A DNA stretch of 64,000 bases from Neobacillus mesonae (GTDB lineage: Bacteria > Bacillota > Bacilli > Bacillales > Cytobacillaceae): the NCBI RefSeq assembly GCF_001636315.1, contig NZ_KV440949.1, positions 1,404,703-1,468,702 of the forward strand, read 5' to 3'. This document shows, piece by piece, positions 1 through 64,000 of the stretch. Each line of letters opens with the position of its first letter. Position 1 is the first letter of the stretch. The translations under genes were made by a program, and so were the position numbers. The notes beneath the pieces are model-generated. The model was not told where the DNA came from. It ran no database searches and saw only the letters and a program-made list of their open reading frames with translations.

Positions 1-179
1 ATTACCGTGTTTATCGGTTTATTTTCCCATAAATTATCTTTTGAAGTTAGGAACAGCAGCATACCAAGGATAATTCCTAGAATAAAGGTTACGATTACTG
101 ATATCCCTGTCATGTAGAGGGTTTGGCTGGTAGCCTCCCACATCACTTGCCAATCAACGTTTGGAAAATATTTAGCCAT
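1..179 (-). CDS. metP: Methionine ABC transporter permease MetP, 5' part only
   Basis: N-terminal 59 codons of a permease; the gene runs off the left edge. The product begins MAKYFPNVDWQVMW and then enters a first membrane segment (about residues 20-42), as in MetI/MetP permeases of the methionine uptake transporter (MUT) family. Its start codon lies inside the end of metN (8-nt overlap), so the two are translationally coupled. The lipoprotein MetQ, expected next, would lie outside the window. The identification rests on the metN partner, the N-terminal sequence and the S-box upstream. Confidence 0.85.
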   Translation of the reverse strand, partial: MAKYFPNVDWQVMWEATSQTLYMTGISVIVTFILGIILGMLLFLTSKDNLWENKPINTV

Positions 180-1197
180 TTGAAACCACCTCCACTCCTA
201 CCTGCTGAGAACGAATAAAATCGACCGCATTGTTTACTTCCTGCTCGTCCCCATCGATATGGATGAAAAGTGTTCCGTATGAGCCGCTTTGTGTTTGCGA
301 GATTTTCCCCTGCAAAATATTGACGCTGACATCTGAATGACGAATTAAGTTTGTAATCAGCGGTTGTTCAGCAGAGTCACCAATAAAGGTTAACTGCACA
401 ATCTGGCCCGACTTATATTGTTTAAGTAAATGCTCAACGGTTTCCTTTGTCTCCTCCGGCTCTGTTACCTGCTGGACAAACCGTTTCGTGATTGGCTGCT
501 GCGGATTTCGGAACACCTCTAAAACTGGTCCAATCTCCACTACTTTACCGCCTTCCATAACCGCAACTCGGTGGCAAATTTTTCGAATGACGTGCATTTC
601 GTGAGTAATCAACACAATGGTTAAACCGAGCCGTTTATTGATATCCACTAATAAGTCCAAAATAGAATCGGTTGTTTGCGGGTCAAGCGCTGAAGTCGCC
701 TCATCACAGAGTAGAACCTTTGGATTATTGGCAAGCGCTCTAGCAATCCCGACACGCTGCTTTTGCCCGCCGCTTAGCTGCGATGGATAGGCATTTTCTC
801 TGCCCTCAAGGCCGACAAGCTTAATCAATTCATCGACGCGTTTTTTTCTTTCCGGTCCTTTTACACCGGCAATCTCCAACGGAAAGGCGATATTTTCACT
901 GACTGTCCTGGACCATAATAGGTTAAAGTGTTGAAAAATCATGCTGATTTCCTGACGTGCTTTCCTAAGTTCCCGGCCTTTGATTTTGGAAATGTCCCGG
1001 CCTGCCACCGTAACGGATCCTTCCGTCGGCAGCTCAAGACCATTTAACATACGGATCAACGTACTTTTCCCGGCACCGCTATAGCCAATTACTCCGAAAA
1101 TTTCACCCTCATTAATTTCCAAATTAACATCATCCACGGCTTTTAACTGTCCCTGCTTGGATGGAAATATTTTTCGGACTTTTTTGATTGAAATCAT
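172..1197 (-). CDS. metN: Methionine ABC transporter ATP-binding protein MetN
   Basis: ATPase that powers uptake of methionine and related compounds through the membrane protein MetP. Visible motifs are a Walker A GYSGAGKST near residue 40, the signature LSGGQKQR near 141, Walker B VLLCDEATSALDP near 160, and a C-terminal NIL domain (about 265-340) that in this family binds methionine and inhibits transport. At about 341 residues it has the usual MetN length. Two ATG codons are adjacent; the second (1197) is better spaced from the AGGTG ribosome binding site. An S-box riboswitch and terminator precede it, so expression should fall when S-adenosylmethionine is plentiful. Confidence 0.93.
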   Translation of the reverse strand: MISIKKVRKIFPSKQGQLKAVDDVNLEINEGEIFGVIGYSGAGKSTLIRMLNGLELPTEGSVTVAGRDISKIKGRELRKARQEISMIFQHFNLLWSRTVSENIAFPLEIAGVKGPERKKRVDELIKLVGLEGRENAYPSQLSGGQKQRVGIARALANNPKVLLCDEATSALDPQTTDSILDLLVDINKRLGLTIVLITHEMHVIRKICHRVAVMEGGKVVEIGPVLEVFRNPQQPITKRFVQQVTEPEETKETVEHLLKQYKSGQIVQLTFIGDSAEQPLITNLIRHSDVSVNILQGKISQTQSGSYGTLFIHIDGDEQEVNNAVDFIRSQQVGVEVVSNG

Positions 1198-1302
1198 CAT
1201 ATCACCTGCTTTTTATCCCTAATAAATATAGGGGTTGATTTTTTCTAAGGAAAGATTCTAGCTTTACGATTGGACTTGATTTTAAGCCCTTATTTTTCTA
1301 TT

Positions 1303-1334
1303 AAAAATGCCTTTCTGCACAGGCAGAAAGGCAT
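1303..1334 (-). terminator. Riboswitch-controlled terminator before metN
   Basis: A 12-bp perfect stem (ATGCCTTTCTGC and its complement) followed on the minus strand by a U-run. It lies directly downstream of the S-box aptamer and acts as its expression platform. Confidence 0.85.
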
Positions 1335-1350
1335 AAAGAATCAAACCTTT

Positions 1351-1456
1351 CTCCCATCTTTCAAAGCAATCGCTTTGTGTGAATTGGCACCATTTCAAAT
1401 AAATTGACGGTTGCCGGGCTTCATCGGGCACATCCCTCCACCTCTCTTGATAAGAG
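1351..1456 (-). promoter_or_regulatory. SAM-I (S-box) riboswitch upstream of metNP
   Basis: The minus strand shows the S-box core: CTTATCAAGAGAGGTGGAGG, then GATGAAGCCCGGCAACC. The P1 helix closes with CTCTTATC (1449-1456) pairing with GATGGGAG (1351-1358). Binding of S-adenosylmethionine stabilises P1 and lets the downstream terminator form. A 65-codon open frame over this RNA is fortuitous. Confidence 0.95.
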
Positions 1457-1572
1457 CTTATAAGCATTCCTATATTCATTTAAGAAAGTACTATTTTTAA
1501 AATACAACTGAAATCGTAACACGGATAATAGTAAGTGTCAATGAATTTCTCTCACAATGGCCCGGTTAATTT

Positions 1573-2889
1573 TTAGGCGTTTGCTTTTAAAGAAGTTAAG
1601 CCGGTTGCCGCTTCAATTGCATCCTCGAGGTCCTCGATCAGATCATCCACATTTTCAATCCCAATGGACAGGCGGATCAAGTCCTCAGATACACCAGCTG
1701 CCTTTAACCCCTCTGCATCCAATTGCTGGTGGGTTGTGCTTGCCGGGTGAATAATTAAGCTCTTGGCATCGCCAACGTTAGCAACATGGGCCCAGATTTT
1801 AATGGAATCTATTAGTTTAGCCCCAGCTTCTTTACCGCCTTTAATCCCAAACACTACCATTGAACCGGCACCTTTTGGCAGATACTTCTTCGCAAGCTCG
1901 TAGTCAGGGTGCGAAGGATGCCCCGGATACGTAACCCACTCCACCGCAGGGTGATTTGTTAAATATTCTACAACCTTTTGAGTGTTTGCGACATGCTCCT
2001 TCATCCGTACATGAAGGGTTTCAAGTCCAAGGACGAATTGGAAAGCATTTTGCGGACTTAATGCCGGCCCAAGATCTCGTAACAGCTGAACGCGAGCTTT
2101 TACGATGTATGCCGCTGCTCCAATTGCTTCTGCATAAACCAGGTCATGGTAGCTGGCATCCGGTGTTGTGAAGCCCGGGAATCTTGATGAATTCCAATCG
2201 AACTTACCGCCGTCTACAATAATCCCGCCAGTTGTCGTTCCGTTGCCCAGCAGCCACTTCGTTGCAGAGTGGACTACAATATCAGCGCCATATTCAATCG
2301 GGCGGCAAAGATATGGTGTCGCAAAAGTATTATCTATAATTAATGGTACACCTGACTCATGGGCAATATCAGCGACCTTTTCAATATCAAGCACAGCCAA
2401 GCTTGGGTTTCCAATCGTCTCGGCAAAAACCGCTTTTGTTTTTTCCGTAATCGCAGCGCGGAAATTTTCCGGGTCTTTCGGGTCAACAAACTTTACATTG
2501 ATGCCGTATTTAGGAAGCGTTACGGCAAATAAATTATAGGTTCCTCCGTAAAGGTTTGAGGCAGAGACAATTTCATCTCCAGCTTCTGCAATATTTAAAA
2601 TGGCCAGTGTAATTGCCGACATGCCACTTGCCACCGCAAGTGCCCCAAGGCCGCCTTCAAGCAGGGCAACCCTTTCTTCAAACACAGTTGTTGTTGGGTT
2701 ATGAATCCTAGTGTAAATATAACCAGGCTCGGCTAATGCAAATAGATTTGCCGCATGCTCCGTGTTTTTGAATTGGTATGCATTATTTTGATAAATCGGC
2801 ACAGCACGCGCACCCGTTACCGGATCCGGTGACAAACCTCCATGAACACTCAATGTTTCAAAACGGTACTTCTTTTGATTCTCAGCCAT
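1573..2889 (-). CDS. metY: O-acetylhomoserine sulfhydrylase (aminocarboxypropyltransferase)
   Basis: PLP-dependent enzyme of the Cys/Met metabolism family, about 438 residues, making homocysteine from O-acetylhomoserine and sulfide. The PLP lysine lies in [16 protein letters not shown]. The length and the insertions match MetY rather than the shorter MetI/MetC enzymes of about 380 residues. The chosen start (MAENQKK) follows an AAAGGAG ribosome binding site at good spacing; the open frame extends seven codons further upstream without one. It is transcribed alone behind its own S-box, so it shares SAM control with metNP. Confidence 0.92.
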
Positions 2890-2920
2890 TACACTCGCTC
2901 CTTTTGTCACAATTCTTCTA

Positions 2921-2952
2921 AAAGAAAGAGGCCCTTTCCTAAGAAGAGGGCC
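2921..2952 (-). terminator. Riboswitch-controlled terminator before metY
   Basis: Stem GGCCCT/AGGGCC extended by weaker AAGAG pairing, with a U-rich tail on the minus strand. Its 5' flank overlaps the 3' side of the S-box P1, as expected for mutually exclusive terminator and antiterminator folds. Confidence 0.75.
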
Positions 2953-2958
2953 ACGCTC

Positions 2959-3060
2959 TTCTTATCTTCCAGAGCATGCGCCCTGCTGGATGTGGCACCG
3001 TGTATAAAACCGGTTGCCGGGCATCATAGGGCCAGTTCCCTCCGCCGCTCTTGATAAGAA
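2959..3060 (-). promoter_or_regulatory. SAM-I (S-box) riboswitch upstream of metY
   Basis: Second S-box: minus-strand TTCTTATCAAGAGCGGCGGA, then GATGCCCGGCAACC, with P1 formed by TTCTTATC (3053-3060) and GATAAGAA (2959-2966). Same ligand and logic as the element before metN, but with an independent terminator. Confidence 0.94.
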
Positions 3061-3138
3061 CCTTTATTGAATTGTTGGTATTTATTGAATATTTAAAAGT
3101 ATCATACACCTCGTTCAATTCCGAGTCAATAGCTTTGA

Positions 3139-3492
3139 TTAAATTATTTTTTCTAAATAATCATCTGGTCTGGTCAGGTAAAAAATGGATTCAAGTAATA
3201 GCGTTGTCCTAAGCGGTGCGAACACCTCTAAACGGCCGGTCCGCTCCAGCATTCGCAATTTTTCCTTTCCTTCTAAAAGAAGCTTGAAAGAATCTTTGGT
3301 TCCAGAAATTTTAAATCTTGAAAGTTGATTTACTGCGTCAGGCTTTATAAATATTTCCCCATTATGGAAAACCAGTACAGCCGTTTGATCGTTTACTGCG
3401 AGATGGAGCTGCAAGTCTGTCTTCCGAATAAGCGGGAGGACATGGGCCTGATGTTCCAATGCTCGAACGAATTTGCTAAGTATCTCAATCAT
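3139..3492 (-). CDS. Small protein, possibly SCP2-like; function unknown
   Basis: A 117-residue soluble protein without membrane segments or cysteine motifs. The pattern of alternating hydrophobic strands ending in a helix (LLLESIFYLTRP) resembles small SCP2/sterol-carrier-like proteins found next to yus genes in Bacillus, but this is a weak resemblance. The ATG at 3492 is preceded by CCGGAGTG at correct spacing; in-frame GTG and ATG codons lie 6-9 nt upstream. A perfect 16-bp inverted repeat sits immediately upstream of the ribosome binding site (3506-3543), suggesting direct control of this gene. Confidence 0.6.
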   Translation of the reverse strand: MIEILSKFVRALEHQAHVLPLIRKTDLQLHLAVNDQTAVLVFHNGEIFIKPDAVNQLSRFKISGTKDSFKLLLEGKEKLRMLERTGRLEVFAPLRTTLLLESIFYLTRPDDYLEKII

Positions 3493-3505
3493 GATCATCA
3501 CTCCG

Positions 3506-3543
3506 GTTCAATACTGAATTATTTAACTAATTCAGTATTGAAC
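3506..3543. repeat. Perfect 16-bp inverted repeat, candidate operator
   Basis: Arms 3506-3521 and 3528-3543 (GTTCAATACTGAATTA and its exact complement) are separated by six bases. It lies just ahead of the ribosome binding site of the gene at 3139-3492. There is no T-run, so it is not a typical terminator; an operator for a dimeric regulator or an mRNA 5' stabilising hairpin fits better. Confidence 0.7.
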
Positions 3544-3707
3544 ACGGAAATCCTTTTAGAATCCCTCGACGTTTTCCGCTGATTTCCCGAGAAATATGTC
3601 GGTTTTTAGATAAACTTGGATTTGAAAGAGGGTAAGGGGGGTTTGTATAGCACCAAATTCCACTCATTTGAACGAAAAAGTGTAATTTCCAACTGTAACC
3701 GGAGCTA

Positions 3708-4958
3708 TTAACTTATCTTGGCGACACTCTGCCCCTTTTCCTTAAATCCTTTGAAAACGATTAAGAAATAGATAGATCCAATTAAGTATAGCCCGGCAGT
3801 AATGGTAAATACGTAGGCGTAGCCCCAGTACGAGCCGTATTGAACTACAATGCCGGTAGAAACAGGTCCCATCAACGCCCAGCCAAGATTAAACACCATC
3901 TGGTTAATGGAATTGGCCAGCCCCTTCATCGAATCGTTAACCTTTGACATCATTAACGACATTTGAATCGGGTTTCCGGCATTCATCAACGCCTGGCGGA
4001 ACAGGAAACCAATGGCCGCCAGCCATATATGGTTCGTATAGGCGGTAAGCAGCAGGAACGGCAGGGAAGCTAGCTGCAGATAAACAACCGCTTTGACCTC
4101 GCCTAATCTTTTAACCACAAGCGGCCCAATGAACATCGCTAATGCTGTCGCAGCCTGCCCGAGTGAAATAATAAAGCCGATGGAAGTCGTTGACGCGCTG
4201 AACCGGTCCGCAAAGTACAGATTTAAATATGGAATAACCAGCCCCGCTCCAAAGCCAATCAGCATTTGGGCAATCGCAAATAACACAATCAGCTTCATCC
4301 CATCGTTTTGCCATTTAAACGAGACTTTCTGGGCTGCTTTTTCTACTTTTTTCGGAATCTCTTGAAATTTCGTTGTCGGGATGATCCCGGATAAATAAAT
4401 CAGTGCGCCAATCATCAATGAATAGCGAATGCTGTGAAGGTCGCTAACAACAAGTGAAAATAGATCAGTCAACAGTCCCCCAAGCAGGCTGCCTATCACA
4501 TTAGCTGCTGTCATCGAGGCAAAATGCAGGCTGAACAAATTAACACGCTGCTCCGCCGTTGAATTTTCAGCAAGCCAAGGAATTCCCGACACTTGGAGAA
4601 AAGCCATTGTAAGGCCGCTGGTAAAGGCTAGGGAAATTAACATACTCTGGTCGGCAAAAATACTTCTAAAAAAGAGAATCATGCCCGAAACAGCAATCCC
4701 GTAAAAGATAACCCGCTTCCTTCCAAACCGGTCACTCACCAAGCCCGCTGGCACTAAAATGATCGCTGTCGCCAGCGAGGTCATGGCAATAACCTGTCCG
4801 TTGACCGCTTCCGTGTATCCCAGCTTACGTATGTAAAAGTTGTAAATGACCATAAATATACCTAAGCCTATTTGCGTAAGGATGTTGGCCATGAAACTTA
4901 ATTTAACATTTCGGTTATATGTACGAAACTGAACCGCCAAATTATGATAAAAGGCCAT
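3708..4958 (-). CDS. Major facilitator superfamily transporter
   Basis: A 416-residue integral membrane protein with about 12 hydrophobic segments in two halves joined by a basic central loop near residue 205 (KKVEKAAQKVSFKW). The MFS motif A (SDRFGRKRV) is present in the loop between segments 2 and 3 near residue 75. The start at 4958 has a GAAGGAG site. Substrate is not predictable; many relatives are drug or sugar efflux proteins. It is a monocistronic gene with no regulator beside it. Confidence 0.85.
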   Translation of the reverse strand: MAFYHNLAVQFRTYNRNVKLSFMANILTQIGLGIFMVIYNFYIRKLGYTEAVNGQVIAMTSLATAIILVPAGLVSDRFGRKRVIFYGIAVSGMILFFRSIFADQSMLISLAFTSGLTMAFLQVSGIPWLAENSTAEQRVNLFSLHFASMTAANVIGSLLGGLLTDLFSLVVSDLHSIRYSLMIGALIYLSGIIPTTKFQEIPKKVEKAAQKVSFKWQNDGMKLIVLFAIAQMLIGFGAGLVIPYLNLYFADRFSASTTSIGFIISLGQAATALAMFIGPLVVKRLGEVKAVVYLQLASLPFLLLTAYTNHIWLAAIGFLFRQALMNAGNPIQMSLMMSKVNDSMKGLANSINQMVFNLGWALMGPVSTGIVVQYGSYWGYAYVFTITAGLYLIGSIYFLIVFKGFKEKGQSVAKIS

Positions 4959-5138
4959 CGTTGTTTCTCCTTCAGGTATTTCGAATCCCTAAACATCATA
5001 ATCCGGAGGGGACATTTTGTAAATATAGAAATTTTTAATTTTTCTATTGTTCATGAATTGTATAAAAATTATGCGGCCTGGAAGGGGGATTGTTTATTAA
5101 AATAGTATTGTGCTGCGTAAACGAAAGGATGTGGAGAA

Positions 5139-6040
5139 ATGAGAAGTAAGCTGCGGATACCGCCAATCAACTTAATCAGTTTAAGGTCATTAAATGCCAG
5201 AATGATTTTAGCAGAACTAGAACGATGGAATTATAACGGGCTAGAAAAAGGCTTTGAAGGTGAACTGCCATTTGACTTATTGACGGACAAGCTTCAAAGC
5301 GACTGTATCGTTTTAAAAGGGCTGTTGCTGGAAGTAGGTGGAAGTGAATTCCAAATCGACACCACCGTAATTTTTCAGGGAATCATTTATCTTTACGATG
5401 TGAAAAATTATGAGGGCGACTATTACTATGAAGATGGCAAGCTGTATCGCATAAAGGGAAATATCGTTAAAGATTCGCTTTCACAGTTAAAAAGGTGTGA
5501 ATCTTTGTTTATTAAATTGCTACAAGAACTTGGATTTGATGTTCGTGTTGAGGCCAGCCTAGTCTTCATCAACCCCGAGTTTACCCTCATGCAAGCAATT
5601 ATCCAATTGTATACCCGACCCAAGTGAATCGTCTTATAAAAAAATTGGACAAGTTCCATTCAAAATTAAATAAGTCTCATGAGTGGCTCGCCCAGCAATT
5701 AATTTCACTTCATAAACCAGTGTCCTCAAATATGAAGCTTCCTTCTTATGAGTTTAATAAGATGTAAAAAAGGATGATTTGTGCAGTGTGTCTTACGCTT
5801 GAGACGGAAGAGGACGGGCAATTCATCGTTTGTAAAAAATGCGGGCATCGCGAACCGGTTGAATCCGCTGTGCTCCGACATGTGCGGGAATTGCAGCTGT
5901 TGTTTCCAGAGATGAAAATAACAACTGTTTTAGTTCACAAATCGTGTAAAGTTGTAAAATCCAAGAAAAGGATTCGGCGGATTTTGGTGAAGAATTGTAG
6001 GTCGGTGGGGAAGACAACATACAGATATTTTATATATTGA
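5139..6040 (+). pseudogene. NERD-domain protein with C-terminal zinc-ribbon region, disrupted
   Basis: The first part (5139-5624) encodes the N-terminal nuclease-related domain (GFEGELPFDLLTDKL, and later IIYLYDVKNYEGDYYYEDG). The reading frame then hits TGA at 5625, but the continuation is present in the +2 frame from 5624 (VNRLIKKLDKFHSKLN ... LISLH), which runs to TAA at 5765. Translation past that stop in the same frame gives the expected C-terminal part with CAVC and CKKCG pairs and a basic RRILVKNCRSVGKTTYRYF end. One frameshift plus one nonsense codon therefore break a gene of about 300 codons. NERD proteins are of uncertain function, with proposed DNA-processing roles. Sequencing error could explain one lesion but hardly both. 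Confidence 0.8.
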
Positions 6041-6057
6041 ATTAATTACGTGGTTTA

Positions 6058-6095
6058 GGGTTCAGTTTTTTGAATAATGCTGAACCCTTTTATTA
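6058..6095 (+). terminator. Terminator after the NERD pseudogene
   Basis: GGGTTCAG (6058-6065) pairs with CTGAACCC (6080-6087), followed by TTTTATTA. Confidence 0.75.
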
Positions 6096-6107
6096 TGGGG
6101 ATTTTTC

Positions 6108-6418
6108 TTTTTACAATAGACTGACTTTTTTATCCTCTGCTGGTAATAGGGAACGGTTCTTTTTACTGTTTCACCCTTTTTTCATCTTCAACGGGCAATT
6201 GAAACCTTCTCTTTTTACCGTCTCGCCCTTTTTTCTTCTCCCGCGGGCATTAGAAACCTTTTCTTTTTACCGTTTCTCGCTTTTTCTATCCTCAACGGGC
6301 AATTGAAACCTTTTCTTTTTACCGTCTCGCCCTTTTTCATCTCCCGCGGGCAATTGAAACCTTCTCTTTTTACCGTCTCGCCCTTTTTTCCTTTCCCGCA
6401 GGCATTAGAAAACCATCT
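6108..6418. repeat. 52-bp tandem repeat array, six copies
   Basis: Copies begin at about 6108, 6160, 6212, 6264, 6316 and 6367 (spacings 52, 52, 52, 52, 51). Each has the plan TTTTTACCGTCTCGCCC, T-run, CTCCCGCGGGCAATTG, AAACC. Copies differ by many substitutions but almost no indels. This explains the gene-free stretch between the pseudogene and yusE; the open frame across it is accidental. Confidence 0.9.
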
Positions 6419-6476
6419 TCAGTTATACCTTTTAGCGCCATCTTCTCGAAAAAAAGCTTAACATCCCCTTTTAAAC

Positions 6477-6509
6477 AAAAAAACAGATACCCCATCTCAG
6501 GCATCTGTT
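6477..6509 (-). terminator. Terminator overlapping the 3' end of yusE
   Basis: AACAGATGCC/GGTATCTGTT stem with a U-run on the minus strand; its upstream arm lies inside the last codons and stop of yusE. Confidence 0.8.
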
Positions 6510-6817
6510 CCCATCAATTCCACCTTAATTTCCCCTAAAAGATACGGCACGGAATGGAAAGCATAGATTGTTTTAACCACTTGACCGTCGCGAACTAAAA
6601 GTAAACAAGGCACGCTTTCAATCGCAAACCTCTCGGCGAGATCCGGGTAGTAGTTCAAATCCATCTTCCCCATTTCAAGGTCAACCAAGTTTTCAACCAC
6701 CTGCAGCATTTTTCCGGCAAGCTGGCAGGTGCCGCATAGCGGGGTAAAAAAATACACTAAACCCGTTCTGCCTTTTTCTATAAATAAAGTTAAATCACTT
6801 CGATTCCATTCGTTCAT
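6497..6817 (-). CDS. yusE: Thioredoxin-like protein YusE
   Basis: A 106-residue single thioredoxin fold. The redox motif is CGTC (FFTPLCGTCQLA, about residues 24-35) instead of the classic CGPC, and the cis-proline is present in ESVPCLLLVRDGQ. Cytosolic, with no signal peptide. It is seven bases downstream of the toprim gene yusF, the arrangement known from B. subtilis, so the two are probably co-transcribed. The physiological partner is not known. Confidence 0.85.
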   Translation of the reverse strand: MNEWNRSDLTLFIEKGRTGLVYFFTPLCGTCQLAGKMLQVVENLVDLEMGKMDLNYYPDLAERFAIESVPCLLLVRDGQVVKTIYAFHSVPYLLGEIKVELMGTDA

Positions 6818-6823
6818 AAAACA

Positions 6824-7180
6824 TTATCCCATTTCTAAAAACTCTGTGTGGACATCAATATTTGCACCTATTAAAACTGTCGCTAAATGGTGCACCGGGG
6901 CTGTCGCGACTTCGCGATACATCCGGTCTATATATAAATGCTCAGCATTTGGAAATTCACGTTTAAACAGCTTACGCAGTCTTTCACCGGCTTCATCTGC
7001 GTCAACAAGGATATATACATCCTTATCGTCCAAGAACTCGATCCATTCATCCAATTTTGTATGGCTGATGGTCCCGTTTGTGCAAATGATTTCCACCGGT
7101 TCCTTCACAATCTTTTTCACCTTATTTTTGTCCGATTTTCCCTCGACAATAAGAACTTTGTCAACATACGAATTCATCAT
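6824..7180 (-). CDS. yusF: Toprim domain protein YusF (RNase M5/primase-like fold)
   Basis: A 118-residue protein made almost entirely of a toprim domain: the conserved glutamate in VLIVEGKSDK (about residue 13) and the DxD in YILVDADEAGE (about 58-60) that coordinate magnesium in topoisomerases, primases and M5 nucleases. No other domain is present, so it could be a stand-alone nuclease. The start is one of two adjacent ATG codons. It precedes yusE and lies downstream of, but is separated by a terminator from, gcvH. Confidence 0.85.
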   Translation of the reverse strand: MMNSYVDKVLIVEGKSDKNKVKKIVKEPVEIICTNGTISHTKLDEWIEFLDDKDVYILVDADEAGERLRKLFKREFPNAEHLYIDRMYREVATAPVHHLATVLIGANIDVHTEFLEMG

Positions 7181-7344
7181 CCATCACCTGATAGTAGTGG
7201 TTTACTGTTAACATATTCTAATGACTTAAAGAGTGCTTATGCTATGTATGTTAACAATATCATTATTGTCATTTTTAAAATAGTTTTTTGCTTACAAGCT
7301 AGTTTTCCCATTAAATACGGAGTTATCGTGGAAATTTCCCCCAT

Positions 7345-7377
7345 AGAAAAAGCACCCGCAATACCAGAGGGTGCTTT
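7345..7377 (-). terminator. Terminator after gcvH
   Basis: AGCACCC/GGGTGCT stem followed by TTTTTC on the minus strand. Confidence 0.85.
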
Positions 7378-7395
7378 CCATATCAAAAACTAGAA

Positions 7396-7779
7396 TTAGT
7401 CTTCTTGTGTCATTTGATCATATTGTTCAGCAGTCATTAGCTCATCAAGCTCGCTGCTGTTTGATAATTCAACTACAATCATCCATGCCTTTTCGTATGG
7501 AGACTCGTTGACAAATTCTGGGCTGTCATTTAAGTCCTCGTTTACTTCCACAACTTTACCGCTTACAGGAGCGTAAAGTTCGGAAACTGTTTTAACAGAT
7601 TCAACGCTGCCGAATGGCTCGTTCAATGTTACTTCATCGCCAACTTCTGGAAGCTCAACGAAAACGATGTCTCCAAGCTCAGATTGTGCGAAGTGAGTAA
7701 TCCCTACGCGGACTTTTTCTCCTTCCACTTTTACCCATTCATGTTCTTCAGAGTAACGCAATTCCTTTGGTGTAGTCAT
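7396..7779 (-). CDS. gcvH: Glycine cleavage system H protein
   Basis: Lipoyl-carrier protein of the glycine cleavage system, 127 residues; the lipoylated lysine is in the [11 protein letters not shown] motif near residue 63. In Firmicutes GcvH also serves as the hub for lipoyl relay to other 2-oxoacid dehydrogenases, which explains a gcvH that is not linked to gcvT/gcvP, as here. The start ([15 protein letters not shown]) follows a GGAGGG site; the longer open frame upstream is not needed. Confidence 0.95.
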
Positions 7780-7858
7780 AGCTAACAATCCCTCCATGTT
7801 TTTTCTAAAATCTATCATCGATTGTGATCGATTTCCCAAGTAAGTAAAGCCGGCTGGC

Positions 7859-8227
7859 TTATTTCAGCCACATTTTCTCATACTCTTCTTCTTTAAAGCC
7901 TACTGTGACATGTTCCCCGTCGGTTAATACCGGGCGTTTGATCAACATGCCATCGGATGCAAGCAGGTCAAGAAGTTCGGCTTCATCAGCAGTCTTGATT
8001 TTATCCTTGAGGCCTAATTCACGATATTTCTGACCGCTTGTATTAAAAAGCTTTTTCAATTCTAAACCGCTGTTTCGGTACAGCTTTTCCAATTCCTCAC
8101 GAGACGGAGGATTATCGACAATATGTATAGCTTCATAAGAAAGATCGTGGGCATCCAGCCATTTCTTTGCATTTCGACATGTGCCGCATTTTGGATACCA
8201 ATAAAACGTCAGAGACATCCATTTCAC
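7859..8227 (-). CDS. yusI: ArsC/Spx-family protein YusI
   Basis: A 122-residue thioredoxin-fold protein of the ArsC/Spx family, with CGTC at the N-terminus ([16 protein letters not shown]) and the family motif IKRPVLTDG near residue 95. Spx proper has a CxxC and binds RNA polymerase; YusI-type proteins are uncharacterised and may be thiol reductases. The position between gcvH and fadE matches B. subtilis. Two closely spaced ATG codons are possible starts; the upstream one has AAGGGG at better spacing. Confidence 0.85.
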
Positions 8228-8370
8228 GCCCCTTTTTTTTTAAATAGTGCCACAGGACCTTCAATTGAATATTACCATATTCTTTTTCAAATTCCTAACG
8301 GTCAATAAATTATTCCAACAAACAATTTCGACATATTTCGTAAAAAATCCTTCTAGTTCAAAAAAATTTT

Positions 8371-8409
8371 AAAAATAATTAGGGCCCCCTCAAAGAACAG
8401 AGGAGACCC
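8371..8409 (-). terminator. Terminator of the fadNAE operon
   Basis: GGGTCTCCTC/GAGGGGGCCC stem followed by a U-rich tail on the minus strand, just past the fadE stop. Confidence 0.75.
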
Positions 8410-8422
8410 GTACTAAAAACCC

Positions 8423-10204
8423 TTAAACTACATAGCGTTCCGCTTCAATAAGAACGTCAGCTGCTTCGCGTTTTTTCGCGATTACATTAATTGGCGTGTG
8501 GCGCGTGAATTTGCGTAGCGATGACAGCATCATCCGCAGCATGTCGCCTTTTTCGACCGCAACCAGTGTCTCTTTGGCAATTGCTTCAATATGATTGAAT
8601 GCTTCTTGACAGAAGATTTGTGTGTAGAGAAGCTTCTGGTTAGTCTTTTCAACGCCGGCTGCGGCAATTGCTTTTTCCGTACGTAATACAACGGATTCCA
8701 TTGCGTATACGTCTGAGATAATATCGGCAATATTTGCTAACACTTCCTGCTCTCTTTCAAGGGCTTTGCCATATTTTTGTGCTGCTAAACCGGCTGCCAA
8801 TAAGGCGATTTTCTTCGCGTTTCTGACAAGATATTTTTCTTGTGCCAATGGTTCATCACCAGGTTCTTCCGGCATCAGCATCATTAATTCCTCTTGGAGC
8901 TGAAGCGCTTTTTGGAATAATGGCAGCTCGCCCTTCATTGCTTTTTTCACAAGCGTTCCTGGAACCAGTAAACGGTTGATTTCGTTTGTACCTTCAAAAA
9001 TCCGGTTAATACGGGAGTCGCGGTACGCTCTTTCAATTGGATATTCCTGCATAAAGCCGTAGCCGCCGTGTATTTGAACACCCTCATCAACGACATAATC
9101 GAGCACTTCACTTGCAAAGAATTTATTTAACGAACATTCAATGGCATATTCCGCAACAGAATTCGCCACCTTCTTAATGTCTTTCGCATCTTCAATGGAA
9201 AGCTGGCCTTGGTTGTCTTCATACAAACCAACTGTACGGTAAACCGAGCTTTCTGCCGCATAAATTTTTGACGCCATCGTTCCAAATTTTTCTTTTGTTA
9301 GATTGAATTGAGAAATAGGTGTTTTAAATTGCTGGCGGCCGTTTGCATATTTAACGGTCATTTCCAATGCACTCTTGGAACCTCCGACAGCGCCGACCGC
9401 AAGCTTATAACGGCCGATATTTAAAATATTGAAGGCAATAACATGTCCTCTGCCATATTCACCAAGCAGGTTTTCAACCGGAACTGGAACGTCTTCTAAA
9501 ATTAACGTGCGAGTAGATGAGCTCTTGATTCCCATTTTCTTTTCTTCGGCACCAGTGGAAACGCCTTGGAAGTCTCTTTCCACGATAAATGCAGTGAAAT
9601 GCTCGCCGTCAATCTTTGCATAAACCACAAACACATCGGCAAAGCCGGCGTTGGTGATCCACTGTTTTTCACCATTAAGGATATAATGTGTGCCTTCTGC
9701 ATTTAATTTAGCTGTTGTTCTTGCGCCAAGAGCATCGGAACCTGAACCTGGCTCGGTTAAGGCATAAGCGGCAATTTTTTCACCTGAAGCAAGGGCGGGT
9801 AAATACTTTTTCTTTTGCCCCTCATTTCCAAATAAAACGATTGGCAGTGAGCCGATCCCAACGTGTGCACCATGTGAAAGTGAGAAACCGCCAGCTTTCG
9901 CCATTTTTTCAGTTAAAAGCGATGAGGTGATTTTATCCAAGCCTAAGCCGTCATATTCTTCAGGCACGTCAGCTGCCAACAGCCCAAGCTCGCCGGCTTG
10001 CTTTAATAGCTTTACAGTCCGGTCAAACTCATGTTTTTCTAAGTATTCCAGCTGCGGCAGCACTTCTTTTTCAATAAAATCATCGGCTGTTTTGGCAATC
10101 ATTAAATGCTCTTCGTTAAAATCCTCCGGTGTTAGCACTTGATTAAAAGAAATATCTTCAATTAAAAAGCTCCCGCCTTTTACGATTTTTTTAGTTTCTG
10201 TCAT
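8423..10204 (-). CDS. fadE: Acyl-CoA dehydrogenase FadE
   Basis: FAD-dependent first enzyme of beta-oxidation, 593 residues. Recognisable are the flavin/substrate motif YALTEPGSGSDALGA (about 151-165), the later QIHGGYGFMQEYP block, and FEGTNEINR. The roughly 190-residue helical extension after the core is typical of Bacillus YusJ and of VLCAD-like enzymes. AGGAGG precedes the ATG. It is the last gene of fadN-fadA-fadE, 63 bp behind fadA and followed by a terminator. Electrons would pass to ETF, encoded elsewhere. Confidence 0.93.
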   Translation of the reverse strand: MTETKKIVKGGSFLIEDISFNQVLTPEDFNEEHLMIAKTADDFIEKEVLPQLEYLEKHEFDRTVKLLKQAGELGLLAADVPEEYDGLGLDKITSSLLTEKMAKAGGFSLSHGAHVGIGSLPIVLFGNEGQKKKYLPALASGEKIAAYALTEPGSGSDALGARTTAKLNAEGTHYILNGEKQWITNAGFADVFVVYAKIDGEHFTAFIVERDFQGVSTGAEEKKMGIKSSSTRTLILEDVPVPVENLLGEYGRGHVIAFNILNIGRYKLAVGAVGGSKSALEMTVKYANGRQQFKTPISQFNLTKEKFGTMASKIYAAESSVYRTVGLYEDNQGQLSIEDAKDIKKVANSVAEYAIECSLNKFFASEVLDYVVDEGVQIHGGYGFMQEYPIERAYRDSRINRIFEGTNEINRLLVPGTLVKKAMKGELPLFQKALQLQEELMMLMPEEPGDEPLAQEKYLVRNAKKIALLAAGLAAQKYGKALEREQEVLANIADIISDVYAMESVVLRTEKAIAAAGVEKTNQKLLYTQIFCQEAFNHIEAIAKETLVAVEKGDMLRMMLSSLRKFTRHTPINVIAKKREAADVLIEAERYVV

Positions 10205-10267
10205 AAAAAATTCCTCCTAATCTTTTTTCAGGGATGGGGCTTAAACTACATCCCCGAAATCATTTAT

Positions 10268-11443
10268 TTAAAGTAATTCAAACACGCCGGCAGCACCCAT
10301 GCCGCCGCCAATACACATTGTAACAACGCCAAATTGTTCGTTTCTGCGCTTTAATTCATGAATAAGTGTTAAAGTCAGCTTTGCTCCGGAACAGCCAAGC
10401 GGGTGGCCAAGTGCAATGGCTCCCCCGTTGACGTTCACCTTATCCTCATCAAGCCCAAGCTCGCGAATCACTTGGATAGATTGCGATGCGAAGGCCTCGT
10501 TTAGTTCAAATAGATTGATATCCGATAATTCAAGACCGGCAAGCTTCAATGCCTTTGGTACCGCTACAACCGGACCTACCCCCATAATTTGAGGTGGAAC
10601 GCCGCCAACGGCAAATGACCTAAATTTGGCGAGTGGCTTCAGCCCAAGCGCTTCCGCTTTTTCACGATCCATCACCATTACGGCAGCCGCACCGTCACTT
10701 GTTTGCGAAGAGTTGCCCGCCGTTACGGTGCCTGACACCGAAAATGCCGGGCGAAGTTTCGCTAGCGTTTCAAGATTTGTATCCGGACGGACACCTTCGT
10801 CTTGGGTAAATTGAATCGTTTTTTCGACCAGCTTATTATCGCCTCCGACAGAGCGAAGAGTTACATCAACCGGTACGATTTCGTCGGCAAATTTTCCTTC
10901 CTGGATTGCCTTGTACGCGCGCTGATGGCTTCTTACGGCAAAGGCATCCTGTTCTTCGCGGGTAATGCCGTATTTTTTGGCTACCTCTTCAGCGGTATGG
11001 CCCATGCCCATATAATATTCCGGTGCTGATTCCACAAGCTTTATGTTTGGTCTAAGGACATGTCCGGTCATAGGCACCATACTCATGGACTCAACCCCGC
11101 CAGCAATCGCTGTGTCCGTCTGACCGAGCATGATTGATTGCGCTGCATATGCAATGGTCTGCAGGCCGGACGAACAATAACGATTGACGGTGAGGGCCGG
11201 AACCGTATGCTGCAGCCCTGCTAATCCGCCGATGTTTCTGGCTACATTCAACCCTTGCTCCGCTTCAGGAATGGCACAGCCAATAATTAAATCATCGATA
11301 TTCCCTTCATAATTTCCTGCGCGCTTTAATGTTTCTTTTACTACTAATGCTCCTAAGTCGTCAGGACGAACATGGGCAAGCGTTCCCTTCTTTGCCTTCC
11401 CTACTGGAGTTCGCGCTCCAGCGACGATAACCGCTTCTCTCAT
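10268..11443 (-). CDS. fadA: Acetyl-CoA acyltransferase (3-ketoacyl-CoA thiolase) FadA
   Basis: Thiolase that releases acetyl-CoA in the last step of beta-oxidation; 391 residues. The nucleophilic cysteine is in NRYCSSGLQ near residue 88, the catalytic histidine in [15 protein letters not shown] near 350, and the second cysteine in [13 protein letters not shown] near the C-terminus. The start [13 protein letters not shown] is the family norm and is preceded by GAGGG; the eight extra upstream codons are rejected. Middle gene of the operon. Confidence 0.95.
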
Positions 11444-11492
11444 GCAAGTTCCCTCGCTTTCTTTCAATTTATAAAAATATGAAAATGGATAA

Positions 11493-11556
11493 AGGGTTCT
11501 GACCCTACGAAATATTTTAGTAATAATACCTCTAATGTTAATGGGGGCTGGCCCCT
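11493..11556. repeat. Two short G/C palindromes between fadN and fadA
   Basis: AGGGTTCTGACCCT (11493-11506) and GGGGCTGGCCCC (11544-11555), about 40 bp apart, in the 119-bp fadN-fadA gap. They resemble short mobile palindromes of the GGTGCCAGGCACC type also seen at 14321 and 23900. Confidence 0.6.
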
Positions 11557-11562
11557 AGATAA

Positions 11563-13950
11563 TTAGTTTCGTAAAGGCTTGCCTTTTAAAAGCATATGCT
11601 GCATGCGCTGCTGCGATTTTGGCTCTTGGATTAGGCTTAAGAAGGCCTCTCTTTCCAAGTCCAATAAGTATTGCTCATCCACTTCAGTTCCGAATGGCAC
11701 TTTGCCGCCGGAAATAACGTAAGCAATTTTCTTTGCAATTTTTAAATCATGCTCTGAGATATAGCCTGATAGTTTCATTGCTTCGGCCCCGAGCAATAAT
11801 GTCGCATAGCCTGATTCCCCTGTGACTGGAACCTTGCGGCGCACTTTTGGTTTGTAGCCTTGTTCATGCAATGCCAGCACTGCCTGTTTTGCATCATATA
11901 GCTGATGATCGCCGTTTACACTGATCCCGTCGGATTTGCTTAGGAAGCCATTTTCGCGTGCTTCATCTGCTGATGTAGAAACCTTTGCCATGGCGATTGT
12001 TTCAAAAACTTTATTCGCAACCTGCTGCAGGTCAATTTGAACCCCACTTTGAATGTTTTCTAAGTGTTTCATATAAAGCTCTTTGTTTCCTCCGCCTCCA
12101 GGAAGCAGGCCGACACCTGTCTCCACAAGTCCCATATATGTTTCCGATGCTGCTTGAATATGGGAAGCAGGCAGGCAAACCTCCGCGCCGCCGCCAAGTG
12201 TCATTGCAAATGGTGCGGCAACAACCGGCTTCGAGCTGTACTTCACTTTTAATAATGCTTTATGAAGCTGGCGGACAATCAAATCCAGCTCATAAATATT
12301 GTCATCCTGAACCTCCATCAGCATCATCGCAAGGTTCGCGCCGACACAGAAATTCTTGCCTTGGTTGCCGATTACAAGTCCTTTATAATTCTTTTCCACT
12401 TCATCTACTGCAAAGTTCAGCATTTGGACGATATCCATGCCGATCGCATTATTCGGCGAGTGGAATTCAAGCAGGGCAACACCATCACCGATATCAATCA
12501 GGCTTGCGCCGCTGTTCTTTTTAATGACACCTTTTTGCTTTTTCACCTTTTTAAGGTCAATTACCTTAGGATTGAACTCTATCGGCTTGTATTCGCCTTT
12601 ATGGTAGAAGTAAAGTTCTGCGTTTTCTTCCTTATAGAACGTGGTAAATCCTTTTGCGAGCATTTCCGTTACCCACGCAGGCACCGCTAAACCGGATGCT
12701 TCCAGCTTCTGTATAGATTTTTCAACACCGATGGCATCCCATGTCTCAAATGGACCCATTTCCCAGCCAAAGCCCCATTTCATTGCCTGGTCAATCGCCA
12801 CAATATCGTCGGCAATTTCACCAAGCAGCTGTGCGGAGTAAACGAAAGACTTTGCAAAGGTGTTCCATAAAAATTGTCCGGCACAGTCATCAGCATAAAC
12901 AAGCGCTTTCATTTTATTTCCCGTCCCTTTTTCCTGCTTCGCAAGCTCGATAGCTGGAGTCGAAAGCTTTTTACGCGGACCGTATTCGAGCGTATTTGGA
13001 TCAAGTTCAAGGATTTCTTTTCCCTTTTTCAAGAAGAAGCCTTGACCGGATTTACTGCCAAGCCAGCCGTTTTCGACCATTTTCTTCATAAATGACGGTA
13101 CTTCAAAGACTTCCTTCTCTTCCCCTTCAACCTTTTCATAGACGTTGCCAGCGACATGATAGAATGTATCTAATCCGACGACATCGAGAGTACGGAAGGT
13201 GGCACTTTTTGCCCGTCCAATTAATGGGCCGGTAATCGAATCTACCTCCCCGACACTTAACCCGGACTTCAGCATTTCCTGTACAGTTACTAAAAGGCCG
13301 TAAGTCCCAATGCGGTTGGCAATAAAATTTGGTGTGTCTTTGGCGACGACAACACCTTTGCCTAAAACATCCTCGCCAAACGTTTTCATGAAAGAAAGCA
13401 CATCCGGGTCCGTATATTGTGTTGGGATTACCTCTAATAATTTCAAGTAACGCGGCGGGTTAAAGAAGTGCGTACCTAGAAAATGCTTTTTAAAATCATC
13501 GGAGCGCCCCTCTACCATTGCCTCTACTGATATTCCCGATGTATTGGAGCTGATAATGCTTCCTGGTTTACGGAATTGCTCTACTTTTTCAAACACCTGC
13601 TTTTTGACATTAAGGTTTTCAACCACAACTTCGATAACCCAGTCCACATCTTTTAATTTCACTAAATCGTCTTCCAGGTTTCCCGCTTCAATCAGGTCAA
13701 GGTTCTTTTTCAGTGTTAATGGCGCCGGTTTTTGTTTTAACAGCTTTTGGATAGCTGCAGTACTAATTCGATTACGCACTTGCATATCTTTTAATGTAAG
13801 GCCATTTGCCTCTTCCTGCTTCGTTAATTCACGTGGGACGATATCCAGAAGAAGTGTTGGAATTCCGATGTTCGCAAGATGTGCTGCAATCCCCGATCCC
13901 ATTACTCCTGATCCTAAAACAGCCGCTTTTTTAATCAATTGGTTCAACAT
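11563..13950 (-). CDS. fadN: 3-hydroxyacyl-CoA dehydrogenase / enoyl-CoA hydratase FadN
   Basis: Bifunctional beta-oxidation enzyme of 795 residues. The N-terminal half has the NAD-binding GSGVMGSGIAAHLANIG (about 12-28) and the dehydrogenase motif SNTSGISVEAM with FFNPPRYLKLLE. The C-terminal part has a crotonase domain with GGGAEVCLPASH and GLLPGGGGNKEL, whose glycine-rich loops form the oxyanion hole. This order (dehydrogenase first, hydratase last) is the Bacillus FadN arrangement, the reverse of E. coli FadB. The start MLNQLIKK follows GGGGGAG; a longer open frame upstream overlaps the FadR operator and is rejected. First gene of the operon. Confidence 0.94.
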   Translation of the reverse strand: MLNQLIKKAAVLGSGVMGSGIAAHLANIGIPTLLLDIVPRELTKQEEANGLTLKDMQVRNRISTAAIQKLLKQKPAPLTLKKNLDLIEAGNLEDDLVKLKDVDWVIEVVVENLNVKKQVFEKVEQFRKPGSIISSNTSGISVEAMVEGRSDDFKKHFLGTHFFNPPRYLKLLEVIPTQYTDPDVLSFMKTFGEDVLGKGVVVAKDTPNFIANRIGTYGLLVTVQEMLKSGLSVGEVDSITGPLIGRAKSATFRTLDVVGLDTFYHVAGNVYEKVEGEEKEVFEVPSFMKKMVENGWLGSKSGQGFFLKKGKEILELDPNTLEYGPRKKLSTPAIELAKQEKGTGNKMKALVYADDCAGQFLWNTFAKSFVYSAQLLGEIADDIVAIDQAMKWGFGWEMGPFETWDAIGVEKSIQKLEASGLAVPAWVTEMLAKGFTTFYKEENAELYFYHKGEYKPIEFNPKVIDLKKVKKQKGVIKKNSGASLIDIGDGVALLEFHSPNNAIGMDIVQMLNFAVDEVEKNYKGLVIGNQGKNFCVGANLAMMLMEVQDDNIYELDLIVRQLHKALLKVKYSSKPVVAAPFAMTLGGGAEVCLPASHIQAASETYMGLVETGVGLLPGGGGNKELYMKHLENIQSGVQIDLQQVANKVFETIAMAKVSTSADEARENGFLSKSDGISVNGDHQLYDAKQAVLALHEQGYKPKVRRKVPVTGESGYATLLLGAEAMKLSGYISEHDLKIAKKIAYVISGGKVPFGTEVDEQYLLDLEREAFLSLIQEPKSQQRMQHMLLKGKPLRN

Positions 13951-13970
13951 TGTCTCCCCCTTCTTAATTT

Positions 13971-13988
13971 TGAATGAATACTCATTCA
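13971..13988. promoter_or_regulatory. FadR box upstream of fadN
   Basis: TGAATGAATACTCATTCA matches the Bacillus FadR (TetR-family) operator pattern TGAATGAnTAnTCATTCA. It lies 20-38 bp upstream of the fadN start. Long-chain acyl-CoA would release FadR and switch on the operon. Confidence 0.88.
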
Positions 13989-14165
13989 TTTTTTGGTTAA
14001 AAAAATTTACCCTCGAATGAGTTTCGTTACTATTAACTATAAAAGATTTCAAAAAATTGTGCAATCAGTAATCGTGGAAAATTGAAATTTTTTTGAAAAA
14101 TAACTTTCCGTACTCCATTAGATAAAATTGTTTGCACAGGGCATTCTATGGATGAGGTGATAACC

Positions 14166-14300
14166 ATGGCGAGAATGAAGAAAAATCCTTCCAAAGCAGG
14201 CGTCAGCGCCGCAAGCGTTAAAGGCAACGCCGGCCCAGGCCGTGAAGCAAGCGGCATCGACAAACAAAACAGCCAAAACAGCCAATACAAAAAGGACTAG
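14166..14300 (+). CDS. yuzL: YuzL-family small protein
   Basis: A 44-residue, strongly charged and polar protein (MARMKKNPSKAGVSAASVKG start; GPGREASG and QNSQNSQYKKD near the end) with a good GAGGTGAT ribosome binding site. It resembles the short YuzL family of spore formers, found at the same place beside fadN, and in composition resembles minor small acid-soluble spore proteins. The function is unknown; expression in the forespore would be a reasonable guess. An antisense open frame covering this region is a shadow. Confidence 0.75.
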   Translation: MARMKKNPSKAGVSAASVKGNAGPGREASGIDKQNSQNSQYKKD

Positions 14301-14320
14301 AGTGGAGAAAAATGGAATTT

Positions 14321-14363
14321 GGTGTCAGGCACCATGTGAAAAATTCACATGGTGCCTGACACC
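14321..14363. repeat. Perfect 20-bp inverted repeat built on GGTGTCAGGCACC
   Basis: Arms 14321-14340 and 14344-14363 are exact complements around a 3-base loop. It lies between the convergent yuzL and the gene at 14373. The core belongs to a palindrome type scattered in Bacillaceae genomes; there is no T-run of normal length, although it may still terminate or stabilise transcripts. Confidence 0.85.
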
Positions 14364-14372
14364 GTTTACCAT

Positions 14373-14621
14373 TTATTGTTTAGATTTCTTTAGCTGTTCA
14401 TTGAGTTCCTTGATTTCCTGAATGATTTGCTTCATTTCTGCTCGAGCATCCGGGTATAGTGCGCTCCAGTGGGCGATGAGCGGGGGCATGGATTTGGCGA
14501 TGTGGGAATACATGGCCCAAGCTTTTACTTTTTCTTTTGTTTCTTCATCTGTTTCTCCTACTAATAGCTCGCTGTATTTTTCAAGCAAAGCGTCGAGCTG
14601 CTGAAAAAATTCTTTCTCCAT
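14373..14621 (-). CDS. DUF2573/YusU-like small protein
   Basis: An 82-residue, mostly helical acidic protein (FFQQLDALLEKYSELLVGET, then WAMYSHIAKSMPPLIAHW, ending in a charged helix). It resembles the YusU/DUF2573 family of Bacillus, which has no known function. No membrane segment or metal site. Single gene with a GGAGGAAA site. Confidence 0.6.
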   Translation of the reverse strand: MEKEFFQQLDALLEKYSELLVGETDEETKEKVKAWAMYSHIAKSMPPLIAHWSALYPDARAEMKQIIQEIKELNEQLKKSKQ

Positions 14622-14639
14622 CTTAGCGTTTCCTCCTTA

Positions 14640-14965
14640 ACATCCTTGTAATTATAGTATATCAATTTTCATTACATGAAGCATGGCAACGGTTCCTGTC
14701 TCACTGATTGAATATAAATTCTTTTCTAAAAAATGATAGACATTATTAGTTTAATAAAGGTATAATCATTGTTATATAACAAGTAATCAAATCTGATTTT
14801 GTATAGTAACAGAACACAAACAAAAATTACATATATATATTTATAACATTCCTAATATTGAAATAGTGTTTTTTATACTTTAATATATTATTAGAATTTT
14901 TTGTTTTATTGTCCTATTCGGACAACTCATTTCGAAAAAGATAAAGAAAAGGGATGGTGAATGGA
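14640..14965. other. AT-rich intergenic region upstream of the alanine symporter
   Basis: About 320 bp, very AT-rich, without an ORF that has a ribosome binding site. TATAAT-like strings (for example near 14759-14764) could serve as promoters for the downstream symporter gene; no riboswitch or palindrome was recognised. Confidence 0.5.
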
Positions 14966-16324
14966 ATGACAGATTTTCTTAATTGGCTAAGCGGTATCGT
15001 TTGGGGGCCGCCGACGTTAATCTTAATCGTTGGTACTGGTTTATTGCTAACATTGCGGCTTGGCTTCTACCAGTTTTTTAGTTTACCTTATGCATTAAAG
15101 CTAGCTTTCTCGAAAAAAGATCAGGACCATACTTCTGAAGGCGATATTTCCCACTTCCAGTCGTTAATGACTGCGCTTGCGGCAACCATTGGTACTGGTA
15201 ATATTGCCGGGGTTGCTACGGCGGTTGTTTTGGGCGGCCCTGGTGCCGTTCTTTGGATGTGGGTGACTGCCCTTGTAGGAATGGCGACTAAATATGCAGA
15301 AGCCATTTTAGCCGTTAAATATCGTACAGTTGGTAAAAACGGTCTAATGGCAGGCGGTCCGATGTACTACATAGAAAAAGGTTTAGGCTGGAAGTGGCTT
15401 GCTGTCCTATTCGCCCTTTTCGGTTCCATTGCTGCTTTTGGAATCGGCAGCTCGGTACAGTCGAACTCCGTTGCCGCTGCTGTTGAAAACAGCTTTGGCT
15501 TGAATCCATGGATTACTGGTATTATTTTAACGATTTTTACGGCACTTGTTATTTTAGGCGGTATTCAAAGTATTGGCAGAGTAACATCTATATTTGTTCC
15601 ATTTATGGCAATTTTTTATGTGTTAGGCGGCCTTGCTATTATCGTGATGAATCTTGATCTTGTTCCGCATGCACTGGGACTAATCTTTTCCGATGCATTT
15701 TCAGGACAAGCAGTTGCCGGTGGGGCCATTGGTTCCGTAATCCGTTACGGGGTAGCACGCGGCGTCTTCTCAAACGAAGCTGGGATGGGTTCTGCCCCAA
15801 TCGCGGCAGCTGCAGCGAAGACAGACCATCCAGGACGCCAGGCGTTGATCTCCATGACTGGTACATTCCTCGATACGATCGTTGTTTGTTCTATCACAGG
15901 AATCACTCTTGTTATGGGCGGCATGTTCATGGATGATAAGCTGACTGGTGCAGCCCTAACAACCGAAACATTTAACAAGCTGCTTCCGGGCGGCGGCTGG
16001 ATTGTCACGATTGGAATTATCCTTTTTGCCTACTCTACTGTATTAGGCTGGGCTTATTACGGAGAGAAATGTTTTGAGTATCTGTTTGGAAATAAATCGA
16101 TTACGATTTACCGCGTAGTGTATGTTGCCACTGTGTTAATCGGTGCAGGCATGAACTTAGGACTGGTTTGGACGATTGCCGATATCTTTAATGCCTTAAT
16201 GGCAATCCCGAACTTAATTGGACTTGTCTTCTTGTCAGGCGTTGTTGTAGCGGAGACAAGATCGTTTAAACAGTTAAGAGCGAAGGAAAAATCACAGCAA
16301 AAAAACCAGCGTATTACAGCTTAA
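14966..16324 (+). CDS. alsT: Sodium:alanine symporter family (AGCS) protein
   Basis: About 452 residues and roughly 11 membrane segments. The AGCS hallmark regions are present: ATIGTGNIAGVATAVVLGGP near residue 75 and GVARGVFSNEAGMGSAPIAAA near 265. Family members import alanine, glycine or glutamine with Na+ or H+; Bacillus AlsT is the closest annotation. The ATG at 14966 is preferred because the earlier ATG (14954) abuts the purine-rich stretch. Followed by a strong bidirectional terminator shared with the convergent rodA-like gene. Confidence 0.88.
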   Translation: MTDFLNWLSGIVWGPPTLILIVGTGLLLTLRLGFYQFFSLPYALKLAFSKKDQDHTSEGDISHFQSLMTALAATIGTGNIAGVATAVVLGGPGAVLWMWVTALVGMATKYAEAILAVKYRTVGKNGLMAGGPMYYIEKGLGWKWLAVLFALFGSIAAFGIGSSVQSNSVAAAVENSFGLNPWITGIILTIFTALVILGGIQSIGRVTSIFVPFMAIFYVLGGLAIIVMNLDLVPHALGLIFSDAFSGQAVAGGAIGSVIRYGVARGVFSNEAGMGSAPIAAAAAKTDHPGRQALISMTGTFLDTIVVCSITGITLVMGGMFMDDKLTGAALTTETFNKLLPGGGWIVTIGIILFAYSTVLGWAYYGEKCFEYLFGNKSITIYRVVYVATVLIGAGMNLGLVWTIADIFNALMAIPNLIGLVFLSGVVVAETRSFKQLRAKEKSQQKNQRITA

Positions 16325-16328
16325 ATGC

Positions 16329-16371
16329 AAAAAAGAGCAGGATGCCATTTAAATGGCGCCTGCTCTTTTTG
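16329..16371. terminator. Bidirectional terminator between alsT and rodA-like gene
   Basis: AGAGCAGG...CCTGCTCT stem with A-run before and T-run after, working for both converging genes. Confidence 0.9.
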
Positions 16372-17541
16372 TTATGAGTTGGTTGAGAACATATATTTTT
16401 TATAATGGTAGCGGATGGAAAAAACTAACCCAACCGCCATCATATTCCCCATTAACGCACTCCCCCCGTAACTGATGAACGGAAGCGGAATCCCGGTAAT
16501 TGGGAGCACACCGATGGTCATGCCGATATTTTGAAACACGTGGAAGGTAATCATGCTGATGACTCCGACACAAATATACGTATAAAAGTTATTCTTTGTT
16601 TCCATGCCAACCTTAGTAATATGGTAAATTAACAAGAAAAATAAACTGATTAATATACTTGCGCCGATAAAACCGTATTCCTCTCCAACGACGCTGAAAA
16701 TAAAGTCCGTCTGGCTCTCCGGCAAGTAAACTTCGCGGTTGCCGATCCCTTTACCGCTCGTCTGCCCCGAACCAATCGCGAGCATCGACTTAATCAGCTG
16801 GTAGCCAGCAGAGCTTTGGTAATTGTAAGGGTCAAGCCAGGAATAAATTCTGCCGAATTGGTATTGCTTTACCCCTAGATATTTCTCAAGAAATTCAGGA
16901 TTCCATAGAACAAAATAAAATACCGTACCAATCAAAACGGCACAAGTCGAAAATATCGGAACCAGTATCTTCCAGGTTATCCCTGATATAAAAATCATCC
17001 CTAATAAAATCGCTAAAAACACAAGCCCTGTTCCCAAGTCTTCCTTGATGATAAGCACAAGCGGCACCATCGTAACGATCCCCAGCTTAATTAACAGCCA
17101 AAAATCCGTTTGTACCGTCTTTATGACGTTTTTTTGGTGATGGTCATCAATCACACGAGCCAAACCGAGTATCAGAAATATTTTCATAAACTCCGACGGC
17201 TGGATGGTCCCAACTCCAGGAAAGCGAAACCAGTTCTTTGAGCCGTTAATTCTAGGAGCGATACTTTCCGGCGCAATAATTAAGAGAATGAGCAGGAGTA
17301 TTCCAAATCCAAAAGCATACCATGTCAGCTTTCGCAATTGGTCGGAATCAAAATGCATAACAATTCCAATAATGATACTGCCGACAACATACCAGGCAAT
17401 TTGCATTACTAAAAAGTTACGATCATATTGTCCACTCTGCTGCGCGCTATAAATTGCCGCACAGCTGGCCAGAAACAAAAGCATTAATATAAGAACAAGA
17501 CTATAGTCAAGTTTTGAAGTTGTATTTTTATTGGAAGTCAT
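16372..17541 (-). CDS. rodA: FtsW/RodA/SpoVE-family peptidoglycan polymerase
   Basis: A 389-residue membrane protein with about 10 segments belonging to the SEDS family of peptidoglycan glycosyltransferases. The family signature is at the C-terminus (GIPLPFISYGGSALMGNM), and the essential aspartate region is in RIYSWLDPYNY. Length and the isolated position (no divIB or mur genes) favour a RodA-type elongation or paralogous role over FtsW; the symbol is provisional. Confidence 0.8.
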   Translation of the reverse strand: MTSNKNTTSKLDYSLVLILMLLFLASCAAIYSAQQSGQYDRNFLVMQIAWYVVGSIIIGIVMHFDSDQLRKLTWYAFGFGILLLILLIIAPESIAPRINGSKNWFRFPGVGTIQPSEFMKIFLILGLARVIDDHHQKNVIKTVQTDFWLLIKLGIVTMVPLVLIIKEDLGTGLVFLAILLGMIFISGITWKILVPIFSTCAVLIGTVFYFVLWNPEFLEKYLGVKQYQFGRIYSWLDPYNYQSSAGYQLIKSMLAIGSGQTSGKGIGNREVYLPESQTDFIFSVVGEEYGFIGASILISLFFLLIYHITKVGMETKNNFYTYICVGVISMITFHVFQNIGMTIGVLPITGIPLPFISYGGSALMGNMMAVGLVFSIRYHYKKYMFSTNS

Positions 17542-17665
17542 GAGAAGTGCCCACCTTGAAAAAACTTTTACATTCCTCCATTATATTTTTAAAAAAGTGA
17601 AATCACAACTTCTAACTTCCCGATGGATGAATTTACCCATACTATTACGGAGTTCCGCCCCTTTT

Positions 17666-18445
17666 CTATACGGTTAGCGGCACATTAAAGTAGATGCGCG
17701 ACAGCTCCTCCGCCATCCATTCCAAATTGTTAGGCACCTGCGGCAGACCGTAGCCAATATAAAGCGGAGTTGTCACAAACCGCGGCACCACTTTGGCATA
17801 AATGTTTCCATTAATATGATAAAAAAACACATTATAGCTATTTGCCTTAAACGGAAAATGATTCAGGATATAATGAACCGCGATTTGTAAGTACTCGGCA
17901 AATCTTTCTTGATAGCAAGCATCAGTCATTTCGATATTAAATTCATAAAATCCCACGCGCGGCTTTGTTGATAAAGTAAACCTTGGACCATTTTCCTCTT
18001 CGGCAATAACAATTCCTTCAAACATTTCCGGATCGACGGTTTCTTTATAATCGATATCGTCTAGCCCGACAATTTGCATATGGGGATGAGCAATTGAGCC
18101 TCCCGACAATGGCCCGTGGTTTTTGAAAAAAATAACCGAACGATATATTCCCGATGCTTCCAAATCAAGCCAATGTTCGATCCCAAATCGGAATAATTTG
18201 TGCAGATGTTCCTTCGGATATGTTGAAAGGTCACCATGACAATCATCACTTTCGATTAACACGGTTTGATAAGCATTTTCTAAAACCGGATATTTATTTT
18301 TCAAGAGAATGATCGGTTCATCGACTTCAATGATATTAGTAAGTTCATCTCTGGCACAAAATGGGCAGGCAGCTTCTTTGTTGCGGATACTTTCCGGCTT
18401 CTTGGCTCCAATTGACGTATTAAAGTGAAGGTGTTTCATTTCCAC
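17666..18445 (-). CDS. GalT/HIT-like protein (DUF4931)
   Basis: A 259-residue soluble protein resembling galactose-1-phosphate uridylyltransferases. It has a CPFC zinc-type pair near residue 28, the catalytic HIT-like HPHMQI motif near 120, and the conserved NHGPLSGGS block just before. It is shorter than GalT and not near gal genes, so the nucleotide-sugar or nucleotide substrate is unknown. A GTG start at 18445 follows AGGAGAT at nine-base spacing. Confidence 0.75.
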   Translation of the reverse strand: MEMKHLHFNTSIGAKKPESIRNKEAACPFCARDELTNIIEVDEPIILLKNKYPVLENAYQTVLIESDDCHGDLSTYPKEHLHKLFRFGIEHWLDLEASGIYRSVIFFKNHGPLSGGSIAHPHMQIVGLDDIDYKETVDPEMFEGIVIAEEENGPRFTLSTKPRVGFYEFNIEMTDACYQERFAEYLQIAVHYILNHFPFKANSYNVFFYHINGNIYAKVVPRFVTTPLYIGYGLPQVPNNLEWMAEELSRIYFNVPLTV

Positions 18446-18597
18446 TATGCTTATCTCCTCTCGAATAACTATGATTCTATTCTATGGGAGAAGGCGTTCC
18501 CATTGCACACATTTTGTTTTGTTATTTTCATAGTCCGAGAGATATTTGCATATCCATTAGGTACAGGCTTAATTACAATCGGAATGAGAGGGAAGAT

Positions 18598-19380
18598 ATG
18601 TTAACAAAACTAGAAGCACTTATTCTTGGAATTATTCAAGGGTTAACGGAATTTTTGCCTATTTCTAGTACAGGGCATCTTTATTTAGGGAGAAATTTAT
18701 TTGGCTTACAGGAAGCGGGCCTCCTGCTTGATACGATGCTCCATGTCGGAACATTGATTGCTGTGTTTATTTTTTACAAGGATGAGTTTGTCAAAATCAT
18801 TCGAAACCCGTTTAGCAAATTAACGTTTTTATTAATTGTCGGCACCATTCCAGCGGTGATTCTCGGACTTGCCTTTAAAGATTATATTGAGGAGATTTCA
18901 AAAACCGGGGTGACAATTGGATGGGAGTTCCTGCTGACCGGATTATTCCTTTGGATGGCTGATTCTGCAAAAAATGGGTATAAGCGGATGGACGATATCA
19001 GCTACAGGGATGCCTTTATTATTGGTACGTTTCAGGCTGTTGCGATTTTACCAGCGATTTCCCGTTCCGGAATGACCATTGTCGCCGCCCTGTGGCGCAA
19101 ATTAGACCGCGAAACAGCCGCCTACTTTTCATTTCTATTGTCAACACCGGCCATTGCCGGGGCAATCGTTTTGCAAACAAAGGATTTGCTCGGCGGCGGC
19201 GGCGAAGAAATCTCCTTATCCGCCCTGCTAGTAGGCATCATCTCCTCCGCCTTCTTCGGCTACATCGCTGTCAAATGGATGATTGGCTTTTTGAAAAATC
19301 ACTCCCTAAAGCCATTTGCCATTTATGTCTGGGCGTTAGGGCTGATTGTGCTTGCGTTTCAGTTTACGGGGAAGTTTTGA
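18598..19380 (+). CDS. uppP: Undecaprenyl-diphosphatase UppP (BacA)
   Basis: Membrane enzyme, about 260 residues, that dephosphorylates undecaprenyl pyrophosphate to recycle the cell wall lipid carrier; it gives low-level bacitracin resistance in several species. The two catalytic motifs are visible: GLTEFLPISSTGHL near residue 15 and PAISRSGMTI near 155. The start MLTKLEALILG follows GAGAGGGAAG; the upstream 38 codons of the open frame are not supported. Confidence 0.93.
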   Translation: MLTKLEALILGIIQGLTEFLPISSTGHLYLGRNLFGLQEAGLLLDTMLHVGTLIAVFIFYKDEFVKIIRNPFSKLTFLLIVGTIPAVILGLAFKDYIEEISKTGVTIGWEFLLTGLFLWMADSAKNGYKRMDDISYRDAFIIGTFQAVAILPAISRSGMTIVAALWRKLDRETAAYFSFLLSTPAIAGAIVLQTKDLLGGGGEEISLSALLVGIISSAFFGYIAVKWMIGFLKNHSLKPFAIYVWALGLIVLAFQFTGKF

Positions 19381-19403
19381 AACCTGGGTCTCTTTAAAAT
19401 TTC

Positions 19404-19487
19404 ACTTGCGTATAGGCGTCGGTTACTTGCACAGAGAGCGGCATTACTTGCGTTTACGCTGTGTTTACTTGCAAACGCTAATTTACT
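19404..19487. repeat. 21-bp tandem repeat, ACTTGC core, four copies
   Basis: ACTTGC recurs at 19404, 19425, 19446 and 19467, exactly 21 bp apart, with variable bases between. It fills the space between uppP and its terminator. Same period as the arrays at 22275, 41749, 42164 and 52755, but a different core. Confidence 0.85.
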
Positions 19488-19520
19488 GAGGGCAAAAACA
19501 TTACTAAATACAATAAAATG

Positions 19521-19555
19521 GCGGCTCGAACCTATGGTAGAGCCGCTCTTTTTTA
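19521..19555. terminator. Terminator between uppP and azoR
   Basis: GCGGCTC/GAGCCGC stem followed by CTTTTTT on the plus strand; the flanking A-run on the other side may also serve the convergent azoR. Confidence 0.85.
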
Positions 19556-20215
19556 TAAAGTAACTGGCTTTTTTGCCATCTCCCTCGCCGCCGCCGTTGC
19601 CTCCATTTTTGCCTTCGCGATAATTTCCGGCACTAGTTTTGGAAAGTGATCCATCCCTTCTGCTATAACTGTATCCATCAAGTCGAAGCCAAGGAACTCG
19701 AGTGCCTTCCGTAAATAACGGTCACCCATTTCAAATTCCACCATTGGACCAGTGGAATAGACGCCGCCACGTGTCTGAATGTGAAGAGCCTTCCGACCTG
19801 TCAATAGCCCTTTGGGACCCTCCGGCGTGTTCGTGAACGTTTTTCCTGTTATAAACAGGCAGTCCATAAACGATTTTAAGATGGCTGGAGCACCGAGATT
19901 CCAAATTGGCGTAACAAATACATAGTAATCAGCCGCAATAAAACGGTCGGCCAAAGCATGCATTTTTTCCAATTTCGTGCGTTCAGCTTCAGGCAGCTGC
20001 TCCTTCGTGTAGCCCATAAACGACAATTTCGCGCGGCCATACAATAAATCCATATCAATTTCCGGGATATACATGCTATATAAGTGCATCTGCTCAATAT
20101 CTACATCCGGCTGCACTTTTTTAAACTCCTCCAAAAATGCTTCACCGATTTGTGCACCTTTTGATAGCTTAACGTCCTTTTTGGGATTAGCTGTAATATA
20201 CAAAAGCTTCGACAT
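19553..20215 (-). CDS. azoR: FMN-dependent NADH azoreductase
   Basis: A 220-residue flavodoxin-like protein. YITANPKKDVKLSKG near the N-terminus fits the FMN phosphate loop region, and YVFVTPIWNLGAPAILKSFMD near residue 95 plus TRGGVYSTGP near 150 are AzoR/NQO-like motifs. Such enzymes reduce azo compounds and quinones and help against thiol and quinone stress. The ATG of MSKLLYI is preferred, following AGGGAAGGGATC; the upstream in-frame codons are not needed. Confidence 0.85.
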   Translation of the reverse strand: MSKLLYITANPKKDVKLSKGAQIGEAFLEEFKKVQPDVDIEQMHLYSMYIPEIDMDLLYGRAKLSFMGYTKEQLPEAERTKLEKMHALADRFIAADYYVFVTPIWNLGAPAILKSFMDCLFITGKTFTNTPEGPKGLLTGRKALHIQTRGGVYSTGPMVEFEMGDRYLRKALEFLGFDLMDTVIAEGMDHFPKLVPEIIAKAKMEATAAAREMAKKPVTL

Positions 20216-20360
20216 TAGGATCCCTTCCCTTATCCAGTAATTTTTACCCACTACTATCTTACACCCATCGACATGCTTACTATTGCACGATAGTTGAAAA
20301 ATATATGAACTTTCAACATTCCCGTCTTAAGAGGCTTGAACATTCCGTGACAATTCCAAA

Positions 20361-20395
20361 CAAAACTTAATAAAACCTAACAAAACTTAACAAAA
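20361..20395. promoter_or_regulatory. 10-bp direct repeats upstream of the tungstate regulator
   Basis: CAAAACTTAA, TAAAACCTAA and CAAAACTTAA follow head to tail (20361-20390), with a degenerate fourth copy. They end about where the -35 would be for the TATGAT at 20412-20417, so they could be the autoregulatory operator of the HTH protein encoded next. Confidence 0.5.
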
Positions 20396-20451
20396 ATCAC
20401 ATTCTTTATGGTATGATTTTTTTAAAATTATGAAAAAAGGAGGGATGACAA

Positions 20452-21393
20452 ATGGAGGACAAGGCCTACACTCCCGACGAGGTCGCTAAAGTATTTCAGA
20501 TTTCCAAACATACTGTATATGAACTCATCAAACGCGGAGAACTTCAGGCCTTTAAAATCGGAAACAAAATGCGCATTGAACATTCAGAGATTGAAAGATT
20601 TAAAGAGAGCTCGAAAGCACCTGCCAAGAAAGGACCAATAGAACAGACCGCGGCCACAGGCAGTTTGGCTGCATCGATCCGACTATCTGGCAGTCATGAC
20701 TTTCTAGTCGAACATTTTTCAAAACAAGCAGCACGAGCAATAAACTTGCAGATTCAACCATCTTACATAGGCAGTCTGGAAGGTTTAATGCTGCTATACC
20801 GCGGCCAATGCGATATCGCAGCCATCCATCTATTAGATCCTTCATCACAAGAATATAATCTTCCATTTATCCATCAGATATTTATTTACGAATCTATTTT
20901 AGTCATGCGGCTTGCCTCGAGGGAGCAAGGCTTCATTGTCTCTAAAGGCAATCCGAAAAACATTCACGATTTCACAGACCTAACAAGAAAAGATATTCAA
21001 TTTATCAACCGCCAAAAAGGTTCGGGCACCCGCTTTTTACTAGACTCTAAGCTCGCAGGCTTCGGAATTGATCCACGGATGATTAACGGCTATGACAATG
21101 AGGAATGGAATCATTTGTCCGCAGCGTCATACATAAGCAGAGGAATTGTCGATGCCGCTTTTGGCATTCAATCGGCAGCCAGCCACCTGGGACTCGATTT
21201 TATTCCGGTGGCAAATGAAAATTTTGATCTTGTTTTCCGTTTTACCCATGAAAATAAGCAAAGTTTAACCGCTCTGATTAATTACCTGCAATCAGCAGGC
21301 TTCAAAGATAGCTTAACGGACCTTGAAGGCTACGATATTACAAATTTAGGAAAAATTATCTATCAAACAACCAAGACGGAGGAACTTTTATGA
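20452..21393 (+). CDS. HTH regulator with periplasmic-binding-protein-like domain, tungstate/molybdate sensing
   Basis: A 313-residue one-component regulator. Residues 1-50 form an excisionase/MerR-like helix-turn-helix (YTPDEVAKVFQISKHTVYEL), and about 80-300 form a substrate-binding-protein-like domain (STLL-type fold with INRQKGSGTRFLLDSKL). Similar proteins bind tungstate or molybdate in the cytoplasm and control their transporters. Its TGA overlaps the tupA ATG by four bases, so it is translated with the transporter it probably controls. AAGGAGGGATGACAA precedes the ATG. Confidence 0.82.
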   Translation: MEDKAYTPDEVAKVFQISKHTVYELIKRGELQAFKIGNKMRIEHSEIERFKESSKAPAKKGPIEQTAATGSLAASIRLSGSHDFLVEHFSKQAARAINLQIQPSYIGSLEGLMLLYRGQCDIAAIHLLDPSSQEYNLPFIHQIFIYESILVMRLASREQGFIVSKGNPKNIHDFTDLTRKDIQFINRQKGSGTRFLLDSKLAGFGIDPRMINGYDNEEWNHLSAASYISRGIVDAAFGIQSAASHLGLDFIPVANENFDLVFRFTHENKQSLTALINYLQSAGFKDSLTDLEGYDITNLGKIIYQTTKTEELL

Positions 21394-22256
21394 AGAAAAA
21401 TCGTTTAGTCATCGCACTCGGTGCTCTTATGCTTTTCGTATTATCAGCCTGCGGCAGCACTGACACAAAAGATGCAGCTGCAAATAATAAAAAGGAACCA
21501 GTGAAAGCTGCACCAACGGAAATGATTCTTGCTACTACAACTAGCACCCAGGACAGCGGTTTGCTTGACGTACTGATTCCAATGTTTGAAAAGGAAAACA
21601 ATGTAAAAGTAAAAACAATCGCTGTCGGAACCGGACAAGCATTGGAAATGGGTAAAAAAGGCGAAGCAGATGTGCTCCTTGTTCATGCTCCTAAAGCGGA
21701 AGAAGAAGTGGTTGCTTCAGGCGATGCCATCAACCGCAAACGCGTAATGTACAACGACTTTGTGTTAGTTGGTCCTAGTGAAAACCCTGCCGGTGTAAGC
21801 GGAAAAGATATTAAAGATGCATTGAAGAAAATTGCTGATTCAAAATCAATCTTTGTTTCCCGTGGCGATGATTCCGGTACACATAAGAAGGAACTAAGCA
21901 TTTGGGAAGCGGCCGGGGTGAAGCCAGCAGGTGATTGGTATGTTTCAACAGGTCAGGGAATGGGACAAACCTTGCAGGTCGCCGCTGAGAAAAAAGGCTA
22001 TGTCTTAACAGACCGCGCTACATGGCTTGCCCAAGAGAAAAATCTTGATACTCTAAAAATTGTCGTTGAAGGTGCAGACGATTTAATGAATATCTATCAC
22101 GTCATGCAAGTTAATCCGGAAAAACACGATAAAGTAAACAACAAAGATGCTGAAAAGTTTGCCAACTTTATGGTAGATAAGCAAACCCAAGAAGTGATTG
22201 AAGACTTTGGTAAAAAGGAATACGGTCAATCATTGTTTATTAGTTATACAGAGTAA
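21390..22256 (+). CDS. tupA: Tungstate-binding lipoprotein TupA
   Basis: Extracellular substrate-binding protein, 288 residues. The lipoprotein signal is MKKNRLVIALGALMLFVLSAC with lipobox LSAC, cysteine near residue 21. The TupA family signature TTTSTQDSGLLDVLIPMFE follows at about 50, and SRGDDSGTHKKEL near 150. It delivers tungstate (or molybdate) to TupBC. GGAGGAACTTTT precedes the start. It is followed by a 200-bp gap that contains a 21-bp repeat array before tupB. Confidence 0.92.
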   Translation: MKKNRLVIALGALMLFVLSACGSTDTKDAAANNKKEPVKAAPTEMILATTTSTQDSGLLDVLIPMFEKENNVKVKTIAVGTGQALEMGKKGEADVLLVHAPKAEEEVVASGDAINRKRVMYNDFVLVGPSENPAGVSGKDIKDALKKIADSKSIFVSRGDDSGTHKKELSIWEAAGVKPAGDWYVSTGQGMGQTLQVAAEKKGYVLTDRATWLAQEKNLDTLKIVVEGADDLMNIYHVMQVNPEKHDKVNNKDAEKFANFMVDKQTQEVIEDFGKKEYGQSLFISYTE

Positions 22257-22274
22257 TGGTTGACGGCGGGGTTG

Positions 22275-22371
22275 CGTCAATTGGAGGGCCTTATCCGACA
22301 GTTGGAGGGCGCTTTCTGACAGTTGGAGGGCCTTATCCGACAGTTGGAAGGCACTTTCCGACAATTGAATT
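22275..22371. repeat. 21-bp tandem repeat, CAGTTGGAGGG core, five copies, inside the tup operon
   Basis: TTGGAGGG-type cores start at 22281, 22302, 22323, 22344 and 22365, exactly 21 bp apart. The consensus is GACAGTTGGAGGGCCTTATC. It occupies the tupA-tupB gap. In reverse complement it resembles the array at 41749 (shared ATCCGMCAGTTGG). Confidence 0.9.
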
Positions 22372-22456
22372 GCAACCACTTTTTTGCGACAATTAGGGGT
22401 CAGCCTCCCAGCGCCCCAACTCTATCAACAACACCTGGTGAATCCTGGAGGGTATT

Positions 22457-23155
22457 ATGGAATTGTTAATCGAGGGACTAAAGAAAGCGATAGAGATGAT
22501 TTTCACCGGTAATCAGGAAGTATTTGCGATTACATGGCTGACGCTGAAGGTTTGTCTGATTTCCATTCTGACAAGCACCCTTTTCGGATTACCGTTTGGC
22601 ATTCTTCTCGGCTTAACGAGATTTAAAGGCCGAAAAATACTTTTAATGTTTATTAATATTGGCATGGGACTGCCGCCTGTCGTCGCCGGTCTTTGGATCA
22701 CGATGCTGCTGTGGCGTTCAGGTCCGTTAAGCGAGCTAACATTGCTTTACACACCAACAGCTATCGTAATGGCACAGGTATTAGTCTCACTGCCGATTGT
22801 CACCAGCTTAACCGCTACTGCTTTCCAACAAATAAACGATAAAATGCTGCTGCAAATAAAGGCATTGGGCGCGACAAAGTGGCAGACTTTAACGATTCTA
22901 ATCAAGCAATCCAAAATTGCGATTATGGCAGCGATAATGGCTGGGTTTGGCAGGGTCATTGCCGAAGTGGGTGCAGCGATGATGGTCGGAGGCAATATTC
23001 AAGGAGATACCCGGATATTGACCACCTCGATTGTGATGGAGGTATCAAAGGGAAATTTTGATATCGCCCTTGCCCTATCGTTTATTCTGCTGTCGGTAGC
23101 GCTGTTCATAACGGCAGCATTAACATTTTTGCAGCAAAGGAGACGTTTTTCATGA
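22457..23155 (+). CDS. tupB: Tungstate ABC transporter permease TupB
   Basis: A 232-residue inner membrane permease with about five hydrophobic segments and the ABC-permease EAA-like loop (QIKALGATKWQTLTILIKQSKIAIMAA split around residue 135). It pairs with TupC, whose start overlaps the tupB stop by four bases (ATGA). GGAGGGTATT precedes the ATG. Confidence 0.9.
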   Translation: MELLIEGLKKAIEMIFTGNQEVFAITWLTLKVCLISILTSTLFGLPFGILLGLTRFKGRKILLMFINIGMGLPPVVAGLWITMLLWRSGPLSELTLLYTPTAIVMAQVLVSLPIVTSLTATAFQQINDKMLLQIKALGATKWQTLTILIKQSKIAIMAAIMAGFGRVIAEVGAAMMVGGNIQGDTRILTTSIVMEVSKGNFDIALALSFILLSVALFITAALTFLQQRRRFS

Positions 23156-23895
23156 CACCGTTAATTGAGCTGAAAAATATCACGTATCAAGCCCAAAACA
23201 GGCGAATTCTCGAAATTCCTGAATTTCAGATTCAGGAAGGAGAATTTCTTGGAATAATGGGTCCAAACGGTGCAGGAAAAAGCACTTTGCTGAAGCTGCT
23301 CGCGTTTCTTAACCGCCCATCGAGCGGCGATATCCTATATCAAGGGGCAGCGGTAACACAAGGGGATGTGCCGCTTGAACTGAGACGAAAATTTTCAATT
23401 GCCTTGCAGCAATCATTACTATTAGATGGCACTGTTTTTTATAATATAGCAATTGGTTTAACATTAAGGAAAGTTCCTAAACAAGTAATAAAGGAAAAGG
23501 TCTCCCATTGGCTGGAGCTATTTGGAATTAGTCATTTAGCGAAAAAAAATGCCCTGTATTTATCGGGCGGCGAGGCACAGCGCGTCAACCTGGCTCGGGC
23601 GATGATTGTCGAGCCGGAAATTTTATTTCTAGACGAGCCTTTTTCAGCATTGGATTTTCCGACAAAAATTAAGTTAATGGAAGATTTCAAGCAAATCATT
23701 TCAGAAACAAACACTACAGCCGTGTTTGTCAGCCATGACCTCATGGAGGTTCATTATCTCACAAACCGCCTGGCCATCATCGTCAGCGGTGAAGTACAGC
23801 AATCCGGACCCACCCCTCGGGTCCTTGAATATCCCAATTCTTCTACTCAATCCTTCTTAAATGAGTGGAAGAAGTTCTATCCGATTGCACGTTAG
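23152..23895 (+). CDS. tupC: Tungstate ABC transporter ATP-binding protein TupC
   Basis: A 247-residue ABC ATPase: Walker A GPNGAGKST near residue 38, signature YLSGGEAQRVNLARA near 135, Walker B EILFLDEPFSALD near 158, and the switch histidine in VSHDLMEVH. It lacks the C-terminal molybdate-binding domain of ModC. Last gene of the tup operon, closed by a terminator directly after the stop. Confidence 0.9.
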   Translation: MTPLIELKNITYQAQNRRILEIPEFQIQEGEFLGIMGPNGAGKSTLLKLLAFLNRPSSGDILYQGAAVTQGDVPLELRRKFSIALQQSLLLDGTVFYNIAIGLTLRKVPKQVIKEKVSHWLELFGISHLAKKNALYLSGGEAQRVNLARAMIVEPEILFLDEPFSALDFPTKIKLMEDFKQIISETNTTAVFVSHDLMEVHYLTNRLAIIVSGEVQQSGPTPRVLEYPNSSTQSFLNEWKKFYPIAR

Positions 23896-23929
23896 GCTAA
23901 GGTGCCAGGCACCCTAGCCCCTTTTTTAT
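23895..23929 (+). terminator. Terminator of the tup operon
   Basis: GGCTA-AGGTGCC-AGGCACC-CTAGCC hairpin followed by CTTTTTT; the core is the GGTGCCAGGCACC palindrome type. Confidence 0.85.
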
Positions 23930-24004
23930 TGATTAAAAATTCCCAGCGGCTTACAATATGATAAGTAAATCTACATACTAACTGCTTAGTCAGGGGGAGT
24001 TATT

Positions 24005-24763
24005 TTGAAATATGCGATTGTTACCGGTGCTTCAAAGGGTTTGGGTGAAGCGATTGCAAAGCGCTTGATTAATGAACAAATGGCGATTGTTTCTGTTTCA
24101 CGGACAGAAAATGAGGATCTTAAAAAATTTGCCCTGGAAAAAGGAACATTCTACAGACACTTTTCCTGTAACCTTTCTTTGGAAAAAGAAGTGCAGGAAG
24201 TGTTTATGGAAATTGCTCATTGTATTTTCCTAAAGGAACCGACAGAAATTTTACTGTTTAATAATGCCGGCGTCATTGAGCCGATTGAGACGGTGGGAAA
24301 TTTAGATTTAACCCCGACTGTCCGTAATATTAAAGTCAATGTGATTGCACCGATGATGATTACAAATATATTTTTTAAAGAAGCTGAGCTGAGCAACACA
24401 AAGATTCAGGTAATTAATGTTACCTCTGGGGCAGCGGAACGTCCGATTGAAGGCTGGAGCGTTTACTGCAGCTCAAAAGCGGCGATCAATATGTTTACCC
24501 AAACGGCCGCGCTTGAACAGATGGAAAAGAACAATAACAATAAAATAATTGCCTTCAGTCCGGGGATTATGGATACGAATATGCAGGAGACAATCCGCTC
24601 ATCCTCTAAAGAAGCGTTTAAAAATTTGGAGCAATTTAAAGATTACAAGGAAAAAGGCATGCTGAGACCGGCCCATGTCGTAGCAAATGCCTTAATTGAT
24701 TTAATCCTTAGCGGCGATGTTGAAAGCGGCAAGGTATACAATGTGAATGACTTACTAAAGTAA
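24005..24763 (+). CDS. Short-chain dehydrogenase, benzil reductase/YueD-like
   Basis: A 252-residue classical SDR: TGASKGLGEAIAK cofactor loop at residues 7-19, NNAG near 95, catalytic serine in INVTSGAAER and YxxxK in YCSSKAA near 157. The closest recognised type is the (S)-benzoin-forming benzil reductase / sepiapterin-reductase-like YueD of Bacillus, NADPH-dependent. A TTG start with GGGGGAG upstream. Single gene; the natural substrate is unknown. Confidence 0.8.
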   Translation: MKYAIVTGASKGLGEAIAKRLINEQMAIVSVSRTENEDLKKFALEKGTFYRHFSCNLSLEKEVQEVFMEIAHCIFLKEPTEILLFNNAGVIEPIETVGNLDLTPTVRNIKVNVIAPMMITNIFFKEAELSNTKIQVINVTSGAAERPIEGWSVYCSSKAAINMFTQTAALEQMEKNNNNKIIAFSPGIMDTNMQETIRSSSKEAFKNLEQFKDYKEKGMLRPAHVVANALIDLILSGDVESGKVYNVNDLLK

Positions 24764-24770
24764 CACCCGC

Positions 24771-24810
24771 AGGCCGTGCATTCGTTTGATGCAGCGGCCT
24801 TTACTCTTTC
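24771..24810 (+). terminator. Terminator between the SDR gene and the histidine kinase gene
   Basis: AGGCCGTGCA...TGCAGCGGCCT stem then TTTACTCTTTC on the plus strand; it reaches into the 3' end of the convergent kinase gene. Confidence 0.7.
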
Positions 24811-26174
24811 TTTGGGAACCACAATGTTATACTCGTTCCTTTATTCAATTTGCTCTTGACCTTAATCATTCCTTTATGGGCATCCATTAATGCCTTTACG
24901 ATGGAAAGCCCGATTCCGATTCCCCCTGTTTTTCTGTCGCGCGATTTGTCACCGCGGTAGAAGCGTTCAAAAATATGCGGGATATCTTCGTCCTTCATCC
25001 CCGCGCCTTCATCCTGAATGGAAAACCCAACATATCCACCTATAGCCGTTACAACCGAAATGGTGACATTTTTTCCTGCGGGGGTATATTTCAAGGCATT
25101 GTTTAGTACATTTGAGAGAATCTGCATCAATTTATCTTTGTCTGCTTCAAATAATTCCTCCGAGGAACTCTTCTCAATGTGCAGTCGAACCCCTTTCTCT
25201 TTAAACAATGGTAAAAACATTTCACCGAGTGCGGCCAGCACACTGCCAGCTTCCATTTCAATTTTTTCAAGCTTCATTTGCGGATTTTCTGCCGCTAGCA
25301 GCTTTTCCATTTCATTAACAAGCCGGACTAACCGCATCAGTTCTTCATGGCTTGCCTCAAGGCGCTGCGGTGTCGGCTCCCATATTCCATCCTGAAACGC
25401 TTCAATTTGACTCCTTAATGTTGCAAGCGGCGTCCGCAGTTCGTGGGCAAGGTCTCCGGTAAACTGCTTGCGAAGCATTGCTTCCTTAGCTAACGACTCC
25501 GCCAGATCATTAAAGGAGATTGCAAGGTGTTTTACCTCTGTTGGCAGCCCTTTTAAAGGAATCCTAACGTTCAGGTTATGCTGTTGCAGTTCATTGGCAG
25601 CAAAAGACAGCCTCTGTAGTCCAGAAGTTAATTTTTTTGAAAAAAGCATACTGAAAACAATCGCCAGCACGATCGTTAAACAAACTGCCGCTAAAATATA
25701 TAATTGAATCGTTTGAATAAAGGTATATTCGTCGTCAATCAAGCCCTCAGGATAGATGGCGACAAGCTTGCCGATAATCGCCTCGTCAACCTTGATGATA
25801 TAGGTTTTCGAGTGCCATTCCTCCCCGGCTGCTGCCGGTTCTGTCAGCCCTAAACTGTTCAGCATCCCGCGAATATTGGAAGAATCCATCTGAAGCTTCC
25901 CATACCGGTCATATAACTGAAAATAAAGCTGATCGGTCATCGCATGCTCATGCAGCAGGCCAAACACCGGGTCGCTGGTAAAATGTCCATTCTTTCGATA
26001 ATCCTTTTCAATTTCTGTTATGACTCTATCAATCTTCTTTTCCCGATTTCGATCTAGATAGCTGTGAAAGCTTTCTTCAAATCCGTATTGTATAAAAACA
26101 CTGACAATCAAAATTCCAATCATCGAGGTTAATACAAGGTAGAAAAGGATTTTAGACCGGAGTGTTTGCAGCAT
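24801..26174 (-). CDS. Sensor histidine kinase
   Basis: A 457-residue membrane kinase: membrane segments at about 11-30 and 160-180 flank an extracytoplasmic sensor of about 130 residues, then HAMP (about 182-235), the H-box DLAHELRTPLATLR with the phosphorylated histidine near 246, the N-box NVLNNALKY, and G-boxes DEGAGM and GGIGIGLSIVK. It starts inside the response regulator gene (23-nt overlap). The stimulus is unknown; the architecture is BaeS/CssS-like. Confidence 0.88.
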   Translation of the reverse strand: MLQTLRSKILFYLVLTSMIGILIVSVFIQYGFEESFHSYLDRNREKKIDRVITEIEKDYRKNGHFTSDPVFGLLHEHAMTDQLYFQLYDRYGKLQMDSSNIRGMLNSLGLTEPAAAGEEWHSKTYIIKVDEAIIGKLVAIYPEGLIDDEYTFIQTIQLYILAAVCLTIVLAIVFSMLFSKKLTSGLQRLSFAANELQQHNLNVRIPLKGLPTEVKHLAISFNDLAESLAKEAMLRKQFTGDLAHELRTPLATLRSQIEAFQDGIWEPTPQRLEASHEELMRLVRLVNEMEKLLAAENPQMKLEKIEMEAGSVLAALGEMFLPLFKEKGVRLHIEKSSSEELFEADKDKLMQILSNVLNNALKYTPAGKNVTISVVTAIGGYVGFSIQDEGAGMKDEDIPHIFERFYRGDKSRDRKTGGIGIGLSIVKALMDAHKGMIKVKSKLNKGTSITLWFPKKE

Positions 26175-26862
26175 CTAATACCCCTCCGAATTTGTAGCCC
26201 ATTCCAAAGACGGTCATGATAAACTCTGGCTGCCGTGAATCTGTTTCAATTTTTTTTCGAAGATTTTTGACATGGGTATCAACACTGCGTTCATAGCCTT
26301 CATAATAGATTCCCTCGTCCTGAATTTTTTCCAGCAGGTCCATCCGGCTGTATACCCTTCCAGGATTCTGTGCCATATTGGTTAATAGCCTATATTCAAT
26401 TGGGGTAAGCGTAATATATTGACCGTTGATCGTCACTTCTTTTTTCATTAGGTCAATCACCAGCTTCCCTCTATTAAATTCGATACGGTCGACTTTATCT
26501 GCTTTTTTTACACGTCTTAGGATCGCTTGTACCCTTACAACGACTTCCCGGGGGCTGAATGGCTTCGTTAAATAGTCATCGGCACCCATGACAATGCCAT
26601 TAATCCGGTCGTCTTCCGATGATTTGGCGGTTAACATTAGAATTGGAACATCCGATTCTTTCCGAACTAAACGACATACCTCTTCCCCGGAAATGTCCGG
26701 GAGCATGAGATCCAAAATGATTAAATCAGGAATGATTGTTTTTGTCTTTTTTAACGCATCAATTCCATTATCAGCACTATGTATTTCATAGCCTTCTCTC
26801 TCAAGGTAAGCTTCAAGAACTTCTATAATTCTTCGTTCATCATCAACGATTAAAATCTTCAT
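26152..26862 (-). CDS. OmpR-family response regulator
   Basis: A 236-residue regulator: receiver domain 1-115 with the phospho-acceptor aspartate in LIILDLMLPD near residue 51, threonine/serine in MLTAKSS and lysine in LTKPFSP; C-terminal winged helix with ERSVDTHVKNLRKKI. The start MKILIVDDERR has a GGGGAGTGG site; the longer upstream frame is rejected. Translationally coupled to the kinase. Confidence 0.92.
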   Translation of the reverse strand: MKILIVDDERRIIEVLEAYLEREGYEIHSADNGIDALKKTKTIIPDLIILDLMLPDISGEEVCRLVRKESDVPILMLTAKSSEDDRINGIVMGADDYLTKPFSPREVVVRVQAILRRVKKADKVDRIEFNRGKLVIDLMKKEVTINGQYITLTPIEYRLLTNMAQNPGRVYSRMDLLEKIQDEGIYYEGYERSVDTHVKNLRKKIETDSRQPEFIMTVFGMGYKFGGVLDAANTPV

Positions 26863-27025
26863 GTTCACCACTCCCCATAATTTTACTATATCATGGAGGA
26901 ACTTGAATTTCGGCAACTTCACAAAATCATCATAACTTGCTCATATTTTCTTCAATCTTTTTCGCTAAGATGAAATAGCAGTAAGGAATTACGCTCTATA
27001 CCTTCCCAAAAACTCTCTGTCAATA

Positions 27026-27060
27026 TAAAATGCCCCGGCCGGATTTACGTCGGGGCATTC
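27026..27060 (-). terminator. Terminator after the MocR-type regulator
   Basis: ATGCCCCGACG...CCGGGGCAT stem with a U/A-rich tail on the minus strand. Confidence 0.85.
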
Positions 27061-28463
27061 TTTTTTAAACTGTTTTTTATCGCCAGGACACCTGCTTCCA
27101 TATCTTCAAAAGAGGCATAGGCATAGGATAGTCTTAACGTTGGCTGGCGATCATTATAAATATAACCAGGATTAATCACTACATTCTCAGCCAGACATTG
27201 TTTAAACAGGGTTGACATATTTATCTTTTTCTTAAAAATAACCCAGATAAAAAATCCTCCAGATGGTTTTGACCAGGTGGCGACATCACTTAAGTGAAGG
27301 CTAAGTAAACGAAGCAGCTCATCCCTTTTTTCCATTAACCTGCTGCGGACCTTTTGTAAATGCTTTTCGTACAAACCGGAAGCTAGCAGCTCTTTTACCA
27401 GCACCTGTGAAAGATAGCTTGAACCATAATCGGTCTGCATCCGGACATCACTTAACCGTTTAATAACGGCTTCCGGACCGGCCAGCCACCCTATTCTTAG
27501 CCCTGCCGCAATCGTTTTCGAAAAACTGCCGATATATAATACTTGGCCATTTTTATCTAATGCTTTTAAAGGAGCTGGCGGCGGTGCATCGATCCATAAA
27601 TCTCGAAAAATATCGTCCTCAATGATTGGCATCTGGTAGAATTGGCACTTTTCCAATAATTGTTTTCGCTGGTCTACCTCCATGCTTGTACTTGTCGGAT
27701 TTTGGAACGTTGGATTTAGAAATAAAACCGACGAGTTTTTAGGGAACTTTTGCTGAAATAACGCTTTTATACTTAACCCATTTGCTTCCATGGGTATTTC
27801 TCTTATCAACATTTCTTGCGGAAACAGATTAATCGAACGCAAATACGATGGGCTTTCAAGAAAAACGGTAGACCCTCTTTTTAAAATTCCGGTCGTAATC
27901 AGCTTCAGCGCCTGTAACGCTCCGGAAACGATCAAGATACTATCGGGTGCAATATTCAATCCAATGGTTTGCAGATGCCTGCTAATCTCTGTTCTTAATC
28001 CAAGGTCCCCGAGCCCGTCACCATAACCAAACTCCCGCAGCTGGAGTGTCACCTTTCCCATCGCTTCTGTTATTTCAGTATGAGGAAACATCTCGGGACC
28101 AAGTTCTCCCTTGCTTAACTGGATTAAGTCCTTTCTATTCTCCAATTCATTGATCATCTGGACGATATGTTCACTTGCAGGCTGCAAGGACCATTTCGTA
28201 TAATCGCTCCAGTCCGGCGGGGAAATTGCCGATAGTAAGGACCATTGATTATTTACTACATATATTCCGCTGCCTGTTTTCCCTTCCAGCAGCCCTTCTG
28301 ATTTGACGATTTCAATCGCTGTAACCACCGTACTTCTGTTCACGCCAAACTGTTTAGCGATTTCCCTTTGCGTAGGGATTTTACTGCCAATCACCCATTC
28401 CCCATGATCAATTTTTTCACGAATCCAGCGGGCGATTTGAAAATAACGAGGCATCTTTTTCAT
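27045..28463 (-). CDS. MocR-type regulator: GntR helix-turn-helix fused to aminotransferase domain
   Basis: About 472 residues. Residues 1-75 form a GntR winged helix (IPTQREIAKQFGVNRSTVV); about 110-470 form a class I aminotransferase fold with the PLP lysine in GSFSKTIAAGLRIGW. Such proteins sense PLP or an amino compound and usually act on a divergent neighbour. Here the divergent neighbour is the EamA transporter starting about 105 bp away, a likely target. The start MKKMPRYF is chosen; it has only a weak GATGGATGAT site. Confidence 0.87.
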   Translation of the reverse strand: MKKMPRYFQIARWIREKIDHGEWVIGSKIPTQREIAKQFGVNRSTVVTAIEIVKSEGLLEGKTGSGIYVVNNQWSLLSAISPPDWSDYTKWSLQPASEHIVQMINELENRKDLIQLSKGELGPEMFPHTEITEAMGKVTLQLREFGYGDGLGDLGLRTEISRHLQTIGLNIAPDSILIVSGALQALKLITTGILKRGSTVFLESPSYLRSINLFPQEMLIREIPMEANGLSIKALFQQKFPKNSSVLFLNPTFQNPTSTSMEVDQRKQLLEKCQFYQMPIIEDDIFRDLWIDAPPPAPLKALDKNGQVLYIGSFSKTIAAGLRIGWLAGPEAVIKRLSDVRMQTDYGSSYLSQVLVKELLASGLYEKHLQKVRSRLMEKRDELLRLLSLHLSDVATWSKPSGGFFIWVIFKKKINMSTLFKQCLAENVVINPGYIYNDRQPTLRLSYAYASFEDMEAGVLAIKNSLKKNAPT

Positions 28464-28567
28464 ATATATCATCCATCTTTTTGTTGGTTTTTTTCGTCGC
28501 CGATTGGTTGGCGATTTCAATCCTTTTCCATCTTATTATAAATAAAAAGAACGAAATGAGGTATACC

Positions 28568-29488
28568 ATGAACGGGAAAGTTATCGCTGCCTACACCATC
28601 ATCATCGTTGCCTGGGGTTCAGCTTTTGCGGGAATTAAGGAAGCGCTTGGATCATATAGTCCGGAACACCTCGCATTGCTGAGGCTTTTGATTGGATCGA
28701 CTACACTAATCATCTTTGCCGCTGTTAAAAAAATTAGACTTCCAGATGTAAAGGATATTCCGGTTATTTTATTGCTGGGCTTTTTAGGCTTTACGGTCTA
28801 CCATTCGGCACTGAATTATGGTGAACAAATGGTCAGCGCTGGGATTGCTAGTTTACTAGTATCAACCGCTCCTATTTTTTCCACCGTGTTAGCCGCTGCT
28901 TTTTTAAAAGAAAAATTTACTAAGTCAGGATGGATCGGCTCGCTAATCGCATTTTCGGGGGTTGCTCTCATCTCGTTCGGGACGGGTCACACCCAAACAG
29001 CCTATTTCATCGGAATTCTTTTTATTATTACCGCAGCCTTGGGTGAAAGCTTCTATTTTGTATATCAGGCAAAGTATTTACAAAAATATGGTTTTATTGC
29101 CTTTACGGTGTACACTATTATCCCCGGAACGCTGTTTATGCTGCCGTTCTTGCCGGGATTAGGGAGGGAGGTACTTGCCGCTTCTGCTGGTTCGACAATA
29201 GCGGTGGTTTACCTTGGATTGATTCCCACCGTCCTCCCTTATTTAGCCTTAGCCTATATCACTTCAAAAGTCGGGGCTTCAGAGGCAACAAGTTCATTAT
29301 ATTTAACCCCAGCAGCGGCGTTAATCATTTCATGGCTGATGCTTGGTGAAATTCCTACAATGATTTCGTTAGCCGGCGGGGTTCTAACTTTGATCGGTGT
29401 AGGCGTAATCCAGCGAAAAGCTCCTAATCAAGAGCACGAAGTCCCAAAGCCAAGTAATGGCCCGGGAAATCACAGTAGAACTGGTTAA
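28568..29488 (+). CDS. EamA-family (DMT) transporter
   Basis: A 306-residue protein with about 10 membrane segments in two EamA repeats (first beginning WGSAFAGIKEAL, second ALGESFYFVYQAKYL). Drug/metabolite family exporters of amino acids or metabolites share this plan. The start MNGKVIAAY follows GAGGT; the longer frame upstream overlaps the divergent regulator gene. Probably controlled by the MocR protein beside it. Confidence 0.85.
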   Translation: MNGKVIAAYTIIIVAWGSAFAGIKEALGSYSPEHLALLRLLIGSTTLIIFAAVKKIRLPDVKDIPVILLLGFLGFTVYHSALNYGEQMVSAGIASLLVSTAPIFSTVLAAAFLKEKFTKSGWIGSLIAFSGVALISFGTGHTQTAYFIGILFIITAALGESFYFVYQAKYLQKYGFIAFTVYTIIPGTLFMLPFLPGLGREVLAASAGSTIAVVYLGLIPTVLPYLALAYITSKVGASEATSSLYLTPAAALIISWLMLGEIPTMISLAGGVLTLIGVGVIQRKAPNQEHEVPKPSNGPGNHSRTG

Positions 29489-29490
29489 CA

Positions 29491-29530
29491 AAAATAAAAA
29501 GGCATCCGAATCGAATTGATCTGGATGCCT
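29491..29530. terminator. Bidirectional terminator between the EamA gene and floT
   Basis: GGCATCC...GGATGCC stem; minus-strand read-out ends in TTTTTATTTTTG after floT. Confidence 0.8.
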
Positions 29531-29541
29531 CTGATTACACC

Positions 29542-31059
29542 TTAATTATCTTGTTTCTTGATTTCGTCGGTTAGGTCTTCGATACTTCTTTTCACATTGC
29601 CTTTACCGGAGTAGTTTTCAATCAGCTCTTTCACATCGATTCCGCTTGATGCCTTTAACGACTCCTGCAGGCTTGCCATAAGGTTAGTGGCATAGCTGGT
29701 GATTTTACCCGCGCCGCTGTTTTCCCCGGAACCGCCACCAGTATCCACAACGGTAATTTTATCAATGTTAGAAAGCGGGGCAGCCACTTGCTTCGCATAT
29801 TCAGGAAGCATTTTGACGACCATGTCGAGAATCGCAGCCTGCCCGAACTGTTCGAACGCTTCGGCAATTTTTTCCTTCGCTTCCGCTTCCGCCAAACCTT
29901 TCATACGGATGACTTCAGCCTCAGAAAGACCTTGTGCTTTCTGCGCTTCGGCTTTAGCTAAACCATCGATACGGACACGTTCAGCTTCAGCCTTCGCCAT
30001 TGCTTCAATACGGTATTTGTTTGCTTCCGCTTCGGCCATTTGTTTCGCTTTTTCCGCCGCAGCAGACTGTTCAACAGCATAACGGTCGGCGTCGGCCTTT
30101 TTCTTAACCTCGGAATCGTATTGACGTTCACGGCGCAGTATTTCTTTTTCTTCGAGCTCAATTTGCTTTTGTCTTTCAATAATTCTAACTTGCATTTCCT
30201 GTTCGGTAACATCCTGTTTTGCTTTTGCACTTTCAAGGTCATAGGCCATATCGGCTCGTGCCTTAGCAATGTCCTGCTCACGACGGAATTCCGCGACCTT
30301 TAATTGATTAATTTTCTCCGCTTCAGCAATTTCCGTTGAACGCTCTAATTCTGAGCGCTTCGCTTCTTTAGCTGCCTCCGCTTTTTTAATTCTGGTTTCT
30401 TTTTCTGCTTCAGCCGTAGCAATATCGGCATCACGCTTGACCTGGGCAATGCGCGGTTTTCCGAGCGCATCCAAGTAGCCATTCTTATCGCGGACATCTT
30501 TAATCGTAAACGAAACTATCACCAGACCCATTTTCGCAAGGTCTTGAGACGCAACCCGCTGTACCTCTTGGGAGAACTTATCACGGTTTTTATAAATTTC
30601 TTCGACTGTCATCGATCCAAGAATCGAACGTAAATGACCTTCAAGAACCTCTTTCGCTTCATTCTCCCGATCATCTTTCGGCTTTCCAAGGAACTGCTCT
30701 GCTGCTGTAGCAATCTCGCTGATCGAGCCGCCGATTTTAATAATCGCCACACCATCAGCCATAACTGGTACACCCTGCTCGGTGTAAACTTCTGGAGTAG
30801 TAACTTCTAGTTTGCTAGATAACAAGCTTAAAGGCTGTGCTTGTTGAAAAACCGGCAAAATAAAGCTGCCGCCGCCGCGAATGATTTTGATTTTATTACC
30901 GGATTCATCGACGTGAACATTTTTGCTGCCAAGATAGCTTCCTGTGACAATCAATGCTTCGTCAGGTCCGGCCGTTCTATACTTTGTAACAAAAACACCA
31001 ATTAAAGCAATTAAAATAAGTGCAACAATACCAATGATAACCCATACTCCTAATTCCAT
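29542..31059 (-). CDS. floT: Flotillin FloT
   Basis: A 505-residue membrane scaffold of functional membrane microdomains. An N-terminal membrane segment (residues 5-25) is followed by an SPFH/band-7 domain (about 30-220) and a long alanine/glutamate-rich coiled coil with repeats of the AKAEAERVRIDGLAKAEA type, as in YuaG. The gene follows yuaF (15-bp gap) in a putative sigma-W operon for envelope stress and antibiotic tolerance. Confidence 0.93.
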   Translation of the reverse strand: MELGVWVIIGIVALILIALIGVFVTKYRTAGPDEALIVTGSYLGSKNVHVDESGNKIKIIRGGGSFILPVFQQAQPLSLLSSKLEVTTPEVYTEQGVPVMADGVAIIKIGGSISEIATAAEQFLGKPKDDRENEAKEVLEGHLRSILGSMTVEEIYKNRDKFSQEVQRVASQDLAKMGLVIVSFTIKDVRDKNGYLDALGKPRIAQVKRDADIATAEAEKETRIKKAEAAKEAKRSELERSTEIAEAEKINQLKVAEFRREQDIAKARADMAYDLESAKAKQDVTEQEMQVRIIERQKQIELEEKEILRRERQYDSEVKKKADADRYAVEQSAAAEKAKQMAEAEANKYRIEAMAKAEAERVRIDGLAKAEAQKAQGLSEAEVIRMKGLAEAEAKEKIAEAFEQFGQAAILDMVVKMLPEYAKQVAAPLSNIDKITVVDTGGGSGENSGAGKITSYATNLMASLQESLKASSGIDVKELIENYSGKGNVKRSIEDLTDEIKKQDN

Positions 31060-31074
31060 GGTTTTAACCCCCTT

Positions 31075-31617
31075 CTATATAAAACTTTCATTTTCCTGGT
31101 GGACTGAAACTTGCAGCACTCCATTCTTAACCTGGACTACCAGTACTTTTGTACCATCAGGGATAGATACATCATCAAAGCTGGATGCCGGCTTGGCAAT
31201 CCTGCCGCTGGCGCTTTCAATTAAAACCTCGCCAAACCCATCGGCCGGGATGGACGTGATCACTGCTCCAATCCGCCCTCGCAGATCGGATTCTTTATAA
31301 ACGAGTGATTCTTCAGCTGAGGATAAAGGTGCTAAAATAAAAACATTTAATAATGTGACTAGTATTAAAGCAATAACAGCTGAAATTCCTAAAATGAGTA
31401 AATAATGAAGCGAAGATAAACGTTCAAATAAGTAGCCGCTGGCTGAAAGAATGGTAATAAAGGCAAAGACGAGAACCGGATTTAAAAAGTGGAGACCCCC
31501 GTCACCAGTGTCAAAATGCAGAACATCAGCAAATAAGACATAAATAATGGTCAAGATTCCCGAGATAATGAGTGCGTACAAATAAATCGTTGCTAATGGC
31601 AGACCGAAAAGTTCCAT
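31075..31617 (-). CDS. yuaF: NfeD-like membrane protein YuaF
   Basis: About 180 residues: membrane segments at about 7-27, 45-62 and 72-105, then a C-terminal OB-fold NfeD domain (LRGRIGAVITSIPADGFGEV to the end). NfeD proteins are the usual operon partners of flotillins. Start MELFG or the ATG two codons upstream; both follow AAAGGGGTG. Behind a sigma-W type promoter. Confidence 0.88.
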   Translation of the reverse strand: MELFGLPLATIYLYALIISGILTIIYVLFADVLHFDTGDGGLHFLNPVLVFAFITILSASGYLFERLSSLHYLLILGISAVIALILVTLLNVFILAPLSSAEESLVYKESDLRGRIGAVITSIPADGFGEVLIESASGRIAKPASSFDDVSIPDGTKVLVVQVKNGVLQVSVHQENESFI

Positions 31618-31726
31618 ATGCATCACCCCTTTAAGATTTAGGTAAGACATACAACGGAAATTCTATTTTACTAGCTTAAAGAAGTATAGGCATCATCCCT
31701 TCTTTTTAAAAAGTTATGTATGGTAT

Positions 31727-31755
31727 TAATACGGATAAAACAAGGAAAGGTTTCA
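31727..31755 (-). promoter_or_regulatory. Sigma-W type promoter of yuaF-floT
   Basis: Minus strand TGAAAC (31750-31755), 16-bp spacer, CGTATTA (31727-31733). This matches the extracytoplasmic-function sigma-W consensus TGAAAC-N16-CGTA, known to drive yuaFGI in B. subtilis. It lies about 110 bp upstream of yuaF. Confidence 0.85.
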
Positions 31756-31815
31756 AATTTTTCCTAATTATAGTATAAATGATTCATTTAACATTTGGGT
31801 ATTTTTTTCTATTTA

Positions 31816-31851
31816 AAAATAAAAAGTGCCGCAGCACTATAGCTGCAGCAA
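31816..31851 (-). terminator. Terminator of the cystine transporter operon
   Basis: GCTGCAGC/GCTGCGGC stem followed by TTTTTATTTTT on the minus strand. Confidence 0.82.
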
Positions 31852-31856
31852 CTTAC

Positions 31857-32591
31857 TTACATAATCATATTCAAAAACCTCTTTGTTCGTTCCTCTTTTG
31901 GACTTTCAAACATCTCTTCCGGTTTGTTCCTTTCCACCACTACGCCGCCATCCATAAAAATAACTTCGTCCGCCGCATCACGGGCAAATCGCATTTCGTG
32001 CGTCACGACGATCATCGTCATCCCTTCTTTTGCAAGGTCCTTCATCACTTTTAAAACCTCCCCCACAAGCTCAGGGTCAAGGGCAGATGTCGGTTCATCA
32101 AACAGCATGACCTGCGGTTCCATTGCCAAGGCACGGGCGATTCCTACCCGCTGCTGCTGCCCGCCTGAAAGCTGCGATGGATAAAAGTCCAATTTATCAC
32201 CCAGCCCAACCTTTTCAAGCAATCCCTGTGCTCTTTTACTTGCTGCTTGCTTGCCCTCTCCCTTCACAATAACCGGACCCTCCATTACATTTTCTAAAAC
32301 GGTTTTGTGGGGAAATAAGTTATAATTTTGAAATACCATTCCCGTTATCCGCCGAAACGAAGCAATATTTTTCTTCGATACGTTTTTGGAAAAATCGAGC
32401 GTCTGCTCGTCGATGGTGATGATCCCTTTCGTTGGAATCTCCAGTACATTCAAACAGCGCAGCATCGTGGTTTTGCCTGATCCGGACGGACCAATTACTA
32501 CAACTACCTTCCCTTTTTCCACCTCAAGGTCTATTCCTTTTAATACCTCTAACTGTCCGAATTGCTTATGTAACCCTTTGATTGAAATCAT
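31857..32591 (-). CDS. tcyC: Polar amino acid ABC transporter ATPase, cystine type
   Basis: A 244-residue ATPase of the polar amino acid family: Walker [10 protein letters not shown] near residue 34, signature [15 protein letters not shown] near 133, Walker [15 protein letters not shown] near 157. Third gene of a binding protein-permease-ATPase operon with the TcyABC layout. Cystine specificity is inferred from the binding protein; other polar amino acids remain possible. Confidence 0.82.
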
Positions 32592-32630
32592 CGAAAAACC
32601 CCTTTTTCAACGCTCGTTCTAACCATCAGT

Positions 32631-33329
32631 TTACACCCCATATCGGTTCAATCTCTTTTCCATTACCTGCTGCAGTACAGACAGGAAAAAACAAATGACC
32701 CAATAAATTAGGGCAGCTTCGGTGTAAACCAATAAAAATTCATAATTTCTGGAGGTAATTTCCTGGGCCCGGCGAAACATCTCGGTAATCAGTACGACAG
32801 ATGCAAGAGAGGTATCTTTTACGAGACTAATGAAGGTATTGGATAATGGCGGTAAAGATACCCTGGCAGCCTGAGGCAGGATAATTCGCTTTAACACTTG
32901 GGAATAGGACATACCGATTGAATATCCAGCCTCCCACTGTCCCTTGGGAATCGACAAAATCGCAGCCCGGATTGTTTCCGAGGCATAAGCTCCAACATTA
33001 AGTGAAAAGCCAATGACCGCTGAAATAAATGGATCAAGCGTTACCCCGACATTTGGCAGGCCATAAAAGATGATGAATAATTGAACCAATAATGGCGTCC
33101 CTCGTATGGCCGATACATACACGCGGGCAATGATTTGCAGTATTTTAACATGTGAGATCCGTGCCAGCGCGGTCAAAACCGCAAGGAGCAGCCCACAAAT
33201 AAACGAAATGATCGTCAGCGGAATGGTATTTGAAATAGCTCCCTCCAGCAGCGGCCAGAGGGAGGTTTTAGCAATTTCTATTAGCCTTGCCGTTCTATCG
33301 GGATCTGCGGCAACATTACTTAAGTACAT
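32631..33329 (-). CDS. tcyB: Polar amino acid ABC transporter permease, cystine type
   Basis: About 232 residues with five membrane segments (HisM family), including [17 protein letters not shown] and the EAA-type loop [20 protein letters not shown]. The ATG at 33329 lies inside the end of the binding-protein gene (14-nt overlap); in-frame TTG and GTG codons just upstream are alternative starts. No strong ribosome binding site, which suggests translational coupling. Confidence 0.82.
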
Positions 33330-34143
33330 CTTCACCAAACCATTTCACTGAGATTTTTTTATACGTGCCATCATCCACCATATCTTTAAGGGCTTTGTTT
33401 ACGGCATCTACGAGTGTGTCACTTTTCTTTCGGAACATAAAGCCGCTTGTTGATGCATCATTACTTGTCGCAACAATCTTCACCGGTGCATCAGGCTTTT
33501 GTTTTTTAAAGTCTAAAAAGGCAATGTTATCATTAATCGTCACATCGACCCGTTTCTGTGCCAGCAGCTCTGCAGCCTGCTGGAAGCCATCAACCCCCAC
33601 CAGATTGGCTCCATACTTTTTCGCCATGTCCGCATAGTTGCTTGTTAGCGATTGGGCAGAATTTAATCCTTTAATATCGTCAAATGATTTGACCTTATTA
33701 TTATCCTTATTCGTAATTAAAACAGCGGTCGAGGTAATATAAGGATCGGAGAAATCATATTTTTCCTGACGGTCCGGGCGAATTCCTACTTGGTTGGCGA
33801 TCATATCAAAGCGCTTGGCATCAAGTCCGGCGAATAAAGCATCCCATTGAGTCTCTTTGAATTCCGCCTTTACCCCAAGCCGTTTGGCGACCTCTTCTGC
33901 AAGTTCAACATCGAAACCGGTTAAATTTCCGCTCGTATCGTGAAACGTAAATGGCGGATATGTACCTTCCGTACCGATTAAAATTTTTCCGTCATCCTTC
34001 ACTTTTGCAAGTAAATCTTGATTTGCTTTTTCAGCTGTTTTATTGTCTTTCTTATTATCCTTCTTGGCATCATCCTTGCCACATGCGGACAATACGAACA
34101 TAAAGCTTAATACAAGCGTAAAGATGATTAATAATTTTTTCAT
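33316..34143 (-). CDS. tcyA: Cystine-type amino acid-binding lipoprotein
   Basis: Solute-binding lipoprotein, about 275 residues: signal [21 protein letters not shown] with lipobox LSAC, a lysine/aspartate-rich linker, then the family 3 binding-protein fold ([49 protein letters not shown]). The [19 protein letters not shown] block resembles TcyA of B. subtilis. AGGGAGG precedes the ATG. No S-box or other riboswitch is visible upstream. Confidence 0.83.
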
Positions 34144-34193
34144 CAAAAAACCTCCCTTACTAGCTTGCGATTATTTTCCCCATTTTTTCATAA

Positions 34194-34223
34194 TAAAAAC
34201 CCGCCTTGAAAAATCGGCAGGTT
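34194..34223 (-). terminator. Terminator after the MASE3 gene
   Basis: AACCTGCC/GGCGGGTT stem with a TTTTTATT tail on the minus strand, 20 bp past the MASE3 stop. Confidence 0.8.
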
Positions 34224-34243
34224 AAAGTGAACAAACATTTGAA

Positions 34244-35107
34244 TTAACTGACTTCGTCTTTCATTCTTGCCACTTCGACAGGCTTAAGTCCAAAGGCTTT
34301 CAGGCCGTCATCCTTTCCTTCCCCCAAACCCAAAAAGTAAAATCCTTTCAGAATATAATAAAATCCAAGGGTCTTTAATATATGGCCCGTGAAATTGTCA
34401 ATATCATAGACACTTTGATAAATCGTAAAAACTAACTCCGTTAACAGTAAAAAAACTAATGCTAATGCAATCGAAAGTTTTGCTTCACATTTTTGTTCGT
34501 GATATTGATAGAGGGTAACAATTAAACAAATAAACTGAATGAAACTAACAGCATATTCCATTACATTTTTCACAAAGGTTGTCCCTTCTCCCTCAACCAT
34601 TAAGACAGGCAGACTTTGTTCAAATTGGAAGATAGTATAGCCAATTGTACAGACTATGATCATTCCAAATATAAACGAAGCGTTGTGTACATCCCTTTTT
34701 AGCTTCCTGTCCGGGAGAAGCAGGACCAATAAAATCAAGAACGCCTGAAGCATTCTTGCTGTGACCCAAAACCAAGTCGCTTTTGCTACTGAGCTTTCGG
34801 TAATAAAAAAGGGCATTCCTTTAAAGGACATCGTATGGAGCAGGTCAATCGCGCCAACAAGAAAGAAGGTAATCGACAACAGCAACATTCGGCTTGATTT
34901 CGTTTGGCGAAAAACCTTGCGTCCATAAAAGAAGATTGTGGCTGAGATGCTAATACTAATACATTCTAAAAGGGTATGAATTCCGACATAATTTTCATGG
35001 TTATAAAAGATATTAATTTGCGGCTGATTTAAATGAAAGACCATCAGGAGAATTATAGCTAGAACGGAGTAGAGTAGAAATTTCCCTTCAGTTAACTGCT
35101 TCTTCAT
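34244..35107 (-). CDS. Stand-alone MASE3 membrane sensor domain protein
   Basis: About 287 residues with seven or eight membrane segments and the MASE3 features LTFFLVGAIDLLHTMSFKGM-like block (here near residue 95) and a following TARMLQAF. MASE3 usually sits in front of a histidine kinase or GGDEF domain; here the protein ends about 25 residues after the last membrane segment with no output domain. The start MKKQLTEGK follows GAGGTGATACAC. Either a complete orphan sensor or the remnant of a larger protein; no kinase or GGDEF sequence was seen downstream. Confidence 0.75.
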   Translation of the reverse strand: MKKQLTEGKFLLYSVLAIILLMVFHLNQPQINIFYNHENYVGIHTLLECISISISATIFFYGRKVFRQTKSSRMLLLSITFFLVGAIDLLHTMSFKGMPFFITESSVAKATWFWVTARMLQAFLILLVLLLPDRKLKRDVHNASFIFGMIIVCTIGYTIFQFEQSLPVLMVEGEGTTFVKNVMEYAVSFIQFICLIVTLYQYHEQKCEAKLSIALALVFLLLTELVFTIYQSVYDIDNFTGHILKTLGFYYILKGFYFLGLGEGKDDGLKAFGLKPVEVARMKDEVS

Positions 35108-35221
35108 GTGTATCACCTCTATTCTTTTACATTTTTTACTTATTATAAAACGGGTTTTAAGGTTGTGACGCTTAAGGTTGTTGCAACTTTATGAAAATTT
35201 TATGGCAGTGTTTTTCCCGAT

Positions 35222-35257
35222 AAAAAAGAAGGCTGCACCAATGGCAAGCCCCCTTCT
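35222..35257 (-). terminator. Terminator after nadE
   Basis: AGAAGGGGGCT...AGCCTTCT stem followed by a U-run on the minus strand. Confidence 0.8.
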
Positions 35258-35259
35258 CC

Positions 35260-36081
35260 TTACTTCCACCACTGGTCAAACATTGTGGCAGGCATTCTTC
35301 GCTTATGTTCTGTTATGAGGTAACGCTGTTCGATTTTAGCGGCCGCTTCTTTAGAAACAGTTTTTCCTTCCAAGTAATCATCCAGTTCATCATAGGTGAT
35401 TCCCAATTCCGTTTCGTCCGCTTGTCCAGGCTTTTGATCCAGCAAATCTGCCGTTGGAACCTTTAAATAAAGCCGTTCTTCTGCACCAAGCTTCTGTAGC
35501 AAGGCTTTTCCTTGTCTTTTCGTTAAACCCGTCAGCGGCAGAACATCCGCCCCGCCATCGCCATATTTTGTATAAAACCCTGTTACAGCTTCAGCCGCAT
35601 GGTCCGTCCCGACCACCAAGAGCCCTTCCATACCGCCAACCGCGTATTGGGCAATCATTCTCATTCGAGCCTTCACATTTCCCTTTTGATAGTCGCTTAA
35701 ATGCTGCCCATTGGTCGATTGATCATATTCCTTTTGGACCACGTCCACCGCCGCTTTTATATTAAACACCATTTCTTGGTCCGCTTTAATAAAGGCTAAG
35801 GCTTTTTTAGCATCGTCCTCGTCCTGCTGCAAGCCGTATGGCAGCCTGACTGCAATAAATAACGCCTCGGTTCCTTCATTGCGCAGCTCCTCGACAGCCA
35901 GTTGTGCCAGCCTTCCCGCAAGCGTGGAATCCTGACCGCCGCTAATCCCTAAGACATATCCTTTCGACTTCGTTTTCACTAAATAATTTTTTAAAAAGTC
36001 TATTCGCCTACGAATTTCTTCCTTCGGTTCTATAGTAGGAGAAACATGTAAGTCCTTCATGATCTGTGCTTGCAAACTCAT
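35260..36081 (-). CDS. nadE: Ammonia-dependent NAD+ synthetase
   Basis: A 273-residue synthetase making NAD+ from deamido-NAD+ with ATP and ammonia. The PP-loop [16 protein letters not shown] is at about 46-61; [24 protein letters not shown] near 160 and the C-terminal KRRMP lysine motif are diagnostic. The lack of a nitrilase-like glutaminase domain marks the ammonia-dependent type. Monocistronic. Confidence 0.95.
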
Positions 36082-36207
36082 TTATACCCCTCCTAGCCTT
36101 CATTACTCTTAATGTACCACAAAAATTAACTTTTCAGTAAAAAGAGACATTCAAAAATGTTAGGGTAAAATAAAGAATAGCTTAGTAAAAGTATTGGAGG
36201 GTTAATT

Positions 36208-36720
36208 TTGGAAGCAAAAACATGTAACGAATCAAGGGTTGTGAGAACTATGAGGGTATTTCCAAATGATGTAAATGACCATCATACATTATTTGGCGGC
36301 AAGCTGATGAGTGATGCCGATATGCTGGCATCACTCTCAGCCACACGGCATTCCAGAAAAGAGTGTGTAACAGCTTCAACTGATTCTGTTGATTTCCTAA
36401 GTCCTATTACACCAAAGGATTCTGTCTGCTTCGAATCATTTGTTACCTGGACAGGCACTTCCTCCATGGAGGTTTTCGTCAAAATTATCGCGGAAAATAT
36501 GATTTCAGGCGAACGAAAAATTGCCGCAACAGCGTTCTTAACCTTTGTTGCCCTTGACGAACATGGCAGGCCGACTCAGGTTCCGGCAGTCATTCCGGAG
36601 ACAGAAGAGGAGAAAAAACTTTTTGAAACCGGGAAAGCAAGAGCAGAAAGACGAAAGGAACACAGGGTACACAGTAAAGATTTAGCTGCCTACTTAACAA
36701 CTAGAAAGCCTTGGGAATAA
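36208..36720 (+). CDS. Acyl-CoA thioesterase, hotdog fold (YkhA-like)
   Basis: A 170-residue acyl-CoA hydrolase: the catalytic segment NDVNDHHTLFGGKLMSDAD (about 19-37) is typical of the BFIT/YkhA/YciA group, with the conserved asparagine and aspartate. A charged C-terminal tail follows the hotdog domain. A TTG start with GGAGGGTTAATT. Single gene; likely substrate acyl-CoA of medium or long chain. Confidence 0.85.
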   Translation: MEAKTCNESRVVRTMRVFPNDVNDHHTLFGGKLMSDADMLASLSATRHSRKECVTASTDSVDFLSPITPKDSVCFESFVTWTGTSSMEVFVKIIAENMISGERKIAATAFLTFVALDEHGRPTQVPAVIPETEEEKKLFETGKARAERRKEHRVHSKDLAAYLTTRKPWE

Positions 36721-36762
36721 TAAAGTATGACCACCAGTTTTAACACTAAAGCACAAAAGAGA

Positions 36763-36794
36763 AAGGTTCGCGAAATCATGATTTCAGCGAACCT
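36763..36794. terminator. Bidirectional terminator between the thioesterase and DUF3231 genes
   Basis: AGGTTCGC...GCGAACCT with an inner GAAATCATGATTTC palindrome; it lies between two convergent genes. Confidence 0.8.
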
Positions 36795-36797
36795 ATT

Positions 36798-37796
36798 TCA
36801 CAATTTCTCATGCTTCCTTCTGTCTGGTGCTTGCGGCGGCATTTGCGCCCAGCCGCGTTCTACCATAAGTTTAACTCCTTTTGCGGAATAGGCTAACACT
36901 TCAATAATGTATTTTTGATAATAAGCAGCCAAATCTGATCTCATGGCTAATGATAAGGCATGCCCGATTAAGGTAACATCAATACCATTTAAAGAATTAA
37001 ACAATGTGACAATCAGTCGGTCAGAAAATGGGGATACAGTCGAAGTTGTTACATTAACAGATGTTGTGACAATTCCTAGCAGCTGCTCCCTCTCTAAAAT
37101 ATCATTAAAAGTATTAATTTGTTTTTCAGAAATTTTCTTCCCGTCTGCGATGTACTGATGAATTTCTTTGTCCTTAACAACTTGCATTAAACCCATGCAC
37201 AGTAAGACAGAGAAGAAATTCCGTTCTATATTAAAAAAAATCTCCGAAATTTCCGCGACATTAATGGAACGTTTTTTCCCAAATCCGCTGATATAGGAAA
37301 GTTTTTTAGCATACTCAACATCATCAGGATAAGGAATCATGGGCGGCCTGTCGTATATCCCCTTTGATAACATAAGATTTGTTGAGTCCCGATACAATTC
37401 TGAAGTATTACGTATCATCGTAACAAAAAAATCCATTATATCCTTACGGGCTACATTGGCGGTTAAAAACCCTGTGTTGATCATAGACATACGGCTCATA
37501 GAATAAACAAAACTCAATCCAAACATATCATAAAACAATGGGGGAGCTGTTAAATCAAGATCTTCTCCAGTGAATCCGTCTGGTATCGGAATACCTTCAG
37601 CATTAAAAATGCTTGTGATTTGTTCGACATGCTTAGTAGATAAATCGAAAGCATCCTGCAATAAAGGTTTGATCTCGCCATCCTTATTATGATGCATGAA
37701 GTAGGTGATCAAGCACACCGCTAAATTCTCTTGCAGATAAGTTTCCCATAACCCGGCAATTTCTGCGCTTGATAACCTAATACTCCGCTCAACCAT
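36798..37796 (-). CDS. DUF3231-family protein
   Basis: A 332-residue, largely helical protein built of two similar halves of about 160 residues (each beginning with a helical bundle region such as IAGLWETYLQENLAVCLITYFMHH and VAEISEIFFNIERNFFSVLL). DUF3231 proteins are common in spore formers and resemble ferritin-like or coat-F-like four-helix bundles; the role is unknown. AGGGGAGG precedes the ATG. Confidence 0.78.
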   Translation of the reverse strand: MVERSIRLSSAEIAGLWETYLQENLAVCLITYFMHHNKDGEIKPLLQDAFDLSTKHVEQITSIFNAEGIPIPDGFTGEDLDLTAPPLFYDMFGLSFVYSMSRMSMINTGFLTANVARKDIMDFFVTMIRNTSELYRDSTNLMLSKGIYDRPPMIPYPDDVEYAKKLSYISGFGKKRSINVAEISEIFFNIERNFFSVLLCMGLMQVVKDKEIHQYIADGKKISEKQINTFNDILEREQLLGIVTTSVNVTTSTVSPFSDRLIVTLFNSLNGIDVTLIGHALSLAMRSDLAAYYQKYIIEVLAYSAKGVKLMVERGWAQMPPQAPDRRKHEKL

Positions 37797-37877
37797 CCGA
37801 AATCCTCCCCTAAAAAAAGTCTATAAAGTTAGATTCCCTATTTATAGGAGGATTATTCTAATAAACGGATACAATCT

Positions 37878-38852
37878 TTAAGAATTGTCCTTTCCATGGT
37901 CATCCTTCCAGGACATAACTCCATCCTCTTCATCAAATTCGATTGTGACATCAACAACACCTTTTTCAGTTAAAATTCTTTCCTCCAGGCGGTCTTTAAT
38001 ATCATCGGCAGCGGCCACTGTTAATTTCGGATCGACTTCAATTTCCAGTTCAACATGAAGGTCTTCTCCTTCTTTAATAACGGTAATGGACTGAATATCC
38101 TTGACATCCGGATCCTCCATAACGATCGTACCAATCTTATTTTCCATTTCCTCATCCGCTTGTCCGATCACACCGGCAGCATTGTCAAGGAAGACTTTCC
38201 CTACGACAAAAAACATCATTACCCCAATCAGAATAGAGGCAATCCCTTCCAATTGATGCAGCTGGGTAAAATGTGAAATGACCACGGCGATAATGGCCAG
38301 CAAGCCGCCTAAAGTGGCAACCATGTCCTCCATAAAAACAAGCTTTGTCGCCGGTTTAGCTCTGCCTAAATTAGCAAAGCTTTTAAAGAAAACATTTAGG
38401 CCATTGGCTTGAATATCAAGCTCATGCAAAATTTCCTTCATGGCTTTAAATAAGACAAAGGTTTCGAGGATAGTGGAAATTGCCAGGACGGAAATATTAA
38501 TAAGAAAGCCGCCTGATTTCGTAGGATGGACAACATGATGATACCCTTCCCGAATTGTTTCAAATGCCATAATCCCAACAATTAATACAGCCCCTAATAA
38601 CACTAAATTAACCAAGCGGCCAAACCCATTTGGAAACTTCTCTGTTGGAGCCTTCTTGCTAAGGGCAGAGCCGACAAAGACAAAGAATTGATTAGCCGCA
38701 TCCCCTAAGCTATGCATGGTTTCCGCAAACATTGCGACATTGCCGGTAAAAAAATAAGCCGTTCCTTTAATCACCGCAATAATGGTGTTAATAATCGCGG
38801 CGAGCATCGCTGATTTATTTCCTCTCTTTAATAGCTGCAGTATTTCTCCCAT
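37878..38852 (-). CDS. Cation diffusion facilitator family transporter
   Basis: A 324-residue CDF protein: about six membrane segments in the first 210 residues with the metal-site plan in MFAETMHSLGDAANQFFVF, then a cytoplasmic C-terminal domain (DVKDIQSITVIKEGEDLHVEL) for metal-sensing dimerisation. The HxxxD variant resembles YdfM/MneP-type or Co/Zn exporters; manganese or zinc cannot be told apart from sequence alone. Confidence 0.85.
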   Translation of the reverse strand: MGEILQLLKRGNKSAMLAAIINTIIAVIKGTAYFFTGNVAMFAETMHSLGDAANQFFVFVGSALSKKAPTEKFPNGFGRLVNLVLLGAVLIVGIMAFETIREGYHHVVHPTKSGGFLINISVLAISTILETFVLFKAMKEILHELDIQANGLNVFFKSFANLGRAKPATKLVFMEDMVATLGGLLAIIAVVISHFTQLHQLEGIASILIGVMMFFVVGKVFLDNAAGVIGQADEEMENKIGTIVMEDPDVKDIQSITVIKEGEDLHVELEIEVDPKLTVAAADDIKDRLEERILTEKGVVDVTIEFDEEDGVMSWKDDHGKDNS

Positions 38853-38929
38853 CGTATCCCCTTTTCTAAAAAATTATTTTTTTATAATATACCCTTTTTC
38901 ATGATTCACTGCCATTTTTAATTCGGAAA

Positions 38930-38959
38930 ATAAAAAGGGACCTTGACGCAGGTCCCTTT
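38930..38959 (-). terminator. Terminator after the 77-residue gene
   Basis: AAGGGACC...GGTCCCTT stem with a TTTTTA tail on the minus strand. Confidence 0.85.
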
Positions 38960-38962
38960 AAC

Positions 38963-39196
38963 TTATACGTTATTCAACACTAAATACAGCCGGTTATTTC
39001 GTTTGCTTTGTTCTTGTTCGTCCGCTAAATCGTATTTTTTCAACAAATGAAACACTTCATTTAATAAATCCTGTGTGTGCTCCTTTGCAAAGAACTGTTC
39101 AAATAATGGCTTCATATCCTCCGGTAAAAATTCCGCTTGTGACTCATATTTACTTTTGACATCTACATGTGAGTGGTCTAATTTACATTCGCTCAT
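38963..39196 (-). CDS. Small protein of unknown function
   Basis: A 77-residue hydrophilic protein with an N-terminal CKLDHSHVDV segment (Cys and His could bind a metal) and a helical remainder (LKKYDLADEQEQSKRNNRLY). Not recognised as a named family. Its own AGGAGG site and terminator support it being a gene, standing alone between the CDF transporter and the AI-2E family gene. Confidence 0.7.
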   Translation of the reverse strand: MSECKLDHSHVDVKSKYESQAEFLPEDMKPLFEQFFAKEHTQDLLNEVFHLLKKYDLADEQEQSKRNNRLYLVLNNV

Positions 39197-39243
39197 TCCC
39201 TGAACCTCCTCTATGTTCTTACCATTAAGATACCATGATTTAA

Positions 39244-39272
39244 TAAAAAAAGCCCATGCTAGCGGGCTTTTT
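39244..39272 (-). terminator. Terminator after the AI-2E family gene
   Basis: AAAAAGCCCGC...GCGGGCTTTTT-type stem with a TTTTTTT tail on the minus strand. Confidence 0.85.
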
Positions 39273-39274
39273 GA

Positions 39275-40276
39275 TTAAACCTTTTCATTATCTGTCACTT
39301 CGAGGATATCCAGTAAGAAGACAAACACCGGAATCCCTACAATTAATCCCCAAATGCCAAAAAAGTGCTCTGAAAAAATCAAAACAATAAACGTATAAAA
39401 CACTGGCAGGTTTGTTTTCGAACTCATCAAATTAGGATTCAAAATATAAGCCTCTACAGCATGGATCACGGCAATGGCAATCCCGACATAAAGCACCTTC
39501 ATCATTCCGCCAATACTATAAGCAATAATAACCAGCGGAATTAATGAAATAATCACACCTGCAACAGGAATCAATCCCAACACGAAGACCATGATTGATA
39601 ACCCGCCAAGCTGCGGAAAATCAAGCAGCCATAAAGAAATGGTGGTAAGTATACAGTTGACCACTGCAATAATCAATTGCGCTTCGATTACTTTTCCGAA
39701 CGTTCTAACGAATTTATTGGCAAAAAATTCAATTTCAGTGTAGATAGACGAAACCTTGCTCGTTTTGAATTTTTTTGTAAACTCAATCAATCTCGGCTTT
39801 TCCAGCAGGAAAAATAAACTCAATAACAAGGCCATCAGAATTTGAATCCCTACTTTACTAATATCACTAAACGATTTTAATAAATAGGTGACACCTTGTT
39901 CTAAATAGCTGGTAACATTTATTTTTTCAATCCGTTCAACAATGTAATTCAATATAACGTTATCATGCTTTGACGTGTAAAAGGCTGTTAACTGCTTAAT
40001 TAATGTTGAAATTTCACCTGCAATCATTGGCAGGTACATAACCAATCCATACGAAAGCAATCCTACAATACTTGAATATGAAATAACCACAAGCAGTTTT
40101 CGATTAAGGGGAATTTTTCCCTCAATGAATTGGACTAACCGATCCATTAAAAAAGTAAAAATAAAAGTAAGTAATATTAAGTTAATCATCGACTTCATTG
40201 CATATAAAATAATCGCAATGAACACAAAAATTAAAATTCGTTTAAAGGAGCTGCTTTGCATAAATTTATTGATCAT
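39275..40276 (-). CDS. AI-2E family transporter
   Basis: A 333-residue protein with about seven membrane segments and the AI-2E family C-terminal half (PVAGVIISLIPLVIIAYSIGG and the final VGIPVFVFLLDIL). Members have been linked to autoinducer-2 export or to Na+(Li+)/H+ antiport; nothing here decides. It has a weak GGGGATCG site. Monocistronic. Confidence 0.82.
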   Translation of the reverse strand: MINKFMQSSSFKRILIFVFIAIILYAMKSMINLILLTFIFTFLMDRLVQFIEGKIPLNRKLLVVISYSSIVGLLSYGLVMYLPMIAGEISTLIKQLTAFYTSKHDNVILNYIVERIEKINVTSYLEQGVTYLLKSFSDISKVGIQILMALLLSLFFLLEKPRLIEFTKKFKTSKVSSIYTEIEFFANKFVRTFGKVIEAQLIIAVVNCILTTISLWLLDFPQLGGLSIMVFVLGLIPVAGVIISLIPLVIIAYSIGGMMKVLYVGIAIAVIHAVEAYILNPNLMSSKTNLPVFYTFIVLIFSEHFFGIWGLIVGIPVFVFLLDILEVTDNEKV

Positions 40277-40372
40277 AGGCCATTATCGATCCCCATTATT
40301 TTCAGAATAAAAAGTAATCAAATCACACGTCAATTATATCAAACAATTAGGTAATTTGTCCTTAACAAAGTA

Positions 40373-41419
40373 TTACCTTGCATGGAATTGATATGGTGTC
40401 ATCGAGCTGTCAATCGCTTGGCTTACATAACCATGCTTGCTTAAATAATCAAGCAGTTTTGGCAGATGCGCAAGCGTTTCATTCCGTTCATGCAGAAGAA
40501 TCACGATCGGTCCCTGATGATGATTCATTCTGTTCAATTGCTCGATTACACTGTTCACATATCGTCCGTCTTTATAATACCAATCCTTACTATCAATATT
40601 CCAGTCCCACATTAAATACCCAGCTTCATCCACTGCTTTCCGGTATTCCGGTTTCATCCCAGGTATACTGCCATAAGGCGTCCTGATTAAGTAGGTTTCA
40701 ACACCGGAAGCCTCCTTTAACGTATGTTGATTTTGTGTTAATTCGCCTAAAACCGAATGAGCTGAAGCATAAAATCGTTTTACATCATGTGATACGCTAT
40801 GAAGTCCCACTGCTTCACCGGACTTTACCATTAATTTAGCAGCCTCAGGATAGCGGTGGATATTTCCATCAATCATAAAGAATGTTGCTTTAAAAGAATG
40901 CTTTTCTAAAAGCGAAATAATATCTCCTGTGATGGCAGACGGTCCATCATCAAATGTTAAATAAACTGTTTTTTTGTTTTTACCGCTATTTGCCGGTTTT
41001 GTCGTTTCTTGTTTAGACTTGCCTGGTTTGGATGTTTTTTTCACTGGTAATGCTGGAGTAGTTTTATCTTTTTTGGCAGGCGGTGCCGTGGCTATATCTT
41101 TAGCTGGTTTTGCTGGCTTTGTTGGCTTTGCCGGTGATTGACTAATCTCGTTCATGTTTCTCCACGCAAATGCTTTTTCTTGCTGTTTGTGGATCCATTC
41201 TTTTTCCAGCTTAAAATCCTTGGTGTACTGTTTAATCATTTCTGACGTAATATGTGTTGCTTTTGTTTGATTACGATATTCATTTTTTGATTGATTAATA
41301 GGTTTTACCGCCGCTTTTGCCTGAAAATAACTAGTCGCCGACAGTCCGGCAAAAAAACCTCCAATCAGAACGACCAGAATTAAAGACCAAAACGGCCAAC
41401 CGCGCCTAAATTTCCTCAT
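40373..41419 (-). CDS. Polysaccharide deacetylase (PgdA/YheN-like)
   Basis: About 348 residues: N-terminal membrane anchor (12-32), a lysine/proline/threonine-rich linker (about 95-150) that would span the wall, and a NodB domain with TFDDGPS (about 162), HSVSHDV (about 210) and RTPYGS near 250, all catalytic or metal residues present. It probably de-N-acetylates peptidoglycan and raises lysozyme resistance. The start at 41419 follows GTGAGGG. Confidence 0.88.
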   Translation of the reverse strand: MRKFRRGWPFWSLILVVLIGGFFAGLSATSYFQAKAAVKPINQSKNEYRNQTKATHITSEMIKQYTKDFKLEKEWIHKQQEKAFAWRNMNEISQSPAKPTKPAKPAKDIATAPPAKKDKTTPALPVKKTSKPGKSKQETTKPANSGKNKKTVYLTFDDGPSAITGDIISLLEKHSFKATFFMIDGNIHRYPEAAKLMVKSGEAVGLHSVSHDVKRFYASAHSVLGELTQNQHTLKEASGVETYLIRTPYGSIPGMKPEYRKAVDEAGYLMWDWNIDSKDWYYKDGRYVNSVIEQLNRMNHHQGPIVILLHERNETLAHLPKLLDYLSKHGYVSQAIDSSMTPYQFHAR

Positions 41420-41434
41420 TGTTCTATCCCTCAC

Positions 41435-41735
41435 AGCTGTTTTAATTTCCCTTTCCCCATTATAGACGATATTCCACTCAAATTGTTTCTATTATATTAA
41501 AAATATTACATTTCTATTAAAAAGTCGATATATTAATAGATATTTAGACAAGTTCTTACAAAATCTCCTATCTTTATTCTAACTGAAATGGGAAGAAAAG
41601 GTAACAATTAAATATTAAATTTCCAAAAATCTAGACAGGCAATTTTACACCATGTCTTACATACATTTCATTGAGCAAGAAATTTTCCTTTTTGAATTGA
41701 TGCTGTGTGATCGGTCGGTGCTGTAAATGGCAGGT
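41435..41735. other. Intergenic region without recognisable gene
   Basis: About 300 bp, AT-rich, upstream of the deacetylase gene; no ORF with a ribosome binding site, no palindrome beyond short ones. It probably holds the deacetylase promoter. Confidence 0.5.
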
Positions 41736-41905
41736 AGCCGCTGTTAATTGGCGGATAACTGCTCGCAACTGGCGCATTGCCGCTGCCAACTGGCGGATAC
41801 ACGCTGCCAACTGGCGGATAGTCGCTCCCAACTGGCGGATACACGCTGCCAACTGGCGGATAGCCGCTCCCAACTGGCGGATAAGTGTCTTCAATTAGCG
41901 GAAAG
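41736..41905. repeat. 21-bp tandem repeat, CAACTGGCGGATA core, eight copies
   Basis: TGGCGG-type cores at 41749, 41770, 41791, 41812, 41833, 41854, 41875 and 41896, all exactly 21 bp apart. Because 21 is a multiple of three, several frames stay open and give heptad-like shadows (IRQLAAC, YPPVGSG, NWRIHAA); none has a ribosome binding site. Reverse complement resembles the 22275 array. Confidence 0.92.
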
Positions 41906-41925
41906 TGATTCATGGAGGTGATTGT

Positions 41926-42144
41926 ATGTCAGGTGGACTCAAATTTTTGCTTTACCTGGTATCATTTTTTATTCCAATTGTTGGAATTATATTAGGGATC
42001 ATCTGGATGAATGACCAAGAACTTGATAAAAAAGCTGTCGGCAAGAATTGTTTAATCGTCGCCATTGTTTCGATTGTTCTTAGCTGTGTATGTTGGTTTG
42101 CACTATCGGCAATGTCTGTCTTGCCGGCATTTTCGGGGTATTAA
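41926..42144 (+). CDS. Small two-segment membrane protein
   Basis: A 72-residue protein with two hydrophobic segments (about 5-27 and 45-68) separated by a short charged loop (NDQELDKKAVGKN). GGAGGTGATTGT gives a very good ribosome binding site for the ATG at 41926. Similar small proteins are annotated hypothetical in Bacillus. It is sandwiched between two different 21-bp repeat arrays. Confidence 0.75.
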   Translation: MSGGLKFLLYLVSFFIPIVGIILGIIWMNDQELDKKAVGKNCLIVAIVSIVLSCVCWFALSAMSVLPAFSGY

Positions 42145-42163
42145 TATTAGGGGTTGGTTTGGT

Positions 42164-42331
42164 ATCCGCGGGATTTTTGTGAGATTCCGCGGGTTTTTGA
42201 ATTTATTTCGCGGATTTTGTGCGGAATTTCGCGGGCTTTTGATTTTATTTCGCTGATTTTGCATGAGTTTTCGCCGACTTTTCATTTTATTTCGCCGAAT
42301 TCAAACAGGATTTCGCCAACTCAGATTTTTG
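42164..42331. repeat. 21-bp tandem repeat, TTTCGC(G/C)G core, eight registers
   Basis: Cores at 42164 and 42185 (diverged), then 42206, 42227, 42248, 42269, 42290 and 42311, all 21 bp apart. About 8 conserved bases alternate with about 13 variable ones. The same family occurs at 52755-53190. Confidence 0.9.
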
Positions 42332-42350
42332 GGGCAAAGGAGTGTTCAAA

Positions 42351-42983
42351 ATGTTGCAGGAGATTCTCCACTTTTTTGGCAGGGCGATCTGTCACCAAAT
42401 CGAAGAACGTTCACTCCTTGCTTCGGGCGAAACACTATCCGTCTGCGCCCGAGACACCGGCATCTATATCGGGATCTTTTCTTCCCTTTTTTATTTACAT
42501 ATGACTAAACGAAAAACAAACATCACCATCCCGACAATCAGAACAAGCTTTTTTCTTCTATTATTGATGGCGCCGATGATAATGGATGGTTTGGGCTCCT
42601 ATACCCATGTATTTGAAAGCTCAAATGTGCGGAGGCTCGTTACGGGGATTTGCTTTGGTTTAGTACTGCCGTATTTTCTTTATCCGATGGTTTTAGGAAA
42701 GGCACTTAAACAGAATGCACAGCCGGTTATTACGAGAGCAGCGGACTTTCTTATACCACTTTTAATTAGCTGTAGCTTGGGAGGACTAGTTTATTGGGGA
42801 GAACTGCCTTTCATTGTCATTGATAGCTTCCTTATTTTAGTGCTCCTCTGCTGGGGTGGTCTATTAGTTTCATTTCTTTTTTCAAAGATTCAACATAATC
42901 TACTTAAATGGACTTTCTCCATCGCAGGGAGTTTAACAGTACTTAGCTTCCTTTCAATCCTCCACAAGATTATAATTTCATAA
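42351..42983 (+). CDS. DUF2085 membrane protein
   Basis: A 210-residue membrane protein with about six segments. The N-terminal CHQIEERS and VCARDTGIYIG motifs (about residues 14-40) are diagnostic of DUF2085; the conserved Cys and His suggest metal or redox chemistry, but no function is established. AAAGGAG precedes the ATG at 42351; an upstream GTG is less well placed. Confidence 0.8.
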   Translation: MLQEILHFFGRAICHQIEERSLLASGETLSVCARDTGIYIGIFSSLFYLHMTKRKTNITIPTIRTSFFLLLLMAPMIMDGLGSYTHVFESSNVRRLVTGICFGLVLPYFLYPMVLGKALKQNAQPVITRAADFLIPLLISCSLGGLVYWGELPFIVIDSFLILVLLCWGGLLVSFLFSKIQHNLLKWTFSIAGSLTVLSFLSILHKIIIS

Positions 42984-42984
42984 T

Positions 42985-43016
42985 TAAAAAAGAGAACATC
43001 GAAACTGTTCTCTTTA
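42985..43016. terminator. Bidirectional terminator between DUF2085 and sinR-like genes
   Basis: AGAGAACA...TGTTCTCT stem with A-run upstream and T-rich tail downstream, between convergent genes. Confidence 0.8.
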
Positions 43017-43340
43017 CTCTGTATTAATTACATTTATTAATTGTTGAATTTGTTTTAACTTTTGTGGGCTTAGCTGGTCCTCCGATAACTCAATCTCCAC
43101 TTTTAATGTACTTTTGACGGAGGTCCTTTTTTTTCTTAAAGGTTCAGTGTTATTTATGAAATAGTCAACTTCTACCTCTAACACTTTCGAAATTTTTTCT
43201 ATTATATCTAAACTAGGGTTTGTTTGAATATCCCGTTCAATTAAACTTAGGTAGGACTTTGAAATAGCCGTAAGTTCACTTAATTTGGTTAAAGAAAAAC
43301 CTTTTTCTTCGCGTAATTGTTTAAGTTTACTACCATCCAT
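43014..43340 (-). CDS. SinR-like XRE-family regulator
   Basis: A 108-residue protein: helix-turn-helix at about 5-60 (LREEKGFSLTKLSELTAISKSYLSLIERDIQTNPSLDII, split here by residues 9-47) closely follows SinR (KSYLSxIERxxQTNPS). The C-terminal part (LSEDQLSPQKLKQIQQLINVI) could be a SinI/SinR-like dimerisation helix. It lies directly after the Tad pilus operon, 47 bp behind tadC, and is probably co-transcribed. GAAGGAG precedes the ATG. GTTCTAT-type sites upstream of flp fit it as the pilus repressor. Confidence 0.8.
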   Translation of the reverse strand: MDGSKLKQLREEKGFSLTKLSELTAISKSYLSLIERDIQTNPSLDIIEKISKVLEVEVDYFINNTEPLRKKRTSVKSTLKVEIELSEDQLSPQKLKQIQQLINVINTE

Positions 43341-43387
43341 CGTATCTCTCCTTCAAATTCAACTCCCGACATTCGGTTCAAGCCCAA

Positions 43388-44317
43388 CTATCCTCCAAGT
43401 CCTTTCGTTACCAAATAAATGACCAAAGGGCCTAAAATAACGATAAATAGGGAAGGAAAGATAAAAAACACCATTGGGAACAGCATTTTTACCGGGGCTT
43501 TCATGGCTTGCTCCCGGGCTGCTTCTCGTCGCTGTTCACGAATTCGAATGGTTAAATTCCCCAATACCTTCGCCATCCCAATCCCCAGCTGATCCGCTTG
43601 AATTAGTGCAGTAATGATGCTTTGAAAGGAATCTGAGGGAACTCGTTTACGAAGATCGTAAAATGCTTCCCTTCTTGATTTTCCAAGCTTCATTTCCTCT
43701 AATGTTTGTAAAAATTCATCTGCCAAGGGGCCTTTAATTTTTTGCGAGACTTCCGCCAAGGCTAAATCCAGCCCCATCCCGGCCTCCAATAAAAGATTGA
43801 CGGTATCGAAATAATCCGGCATCGCCGTATTTATCGATTTAATTCTCGCCGTTTTCCTCTTTCCTAGAAAAAATACCGGCAGACGGAACCCTAACATTGC
43901 CAAGGTAAAGATCATTATCCAGACTAATAGTTTATTTTCGGCTAAAGGCAATATGAAGAAGAAAGTGGGCAGGCTGATTCCTGCGCTTAGAACAATTTGA
44001 AACAATCTAAAATCAATCGGCGATTTAAACGGATAGCCCGCATCCCGCAACAGCATATCCAGTTTCTTTCTTTCGTTCAGTGACAGACGTTTATTTAAAA
44101 CTTTAGTTCCTTTGCTCCAGTAAACACCGAAGAGCTCTTTTAACCGGCCGCCTTTTCTTTCCTTTAAAGGGTTTTCCTTTGATATTACCGTTTCGCCAAA
44201 ATACTTGTGAATTCGTACTTGAAAGGCCAACTGCTTTTTAAAAACAGTTGCTAAAACAGCGGCTAAAAATGTGGTAAAAAATCCTGCCATTAAAAACAAT
44301 AAAATTACATTCAGCAT
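43388..44317 (-). CDS. tadC: Tad pilus inner-membrane protein TadC
   Basis: A 309-residue type II secretion F-domain protein with three or four membrane segments; the cytoplasmic F domain contains LLEAGMGLDLALAEVSQKIKG near residue 175. It forms the pilus assembly platform with TadB. Three bases follow the tadB stop. Confidence 0.88.
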   Translation of the reverse strand: MLNVILLFLMAGFFTTFLAAVLATVFKKQLAFQVRIHKYFGETVISKENPLKERKGGRLKELFGVYWSKGTKVLNKRLSLNERKKLDMLLRDAGYPFKSPIDFRLFQIVLSAGISLPTFFFILPLAENKLLVWIMIFTLAMLGFRLPVFFLGKRKTARIKSINTAMPDYFDTVNLLLEAGMGLDLALAEVSQKIKGPLADEFLQTLEEMKLGKSRREAFYDLRKRVPSDSFQSIITALIQADQLGIGMAKVLGNLTIRIREQRREAAREQAMKAPVKMLFPMVFFIFPSLFIVILGPLVIYLVTKGLGG

Positions 44318-44320
44318 TTT

Positions 44321-45283
44321 CTACACCTCAATTTGGATGATTTTCCGGATGAATACCCAGCCGATAATATTGGCCGCTGCGCCTACAAAAAGCATCATCC
44401 AGCCTAATGGGTGCTGAAACATCGGGGAAAAATATTCCCAGTTTACCAGAGTTAAATACAAACCAAGCGCCACCGGAAGCAAGGTGATGATCCATGATGA
44501 CATCCTCCCTTGTGAGGTTAATGTCCGTAGTTCTTCTAAAATCCGAACCCTGCCGCGGATCGTATCCTCCATCGTTTCCAGCAGCTGAGCTAAATTCCCG
44601 CCGCTTTTCCGCTGTGCTAGAATAGCCCTTACGACCACCTCAAGCTCTTTATTTGGCAATCTCTCAACCATTTCTTGAAATACATTATCCAACGGTACCC
44701 CCAGGCCAACCTGACGAACAACTCGATCAAATTCCGGCCCAAGCGGATCTGGGACTTCCCTTCCGACCAGCTGCATCGCCTGCATAAAGCTAAAGCCCGC
44801 TCTCATGGAATTCGCTGTCATGCCTAATACTTCAATTAATTGATAATTGATTCGCGCCAAGCGTTTTTTCCTTTTTTGTTTCATGATCTCTTTTGGTAAA
44901 ATAAAGCCGATGACTACCACGAAAATTAACGAATACCACGGTAGTCCAAGAAAACCGATAAACAGTGCTAAACCCACAGCTGTTAAAATTCGAAAAGCAA
45001 AAAATTCTTCAGGTTTCAGAGGACTGCCAGCTTCTGCTAAAATCTTTTCGGTACTTTCACTAAACCGAACATTTTTGAAAACATTGGCAACAGATAGTAA
45101 GAAACGTTTTAAAAACGATGGCTTTTTTTCATGGAGTCCTATATCTTTCGTAACTTCCGGTGAGGGTAAAAATTCTTTGATGCGATTGGAGATTCTTATT
45201 TTATATGAATAACTTTTTAAAAGTATAAACATTAATATCGTAGTGGCAATAAAAATGATGGTTATTTCTAAGGCGATTTTCAT
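44321..45283 (-). CDS. tadB: Tad pilus inner-membrane protein TadB
   Basis: About 320 residues, an F-domain protein with a membrane segment near the N-terminus, a pair near 90-130 and two at the C-terminus. NSMRAGFSFMQAMQLVGREV near residue 165 is the F-domain helix. The start MKIALEITI follows GGAGAGTGG and overlaps the tadA stop by four bases. Confidence 0.88.
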   Translation of the reverse strand: MKIALEITIIFIATTILMFILLKSYSYKIRISNRIKEFLPSPEVTKDIGLHEKKPSFLKRFLLSVANVFKNVRFSESTEKILAEAGSPLKPEEFFAFRILTAVGLALFIGFLGLPWYSLIFVVVIGFILPKEIMKQKRKKRLARINYQLIEVLGMTANSMRAGFSFMQAMQLVGREVPDPLGPEFDRVVRQVGLGVPLDNVFQEMVERLPNKELEVVVRAILAQRKSGGNLAQLLETMEDTIRGRVRILEELRTLTSQGRMSSWIITLLPVALGLYLTLVNWEYFSPMFQHPLGWMMLFVGAAANIIGWVFIRKIIQIEV

Positions 45284-46641
45284 AGCTGCCACTCTCCGGC
45301 AAACCATGAGGCTGGTATTTTGTAGCCATTTACCTCCAGCTGCTCGCTAAAGCTTGGACGAATGCCGGTGCTGATGAATTTCCCTTCAATATGGCCATCA
45401 GAGGTGTAACCTGTTTCTTTAAAGACGAACAGATCCTGGAGGACGATTGTTTCGCCTTCGAGACCCAATACCTCAGTAATATGGGTGATCTTTCTCGTAC
45501 CATCCTTCATTCTCGATTGATGGACAATGATATCGAGGGCATTAGCTATTTGCTCACGGATGGCCTTAACCGGCAAATCAAATCCCGCCATTAACACCAT
45601 CGTTTCCAAACGGGATAGAATATCTCTTGGGGAATTGGCGTGGCCGGTACTTAAACCGCCATCATGACCAGTATTCATCGCTTGCAGCATATCCAGCGCC
45701 TCCGCACCACGGACCTCACCTACGACAATTCGATCCGGTCGCATCCGCAGTGAGTTCCGGACTAAGTCCCGGATGGTGATTTCGCCTTTTCCTTCGATAT
45801 TCGGCGGCCGGGATTCCAGTGACACAATATGATCCTGATAAAGCCTAAGTTCAGCAGCATCCTCAATCGTCACAATTCGGTCCGAGTTCGGAATGAATGA
45901 AGATAACACATTTAAGGTAGAGGTTTTCCCTGAACCTGTACCCCCGCTAATAAAGACATTTAGCTTCGATTTAACACAAACCTCCAGAAACTCGGCCATC
46001 ATTTCGTTTAACGTGCCAAAGTGGATTAAATCCCTGATTGTAAAAGGAGTTTCGGAGAATTTACGAATCGTCAGGCTTGGTCCTTTCAGCGCAAGTGGAG
46101 GGATAATTGCATTCACACGCGAACCGTCCGGCAGGCGGGCATCCACCATTGGTGAGCTTTCATCAATACGGCGGCCAATTGGAGATACAATCCGCTCGAT
46201 TACACGCATGACATGCTGATTATCCATGAAATTCACTTGGCTCTTATAAACCTTCCCGTTTTTCTCATAATAAACCTCATCGAAATGGTTGACCATCACT
46301 TCACTAACATGCGGGTTTTCTAGTAAGGGAGTAATCGGTCCATATGCCAGCAATTCATCTTTTACATAGGCCAAAGCCTCTTGTTTTTCTTCAAACGTCA
46401 GCCTTGTGCCTTCCTGCTCAAAAAAAGCCTCCGATAATTCTTCAATCTTCTTGTTCTCGGTTTGTTTATCCTGACTTGGAAACTTTTTTAATTCTGCCAG
46501 CAGGTAATTATAAAGGTCGTTTTCTACCTCCCAAAATTCTTGGGACTTTTTTGAAACAGGCTTTTCCACATGATTTTTAACCGCAGTTACCGTGTTAGCC
46601 TCATCTAAATATCGTTTAAATAAGCTCACGTTTTCGTTCAC
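45280..46641 (-). CDS. tadA: Tad pilus secretion ATPase TadA/CpaF
   Basis: A 453-residue hexameric ATPase of the VirB11/CpaF family that powers Flp pilus assembly: Walker [20 protein letters not shown] near residue 234, Asp box [10 protein letters not shown], Walker B/His region [20 protein letters not shown] and [14 protein letters not shown] start directly follows the cpaE stop. Confidence 0.93.
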
Positions 46642-47826
46642 CTACTTTCCAACTTTAAACCATTTTTTCTCTTTCTTTCCTGGTGTTGCTCCGTCGTCTT
46701 TTGGAGCAAGCTTTTCGGACAAATTCAAAACAGATTTTCCGATATTGCTTCTGGCATTTGACAGAATAAATGGCTGTCCTGCTTTGATCGAGGGGGCAAC
46801 AATTTTCACATGCTCAGGTAAGATGTGAAAAACTTCTTTCGCTAAAATTTCTTCAATTCTTTTTTGCTCAAGAGCCTGCCCTTTCACGAAACGATTCAGG
46901 ATGAGCTTTACTTTATCTTTTAGATTAATAGTTTCTAATGTTTCTAAATAAAGCTGGGCAAGACGCAGACTAGACAGTTCATTAAGGGTAAGCAGCACGA
47001 TTTCGTCCGCCATATCCAAACAACGCAAATGAATCTCGGATAAATAGACGGGCATATCGATTATAATAATGTCATAAAACTTTTTAGCCTCTTCAATCGC
47101 CTCTCTGATATGTTTTTCTGTAATCCCTTCAAAGAATTCCGGCCTTGGCGGGGCCGCAAGCACAGCGACATTTCCTTCTACTTGGGTCATATATTGAGTA
47201 ATGGAAAAATGATCTCGGCCATATCCTTCCTTGACCCATTCATATATCGACCGCTTTGGTTTCACATTATTGTAAATGGCCACTTCGCCAAACTGCAGGT
47301 TTGCATCAACCACGGCAACTTTTTTGCCCATTCTAGTAAACGATACCGCCAGATTAACCGATAGAACCGTTCTACCCACTCCACCCTTTGGACTAGCAAC
47401 GGCAATGACTCTACTTTTTTCTTTTGAGATTTGGTTTAAGTTAGTATGATCCATCTTTGCCCGATGCTGCATGAATTTCTTTGCATGGGATATCGCCTCA
47501 GACAGTTCACTTAGCTCATAGGATGAACGAAGCGTATCCGAAGCCCCCATCAGCATCGCTTTTCTAAGATTCTCGAGGTTATCAGGAACAATTAAAATGA
47601 TATAAACATGCGGGTAAAGCGCTGAAATTTCCTGGCAAAGCTCGTACACATTAAACAGTGTATGCGCTTTTAAAAATAACACCGTCTGATGGTTGCCGAT
47701 CACAAGGGAATGCAGCTTGTTAATTTCATTTGTTGATACCAATTGGAAATGCTGTTTTTCTAAATAAGTTTGGATTTCCCCCGGCGGAGAATTCGTATCA
47801 GAAAAGTAAACCCAGTTTATGTTCAT
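46642..47826 (-). CDS. cpaE: CpaE-like pilus ATPase (ParA/MinD family)
   Basis: A 394-residue protein: a degenerate receiver-like N-terminal domain (about 1-115), then a MinD-like domain with the deviant Walker A ASPKGGVGRTVLSVNLA near residue 140 and DIIIIDMPVYLSEIHL near 245. CpaE/TadZ localises the pilus machinery. AAGGAGG precedes; its ATG overlaps the cpaB stop by one base (TAATG). Confidence 0.88.
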   Translation of the reverse strand: MNINWVYFSDTNSPPGEIQTYLEKQHFQLVSTNEINKLHSLVIGNHQTVLFLKAHTLFNVYELCQEISALYPHVYIILIVPDNLENLRKAMLMGASDTLRSSYELSELSEAISHAKKFMQHRAKMDHTNLNQISKEKSRVIAVASPKGGVGRTVLSVNLAVSFTRMGKKVAVVDANLQFGEVAIYNNVKPKRSIYEWVKEGYGRDHFSITQYMTQVEGNVAVLAAPPRPEFFEGITEKHIREAIEEAKKFYDIIIIDMPVYLSEIHLRCLDMADEIVLLTLNELSSLRLAQLYLETLETINLKDKVKLILNRFVKGQALEQKRIEEILAKEVFHILPEHVKIVAPSIKAGQPFILSNARSNIGKSVLNLSEKLAPKDDGATPGKKEKKWFKVGK

Positions 47827-48446
47827 TACTTATCATCCTCCTTAATGATTTCTCTTGTTTGCTTGTACCATTCTTTTCCGGTTTTTGTGTCCTCAGAATT
47901 TCTTAGCATTAAGTAGAATCCATTCTTATCCCTGGAAGCCAAACTAAGCATGACGCCCTGTTCTGGAGTAACCTCCAATGTGACTGTTTCATAGTTAAGT
48001 GCGCTTTCCTTAGGATCAGACGACTTACCAGAAGAAAGCACCTTCACATTTTCAAGCACAAGGACTGCCGATAAAAATTTTTTATCCTTTTTTTCATCTT
48101 TGGTAGTTTCATAGGCTACGACGTCAACCATGGAATTTGGAGCAACGTATCCGGAAACACCCGTTTCTAAGCCAACCTTGATTGATATAGCTCGTTTTCC
48201 TTTTTCTACATCGACAATAGGATTAGCGAAGTCCCTTTGTAGGGCTTTTTCTTTTTCTGATTTTTTGGCTTTTTCAAGCTCCTCGGCGGCTTTTTTTTCT
48301 TTTTCTTTTTCTTCTTTTGTCTCTTGGCTTGCAGAGGCATTTACTGGAGTTGATGAGGTATTTTTTGCGAAAACAGATATGTAAACAAAGCCTGCTACTG
48401 CTAAGCCTAGGACTAGTGAAACTAGCCAGATTTTTTTTGTGTTCAT
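47826..48446 (-). CDS. cpaB: CpaB/RcpC-like pilus assembly protein
   Basis: A 206-residue protein with an N-terminal membrane segment (5-25), a highly charged KE-rich stretch (about 45-72), and a SAF/CpaB domain (VEKGKRAISIKVGLETGVSG, VAPNSMVDVVAYE). In diderms CpaB supports the secretin; in this monoderm it probably works across the wall. GGAGGCACACT precedes the ATG. Confidence 0.83.
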   Translation of the reverse strand: MNTKKIWLVSLVLGLAVAGFVYISVFAKNTSSTPVNASASQETKEEKEKEKKAAEELEKAKKSEKEKALQRDFANPIVDVEKGKRAISIKVGLETGVSGYVAPNSMVDVVAYETTKDEKKDKKFLSAVLVLENVKVLSSGKSSDPKESALNYETVTLEVTPEQGVMLSLASRDKNGFYLMLRNSEDTKTGKEWYKQTREIIKEDDK

Positions 48447-48482
48447 AGTGTGCCTCCTACTTTACAACTAGAGCTGATTTTT

Positions 48483-49403
48483 TTATTCAATGAGTTTGAC
48501 GCCATATAGGGCGTATTCTCCAATTCCTGTTCCTGTTCCACTTTCAATCTCTCCTGAACCTACCCTTTTTATAAATTCTCCTATAATTTCATCTCCTTTA
48601 ATTTCCTTTATCCAATAAGATGCTAAATAAATTACATCTCGTTCACATTGTCCTTTACAACCTTCCCAGTTTTTAATCACAACTACTGTAATTACCCTAT
48701 CGCAAGAATTATCAGCAGTTTCTGCCTTTTGACACTGTATTTTGCCTTTGTCATTATTAATTAGCGTTTGGAATGCATTCTTGATTGTTTCACCCATTCC
48801 ACCTGGCTCCGTGTCAACGGGTTGGCCTGATTGGTATGTTCCTCCATTTAATATTGCATTTGCAAGGTCGCTGTTCCCTTTATTGTCTCCTAACCTAATA
48901 AATCCACAATTCCCATGCTTATTGCCCGGATTTGTACAATTTAAACTTGTCACACCAGGGATCACTTTTTCCTCCACCACTATTGGAGCGACGCCACTAG
49001 CCTTTTTTAAAGGAGCGACTTTAGCTGTTGCTGTTGCGCCGACGGTTGCGTAATTGATTCCTATTACTCTAGCAAATGTCATAGGAACATTTACTTCTTT
49101 TGCCGCCTTTATTGAATCTCCGGTGGGAAAGGTTACATCAGTAGTGGAAACTTTAAAACCATTTTCTTCAGAAACTTCCTCAGCTATCTCTCTAGCCCTA
49201 GCTTCGCTTGTACGGAGTCCTTGAGCACCTGCTAGAACTGTAGCATCCATTGCCTTTTGGAGCTTACTCTTTTCTGAATAAAGCCTTCCGCCATCTATTG
49301 TTAAAGTAGCAAAACCCATAAGTGCAACCATCGATAGGGCCACAATCACCAGGGTCGCACCGCTTTCATCTCTCAAATTTAATAATTTTAATAATATTTT
49401 CAT
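48483..49403 (-). CDS. tadG: TadG-like pseudopilin/pilus protein
   Basis: A 306-residue protein with a TadG-like N-terminus (RDESGATLVIVALSMVALMG, membrane segment about 18-40) and a long extracellular part with four paired cysteines (LNCTNPGNKHGNCGF; KIQCQKAETADNSCDRV; GCKGQCERD). No von Willebrand domain is evident. The extracellular region may be surface-exposed. It starts directly after the tadE stop (TGA-ATG). Confidence 0.78.
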   Translation of the reverse strand: MKILLKLLNLRDESGATLVIVALSMVALMGFATLTIDGGRLYSEKSKLQKAMDATVLAGAQGLRTSEARAREIAEEVSEENGFKVSTTDVTFPTGDSIKAAKEVNVPMTFARVIGINYATVGATATAKVAPLKKASGVAPIVVEEKVIPGVTSLNCTNPGNKHGNCGFIRLGDNKGNSDLANAILNGGTYQSGQPVDTEPGGMGETIKNAFQTLINNDKGKIQCQKAETADNSCDRVITVVVIKNWEGCKGQCERDVIYLASYWIKEIKGDEIIGEFIKRVGSGEIESGTGTGIGEYALYGVKLIE

Positions 49404-49763
49404 TCATTCTACCCTCATTACTGTGGTGTCCGTTAATGTAATTTCTCCGACTATATTTTTAATGATTGGTGTAAGGAAAGTGATCGGATACGTGATTACA
49501 ACTGTAGCATTTTTACCAGATGATGCTGCAGTTACTGTTACATTTGTTAAATTAATGCTACTCCCTGCATTTTTCCCGATTTGTTCCGCTTCGTCTTTTG
49601 ATTTACCAACACTAGCTGCTCGTGCAGCTTCCCGTCCAGCATGATCGATTGTTAAATATGCATGAAAAATGCGACCAAAGTCCACAATTCCGAATAATAA
49701 CATTGCGAGGACCGGTAAAATAAGAGCAAACTCTACTAGTGATTGACCGTTTTCGGATTTCAT
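49404..49763 (-). CDS. tadE: TadE-like minor pseudopilin
   Basis: About 119 residues with the TadE N-terminal signal NGQSLVEFALILPVLAMLLF, where the glutamate after the hydrophilic leader is the usual prepilin feature. The start MKSENGQ is preferred; its ATG overlaps the prepilin peptidase stop by one base. The track-long frame begins nine codons earlier. Confidence 0.85.
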   Translation of the reverse strand: MKSENGQSLVEFALILPVLAMLLFGIVDFGRIFHAYLTIDHAGREAARAASVGKSKDEAEQIGKNAGSSINLTNVTVTAASSGKNATVVITYPITFLTPIIKNIVGEITLTDTTVMRVE

Positions 49764-50269
49764 TAAAACCCACCCCATACCAGGGTACATAGTGTTCCTA
49801 AGACAATAGCTATTCCATACGGGAATGAAATACTTGAATGTTTTTCCTTTGGTATTAGAATCGACCCGAGATTACTGCGTAGAAAAATTACAGAATAAAA
49901 AAAGGATTTCATTGAGTTTATACAACCTCTTTGTTTAATAATGAGGACTATAGCAATAGCTCCGCCAATTAAAGCAGTATAAATAAACGAATAAAAAACA
50001 AAATTTACGCCCATTAATGTACCAATTGCTGTCATCAGTTTTACATCACCAGCACCCATTCCACCTAGTAAATAAGGGATTAGTAAAAGTCCGATACCGA
50101 CTAAAAATCCTTTACCACCGAAGAGAAAGCCTTCCATACCCATGTTATAAATGTTATAAACAATTCCAAATAAAATGGTAGGTAGGGTGACAATATTTAG
50201 TATTTTTCTTGATTTTAAATCGGTATAAAGACTTATAAAAAGAACAATTAGCAAAAGAATAATTTTCAT
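49763..50269 (-). CDS. tadV: Prepilin peptidase TadV/CpaA (A24 family)
   Basis: A 168-residue aspartic membrane protease with about five segments: the first aspartate in YTDLKSRKI (about residue 16) and the GxGD motif in GGMGAGDVKLMTA near 74. Short A24B type without the methylase domain, as for Flp prepilins. It would process Flp and TadE/TadG. Confidence 0.9.
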   Translation of the reverse strand: MKIILLLIVLFISLYTDLKSRKILNIVTLPTILFGIVYNIYNMGMEGFLFGGKGFLVGIGLLLIPYLLGGMGAGDVKLMTAIGTLMGVNFVFYSFIYTALIGGAIAIVLIIKQRGCINSMKSFFYSVIFLRSNLGSILIPKEKHSSISFPYGIAIVLGTLCTLVWGGF

Positions 50270-50298
50270 TTATTTCCTCACCTCTTCTTAAAAGTAAA

Positions 50299-50325
50299 CC
50301 CTGCTTTAATAAACTAAAAGCAGGG
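50299..50325 (-). terminator. Hairpin between flp and tadV
   Basis: CCCTGCTTT/AAAGCAGGG perfect 9-bp stem with no long U-run on the minus strand. It may act as a partial terminator or as a 3' stabiliser that raises flp mRNA over the rest of the operon. Confidence 0.65.
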
Positions 50326-50356
50326 CATTTATTATTTTTTTATAAATATAAAATTT

Positions 50357-50524
50357 TTAAGAAGTTAACTTCGTAACAATTTCTTGAAATTTAGTATTTA
50401 AATTTGTTCCCAATGTAGCAATTGTCCCCATTACCACAACTGCAATTAATGCAATAATCAACCCATACTCTGTCATTGCTTGTCCTTCTTCTTTTACTAC
50501 TAGATCCTTCATTTTCTTGAACAT
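50357..50524 (-). CDS. flp: Flp-family type IVb pilin
   Basis: A 55-residue gene too short for ordinary ORF lists. The product has a basic leader (MFKKMKDLVVKEEG), then the Flp signature QAMTEYGLIIALIAVVVMGT with the conserved glutamate at +5 and tyrosine at +6 of the mature protein, and a short hydrophilic tail. Cleavage by TadV would fall after the glycine at residue 14. AGGAGG lies 8 bases before the ATG. First gene and major subunit of the Tad operon. Confidence 0.92.
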   Translation of the reverse strand: MFKKMKDLVVKEEGQAMTEYGLIIALIAVVVMGTIATLGTNLNTKFQEIVTKLTS

Positions 50525-50566
50525 GTGTTTTTCCTCCTATTAATTGGTTTATTGTTTTTTAGTTTT

Positions 50567-50777
50567 GTTCAATTAATAGAACAACATCTTCCACATGCCG
50601 TTCTATCACATCGTCTTTTGTTCTATTTAATGAACAACCCTTGAGATAATAATAGGCTGTTAATACTAAAAAGTAAATAGATTTATAGTAATTTTGTTCT
50701 AAAAAGCGTACGACAAAGTTCTACAAAGTTTATTATTGAGAACATTCCAACAAAATAGTATATTCAATATATAGAAC
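50567..50777. promoter_or_regulatory. Cluster of GTTC/GAAC half-sites upstream of flp
   Basis: About nine TTCTA/TAGAA or GTTC/GAAC half-sites: 50567, 50579, 50600, 50620, 50632, 50696, 50718, 50740 and 50774. Two form the same 16-bp arrangement, GTTCAATTAATAGAAC and GTTCTATTTAATGAAC. GTTCTYT is the SinR recognition word in B. subtilis, and a SinR-like gene ends the operon. Confidence 0.6.
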
Positions 50778-50801
50778 AAATCAACGATAGGAGTTAATAA
50801 G

Positions 50802-51128
50802 ATGAACTCATTAATAAGAACAATTCCTTACTCTATTGAACTGGCGGATTCATTTTTTAAGAGATTGAGAGGGCTTATGTTTCGAAAGGTGGAGCTAAAA
50901 GAGGAAGGGTTGTGGATTATTCCTTGTAATTCGATTCATATGTGCTTTATGAATTTTTCTATTGATGCTGTGTTTTTATCCAAAGAAGGACGGATCGTCA
51001 GAATGGTTGAAGATCTTAAACCTTGGAGATTTGTAAAGCCAATTAAAAATGCTTACTCTGTTATCGAACTTCCCTCTGGAACCATCAAAAGGCATGATTT
51101 AAAAATCGGAGAAATTATTAAACTTTAA
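50802..51128 (+). CDS. DUF192 protein
   Basis: A 108-residue small beta-rich protein with the DUF192 signature RLRGLMFRKV, LWIIPCNSIHMCFMNFSIDAVFL and a C-terminal IELPSGTIKRHDLKIGE. The function is unknown; DUF192 genes often lie near pilus loci, as here, divergent from flp. It shares the 280-bp control region with the Tad operon. Confidence 0.83.
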   Translation: MNSLIRTIPYSIELADSFFKRLRGLMFRKVELKEEGLWIIPCNSIHMCFMNFSIDAVFLSKEGRIVRMVEDLKPWRFVKPIKNAYSVIELPSGTIKRHDLKIGEIIKL

Positions 51129-51131
51129 GGT

Positions 51132-51170
51132 AAAAAGCCGCATTCAATTCAGATTGCGGTCTTTTTTATT
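51132..51170 (+). terminator. Terminator after the DUF192 gene
   Basis: AGCCGCA...TTGCGGTCT-type stem followed by TTTTTT. Confidence 0.75.
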
Positions 51171-51310
51171 TGTTGAAAATTTAAACTTTAAATTGCGGTA
51201 CTTTTTATTGATGTCCCCCAACACGAAATAGTGTAGTATGGATAATGCTGGTTTTAGCTAACATAAGGTTAACACTGATATTTATTCTTTTACTTAGAAG
51301 GATGGTTAGT

Positions 51311-52711
51311 ATGGACAACAAAGATCATAAACTTGGGATATTTGCTTTAATCGCCTTGGTAATTGGGTCGCAGATTGGCGGCGGCGGGTTTAATGTTGCC
51401 ACCGATATGGCTGCGGGCGCAAATGCCGGGGCGATTATTTTGGGATGGATTATTACCGGTATCGGGATGCTGGCGTTAGTGTTTTCTTTTCAAAATTTAA
51501 CGAATAAACGACCCGATTTGGAAGGCGGGATTTACAGTTTTGCAAAAGCTGGTTTTGGCAGCTACTTTGGGTTTAACTCCGCCTGGGGGTATTGGCTGTC
51601 TGTCTGGCTTGGAAATGTCGCTTTTCTTACCTTGCTATTTAGTTCAATCGGCTATTTTCTGCCGATGTTCAATGGCGCGAATTTAGCTTCCGTAATTGGG
51701 GCCTCCATCTTCCTTTGGCTGTTGATTTTCTTTGTTTCAAAAGGGATTCACACTGCAGCCATCATGAATATAGTGGTCACTATAGCGAAGTTGATCCCAA
51801 TTATTCTATTTATCATTATTGCCATTTTTGCCTTTCATACTGATATATTTACGAAAGATTTTTGGGGCGGCAAGATATTTAACTTTAAAGATGTTATGAC
51901 GCAAACGAAAAGCACGATGCTGGTCACACTATGGGTGTTCACCGGAGTAGAAGGTGCCATTGTACTCTCACGCCGGGCACAAAAGAAGAGGGATGTCGGC
52001 AAAGCGACTGTAATTGGGGTGATTTCCACCTTAACCATTTACGTTTTAATTTCGCTGCTTTCTTTAGGGGTGATGACGCGCGAGGAGCTGGCAGCGTTAA
52101 AAAGCCCTTCAATGGCGTATGTATTAGAAAGCATTGTCGGTCCATGGGGGGCCGCGTTTGTAAATCTCGGCTTAATTGTCTCCCTATTGGGCGCCTTGCT
52201 GGGCTGGACGTTATTTTCCGCAGAGGTTCCGTATTTAGCAGGTAAAGATGGAACGTTTCCGAAGTTTTTTACAAAAGAAAATAAGCATAACGTGCCAATC
52301 AATTCGCTTATTTTCACAGGAGTTTTGATTCAAATCTTCCTGTTGACCCTTTTGGTTTCCGATAAGCCATACAGATTCGCTTTTTCCATGGCGAGTTCGA
52401 CTATTTTAGTACCATATCTATTTTCTGCCTTATATCAAGCTAAATACAGCTGGCAGAAAAGAGAAACGGGACAAATGGTTGTTGGTATCATCGCTTCAAT
52501 CTATGGTATTTGGATCTTGTATGCGGCTGGGGTCGGTTATTTATTACTTACATCTATTTTGTATTCACTTGGTATTCTGATTTTCTTGTTTGCCGCGAAG
52601 GAAAAGGGGCAAAAGGCATTTAAACCGTTTGAATTAGTATGGGCTTGTATTTTTGTGTTGCTGGCGTTTTTAGCGATTGTTATGCTGGCGATGGGTAAAA
52701 TTGTGATTTAA
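51311..52711 (+). CDS. Amino acid permease, APC superfamily (ArcD/LysI-like)
   Basis: About 466 residues and 12-13 membrane segments. The N-terminal IGSQIGGGGFNVATDMAAGA and the GVEGAIVLSRRAQKKRDVGKAT-type block (near residue 225) are characteristic of basic amino acid/polyamine antiporters such as ArcD or LysI. The start MDNKDHKLG follows AGAAGG. No arc genes are adjacent, so an arginine deiminase role is not supported here. Confidence 0.82.
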   Translation: MDNKDHKLGIFALIALVIGSQIGGGGFNVATDMAAGANAGAIILGWIITGIGMLALVFSFQNLTNKRPDLEGGIYSFAKAGFGSYFGFNSAWGYWLSVWLGNVAFLTLLFSSIGYFLPMFNGANLASVIGASIFLWLLIFFVSKGIHTAAIMNIVVTIAKLIPIILFIIIAIFAFHTDIFTKDFWGGKIFNFKDVMTQTKSTMLVTLWVFTGVEGAIVLSRRAQKKRDVGKATVIGVISTLTIYVLISLLSLGVMTREELAALKSPSMAYVLESIVGPWGAAFVNLGLIVSLLGALLGWTLFSAEVPYLAGKDGTFPKFFTKENKHNVPINSLIFTGVLIQIFLLTLLVSDKPYRFAFSMASSTILVPYLFSALYQAKYSWQKRETGQMVVGIIASIYGIWILYAAGVGYLLLTSILYSLGILIFLFAAKEKGQKAFKPFELVWACIFVLLAFLAIVMLAMGKIVI

Positions 52712-52739
52712 GAAGGGCTGGGAGACCAGCTCTTTTTTT
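52711..52739 (+). terminator. Terminator after the permease gene
   Basis: GAGCTGGT/GGGCTGGG-type stem GGGCTGG...CCAGCTC followed by TTTTTTT. Confidence 0.8.
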
Positions 52740-52754
52740 GATGAGTTTTTGGAA

Positions 52755-53190
52755 TTCCTCGGAATTAGTGTGTGATTTCGCGGAATTCTTCATTTATTTC
52801 GCCACCACCTTCATAGTTACCTCTTCTAGAGCACACTTACCAGAGTTTGTATTCACTGTGAGATTAGCGCTCAGGCTGGATTCCGGCGGTTAACAATGGG
52901 GTTTCGCCGGTTTTCCGAATTATTTCGCCGAATTTTCTTTTTATTTCGCGGACCTCGGTATTTATTTCGCCGATTTTAACAAGAATTTCGCGGAATTCTC
53001 CATTAATTTCGCCAACCCTTTATAATTACTTCTTCTAGTGTGTACTCTCCAAAGTTTGTGCACACTTTGCGATTTGCACTCAAGCTGGATTCCATTCGAG
53101 TTCGTAATGGAATTTCGCGGAGTTTCAAAATTATTTCGCCGGCTTTACTTTTTATTTCGCGGAATTCTCAATGGATTTCGCCAATATCAA
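52755..53190. repeat. TTTCGC-core 21-bp repeat array with a 210-bp higher-order duplication
   Basis: Cores at 52755, 52776, 52797; then 52881, 52902, 52923, 52944, 52965, 52986, 53007; then 53113, 53134, 53155, 53176. Two diverged copies of an 83-bp non-core segment (about 52801-52883 and 53011-53092, both containing TTCTTCTAG-like and CAGGCTGGATTCC-like words) are 210 bp (10 x 21) apart. This explains the 640 bp without genes. Confidence 0.88.
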
Positions 53191-53352
53191 GTTTTCCTTT
53201 ATTTAAACCTGAACCCTGCAAACCAATGTTTAGGATGAGCTCATTAATAGGAAATATATCCCGTTATGAAACAAACCAATCCTAGTATATCTTTTCGAAG
53301 GGGTCACATAATATCATTGGCAAGTCAATTTCCCACTAGGAGGTAACAGAAT

Positions 53353-54051
53353 ATGATGCAAAATCAACAGGGGCAAATGCACCAAAATATGCATACTGGG
53401 GCTGTACCACCGCAATTGAATCACGGCGGTCATGAGGTATTTGATGTACATGAAGTGTTGTCCGGTTCCATCGGTACGATGAATCAATACTTAATGCTTC
53501 GTCCGCAAATCAAGGATCAAGAGTTGCTTGCCATTTTGGATCGTCAATATAAGTTTATGCAGGATGAATATAACATCACGCTGGACTGTTTCCAAACAGG
53601 ACAGGACCCAGCACATCGGACACAGAGCTATAATATGACTCAAGGAAATGACTTCGTTTATGGATTGAAGCCATCTCAGCCGAAAAAGCCGATGCAGTCC
53701 ATGACTGAAATCTCGGATGAGTTTATTTCAGGCTGTATGCTTGCTGCTTGTAAATCTGGGGCATCTCAAAAGACAATGGCGGCACTTGAAACCACCAACC
53801 CGGTTGTCCGCCGTGTACTCGCTGATTCTGTACCGAACTGCATTGAAATGGCTTATGAGATTTCGGTTTATCAAAATAAAAATCATTATTACCAGGTACC
53901 TCAGCTGTCTGAGCAGGATACGCAGCAAATTCTTAATTCCTTTGCCCCTGCACAGGGATCTCCGCAAACTCAGAACATGAATATGAACACGAATGCAGGA
54001 ATGAACGCCGGGATGAACAACATGTATCCAAACAACAATATGAAGCATTAA
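53353..54051 (+). CDS. CotF-family spore coat protein
   Basis: A 232-residue protein with a CotF-type helical bundle (HEVLSGSIGTMNQYLMLRPQIKDQELLAILDRQ, split as about residues 33-66, and LETTNPVVRRVLADSVPNCIEMAYE near 145-170), flanked by glutamine/methionine/asparagine-rich tails (NMNMNTNAGMNAGMNNMYPN at the C-terminus). Probably a sporulation-specific coat or spore-associated protein. AGGAGGTAACAG precedes the ATG. Confidence 0.85.
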   Translation: MMQNQQGQMHQNMHTGAVPPQLNHGGHEVFDVHEVLSGSIGTMNQYLMLRPQIKDQELLAILDRQYKFMQDEYNITLDCFQTGQDPAHRTQSYNMTQGNDFVYGLKPSQPKKPMQSMTEISDEFISGCMLAACKSGASQKTMAALETTNPVVRRVLADSVPNCIEMAYEISVYQNKNHYYQVPQLSEQDTQQILNSFAPAQGSPQTQNMNMNTNAGMNAGMNNMYPNNNMKH

Positions 54052-54060
54052 AACCGAACA

Positions 54061-54102
54061 AAATAAGCTATCCTCTCGTTTGTAGAGGGATAGCTTATTT
54101 TT
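54061..54102. terminator. Bidirectional terminator between cotF-like and bioY genes
   Basis: AATAAGCTATCCTCT...AGAGGGATAGCTTATT stem of about 15 bp followed by TTTTT; serves both convergent genes. Confidence 0.9.
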
Positions 54103-54109
54103 AAGAAGA

Positions 54110-54724
54110 TTACATAGTTTTTTGGACATTCACCTGACGATTCCGAATCGAATGAAATGCTTTATATAGTCTCATCGTTAACATTCCCGCAAGGACTGTC
54201 AAGATAATGTCCCCGCCAATACCATAGACAAAACCGACCAACAAAATATGTCCCCAGCTGCTGGCAACCCCCATCCATATATTCAGTGCCAGGTATAAAT
54301 AAGGGACACCGATTAAATACACGACAAATATACCCGCTAAGTTCGCAAGGATGAAATGAATCGTTTTTGGATTTTGAATCCGTTCAATAATAAAGCCAAC
54401 AACATAGGCAGCTGCAATAAAGCCGAGCAAGTAACCGAATGTCGGCTGAAGAAAATAACCAATACCGCCTCCTTGTGTAAAAACAGGTACACCGGCTAAG
54501 CCGATGCCAACATACACTAACTGGCTCAGCATTCCTTTTTTACTCCCCAAGAGGCTGCCGGCTAAATAGACGAACAGCACCTGCAGGGTAAACGGAACAT
54601 ATGGCAGAGGAATTTTGATAAAAGCACCAATGGCAGTTAAGGCGGCAAACAACGATACGGCTGCTAAATTCGACGTTTTAATACTCCAGCACCGCCTTGC
54701 TGAAATATTCCTGGACCGCCTCAT
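54110..54724 (-). CDS. bioY: Biotin transporter S component BioY
   Basis: About 190-204 residues with six membrane segments and BioY motifs ([46 protein letters not shown] in two parts). Substrate-specific subunit of an ECF biotin transporter. The only in-frame ATG (54724) lies 47 nt inside bioA with no ribosome binding site; the family's usual start is near the bioA stop, where only ATT fits. Start codon therefore uncertain; coupling to bioA is likely. Confidence 0.82.
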
Positions 54725-56042
54725 TTGTCAGATCGATCATCGTTTTGATTTCTTCTTTTGTAATCACATATGGCGGCATGAAATAAAGGATGTTTCCTAA
54801 CGGACGTAAAAGCAGGCCATTTTCTAAAGCAATCTGATAAATTTTATAGCCGACCCGTTCCGCACTTGGAAAAGGTTCTTTTGTCGCTTTATCTTTTACC
54901 AATTCAATCGCTCCGACCATACCTGTTTGCCGATATTCACCCACATACGGCAGGTGGCTGAAGGTTTGAACGGCCAGCTCCCTCATGTAGGCACTTTTTT
55001 CTTGATTGACTTTGATATACTGCTCATCTTCAAAAATTCGCAATACCTCAAGTGCCACCCGGCATGCCAACGGATTACCTGTATAGCTATGCGAATGGAG
55101 GAAGGCTTTCATTGTCTCATAGTCATCGTAAAATGCCTGATAAACTTCATCTGTCGTTAATACGACTGACATTGGTAAATAACCGCCTGTTAAGCCTTTG
55201 GACAAACACATAAAATCCGGGGTAATTCCCGCCTGCTCGCAAGCAAACATCGTCCCTGTCCTCCCAAATCCAACTGCTACCTCATCGGCGATTAGGTGGA
55301 CATCATATTTCAAGCACAGCTCCTTTAGGTTCTTTAAGTACGCAGGCGGGTACATCTTCATCCCCGCTGCCGCTTGGATGAGCGGCTCAATGATAATTGC
55401 ACTAATTTCCTCGTGGTGCTGCTTTAATTTTTCCTCGATAAAAGAAATACATGGTGTACTGCAGCTTTCAGGCCTCTCATTAAATGGACATCTAAAGCAA
55501 TCCGGTCCCTGAGCCCGAACTGTATCCAATAAAAGCGGTTGAAAAACTTCATTATACAGCCCGACCCCTCCGACGGATAACGCACCGAGAGTTTCACCAT
55601 GATAGGCATCTGTTAAGGCAAGGAATCGCTTTTTATTTGGTTTATTTTTTTGTGCATGATATTGAAAGCTCATTTTTAACGCGACTTCAATTGCGGATGA
55701 ACCGTTATCAGCAAAGAAGACTTTCGTCAGACCCTTAGGCGTAAGCGCCGCAAGTTTTTCCGCTAATAAGATCCCGGGCTCGTGAGTGAAATTTGCAAAT
55801 ATAACATGCTCCAGCTGAAATGCCTGCTGGGACAGCGCACTGCCGATCCGTTCATTGGCATGTCCAAATAAATTCACCCACCAGGAGGAAACAGCGTCAA
55901 TGTACTGCTTACCGTTTTCATCATATAAATAAATCCCCTTCCCGGTTTTGATGACAATCGGCGGGAATTCTTCGTAATCCTTCATTTGTGAACATGGGTG
56001 CCAAACATGTGCTAAGTCCCGTTTTTGCAAATGTGAGATCAT
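54678..56042 (-). CDS. bioA: Adenosylmethionine-8-amino-7-oxononanoate aminotransferase BioA
   Basis: A 454-residue class III aminotransferase converting 8-amino-7-oxononanoate to 7,8-diaminononanoate in biotin synthesis. Motifs: [17 protein letters not shown] near residue 52, [14 protein letters not shown] near 115, [14 protein letters not shown] near 255, and PLP lysine in [12 protein letters not shown] near 283. The ATG overlaps the bioD stop by four bases. Confidence 0.93.
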
Positions 56043-56731
56043 ACATGCATCACCCTTTCAAAAAACAAATCATCTTCCAGTTCCAGCGTTTTTAACTCTG
56101 CTAGACTTTTTAATTTTGGAATGACTAATGTTGGCAGTTGTGTAATTTGCTTAATTGTTTGGATATTATCCTGTTCAAGCTCGGTGCCTTCGAATCCATT
56201 AAAGACAATCCCAGCTACTGGAATATCATTCATTTTTAAAACTTTAAAAGTCAGTAATGTATGGTTGATAGTACCTAATGTAGTGCGGGCAACTACTACT
56301 GCAGGCAGCCGCGATTCTTTGATCAAGTCTAGAAAATGATAGTTTCGCCGCTCATCAATGGGAACGTATAGGCCCCCTGCCCCTTCACATATGACACGGT
56401 TGTACTTTGACTTTAGCTCCTCGAGATGGTCTAAGATCACCTCTTCGTTAATTTGTGCTCCCTCTAATCTAGCAGAGTAATGAGGCGAGGCTGGTTCTAC
56501 AAAAGAATAGCTGTTCAAATCCTCAGCCGCTAACGGTGTTTCAGTGAATTTTTGATAGAATTCAGTATCGCCGTAGTATTGCTTTGAATCTTCAACAATC
56601 AAACCGGTTTGAATTGGCTTATACGGTATGACTTTTTCTCCCTTTGATTGAAAATAGCGCATGAAGTATGTAGTAACTAATGTTTTACCGACGTCAGTAT
56701 CTGTTCCTGTAATCCAAAAATGGTTTGACAA
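56039..56731 (-). CDS. bioD: Dethiobiotin synthetase BioD
   Basis: A 230-residue ATP-dependent enzyme closing the ureido ring of dethiobiotin. P-loop [14 protein letters not shown] at residues 8-21, magnesium/substrate region YKPIQTGL near 38, and [13 protein letters not shown] near 113 are present. It is the first gene of bioD-bioA-bioY; bioF and bioB are not in the window. GGAGGGAACAA precedes the ATG. Confidence 0.92.
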
Positions 56732-56746
56732 TTTGTTCCCTCCTAA

Positions 56747-56787
56747 AATATATGTTAACTAATATATAAAATAAGTTAACATATATT
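56747..56787. promoter_or_regulatory. BirA-type operator upstream of bioD
   Basis: A perfect 14-bp inverted repeat, AATATATGTTAACT (56747-56760) and its complement (56774-56787), 13 bp apart. TGTTAAC...GTTAACA matches the Firmicutes BirA operator type, which represses biotin genes when biotinyl-AMP is abundant. Confidence 0.88.
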
Positions 56788-56824
56788 ATTCGATCTTGTA
56801 AATCTACTTTTCGAAAAAGAGGAG

Positions 56825-56860
56825 GAAAAAACCAAAGGCAATTGCTATACCTTTGGTTTT
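56825..56860 (-). terminator. Terminator after metE
   Basis: AACCAAAGG...CCTTTGGTT stem with a TTTTTT tail on the minus strand. Confidence 0.85.
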
Positions 56861-56872
56861 GACTCCGTATAT

Positions 56873-59146
56873 TTAACTTTTCACACCTAAGCGCTCACGA
56901 ACTATATGTGTCGCTGTCACCATATTGGCTAAAGAGCGAACGGTTTCTTCCATCCCTCTAGTTTTTAATCCACAATCGGGGTTAATCCAGAATTGGTCCT
57001 TTTCAAGAGCCTTTAAACCATGTTCAATCACTTCGTTGATTTCTTCACATGACGGCACCCGCGGACTATGGATATCATAGACGCCAAGCCCGATTCCTTT
57101 ATGGTAGGCATTGTGATGGAAGGCGGAAACAAGCTCCCCATGACTTCGCGATGTTTCAATCGAGATGACATCGGCATCCAACTGGTCAATAGCTCCAATA
57201 AAATCATGGAATTCGCAATAGCACATATGGGTATGGATTTGCGTCATATCCGCAACGGAAGAGTTTGTCACCCGAAAGGCCTTTATCGCCCACTGTAAAT
57301 AATCATCCCATGCTGATTTCTTCAACGGCAGGCCTTCTCTCAATGCCGGTTCATCCACCTGAATCATTTTAATCCCTGCTGTCTCAAGAGCCTCCACTTC
57401 GTTTCTTAAAGCAAGGGCGATTTGAAAAGCTACATGCGACCGAGGCAAATCATCCCGGACAAAAGACCAGTTTAGAATTGTCACCGGACCAGTAATCATG
57501 CCCTTAACAGGTTTGTTAGTTAGAGACTGTGCGAAGACACTTTCCTTAACCGTCATTGGCTGAAGAAACTGAACATCCCCATAAATGACTGGCGGCTTTA
57601 CACAGCGAGAGCCGTAGGATTGCACCCAGCCGTTCTTGGTAAACGCAAATCCGCCTAATTTTTCACCGAAAAACTCAACCATATCCGTCCGTTCAAATTC
57701 ACCATGAACGAATACATCAAGGCCGATATCCTCTTGAATTTCAATCCATTTCCGAATTTCTTTTTGAATAAATTGATCATATTCTTCTGTCGTCAATTCG
57801 CCTTGCCGCCATTTTCTTCGCGCCTGCCGAACCTCTAACGTTTGCGGAAAACTACCAATAGTTGTGGTCGGAAGGAGCGGCAGGTTCCACGCTTTTTGTA
57901 TTTCCTGACGTTGTTCAAAGGAGGAACTACGCTGAACATCCTGAGAAATGAAAGCGGCAGCTGCTTCTTGAATTTCTTTTCTATTTCTATCCGCTGATTG
58001 GTTCAAGCGGGCAAGTGCTGTTTTAGATTGAGCAAATGGCTCTTCTCCCCCGTTCACAACGTTTTCCGCTAAGGAAACTATTTCTACTATTTTTTCATCA
58101 GCAAAAGCCAATACTTCTTTTACCGTCGGATTCAGCTCGTTTTCATAACGGACTGTAACAGGCACATGCAGCAGGCTGGATGAAGGCTGCAGCCATAAAC
58201 TTTCCTTTGGTACGATGCTCTTGAGAGTCTCGACAAGTTCCCTTTTTACCGATAAATCGGAGCGCCAAATATTCCGCCCATCAATTACACCAGCTCCAAG
58301 CACTTTATCCGTAGGAAATCCATGTTCTTTTACTGCTTGCAGATTCCCTTCCAAACCATGGACAAAATCTAAGCCAACCCCAGCAACCGGTAAATTCACA
58401 ACATCTTCATAATGCTCAACTGCGTCAAAATAGGTTTGCAGCATGATTCTAAGCTTCGGCACCGCTTCGTTCAACTGTTTATAGATATAGAGGACTGTTC
58501 TCATTTCATCTTTTGTAACTGATGTAACGAGAATCGGTTCATCAATTTGCACCCATTGTACTCCCTCTGCCGCTAGCTCTTGTAAAACTTGAATGTAAAG
58601 GGGAACAATTTGCAAAATAAGTGCCGGTAATTCTTTTGGTCCAAACCCTTTGGACAGCTTTAAAAACGTATAAGGACCCACGATGACGGGCTTTCCATCA
58701 ATCCCTAGCTTTTCTTTTGCTTCACGATAGGCATGCAGCGGCTTGTTTTCAGTCAGTGTTGGTTTCCGGTCACCCAGTTCCGGGACAATATAATGGTAAT
58801 TCGTGTTAAACCATTTGGTCATTTCACAGGCAACTGCCCTATCACTGCCACGCGCCATCGCAAAATAGGTTGAAAGCGGCACAGCACCATCCTCGTACTC
58901 ATATCTTTTAGGAACAAAGCCAAACATCACGGCCAAGTCAAGTATATGGTCATAAAAAGTAAAATCCCCTACCGGAATCAGATCAATGCCCGCATCCTTT
59001 TGTTTTTGTAAGTGGTTAAGGCGAATTTGTTCCATTTGTACTAGAAAATGGGACTCTGTTATTTTCCCTGCCCAATATCCTTCCAAAGCTTTCTTCCATT
59101 CGCGGTTTTCCCCAATCCTTGGGTACCCTAAATTACTGCTCTTCAT
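56873..59146 (-). CDS. metE: Cobalamin-independent methionine synthase MetE
   Basis: A 757-residue enzyme methylating homocysteine with 5-methyltetrahydropteroyltri-L-glutamate. Two similar barrels; zinc ligands in HTHMCYCEF (about 640-648) and the later DCGLKTR cysteine (about 725); the conserved IQVDEPALREGLPLK near 600. GAGGAACTTGAGAG precedes the ATG. Behind a cobalamin riboswitch and terminator, so it should be silent when B12 is available (a B12-dependent MetH is then expected elsewhere). Confidence 0.95.
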   Translation of the reverse strand: MKSSNLGYPRIGENREWKKALEGYWAGKITESHFLVQMEQIRLNHLQKQKDAGIDLIPVGDFTFYDHILDLAVMFGFVPKRYEYEDGAVPLSTYFAMARGSDRAVACEMTKWFNTNYHYIVPELGDRKPTLTENKPLHAYREAKEKLGIDGKPVIVGPYTFLKLSKGFGPKELPALILQIVPLYIQVLQELAAEGVQWVQIDEPILVTSVTKDEMRTVLYIYKQLNEAVPKLRIMLQTYFDAVEHYEDVVNLPVAGVGLDFVHGLEGNLQAVKEHGFPTDKVLGAGVIDGRNIWRSDLSVKRELVETLKSIVPKESLWLQPSSSLLHVPVTVRYENELNPTVKEVLAFADEKIVEIVSLAENVVNGGEEPFAQSKTALARLNQSADRNRKEIQEAAAAFISQDVQRSSSFEQRQEIQKAWNLPLLPTTTIGSFPQTLEVRQARRKWRQGELTTEEYDQFIQKEIRKWIEIQEDIGLDVFVHGEFERTDMVEFFGEKLGGFAFTKNGWVQSYGSRCVKPPVIYGDVQFLQPMTVKESVFAQSLTNKPVKGMITGPVTILNWSFVRDDLPRSHVAFQIALALRNEVEALETAGIKMIQVDEPALREGLPLKKSAWDDYLQWAIKAFRVTNSSVADMTQIHTHMCYCEFHDFIGAIDQLDADVISIETSRSHGELVSAFHHNAYHKGIGLGVYDIHSPRVPSCEEINEVIEHGLKALEKDQFWINPDCGLKTRGMEETVRSLANMVTATHIVRERLGVKS

Positions 59147-59173
59147 CTCTCAAGTTCCTCCTATTTTTTCAAA

Positions 59174-59218
59174 TAAAAAAGGCATTCCTAACGTTTCAAT
59201 AGAAAGTTAGAAAAGCCT
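59174..59218 (-). terminator. Riboswitch-controlled terminator before metE
   Basis: AGGCTTTTCTAAC...GTTAGGAATGCC stem followed by TTTTTTATTTG on the minus strand, between the cobalamin aptamer and metE. Confidence 0.85.
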
Positions 59219-59289
59219 AATATCGATCACGGCATACGCCGCCCTTGTATTATTAGCAGTCAATCTAACACCTCCCTATCTCCCGTAGG

Positions 59290-59492
59290 TTTACAGCGTT
59301 GTCGAAACAGGCAGGTCTCCTGACTTAAGGATCATTACCAGCCGCATACCTTCCCAATCATCCCGATTAGTGGTTTAAACATGCGTTGATTTCCCTTTTA
59401 CAGTGGCGGGACCGTGTCGGATTTACACCGAGCTTCCCTTTTCATCCTTGAACATAAGCATCCAAGGAACCTGTTCCCACTTATTCTATTAG
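59290..59492 (-). promoter_or_regulatory. Cobalamin (B12) riboswitch upstream of metE
   Basis: Minus strand shows the B12 box and core: AGGTTCC near the 5' end, AAGGGAAGCTCGGTGTAAATC, CGGTCCCGCCACTGTAA, and AAGTCAGGAGACCTGCCTGT near 59305-59325. It controls transcription through the downstream terminator. Exact ends are approximate. Confidence 0.93.
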
Positions 59493-59596
59493 GTATACCA
59501 TCTCTTTGATAGTATAATGCTATCATACTGCAAAGTAATAAAAAGTTCCAATTTTATTTCAACTCTAATTTTTAAAAAATGAAAAATCGCTTTGCT

Positions 59597-59935
59597 TTAT
59601 CTATTTCCCGGCGCAGGTTTGTCTACCCCTGTGACACGATGATTGTGGCCGTCATCCTCACTAGTAAAAAAATCATAGTAATGAACATGCATGCCGTTTC
59701 CTACTGGGATCGCCGGCCCCGAGTAGGCCTTATAGTGATGGCTATGACCGTTTTCAAACATCACATACCCTTCCGTATAATGAATGTGGCTTCCATCCTG
59801 AGTTTGGATTGGTGGTGATGTAACATCTAAACATTGATGAACGTGCTCTGAACTCATCGATGTATAATCAACCGAGCCATGATTATGGTGCGGAACAAAA
59901 CCGTTAACAAAATCGTCTTTACCTACCCTTGCCAT
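59597..59935 (-). CDS. ymaF: YmaF-family histidine-rich protein
   Basis: A 112-residue protein with repeated His motifs (HHNHG, HVHQC, HIHYT, HSHHY, HVHYYDFF, HNHRVTG) spaced about 15-20 residues apart, typical of YmaF. The pattern suggests metal binding, but no function is established. The start MARVGKDDF is preferred; the open frame continues 51 codons upstream into the next gene's end. Confidence 0.8.
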   Translation of the reverse strand: MARVGKDDFVNGFVPHHNHGSVDYTSMSSEHVHQCLDVTSPPIQTQDGSHIHYTEGYVMFENGHSHHYKAYSGPAIPVGNGMHVHYYDFFTSEDDGHNHRVTGVDKPAPGNR

Positions 59936-60017
59936 ATTCCCCCACCCCTTATGCAGCTTTATTACCCATGATATTTTCATAAAAAAGGGAATATGCTTAG
60001 TTGGGGTGGGAAATTTA

Positions 60018-60728
60018 TCAATTATCCTTCCCAGGCTTATAGTAATTAGGGTCACTATTATGATTATGTTGGATTTTGTTATTATCAATAAACAGCTTTC
60101 TATTTTCTAAAAATACGGCCAGCATAATGTCCTCTACCTTTTCTCCCTTTTTTTTCACCTCTTTCATAAGCCACTCAATGTCTAACTCAAGGTATTTTAA
60201 ATTATGAGAAATGATTTGACCGTCCATGATTAGTGGAATCGGCAAATATTCCTTTTTTACTTTTAATTTTAAATCCTTCGGCTGAACCGGGCGATATTCC
60301 GCTTTGGGAATTACACTTATCTCGCCGGTCTCCTCCATTACGGCAATGGCAATATTTTGCGTATCCGTATACCCTTTTACACGTAAGTGTGCCAATAATT
60401 CATTTATGGGCATTCTGCCCTTCTTCAGCCCTTTACGATCAATATCACCGTTCCGAATTAGGACTGTAGGGCTTCCATATAAGAGCCATCTTAATTTGTT
60501 ATGTAACGATAAACGGACGATAATTTTATAAATAATGACCGTGATTGCGGAATAGATGATGGCTTTTCCAAGGTTCTCTACTTCCACAGGAGTACTGATA
60601 ATATTCGTAAGCACAAAGATATACAATAAATCGAACGAGTGCATTTCTGCGACAGCCTTTTTTCCTGTCAGCCTTAAAAACAAAAATCCAACTAAAAAGA
60701 CGACCACCGCACGGTAAATGAGTTCCAA
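60018..60728 (-). CDS. DUF421/YetF-family membrane protein
   Basis: About 236 residues: three membrane segments in the first 80 residues (LTGKKAVAEMHSFDLLYIFVL is characteristic) and a cytoplasmic YetF domain (GRMPINELLAHLRVKGY, AVMEETGEISVIPK). Some family members reach the spore inner membrane; the function is unclear. A TTG at 60728 has AGAGGTG at proper spacing; a GTG three codons earlier is an alternative. Confidence 0.85.
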   Translation of the reverse strand: MELIYRAVVVFLVGFLFLRLTGKKAVAEMHSFDLLYIFVLTNIISTPVEVENLGKAIIYSAITVIIYKIIVRLSLHNKLRWLLYGSPTVLIRNGDIDRKGLKKGRMPINELLAHLRVKGYTDTQNIAIAVMEETGEISVIPKAEYRPVQPKDLKLKVKKEYLPIPLIMDGQIISHNLKYLELDIEWLMKEVKKKGEKVEDIMLAVFLENRKLFIDNNKIQHNHNSDPNYYKPGKDN

Positions 60729-60801
60729 ATGCTTCACCTCTGGGGAATTCGGCTATTCTATCGATAGTATTAGAAGATTCGAGCGGAACTAAACTAGAAT
60801 A

Positions 60802-60838
60802 TAAAAAATTGAGTACCGTTGATGTACTCAATTTTTGT
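60802..60838 (-). terminator. Terminator after the 249-residue membrane protein gene
   Basis: AATTGAGTAC...GTACTCAATT stem and TTTTTTATA on the minus strand; overlaps the end of the reading frame. Confidence 0.82.
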
Positions 60839-61577
60839 TATAGTACGGCGGTAAACTTCCCTTTCCGCCGATACCTGATAGGCTGCCACGTTCTACTTTA
60901 TAAGCTAATTGCCATTTTCCCTTTTCGGTTCCTTTTTTCCAGCTTTCTGAAAAAGTGACGATATATATTTCGTTTTCAATTTCTTTTGCAGTTGTCTCTT
61001 TAGTTATTAGGTAACCGTTAATGTTTTCTTCCCATTTGCCGATTTTTTTCGGAAACTCGTTGATAACCGTCCCTTCCCCGGAAGTAGCAAATGCCACCGC
61101 ATCCTCTTTTGTGAATGGCGGCATCGGCGGGGAAGTGAGATGGAAATAACCCCAAATTAATAAAAGTAAGGCTATTGGTAAAAGAACTATGACACCTCTC
61201 CTTTTTTTCCTGGATAGCCACTTATCGATTACTCCATATAAAACCGCTGCAAGCATGCCATAAATGGCAAGTGTTCTTTCTTGAAAAAACACACCATTTG
61301 CCAAGCCAAAAAGCCCGACAATCACTATATAAAGCAGGTCGTTTTGCTGAAAATACCTTCTTTGAATGTATTCAATTCCAATAGAAACCAAATTTCCATA
61401 AATTAAAATAATTGCACCAATGTACATAAAAAAAATGAAGAACCAGCCAACAAAATGCTCGCCTTTGTTATAGACAATTTCGGCAGTTGTGTTAACCGTT
61501 ATAATACTGAAAAGCATTGAAATAAATGTTGTTGTGAAGAAGGTAGCTGTGAGTTTTCTTATAATTAAATTACTCAA
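60828..61577 (-). CDS. Membrane protein of unknown function
   Basis: A 249-residue protein with about five hydrophobic segments in the first 150 residues and an extracellular or cytoplasmic C-terminal domain (FTKEDAVAFATSGEGTVINE, WQLAYKVERGSLSGIGG). Not recognised as a named family; the last part resembles PepSY-like or lipoprotein-type folds only loosely. A TTG start follows GGGGGGGATC. Confidence 0.65.
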   Translation of the reverse strand: MSNLIIRKLTATFFTTTFISMLFSIITVNTTAEIVYNKGEHFVGWFFIFFMYIGAIILIYGNLVSIGIEYIQRRYFQQNDLLYIVIVGLFGLANGVFFQERTLAIYGMLAAVLYGVIDKWLSRKKRRGVIVLLPIALLLLIWGYFHLTSPPMPPFTKEDAVAFATSGEGTVINEFPKKIGKWEENINGYLITKETTAKEIENEIYIVTFSESWKKGTEKGKWQLAYKVERGSLSGIGGKGSLPPYYNKN

Positions 61578-61649
61578 TTTAGATCCCCCCCTTTAGATAA
61601 TTTTACCATTAGTGTTTTATAAAAGGGGGATAATTTGGGTTTTTAAATA

Positions 61650-61681
61650 TAAAAAAGACCAGCATTTTGAATGCTAGTCTT
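61650..61681 (-). terminator. ssrA terminator
   Basis: AAGACtAGCATT...AATGCTgGTCTT stem followed by TTTTTTATATTT on the minus strand, 18 bases after the tmRNA CCA end. Confidence 0.92.
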
Positions 61682-61698
61682 GTATTCCACCTTATGTA

Positions 61699-62342
61699 TG
61701 GTGGAGACGGTGGGACGTGCTCTTCCATGCTTTCGTCATGGCACTGACTATATCTTGAACCTGCTATCAATCAGGCAGGTCCCCCGGCGTCTTATGCGAA
61801 ATATATATTTACCTTTTTCGGCAGGATTTCGCATCCTAGTACTACCATTTAGAATGGCAGCCTATAAGTCGATACACGGCTGTTGGATTACTCCACATAC
61901 CGCTCGGCATTGCCTTATCGCATTTTTTGCGACTTAGGTTTCACCGATAAAGCCGGATTTTCACTTGTATGTTACCATACAAGGCGACTAAGTTATTAAT
62001 CGAACCCACGTCCAAAGATATCGGCACTTAAGCTTCTACGAGTGTAGTCGATATATTCGTGTTTCGCTGAGCCTTTTGCCTATCGACGGGCGGCCGGTCA
62101 GCTAGCCTGGTTGTTCTCTTCCTTCATCCTCAGGCGGTGGAATCCGGCGTAGCCTGCTAAAAGTGAGTCCGCTACCCTACCACACAGGCGATGGAGGGGC
62201 GAACCGCTTAGTGCTTAATTAGGCAGCTAAAGCGAAGTTGTTGTTAGTTTTGCCAGTTATTGGCTTTGACGTTTTAACGAGGCCGATCCCCTCGACTCGC
62301 AACCCAAGCTCGAACTACCCCTGTCGAATCCGTAGCGTCCCC
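61699..62342 (-). ncRNA. ssrA: tmRNA (ssrA), interrupted in the T-loop by an intron
   Basis: Rescues stalled ribosomes with SmpB by acting as tRNA-Ala and then as mRNA. The 5' end GGGGACGCTACGGATTCGACAG is at 62342. The tag frame (62222-62254, stop 62219-62221) gives A-GKTNNNFALAA, the first Ala coming from the charged tmRNA. The 5' half of the T-arm ends at 61999 (GTGGGTTCGAT); its 3' half resumes at 61715 (TCCCACCGTCTCCACCA, CCA encoded, end 61699). Joined, exon 1 (61999-62342, 344 nt) and exon 2 (61699-61715, 17 nt) make a 361-nt RNA with a perfect T-stem GTGGG/CCCAC and acceptor stem GGGGACG/CGTCTCC. Without splicing the tRNA domain cannot form. Confidence 0.95.
61716..61998 (-). mobile_element. 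Group I intron (283 nt) in the ssrA T-loop
   Basis: Inserted in the T-loop. The complete core can be drawn: P1 exon CGAU with intron GUCG (U.G at the splice site); P2 CTTGTATG/CATACAAG with GTAA loop; P3 CCGGC (61952-61956)/GCCGG (61784-61788); P4 UCGG/CCGA; P5 CCU/AGG plus GTCGC/GCGAT; P6a TGGA-GTAA-TCCA; P7 GACTTATA (61863-61870)/TATAGTC (61746-61752); P8 ACCTGC/GCAGGT; P9 CCATG/CATGG. Consensus words GTGAAACCTAAG, AAGGCAATGCCGAGC and AAGATATAGTC are present. Extra hairpins between P7 and P3 suggest subgroup IA. It ends in G. There is no homing endonuclease ORF. Confidence 0.9.
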
Positions 62343-62433
62343 ATTATAAAAGTGCTGATGATCAGCAAGAACGTTAGGAAACTGGCAAGTTGTTTGAGCA
62401 AAAGTTTCTATCGCTTATCTCAGCGACAAACTT

Positions 62434-62461
62434 ATTATAACATACTCAGTGAATTTTGCAA
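62434..62461 (-). promoter_or_regulatory. Probable ssrA promoter
   Basis: Minus strand TTGCAA (62456-62461), 16-bp spacer, TATAAT (62434-62439). Transcription would start near 62427, leaving a leader of about 85 nt to be removed by RNase P. Confidence 0.75.
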
Positions 62462-62488
62462 TTGTAAGTAATTGTAAGATAAACCAAA

Positions 62489-62956
62489 TTACATTTTCTG
62501 ACGCTCGCGGAAGGCACGTTCAATTTCACGCTTCGCTTCCTTCTTCTTCAGGTCTTCACGCTTGTCATAGTTTTTCTTACCCCTTGCAAGACCAATTAAA
62601 ACCTTACAGAAGCCATTTTTTAAATAAAGCTTTAATGGAATAAGTGCATAGCCGGATTCTTTAGCTTCTCCATATAGCTTATTAATTTCCTTTTTATGAA
62701 GCAGCAGTTTCCGTGTTCGTAATGGATCATGATTATATCGGTTTCCCTGCTCATATGGGCTGATATGCATTCCGAATAAATCGGCTTCTCCATTTTGAAT
62801 CCTGACATAAGAATCCTTTAAATTAACTCGCCCGGCACGAATGGACTTGATTTCGGTCCCTTGGAGGACGATGCCGGCTTCGTACGTTTCTTCGATAAAA
62901 TAATCATGCGTCGCCTTTTTATTTTGGGCAACTACCTTTCCTACTCCTCTTGGCAT
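62489..62956 (-). CDS. smpB: SsrA-binding protein SmpB
   Basis: A 155-residue partner of tmRNA: OB-fold core with [21 protein letters not shown], the [14 protein letters not shown] tmRNA-binding strand and the basic C-terminal tail ([18 protein letters not shown]) that reads the empty mRNA channel. Its gene lies just upstream of ssrA, 147 bp apart, on the same strand. Confidence 0.96.
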
Positions 62957-63014
62957 AAAAGTTTCACCTCATCTCTGGATTTTATTGTAACAGAAACGCG
63001 GAGTTCAGTACAAC

Positions 63015-63042
63015 GAAAAGAGAGCTCGTATGGAGCCCTCTC
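63015..63042 (-). terminator. Terminator downstream of rnr and its repeat array
   Basis: GAGAGGGCTC...GAGCTCTCTTTTCG hairpin on the minus strand, 460 bp past the rnr stop, so the repeat array is probably transcribed as part of the rnr 3' UTR. Confidence 0.65.
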
Positions 63043-63068
63043 ATTAGTGCTGTCTCGCTTGTTCATAC

Positions 63069-63498
63069 ACACAAGATTACTTTTACGTGACCTTGCACTG
63101 CTTTTTTATGCTCGTCCGGGCACGTAGAACACTTCTAAATGACCTTATACTGCTATTTCATGCTCGTTCGGGCACGTAGAACACTTCTATGTGACCTGAC
63201 GCTGCTTTTTCATGCCTGTTCGGGCACGTAGACCGCTTCTATGTGACCTTGCGCTGATTGTTCATGCCTGTTCGGGCACGTAGACCCATTATACGTGACC
63301 TTACACCACTTTTTTATGCTCTTTCGGGCACGTAGAACCCTTATACGTGGCCTTACACCACTTTTTTATGCTCGTTTGGTCACGTAGAACCCTTCTACTT
63401 GACCTTGCGCTGCTTTTTCATGCCTGTTCGGTCACGTAGAACCCTTCTACGTGACCTTGCACTGCTTTTTTATGCTCGTTCCTGCACGTAGACACCTA
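63069..63498. repeat. 52-bp tandem repeat array, eight or more registers without indels
   Basis: CACGTAG recurs at 63121, 63173, 63225, 63277, 63329, 63381, 63433 and 63485, always 52 bp apart; a diverged copy starts at 63069. Each unit holds a CACGTAGAA...TTCTACGTG inverted repeat, ACCTTGCRCTGC, a T-run and ATGCTCGTTCGGG. It fills the rnr-smpB gap. Confidence 0.93.
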
Positions 63499-63509
63499 TA
63501 AAACTTAAT

Positions 63510-64000
63510 CTACCTCTTCTTTTTCCGTTTCGTGCTCTTAGACACTGGGACATTCTCATAAAATTTACGTTTCTTTTTTGGCTTTTTCCCTTCACCCGAG
63601 GCATTCGGCTTTTGATTATTGCCGCCTTCCTTGTTTTTCCGCGGTTTATGTGTTTCGCTGCCTGTTTTAAAAACCTTCGGTGTATCAGGACGTTCGCGGC
63701 GGCGTGTGCCTTTCATGCCGACAATCTCGAAATCAATGGAATGCTCTTCCTTATTTACTTTTACCACGCGGACGGTGATTTCATCGCCGATACGGAAGAC
63801 ATTCCCGGTGCGTTCGCCGATCATCGCGTAATGGCGCTCATCGAAACGGTAATAATCATCGGTCATATAGCTGACATGGACAAGGCCTTCAATCGTATTC
63901 GGCAGCTCGACAAACATCCCGAAGTTTGTTACCGAACTGATAATACCATCGTACTCTTCACCAATCTTATCCTCCATATACTCGGCCTTCTTCAATTCAT
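63510..64000 (-). CDS. rnr: Ribonuclease R, C-terminal part only
   Basis: C-terminal segment of a 3'-5' exoribonuclease; the rest is beyond the right edge. The visible part has an S1 RNA-binding domain ([32 protein letters not shown]) and a highly basic tail ([22 protein letters not shown]) typical of RNase R. RNase R helps degrade mRNAs released by tmRNA, which fits the rnr-smpB-ssrA order. Confidence 0.92.

What the first reader, a model, noticed from the sequence alone, without database searches (positions are those of the whole stretch)
61699..62342. tmRNA gene split by a group I intron in its T-loop
Seen directly: exon 1 ends ...GTGGGTTCGAT and exon 2 starts TCCCACCGTCTCCACCA; between them are 283 nt that fold into a full group I core with a U at the 5' splice site and a terminal G. 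Removing it gives a 361-nt tmRNA with all stems intact. Group I introns at this spot in tmRNA are, as far as I recall, rare and known from few Firmicutes; this could not be checked here. If splicing is inefficient or regulated, it would gate ribosome rescue, because the precursor cannot be charged with alanine.
Basis: partly seen in the sequence, partly recalled or inferred. Interest (0 to 1): 0.93.

Follow-up and report, generated by a model that had tools for sequence, protein, structure and literature searches.

The report
Self-splicing intron in tmRNA gene
In this Bacillus-like bacterium the gene for the RNA that frees stalled ribosomes is interrupted by a 283-base group I intron that is predicted to cut itself out of the transcript; the arrangement is already described and common among its relatives, so it is an ordinary member of a known kind.

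Summary
On the minus strand ssrA runs 62342..61699 and is split after T-loop nucleotide 6 by a 283-nt intron (61998..61716). Joining the exons gives a 361-nt tmRNA that ARAGORN recognises (tag GKTNNNFALAA), 97% identical to the naturally intronless tmRNA of Neobacillus paridis. It is the only ssrA found in the genome. The group I fold is supported by 73 aligned relatives: 96.3% of cells paired, 48 of 94 pairs with changes on both sides, 0 of 500 shuffles as good. P7, the splice-site U-G pair and the terminal G do not vary. The rarity claim is wrong: PMC11915505 counts 883 unique intron-form tmRNAs in 21 phyla, mostly at this T-loop position, and I find the intron in 44 of 61 genomes of the genus and 103 of 193 of the family. 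The gating idea has no support: no known aptamer nearby, and acceptor stem and CCA lie outside the intron. Verdict: real, probably splicing, mostly inherited and often lost; a known kind, low interest. The one odd lead is intron remnants beside intronless T-arms in three relatives.

The parts
61699..62342 (-). pre-tmRNA gene (ssrA), exon 1 + intron + exon 2, 644 nt
   Evidence: RF00023 154.8 bits; boundaries
61999..62342 (-). exon 1 (344 nt): acceptor 5' strand, tag frame, pseudoknot region, T-stem 5' strand GTGGG and T-loop TTCGAT
62219..62254 (-). tag reading frame GKTNNNFALAA + stop
   Evidence: ARAGORN on the spliced sequence
61716..61998 (-). group I intron, 283 nt, no homing endonuclease frame (longest stop-free stretch 73 codons)
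   Evidence: RF00028 45.7 bits; covariation
61985..62002 (-). P1: exon CGAU + UAA paired with UUAGUCG; U-G pair at the 5' splice site
   Evidence: the four CGAU pairs are the same in 70 of 70 distinct sequences
61949..61957 (-). P3 5' strand
   Evidence: 5 of 8 P3 pairs change on both sides
61783..61791 (-). P3 3' strand
61867..61872 (-). P7 5' strand U(C)GACU with bulged C: predicted guanosine-binding site
   Evidence: invariant in 70 of 70
61745..61749 (-). P7 3' strand AGUCA
   Evidence: all 5 P7 pairs invariant
61716..61716 (-). terminal G of the intron
   Evidence: G in 74 of 74 introns kept; the one C is L087, a false call made of two tandem intronless genes
61699..61715 (-). exon 2 (17 nt): T-loop nt 7, T-stem 3' strand, acceptor 3' strand, CCA
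62434..62461 (-). promoter-like site TTGCAA-16-TATAAT upstream of ssrA
   Evidence: consensus scan only; 2 such sites found in the region, 1.5 expected from shuffles
61655..61681 (-). terminator-like hairpin after ssrA
   Evidence: consensus scan; 5 such sites in the region, 1.0 expected
62489..62956 (-). smpB, partner gene directly upstream
   Evidence: Pfam SmpB 219 bits

Best explanation
The only tmRNA gene found in this genome is interrupted in its T-loop by a 283-nt group I intron that is predicted to splice itself out, which would restore a 361-nt tmRNA. Predicted course: exon bases CGAU pair with the intron's guide (P1, with U-G at the splice site); a guanosine bound in P7 attacks after that U; the freed 5' exon then attacks after the intron's terminal G. 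The 5-bp T-stem probably holds the two exons together for the second step, because P10 could form only one pair here. Shown by sequence and comparison: boundaries, core fold, covariation, single copy, empty site in relatives. Inferred: splicing itself, and that the intron is close to neutral, mostly inherited with its host gene, often lost, and without an endonuclease of its own.
For: Boundaries and 361-nt product; spliced form recognised with tag GKTNNNFALAA and 97% identical over 361 positions to the intronless N. paridis tmRNA. One RF00023 match over the cut-off in the genome. Covariation in 73 aligned sequences, 70 distinct: 96.3% of 6556 cells paired (shuffled 91.5, slid 35-43), 48 of 94 pairs with double changes (shuffled 24.1, 0 of 500), including 5 of 8 P3 pairs. 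P7 5' strand with its bulged C invariant in 70 of 70; L9 GAAA in 70 of 70; L2 is GUGA in 3 sequences and all 3 have CU:AG in P8, against 3 of the other 67 (Fisher p 0.0004, not corrected for relatedness), a tetraloop-receptor switch known from group I introns (recalled). T-stem pair 2 switches UA/CG across exons, 54 and 16 of 70. Intron and smpB distances correlate, Mantel r 0.58, 0 of 2000 permutations (72 rows). The C. [quoted passage not shown]
Against: No RNA data: splicing in this organism is not shown. RF00028 stays below its gathering score (45.7 against 50). P10 is one base pair. 17 of 61 genomes of the genus do without a full intron; the two rows nearest to the window by smpB (L121, L118) are intronless; and on a smpB tree the state changes at least 35 times among 148 rows, so inheritance is far from purely vertical, or the one-gene tree is poor.
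Confidence: 0.93

Rival explanations
1. Splicing is slow or regulated and sets the level of working tmRNA, so the intron gates ribosome rescue.
For: Single-copy gene, so any splicing block would remove tmRNA; the intron's 3' block is kept over much of the order, 91 of 397 genomes (one of these, G548, is a weak 28-nt match). Allosteric group I introns exist (c-di-GMP, C. difficile; passage in PMC3984707).
Against: No riboswitch family next to the intron in the sensitive Rfam scan; no extra conserved domain in the alignment besides the usual stems; 17 of 61 congeners live without a full intron; among the papers listed no title or abstract start speaks of such regulation (lists capped: 25 of 105 and 20 of 39 shown).
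Confidence: 0.04
2. The gene is a decayed copy: the intron no longer splices and the tmRNA is not made.
For: RF00028 below the gathering score; no RNA evidence.
Against: No second ssrA over the cut-off; P7, P9.0, the splice-site pair and the tmRNA exons look intact; smpB intact upstream.
Confidence: 0.02
3. The intron is a recent arrival by horizontal transfer rather than an inherited resident.
For: Patchy presence: at least 11 changes among 37 genus rows on a smpB tree; the two nearest rows by smpB lack it; the 74 introns kept sit at one exact site; median pairwise intron difference 17% against 29% for smpB.
Against: Intron and smpB distances correlate (r 0.58); among intron-bearing rows L092 is nearest both by intron and by smpB; 13 of 17 intronless genus genes keep U at T-loop nt 6, against 9 of 58 intronless genes among named Bacillales, as loss from an intron-bearing ancestor would leave; G025, second nearest by smpB, still has an intron remnant; no endonuclease frame, and no similar DNA in the phage and plasmid collections.
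Confidence: 0.15

Closest known systems
Intron-form tmRNA genes, T-loop position 7 (Williams 2002, recalled and not held; Nawrocki, Petrov and Williams 2025, PMC11915505)
   Same: Same gene, same subsite (between loop nt 6 and 7, -1 U, terminal G), mean length of the founding set 293 bp against 283 here, mostly Bacillota, no endonuclease in about 96% (36 of 883 have one)
   Different: No difference found; whether this very sequence is in that database was not checked
Clostridium botulinum tmRNA group I intron (PMC2729099, passages)
   Same: 287-nt intron, 338-nt 5' exon, oligonucleotide CGAU for P1, described as self-splicing
   Different: Another class of Bacillota (recalled); its sequence was not fetched or compared
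c-di-GMP-controlled group I intron of C. difficile (PMC3984707, passage)
   Same: Group I ribozyme in a bacterial transcript
   Different: That one has an aptamer upstream and sits in a 5' leader; no known aptamer was found here

Membership tests
[quoted passage not shown]
   U-G in 70 of 70 distinct sequences; terminal G in 74 of 74 introns kept
Group I intron | P4-P6 and pseudoknotted P3/P7 core | tested here: met
   Covariation over 94 pairs; P3 5 of 8 pairs with double changes; P7 invariant, which says nothing for or against its pairing
Group I intron | Guanosine-binding G-C pair with bulged base in P7 | tested here: met
   UCGACU in 70 of 70; role recalled from the td intron
Group I intron | Score at or above Rfam RF00028 gathering threshold | tested here: not met
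   45.7 of 50 bits, E 2.4e-10; a curators' cut-off of one broad model, not a structural feature
Group I intron | Guanosine-initiated self-splicing | not testable with these tools
   needs RNA
Intron-form tmRNA | Intron within the T-loop at position 7 of a full tmRNA gene | tested here: met
   loop TTCGAT|T; RF00023, and ARAGORN on the spliced form; position numbering from PMC11915505
Intron-form tmRNA | Joining the exons restores an uninterrupted homologue | tested here: met
   361 nt, 97% identical to L009
Subgroup IA | P7.1/P7.2 hairpins between P7 and P3 | tested here: inconclusive
   Both hairpins present, with double changes in 3 of 8 and 7 of 9 pairs; the subgroup definition is recalled and no subgroup models were on hand
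Homing intron | Encodes a homing endonuclease | tested here: not met
   283 nt, longest stop-free stretch 73 codons in six frames; no profile search of that stretch was run
Allosteric (riboswitch-controlled) group I intron | Ligand aptamer joined to the intron | tested here: not met
   No riboswitch family in 61600-62420 at E up to 10; an undescribed aptamer is not excluded

The most novel reading that the evidence does not exclude
Splicing of the tmRNA intron acts as a switch for ribosome rescue: conditions that slow ribozyme folding, such as low magnesium or GTP, would leave unspliced precursor and lower working tmRNA in the many Bacillales that carry it.
Probability: 0.04. Interest if true: 0.8.

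Novelty: new member of a known kind. Interest (0 to 1): 0.22.

Why it matters
It settles an annotation: the ssrA of this genome is not called by ARAGORN and only partly matched by Rfam, yet very probably intact. It also shows that the intron form is the majority state in its genus (44 of 61 genomes) and that intron-bearing and intronless relatives differ at one exact site, a ready-made natural comparison for anyone who wants to test whether a ribozyme inside ssrA costs or regulates anything.

Tried and rejected
Second ssrA making this a pseudogene: one match over the cut-off; the other 17 weak matches (15-32 bits, cut-off 47) were taken to be tRNA genes by their score and span and were not examined.

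Mobile carrier: blastn of the intron with short flanks found nothing at E up to 1e-5 in the phage or plasmid collections. A 16-base core pattern matched 93 viral contig stretches; of the 80 held, 1 had a GGTTCGA within 450 bases upstream and none had a tmRNA exon 2 after it.

Attachment-site idea: I suspected that integrating elements use the intron's 3' end plus exon 2 as their identity block, because remnants lie downstream of uninterrupted T-arms in relatives. Against it: the breakpoints differ (last 40-41 intron bases in G025 and G191, about 204 bases, from intron nt 80, in G082), and a 75-nt query over 193 family genomes found no genome with both a full gene and such a remnant (up to 4 candidate places per genome were scored; second matches in 3 genomes are weak ones of about 27-31 nt). 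For it: one order genome (G232) has a 61-bp exact repeat made of the last 14 intron bases, exon 2 and terminator, 1721 bases apart, but three frames between the copies matched no Pfam family. G289 looked like another remnant in the order survey but holds a full intron. Left open, not claimed.

Corrected errors: the first Mantel test (r 0.187) was spoiled by one row (L101) put out of frame by a stop in its matched stretch; with that mended r is 0.58. The first translation of smpB was out of frame by one base and was not used. While checking this report I found that G082, first counted as an intron bearer, has an intronless tmRNA followed by an intron remnant, so the family count is 103, not 104.

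Rows dropped before counts: of 76 gene calls, L087 (two tandem intronless genes, false call) and L091 (the window again) were dropped, leaving 74; L256 (425-nt intron) was left out of the alignment, leaving 73. Of 44 loci fetched for order and family introns, 6 (L247, L265, L268, L269, L270, L273) were not parsed by my script and were not used. Of the 80 named loci, 17 have the intron, 58 an uninterrupted T-arm, and 5 (L022, L029, L038, L083, L088) no readable tmRNA in the fetched stretch; L023 counts among the 17 but was not parsed. Only a part of the family and order matches was inspected base by base; the others are counted by their BLAST match (nt 9 to 276 or more for the 103, the 3' block alone).

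Full report
What is there. On the minus strand the window carries a frame with an S1 domain (probably the end of rnr), then smpB, then ssrA. ssrA is 62342..61699. Its T-arm is broken after the sixth loop base: GTGGG-TTCGAT, then 283 bases, then T-CCCAC-CGTCTCC-ACCA. Of the two boundary placements that give the same 361-nt product, only one ends the intron in G with a U before it. Rfam's tmRNA model scores 154.8 bits although it cannot bridge the gap. ARAGORN finds nothing in the window but finds a complete tmRNA with tag GKTNNNFALAA once the intron is taken out. The product is 97% identical over 361 positions to the uninterrupted tmRNA of Neobacillus paridis (L009, whose SmpB is 94% identical to the window's), so the empty site exists in nature. 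The acceptor stem reads G1-C72, G2-C71, G3-U70, G4-C69, A5-U68, C6-G67, G7-C66, with encoded CCA (direct reading; that G3-U70 is the alanine identity pair is recalled). That the host is a Neobacillus is inferred from the nearest named SmpB.

Copy number. The whole genome (5.8 Mb, 2 contigs) has one tmRNA match over the cut-off and two group I matches: this one (45.7 bits) and one in recA (53.4 bits).

Is it a group I intron? RF00028 gives E 2.4e-10 on the 821-base stretch but 45.7 bits, under the gathering score of 50. I therefore tested the fold by comparison. From named Bacillales loci next to smpB (16 introns), genus genomes (19 further introns), and fetched family and order loci (38 introns) I kept 74 introns including the window's (dropped rows are listed under Tried and rejected). 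73 were aligned by sequence alone (A1). The structure was drawn on the window sequence and counted on the alignment. Of 6556 cells 96.3% pair, against 91.5% in shuffles and 35-43% when slid; 48 of 94 pairs show changes on both sides (shuffles 24.1, sd 2.2, 0 of 500). P3, the long-range half of the catalytic pseudoknot, has double changes in 5 of 8 pairs, with 11, 30, 22, 2 and 7 cells so changed; its last pair, however, fails in 34 of 70 sequences. P2 (6 of 8 pairs), P7.2 (7 of 9) and P8 (5 of 7) covary too. P7 never varies, which neither supports nor refutes its pairing, but its bulged C and G-C pair are those of the guanosine site in the td intron (recalled). Weak spots: P7.2a pairs in 75.7% of cells, the innermost P5a pair in 73.1%, and the pair next to the P1 loop fails in 22 of 70. 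Because the structure comes from one of the sequences, the slid controls favour it somewhat. Tertiary contacts also fit: L9 is GAAA in 70 of 70; L2 is GUAA or GCAA in 67 and GUGA in 3; the P8 receptor is CC:GG in 64 and CU:AG in 6, the latter including all 3 GUGA cases.

How it most likely works. Shown: boundaries, fold, single copy, empty site. Inferred: the exon bases CGAU pair with the guide (P1, U-G at the splice site); guanosine in P7 cuts after the U; the 5' exon then joins exon 2 after the terminal G, which is placed by P9.0. Only one P10 pair (first exon 2 base with the base before the wobble G) is possible, so the T-stem itself, formed between the two exons and switching UA to CG in 54 and 16 of 70 sequences, is the likely splint. 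The C. [quoted passage not shown] In that paper the full C. [quoted passage not shown]

How common. At E up to 1e-10 the intron DNA is found in 45 of 61 genus genomes, of which 44 match over nearly the whole intron and one (G025) over 40 nt; and in 106 of 193 family genomes, 18 of 25 genera, of which 103 match over nt 9-276 or more and three (G025, G082, G191) are remnants. A 75-nt 3' query finds 91 of 397 genomes of the order (one, G548, a weak 28-nt match) and 12 of 398 of the class. All 17 genus genomes without a full intron have a tmRNA that the model spans in one piece; three of them have two copies. PMC11915505 (abstract, passages, first part of the Results and reference list seen) counts 883 unique intron-form tmRNAs, most at T-loop position 7 and that group in 21 phyla, founding mean length 293 bp, 36 of 883 with an endonuclease. 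The first-stage belief that these are rare does not hold.

Inheritance. Intron distance follows smpB distance (Mantel r 0.58, Spearman 0.52, 0 of 2000 permutations, 72 rows), and L092 is nearest to the window by both measures among intron bearers. Yet the two rows nearest by smpB overall, L121 and L118 (G025), are intronless, and the state changes at least 35 times on a quick smpB tree of 148 rows and 11 times among 37 genus rows; a 468-column tree is imprecise, so these are probably overcounts. T-loop base 6 is U in every intron-bearing gene parsed (74 of 74). Among intronless genes it is U in 9 of 58 named loci but in 13 of 17 genus genes, and on independent pairs the two traits go together in about 8 of 16 and never oppose (median p 0.008). 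That direction follows partly from splicing itself, since intron-bearing genes need the U. Frequent loss from an intron-bearing genus ancestor fits best; repeated gain at a U-bearing site is not excluded.

Remnants. In three relatives the 3' part of an intron-bearing gene (part of the intron plus exon 2) lies downstream of an uninterrupted T-arm: 40 nt of intron about 112 nt after a whole intronless tmRNA in G025; about 204 nt of intron about 75 nt after a whole intronless tmRNA in G082; 41 nt of intron about 190 nt after a 3' tmRNA fragment in G191, whose intact gene is on another contig. This looks like displacement of intron-bearing genes by incoming intronless ones, perhaps with integrating elements; that is inference.

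Gating. Nothing supports regulation: no known aptamer, no unexplained conserved domain, and congeners without the intron. The lists returned by the literature searches (capped) show no title or abstract start on regulated tmRNA splicing; that library lacks most subscription journals, and Williams 2002 and Mao 2009 are not held.

Verdict. Real, correctly located, very probably a working self-splicing intron; a new member of a known kind. Interest is low.

Noticed in passing
L284 (G000:C1:4598000-4604000), also L089: recA of the same genome is interrupted twice: by a group II intron (RF02004 and RF00029 matches) coding a 625-aa reverse transcriptase (Pfam RVT_1), and by a group I intron (RF00028 53.4 bits) further on, with RecA pieces between and after. 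Group I introns in Bacillus recA are known (PMC3984707, passage); both kinds in one recA was not looked up beyond the search listing (12 of 27 papers shown).
   Followed up: partly
L131 / L118 (G025), L139 (G082), L132 / L238 (G191): In three relatives a 3' piece of an intron-bearing tmRNA gene (40, about 204 and 41 intron bases, plus exon 2) lies about 112, 75 and 190 nt downstream of an uninterrupted T-arm (whole intronless tmRNA in G025 and G082, a 3' fragment in G191). The pieces in G025 and G191, of different genera, begin within one base of each other at AGATATAGTC; unexplained.
   Followed up: partly
L243 (G232:C10), minus strand 2011 and 3732: A 61-bp exact direct repeat (last 14 intron bases, exon 2 and terminator) flanks 1.7 kb downstream of an intron-bearing tmRNA, as an attachment site would; three frames between the copies match no Pfam family.
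   Followed up: partly
L034 and L087: Two tandem intronless tmRNA genes about 1.1 kb and 0.7 kb apart in Peribacillus huizhouensis and Gottfriedia acidiceleris; three genus genomes (G024, G031, G037) also have two tmRNA matches each, on separate contigs.
   Followed up: no
63080-63492: A 52-bp unit repeated about 7.9 times (83% matches) between the S1-domain frame and smpB, with GGGCACGTAGAA / CTACGTGACC halves that could form hairpins.
   Followed up: no
1351-1456, 2959-3060, 59293-59489: Two SAM riboswitches and one cobalamin riboswitch, all minus strand; the cobalamin one lies just upstream of a cobalamin-independent methionine synthase gene at 56873-59146.
   Followed up: no
window, ssrA: ARAGORN does not call this intron-form tmRNA gene, nor any of the 17 intron-bearing named loci, so ssrA may be reported missing in such genomes.
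   Followed up: yes
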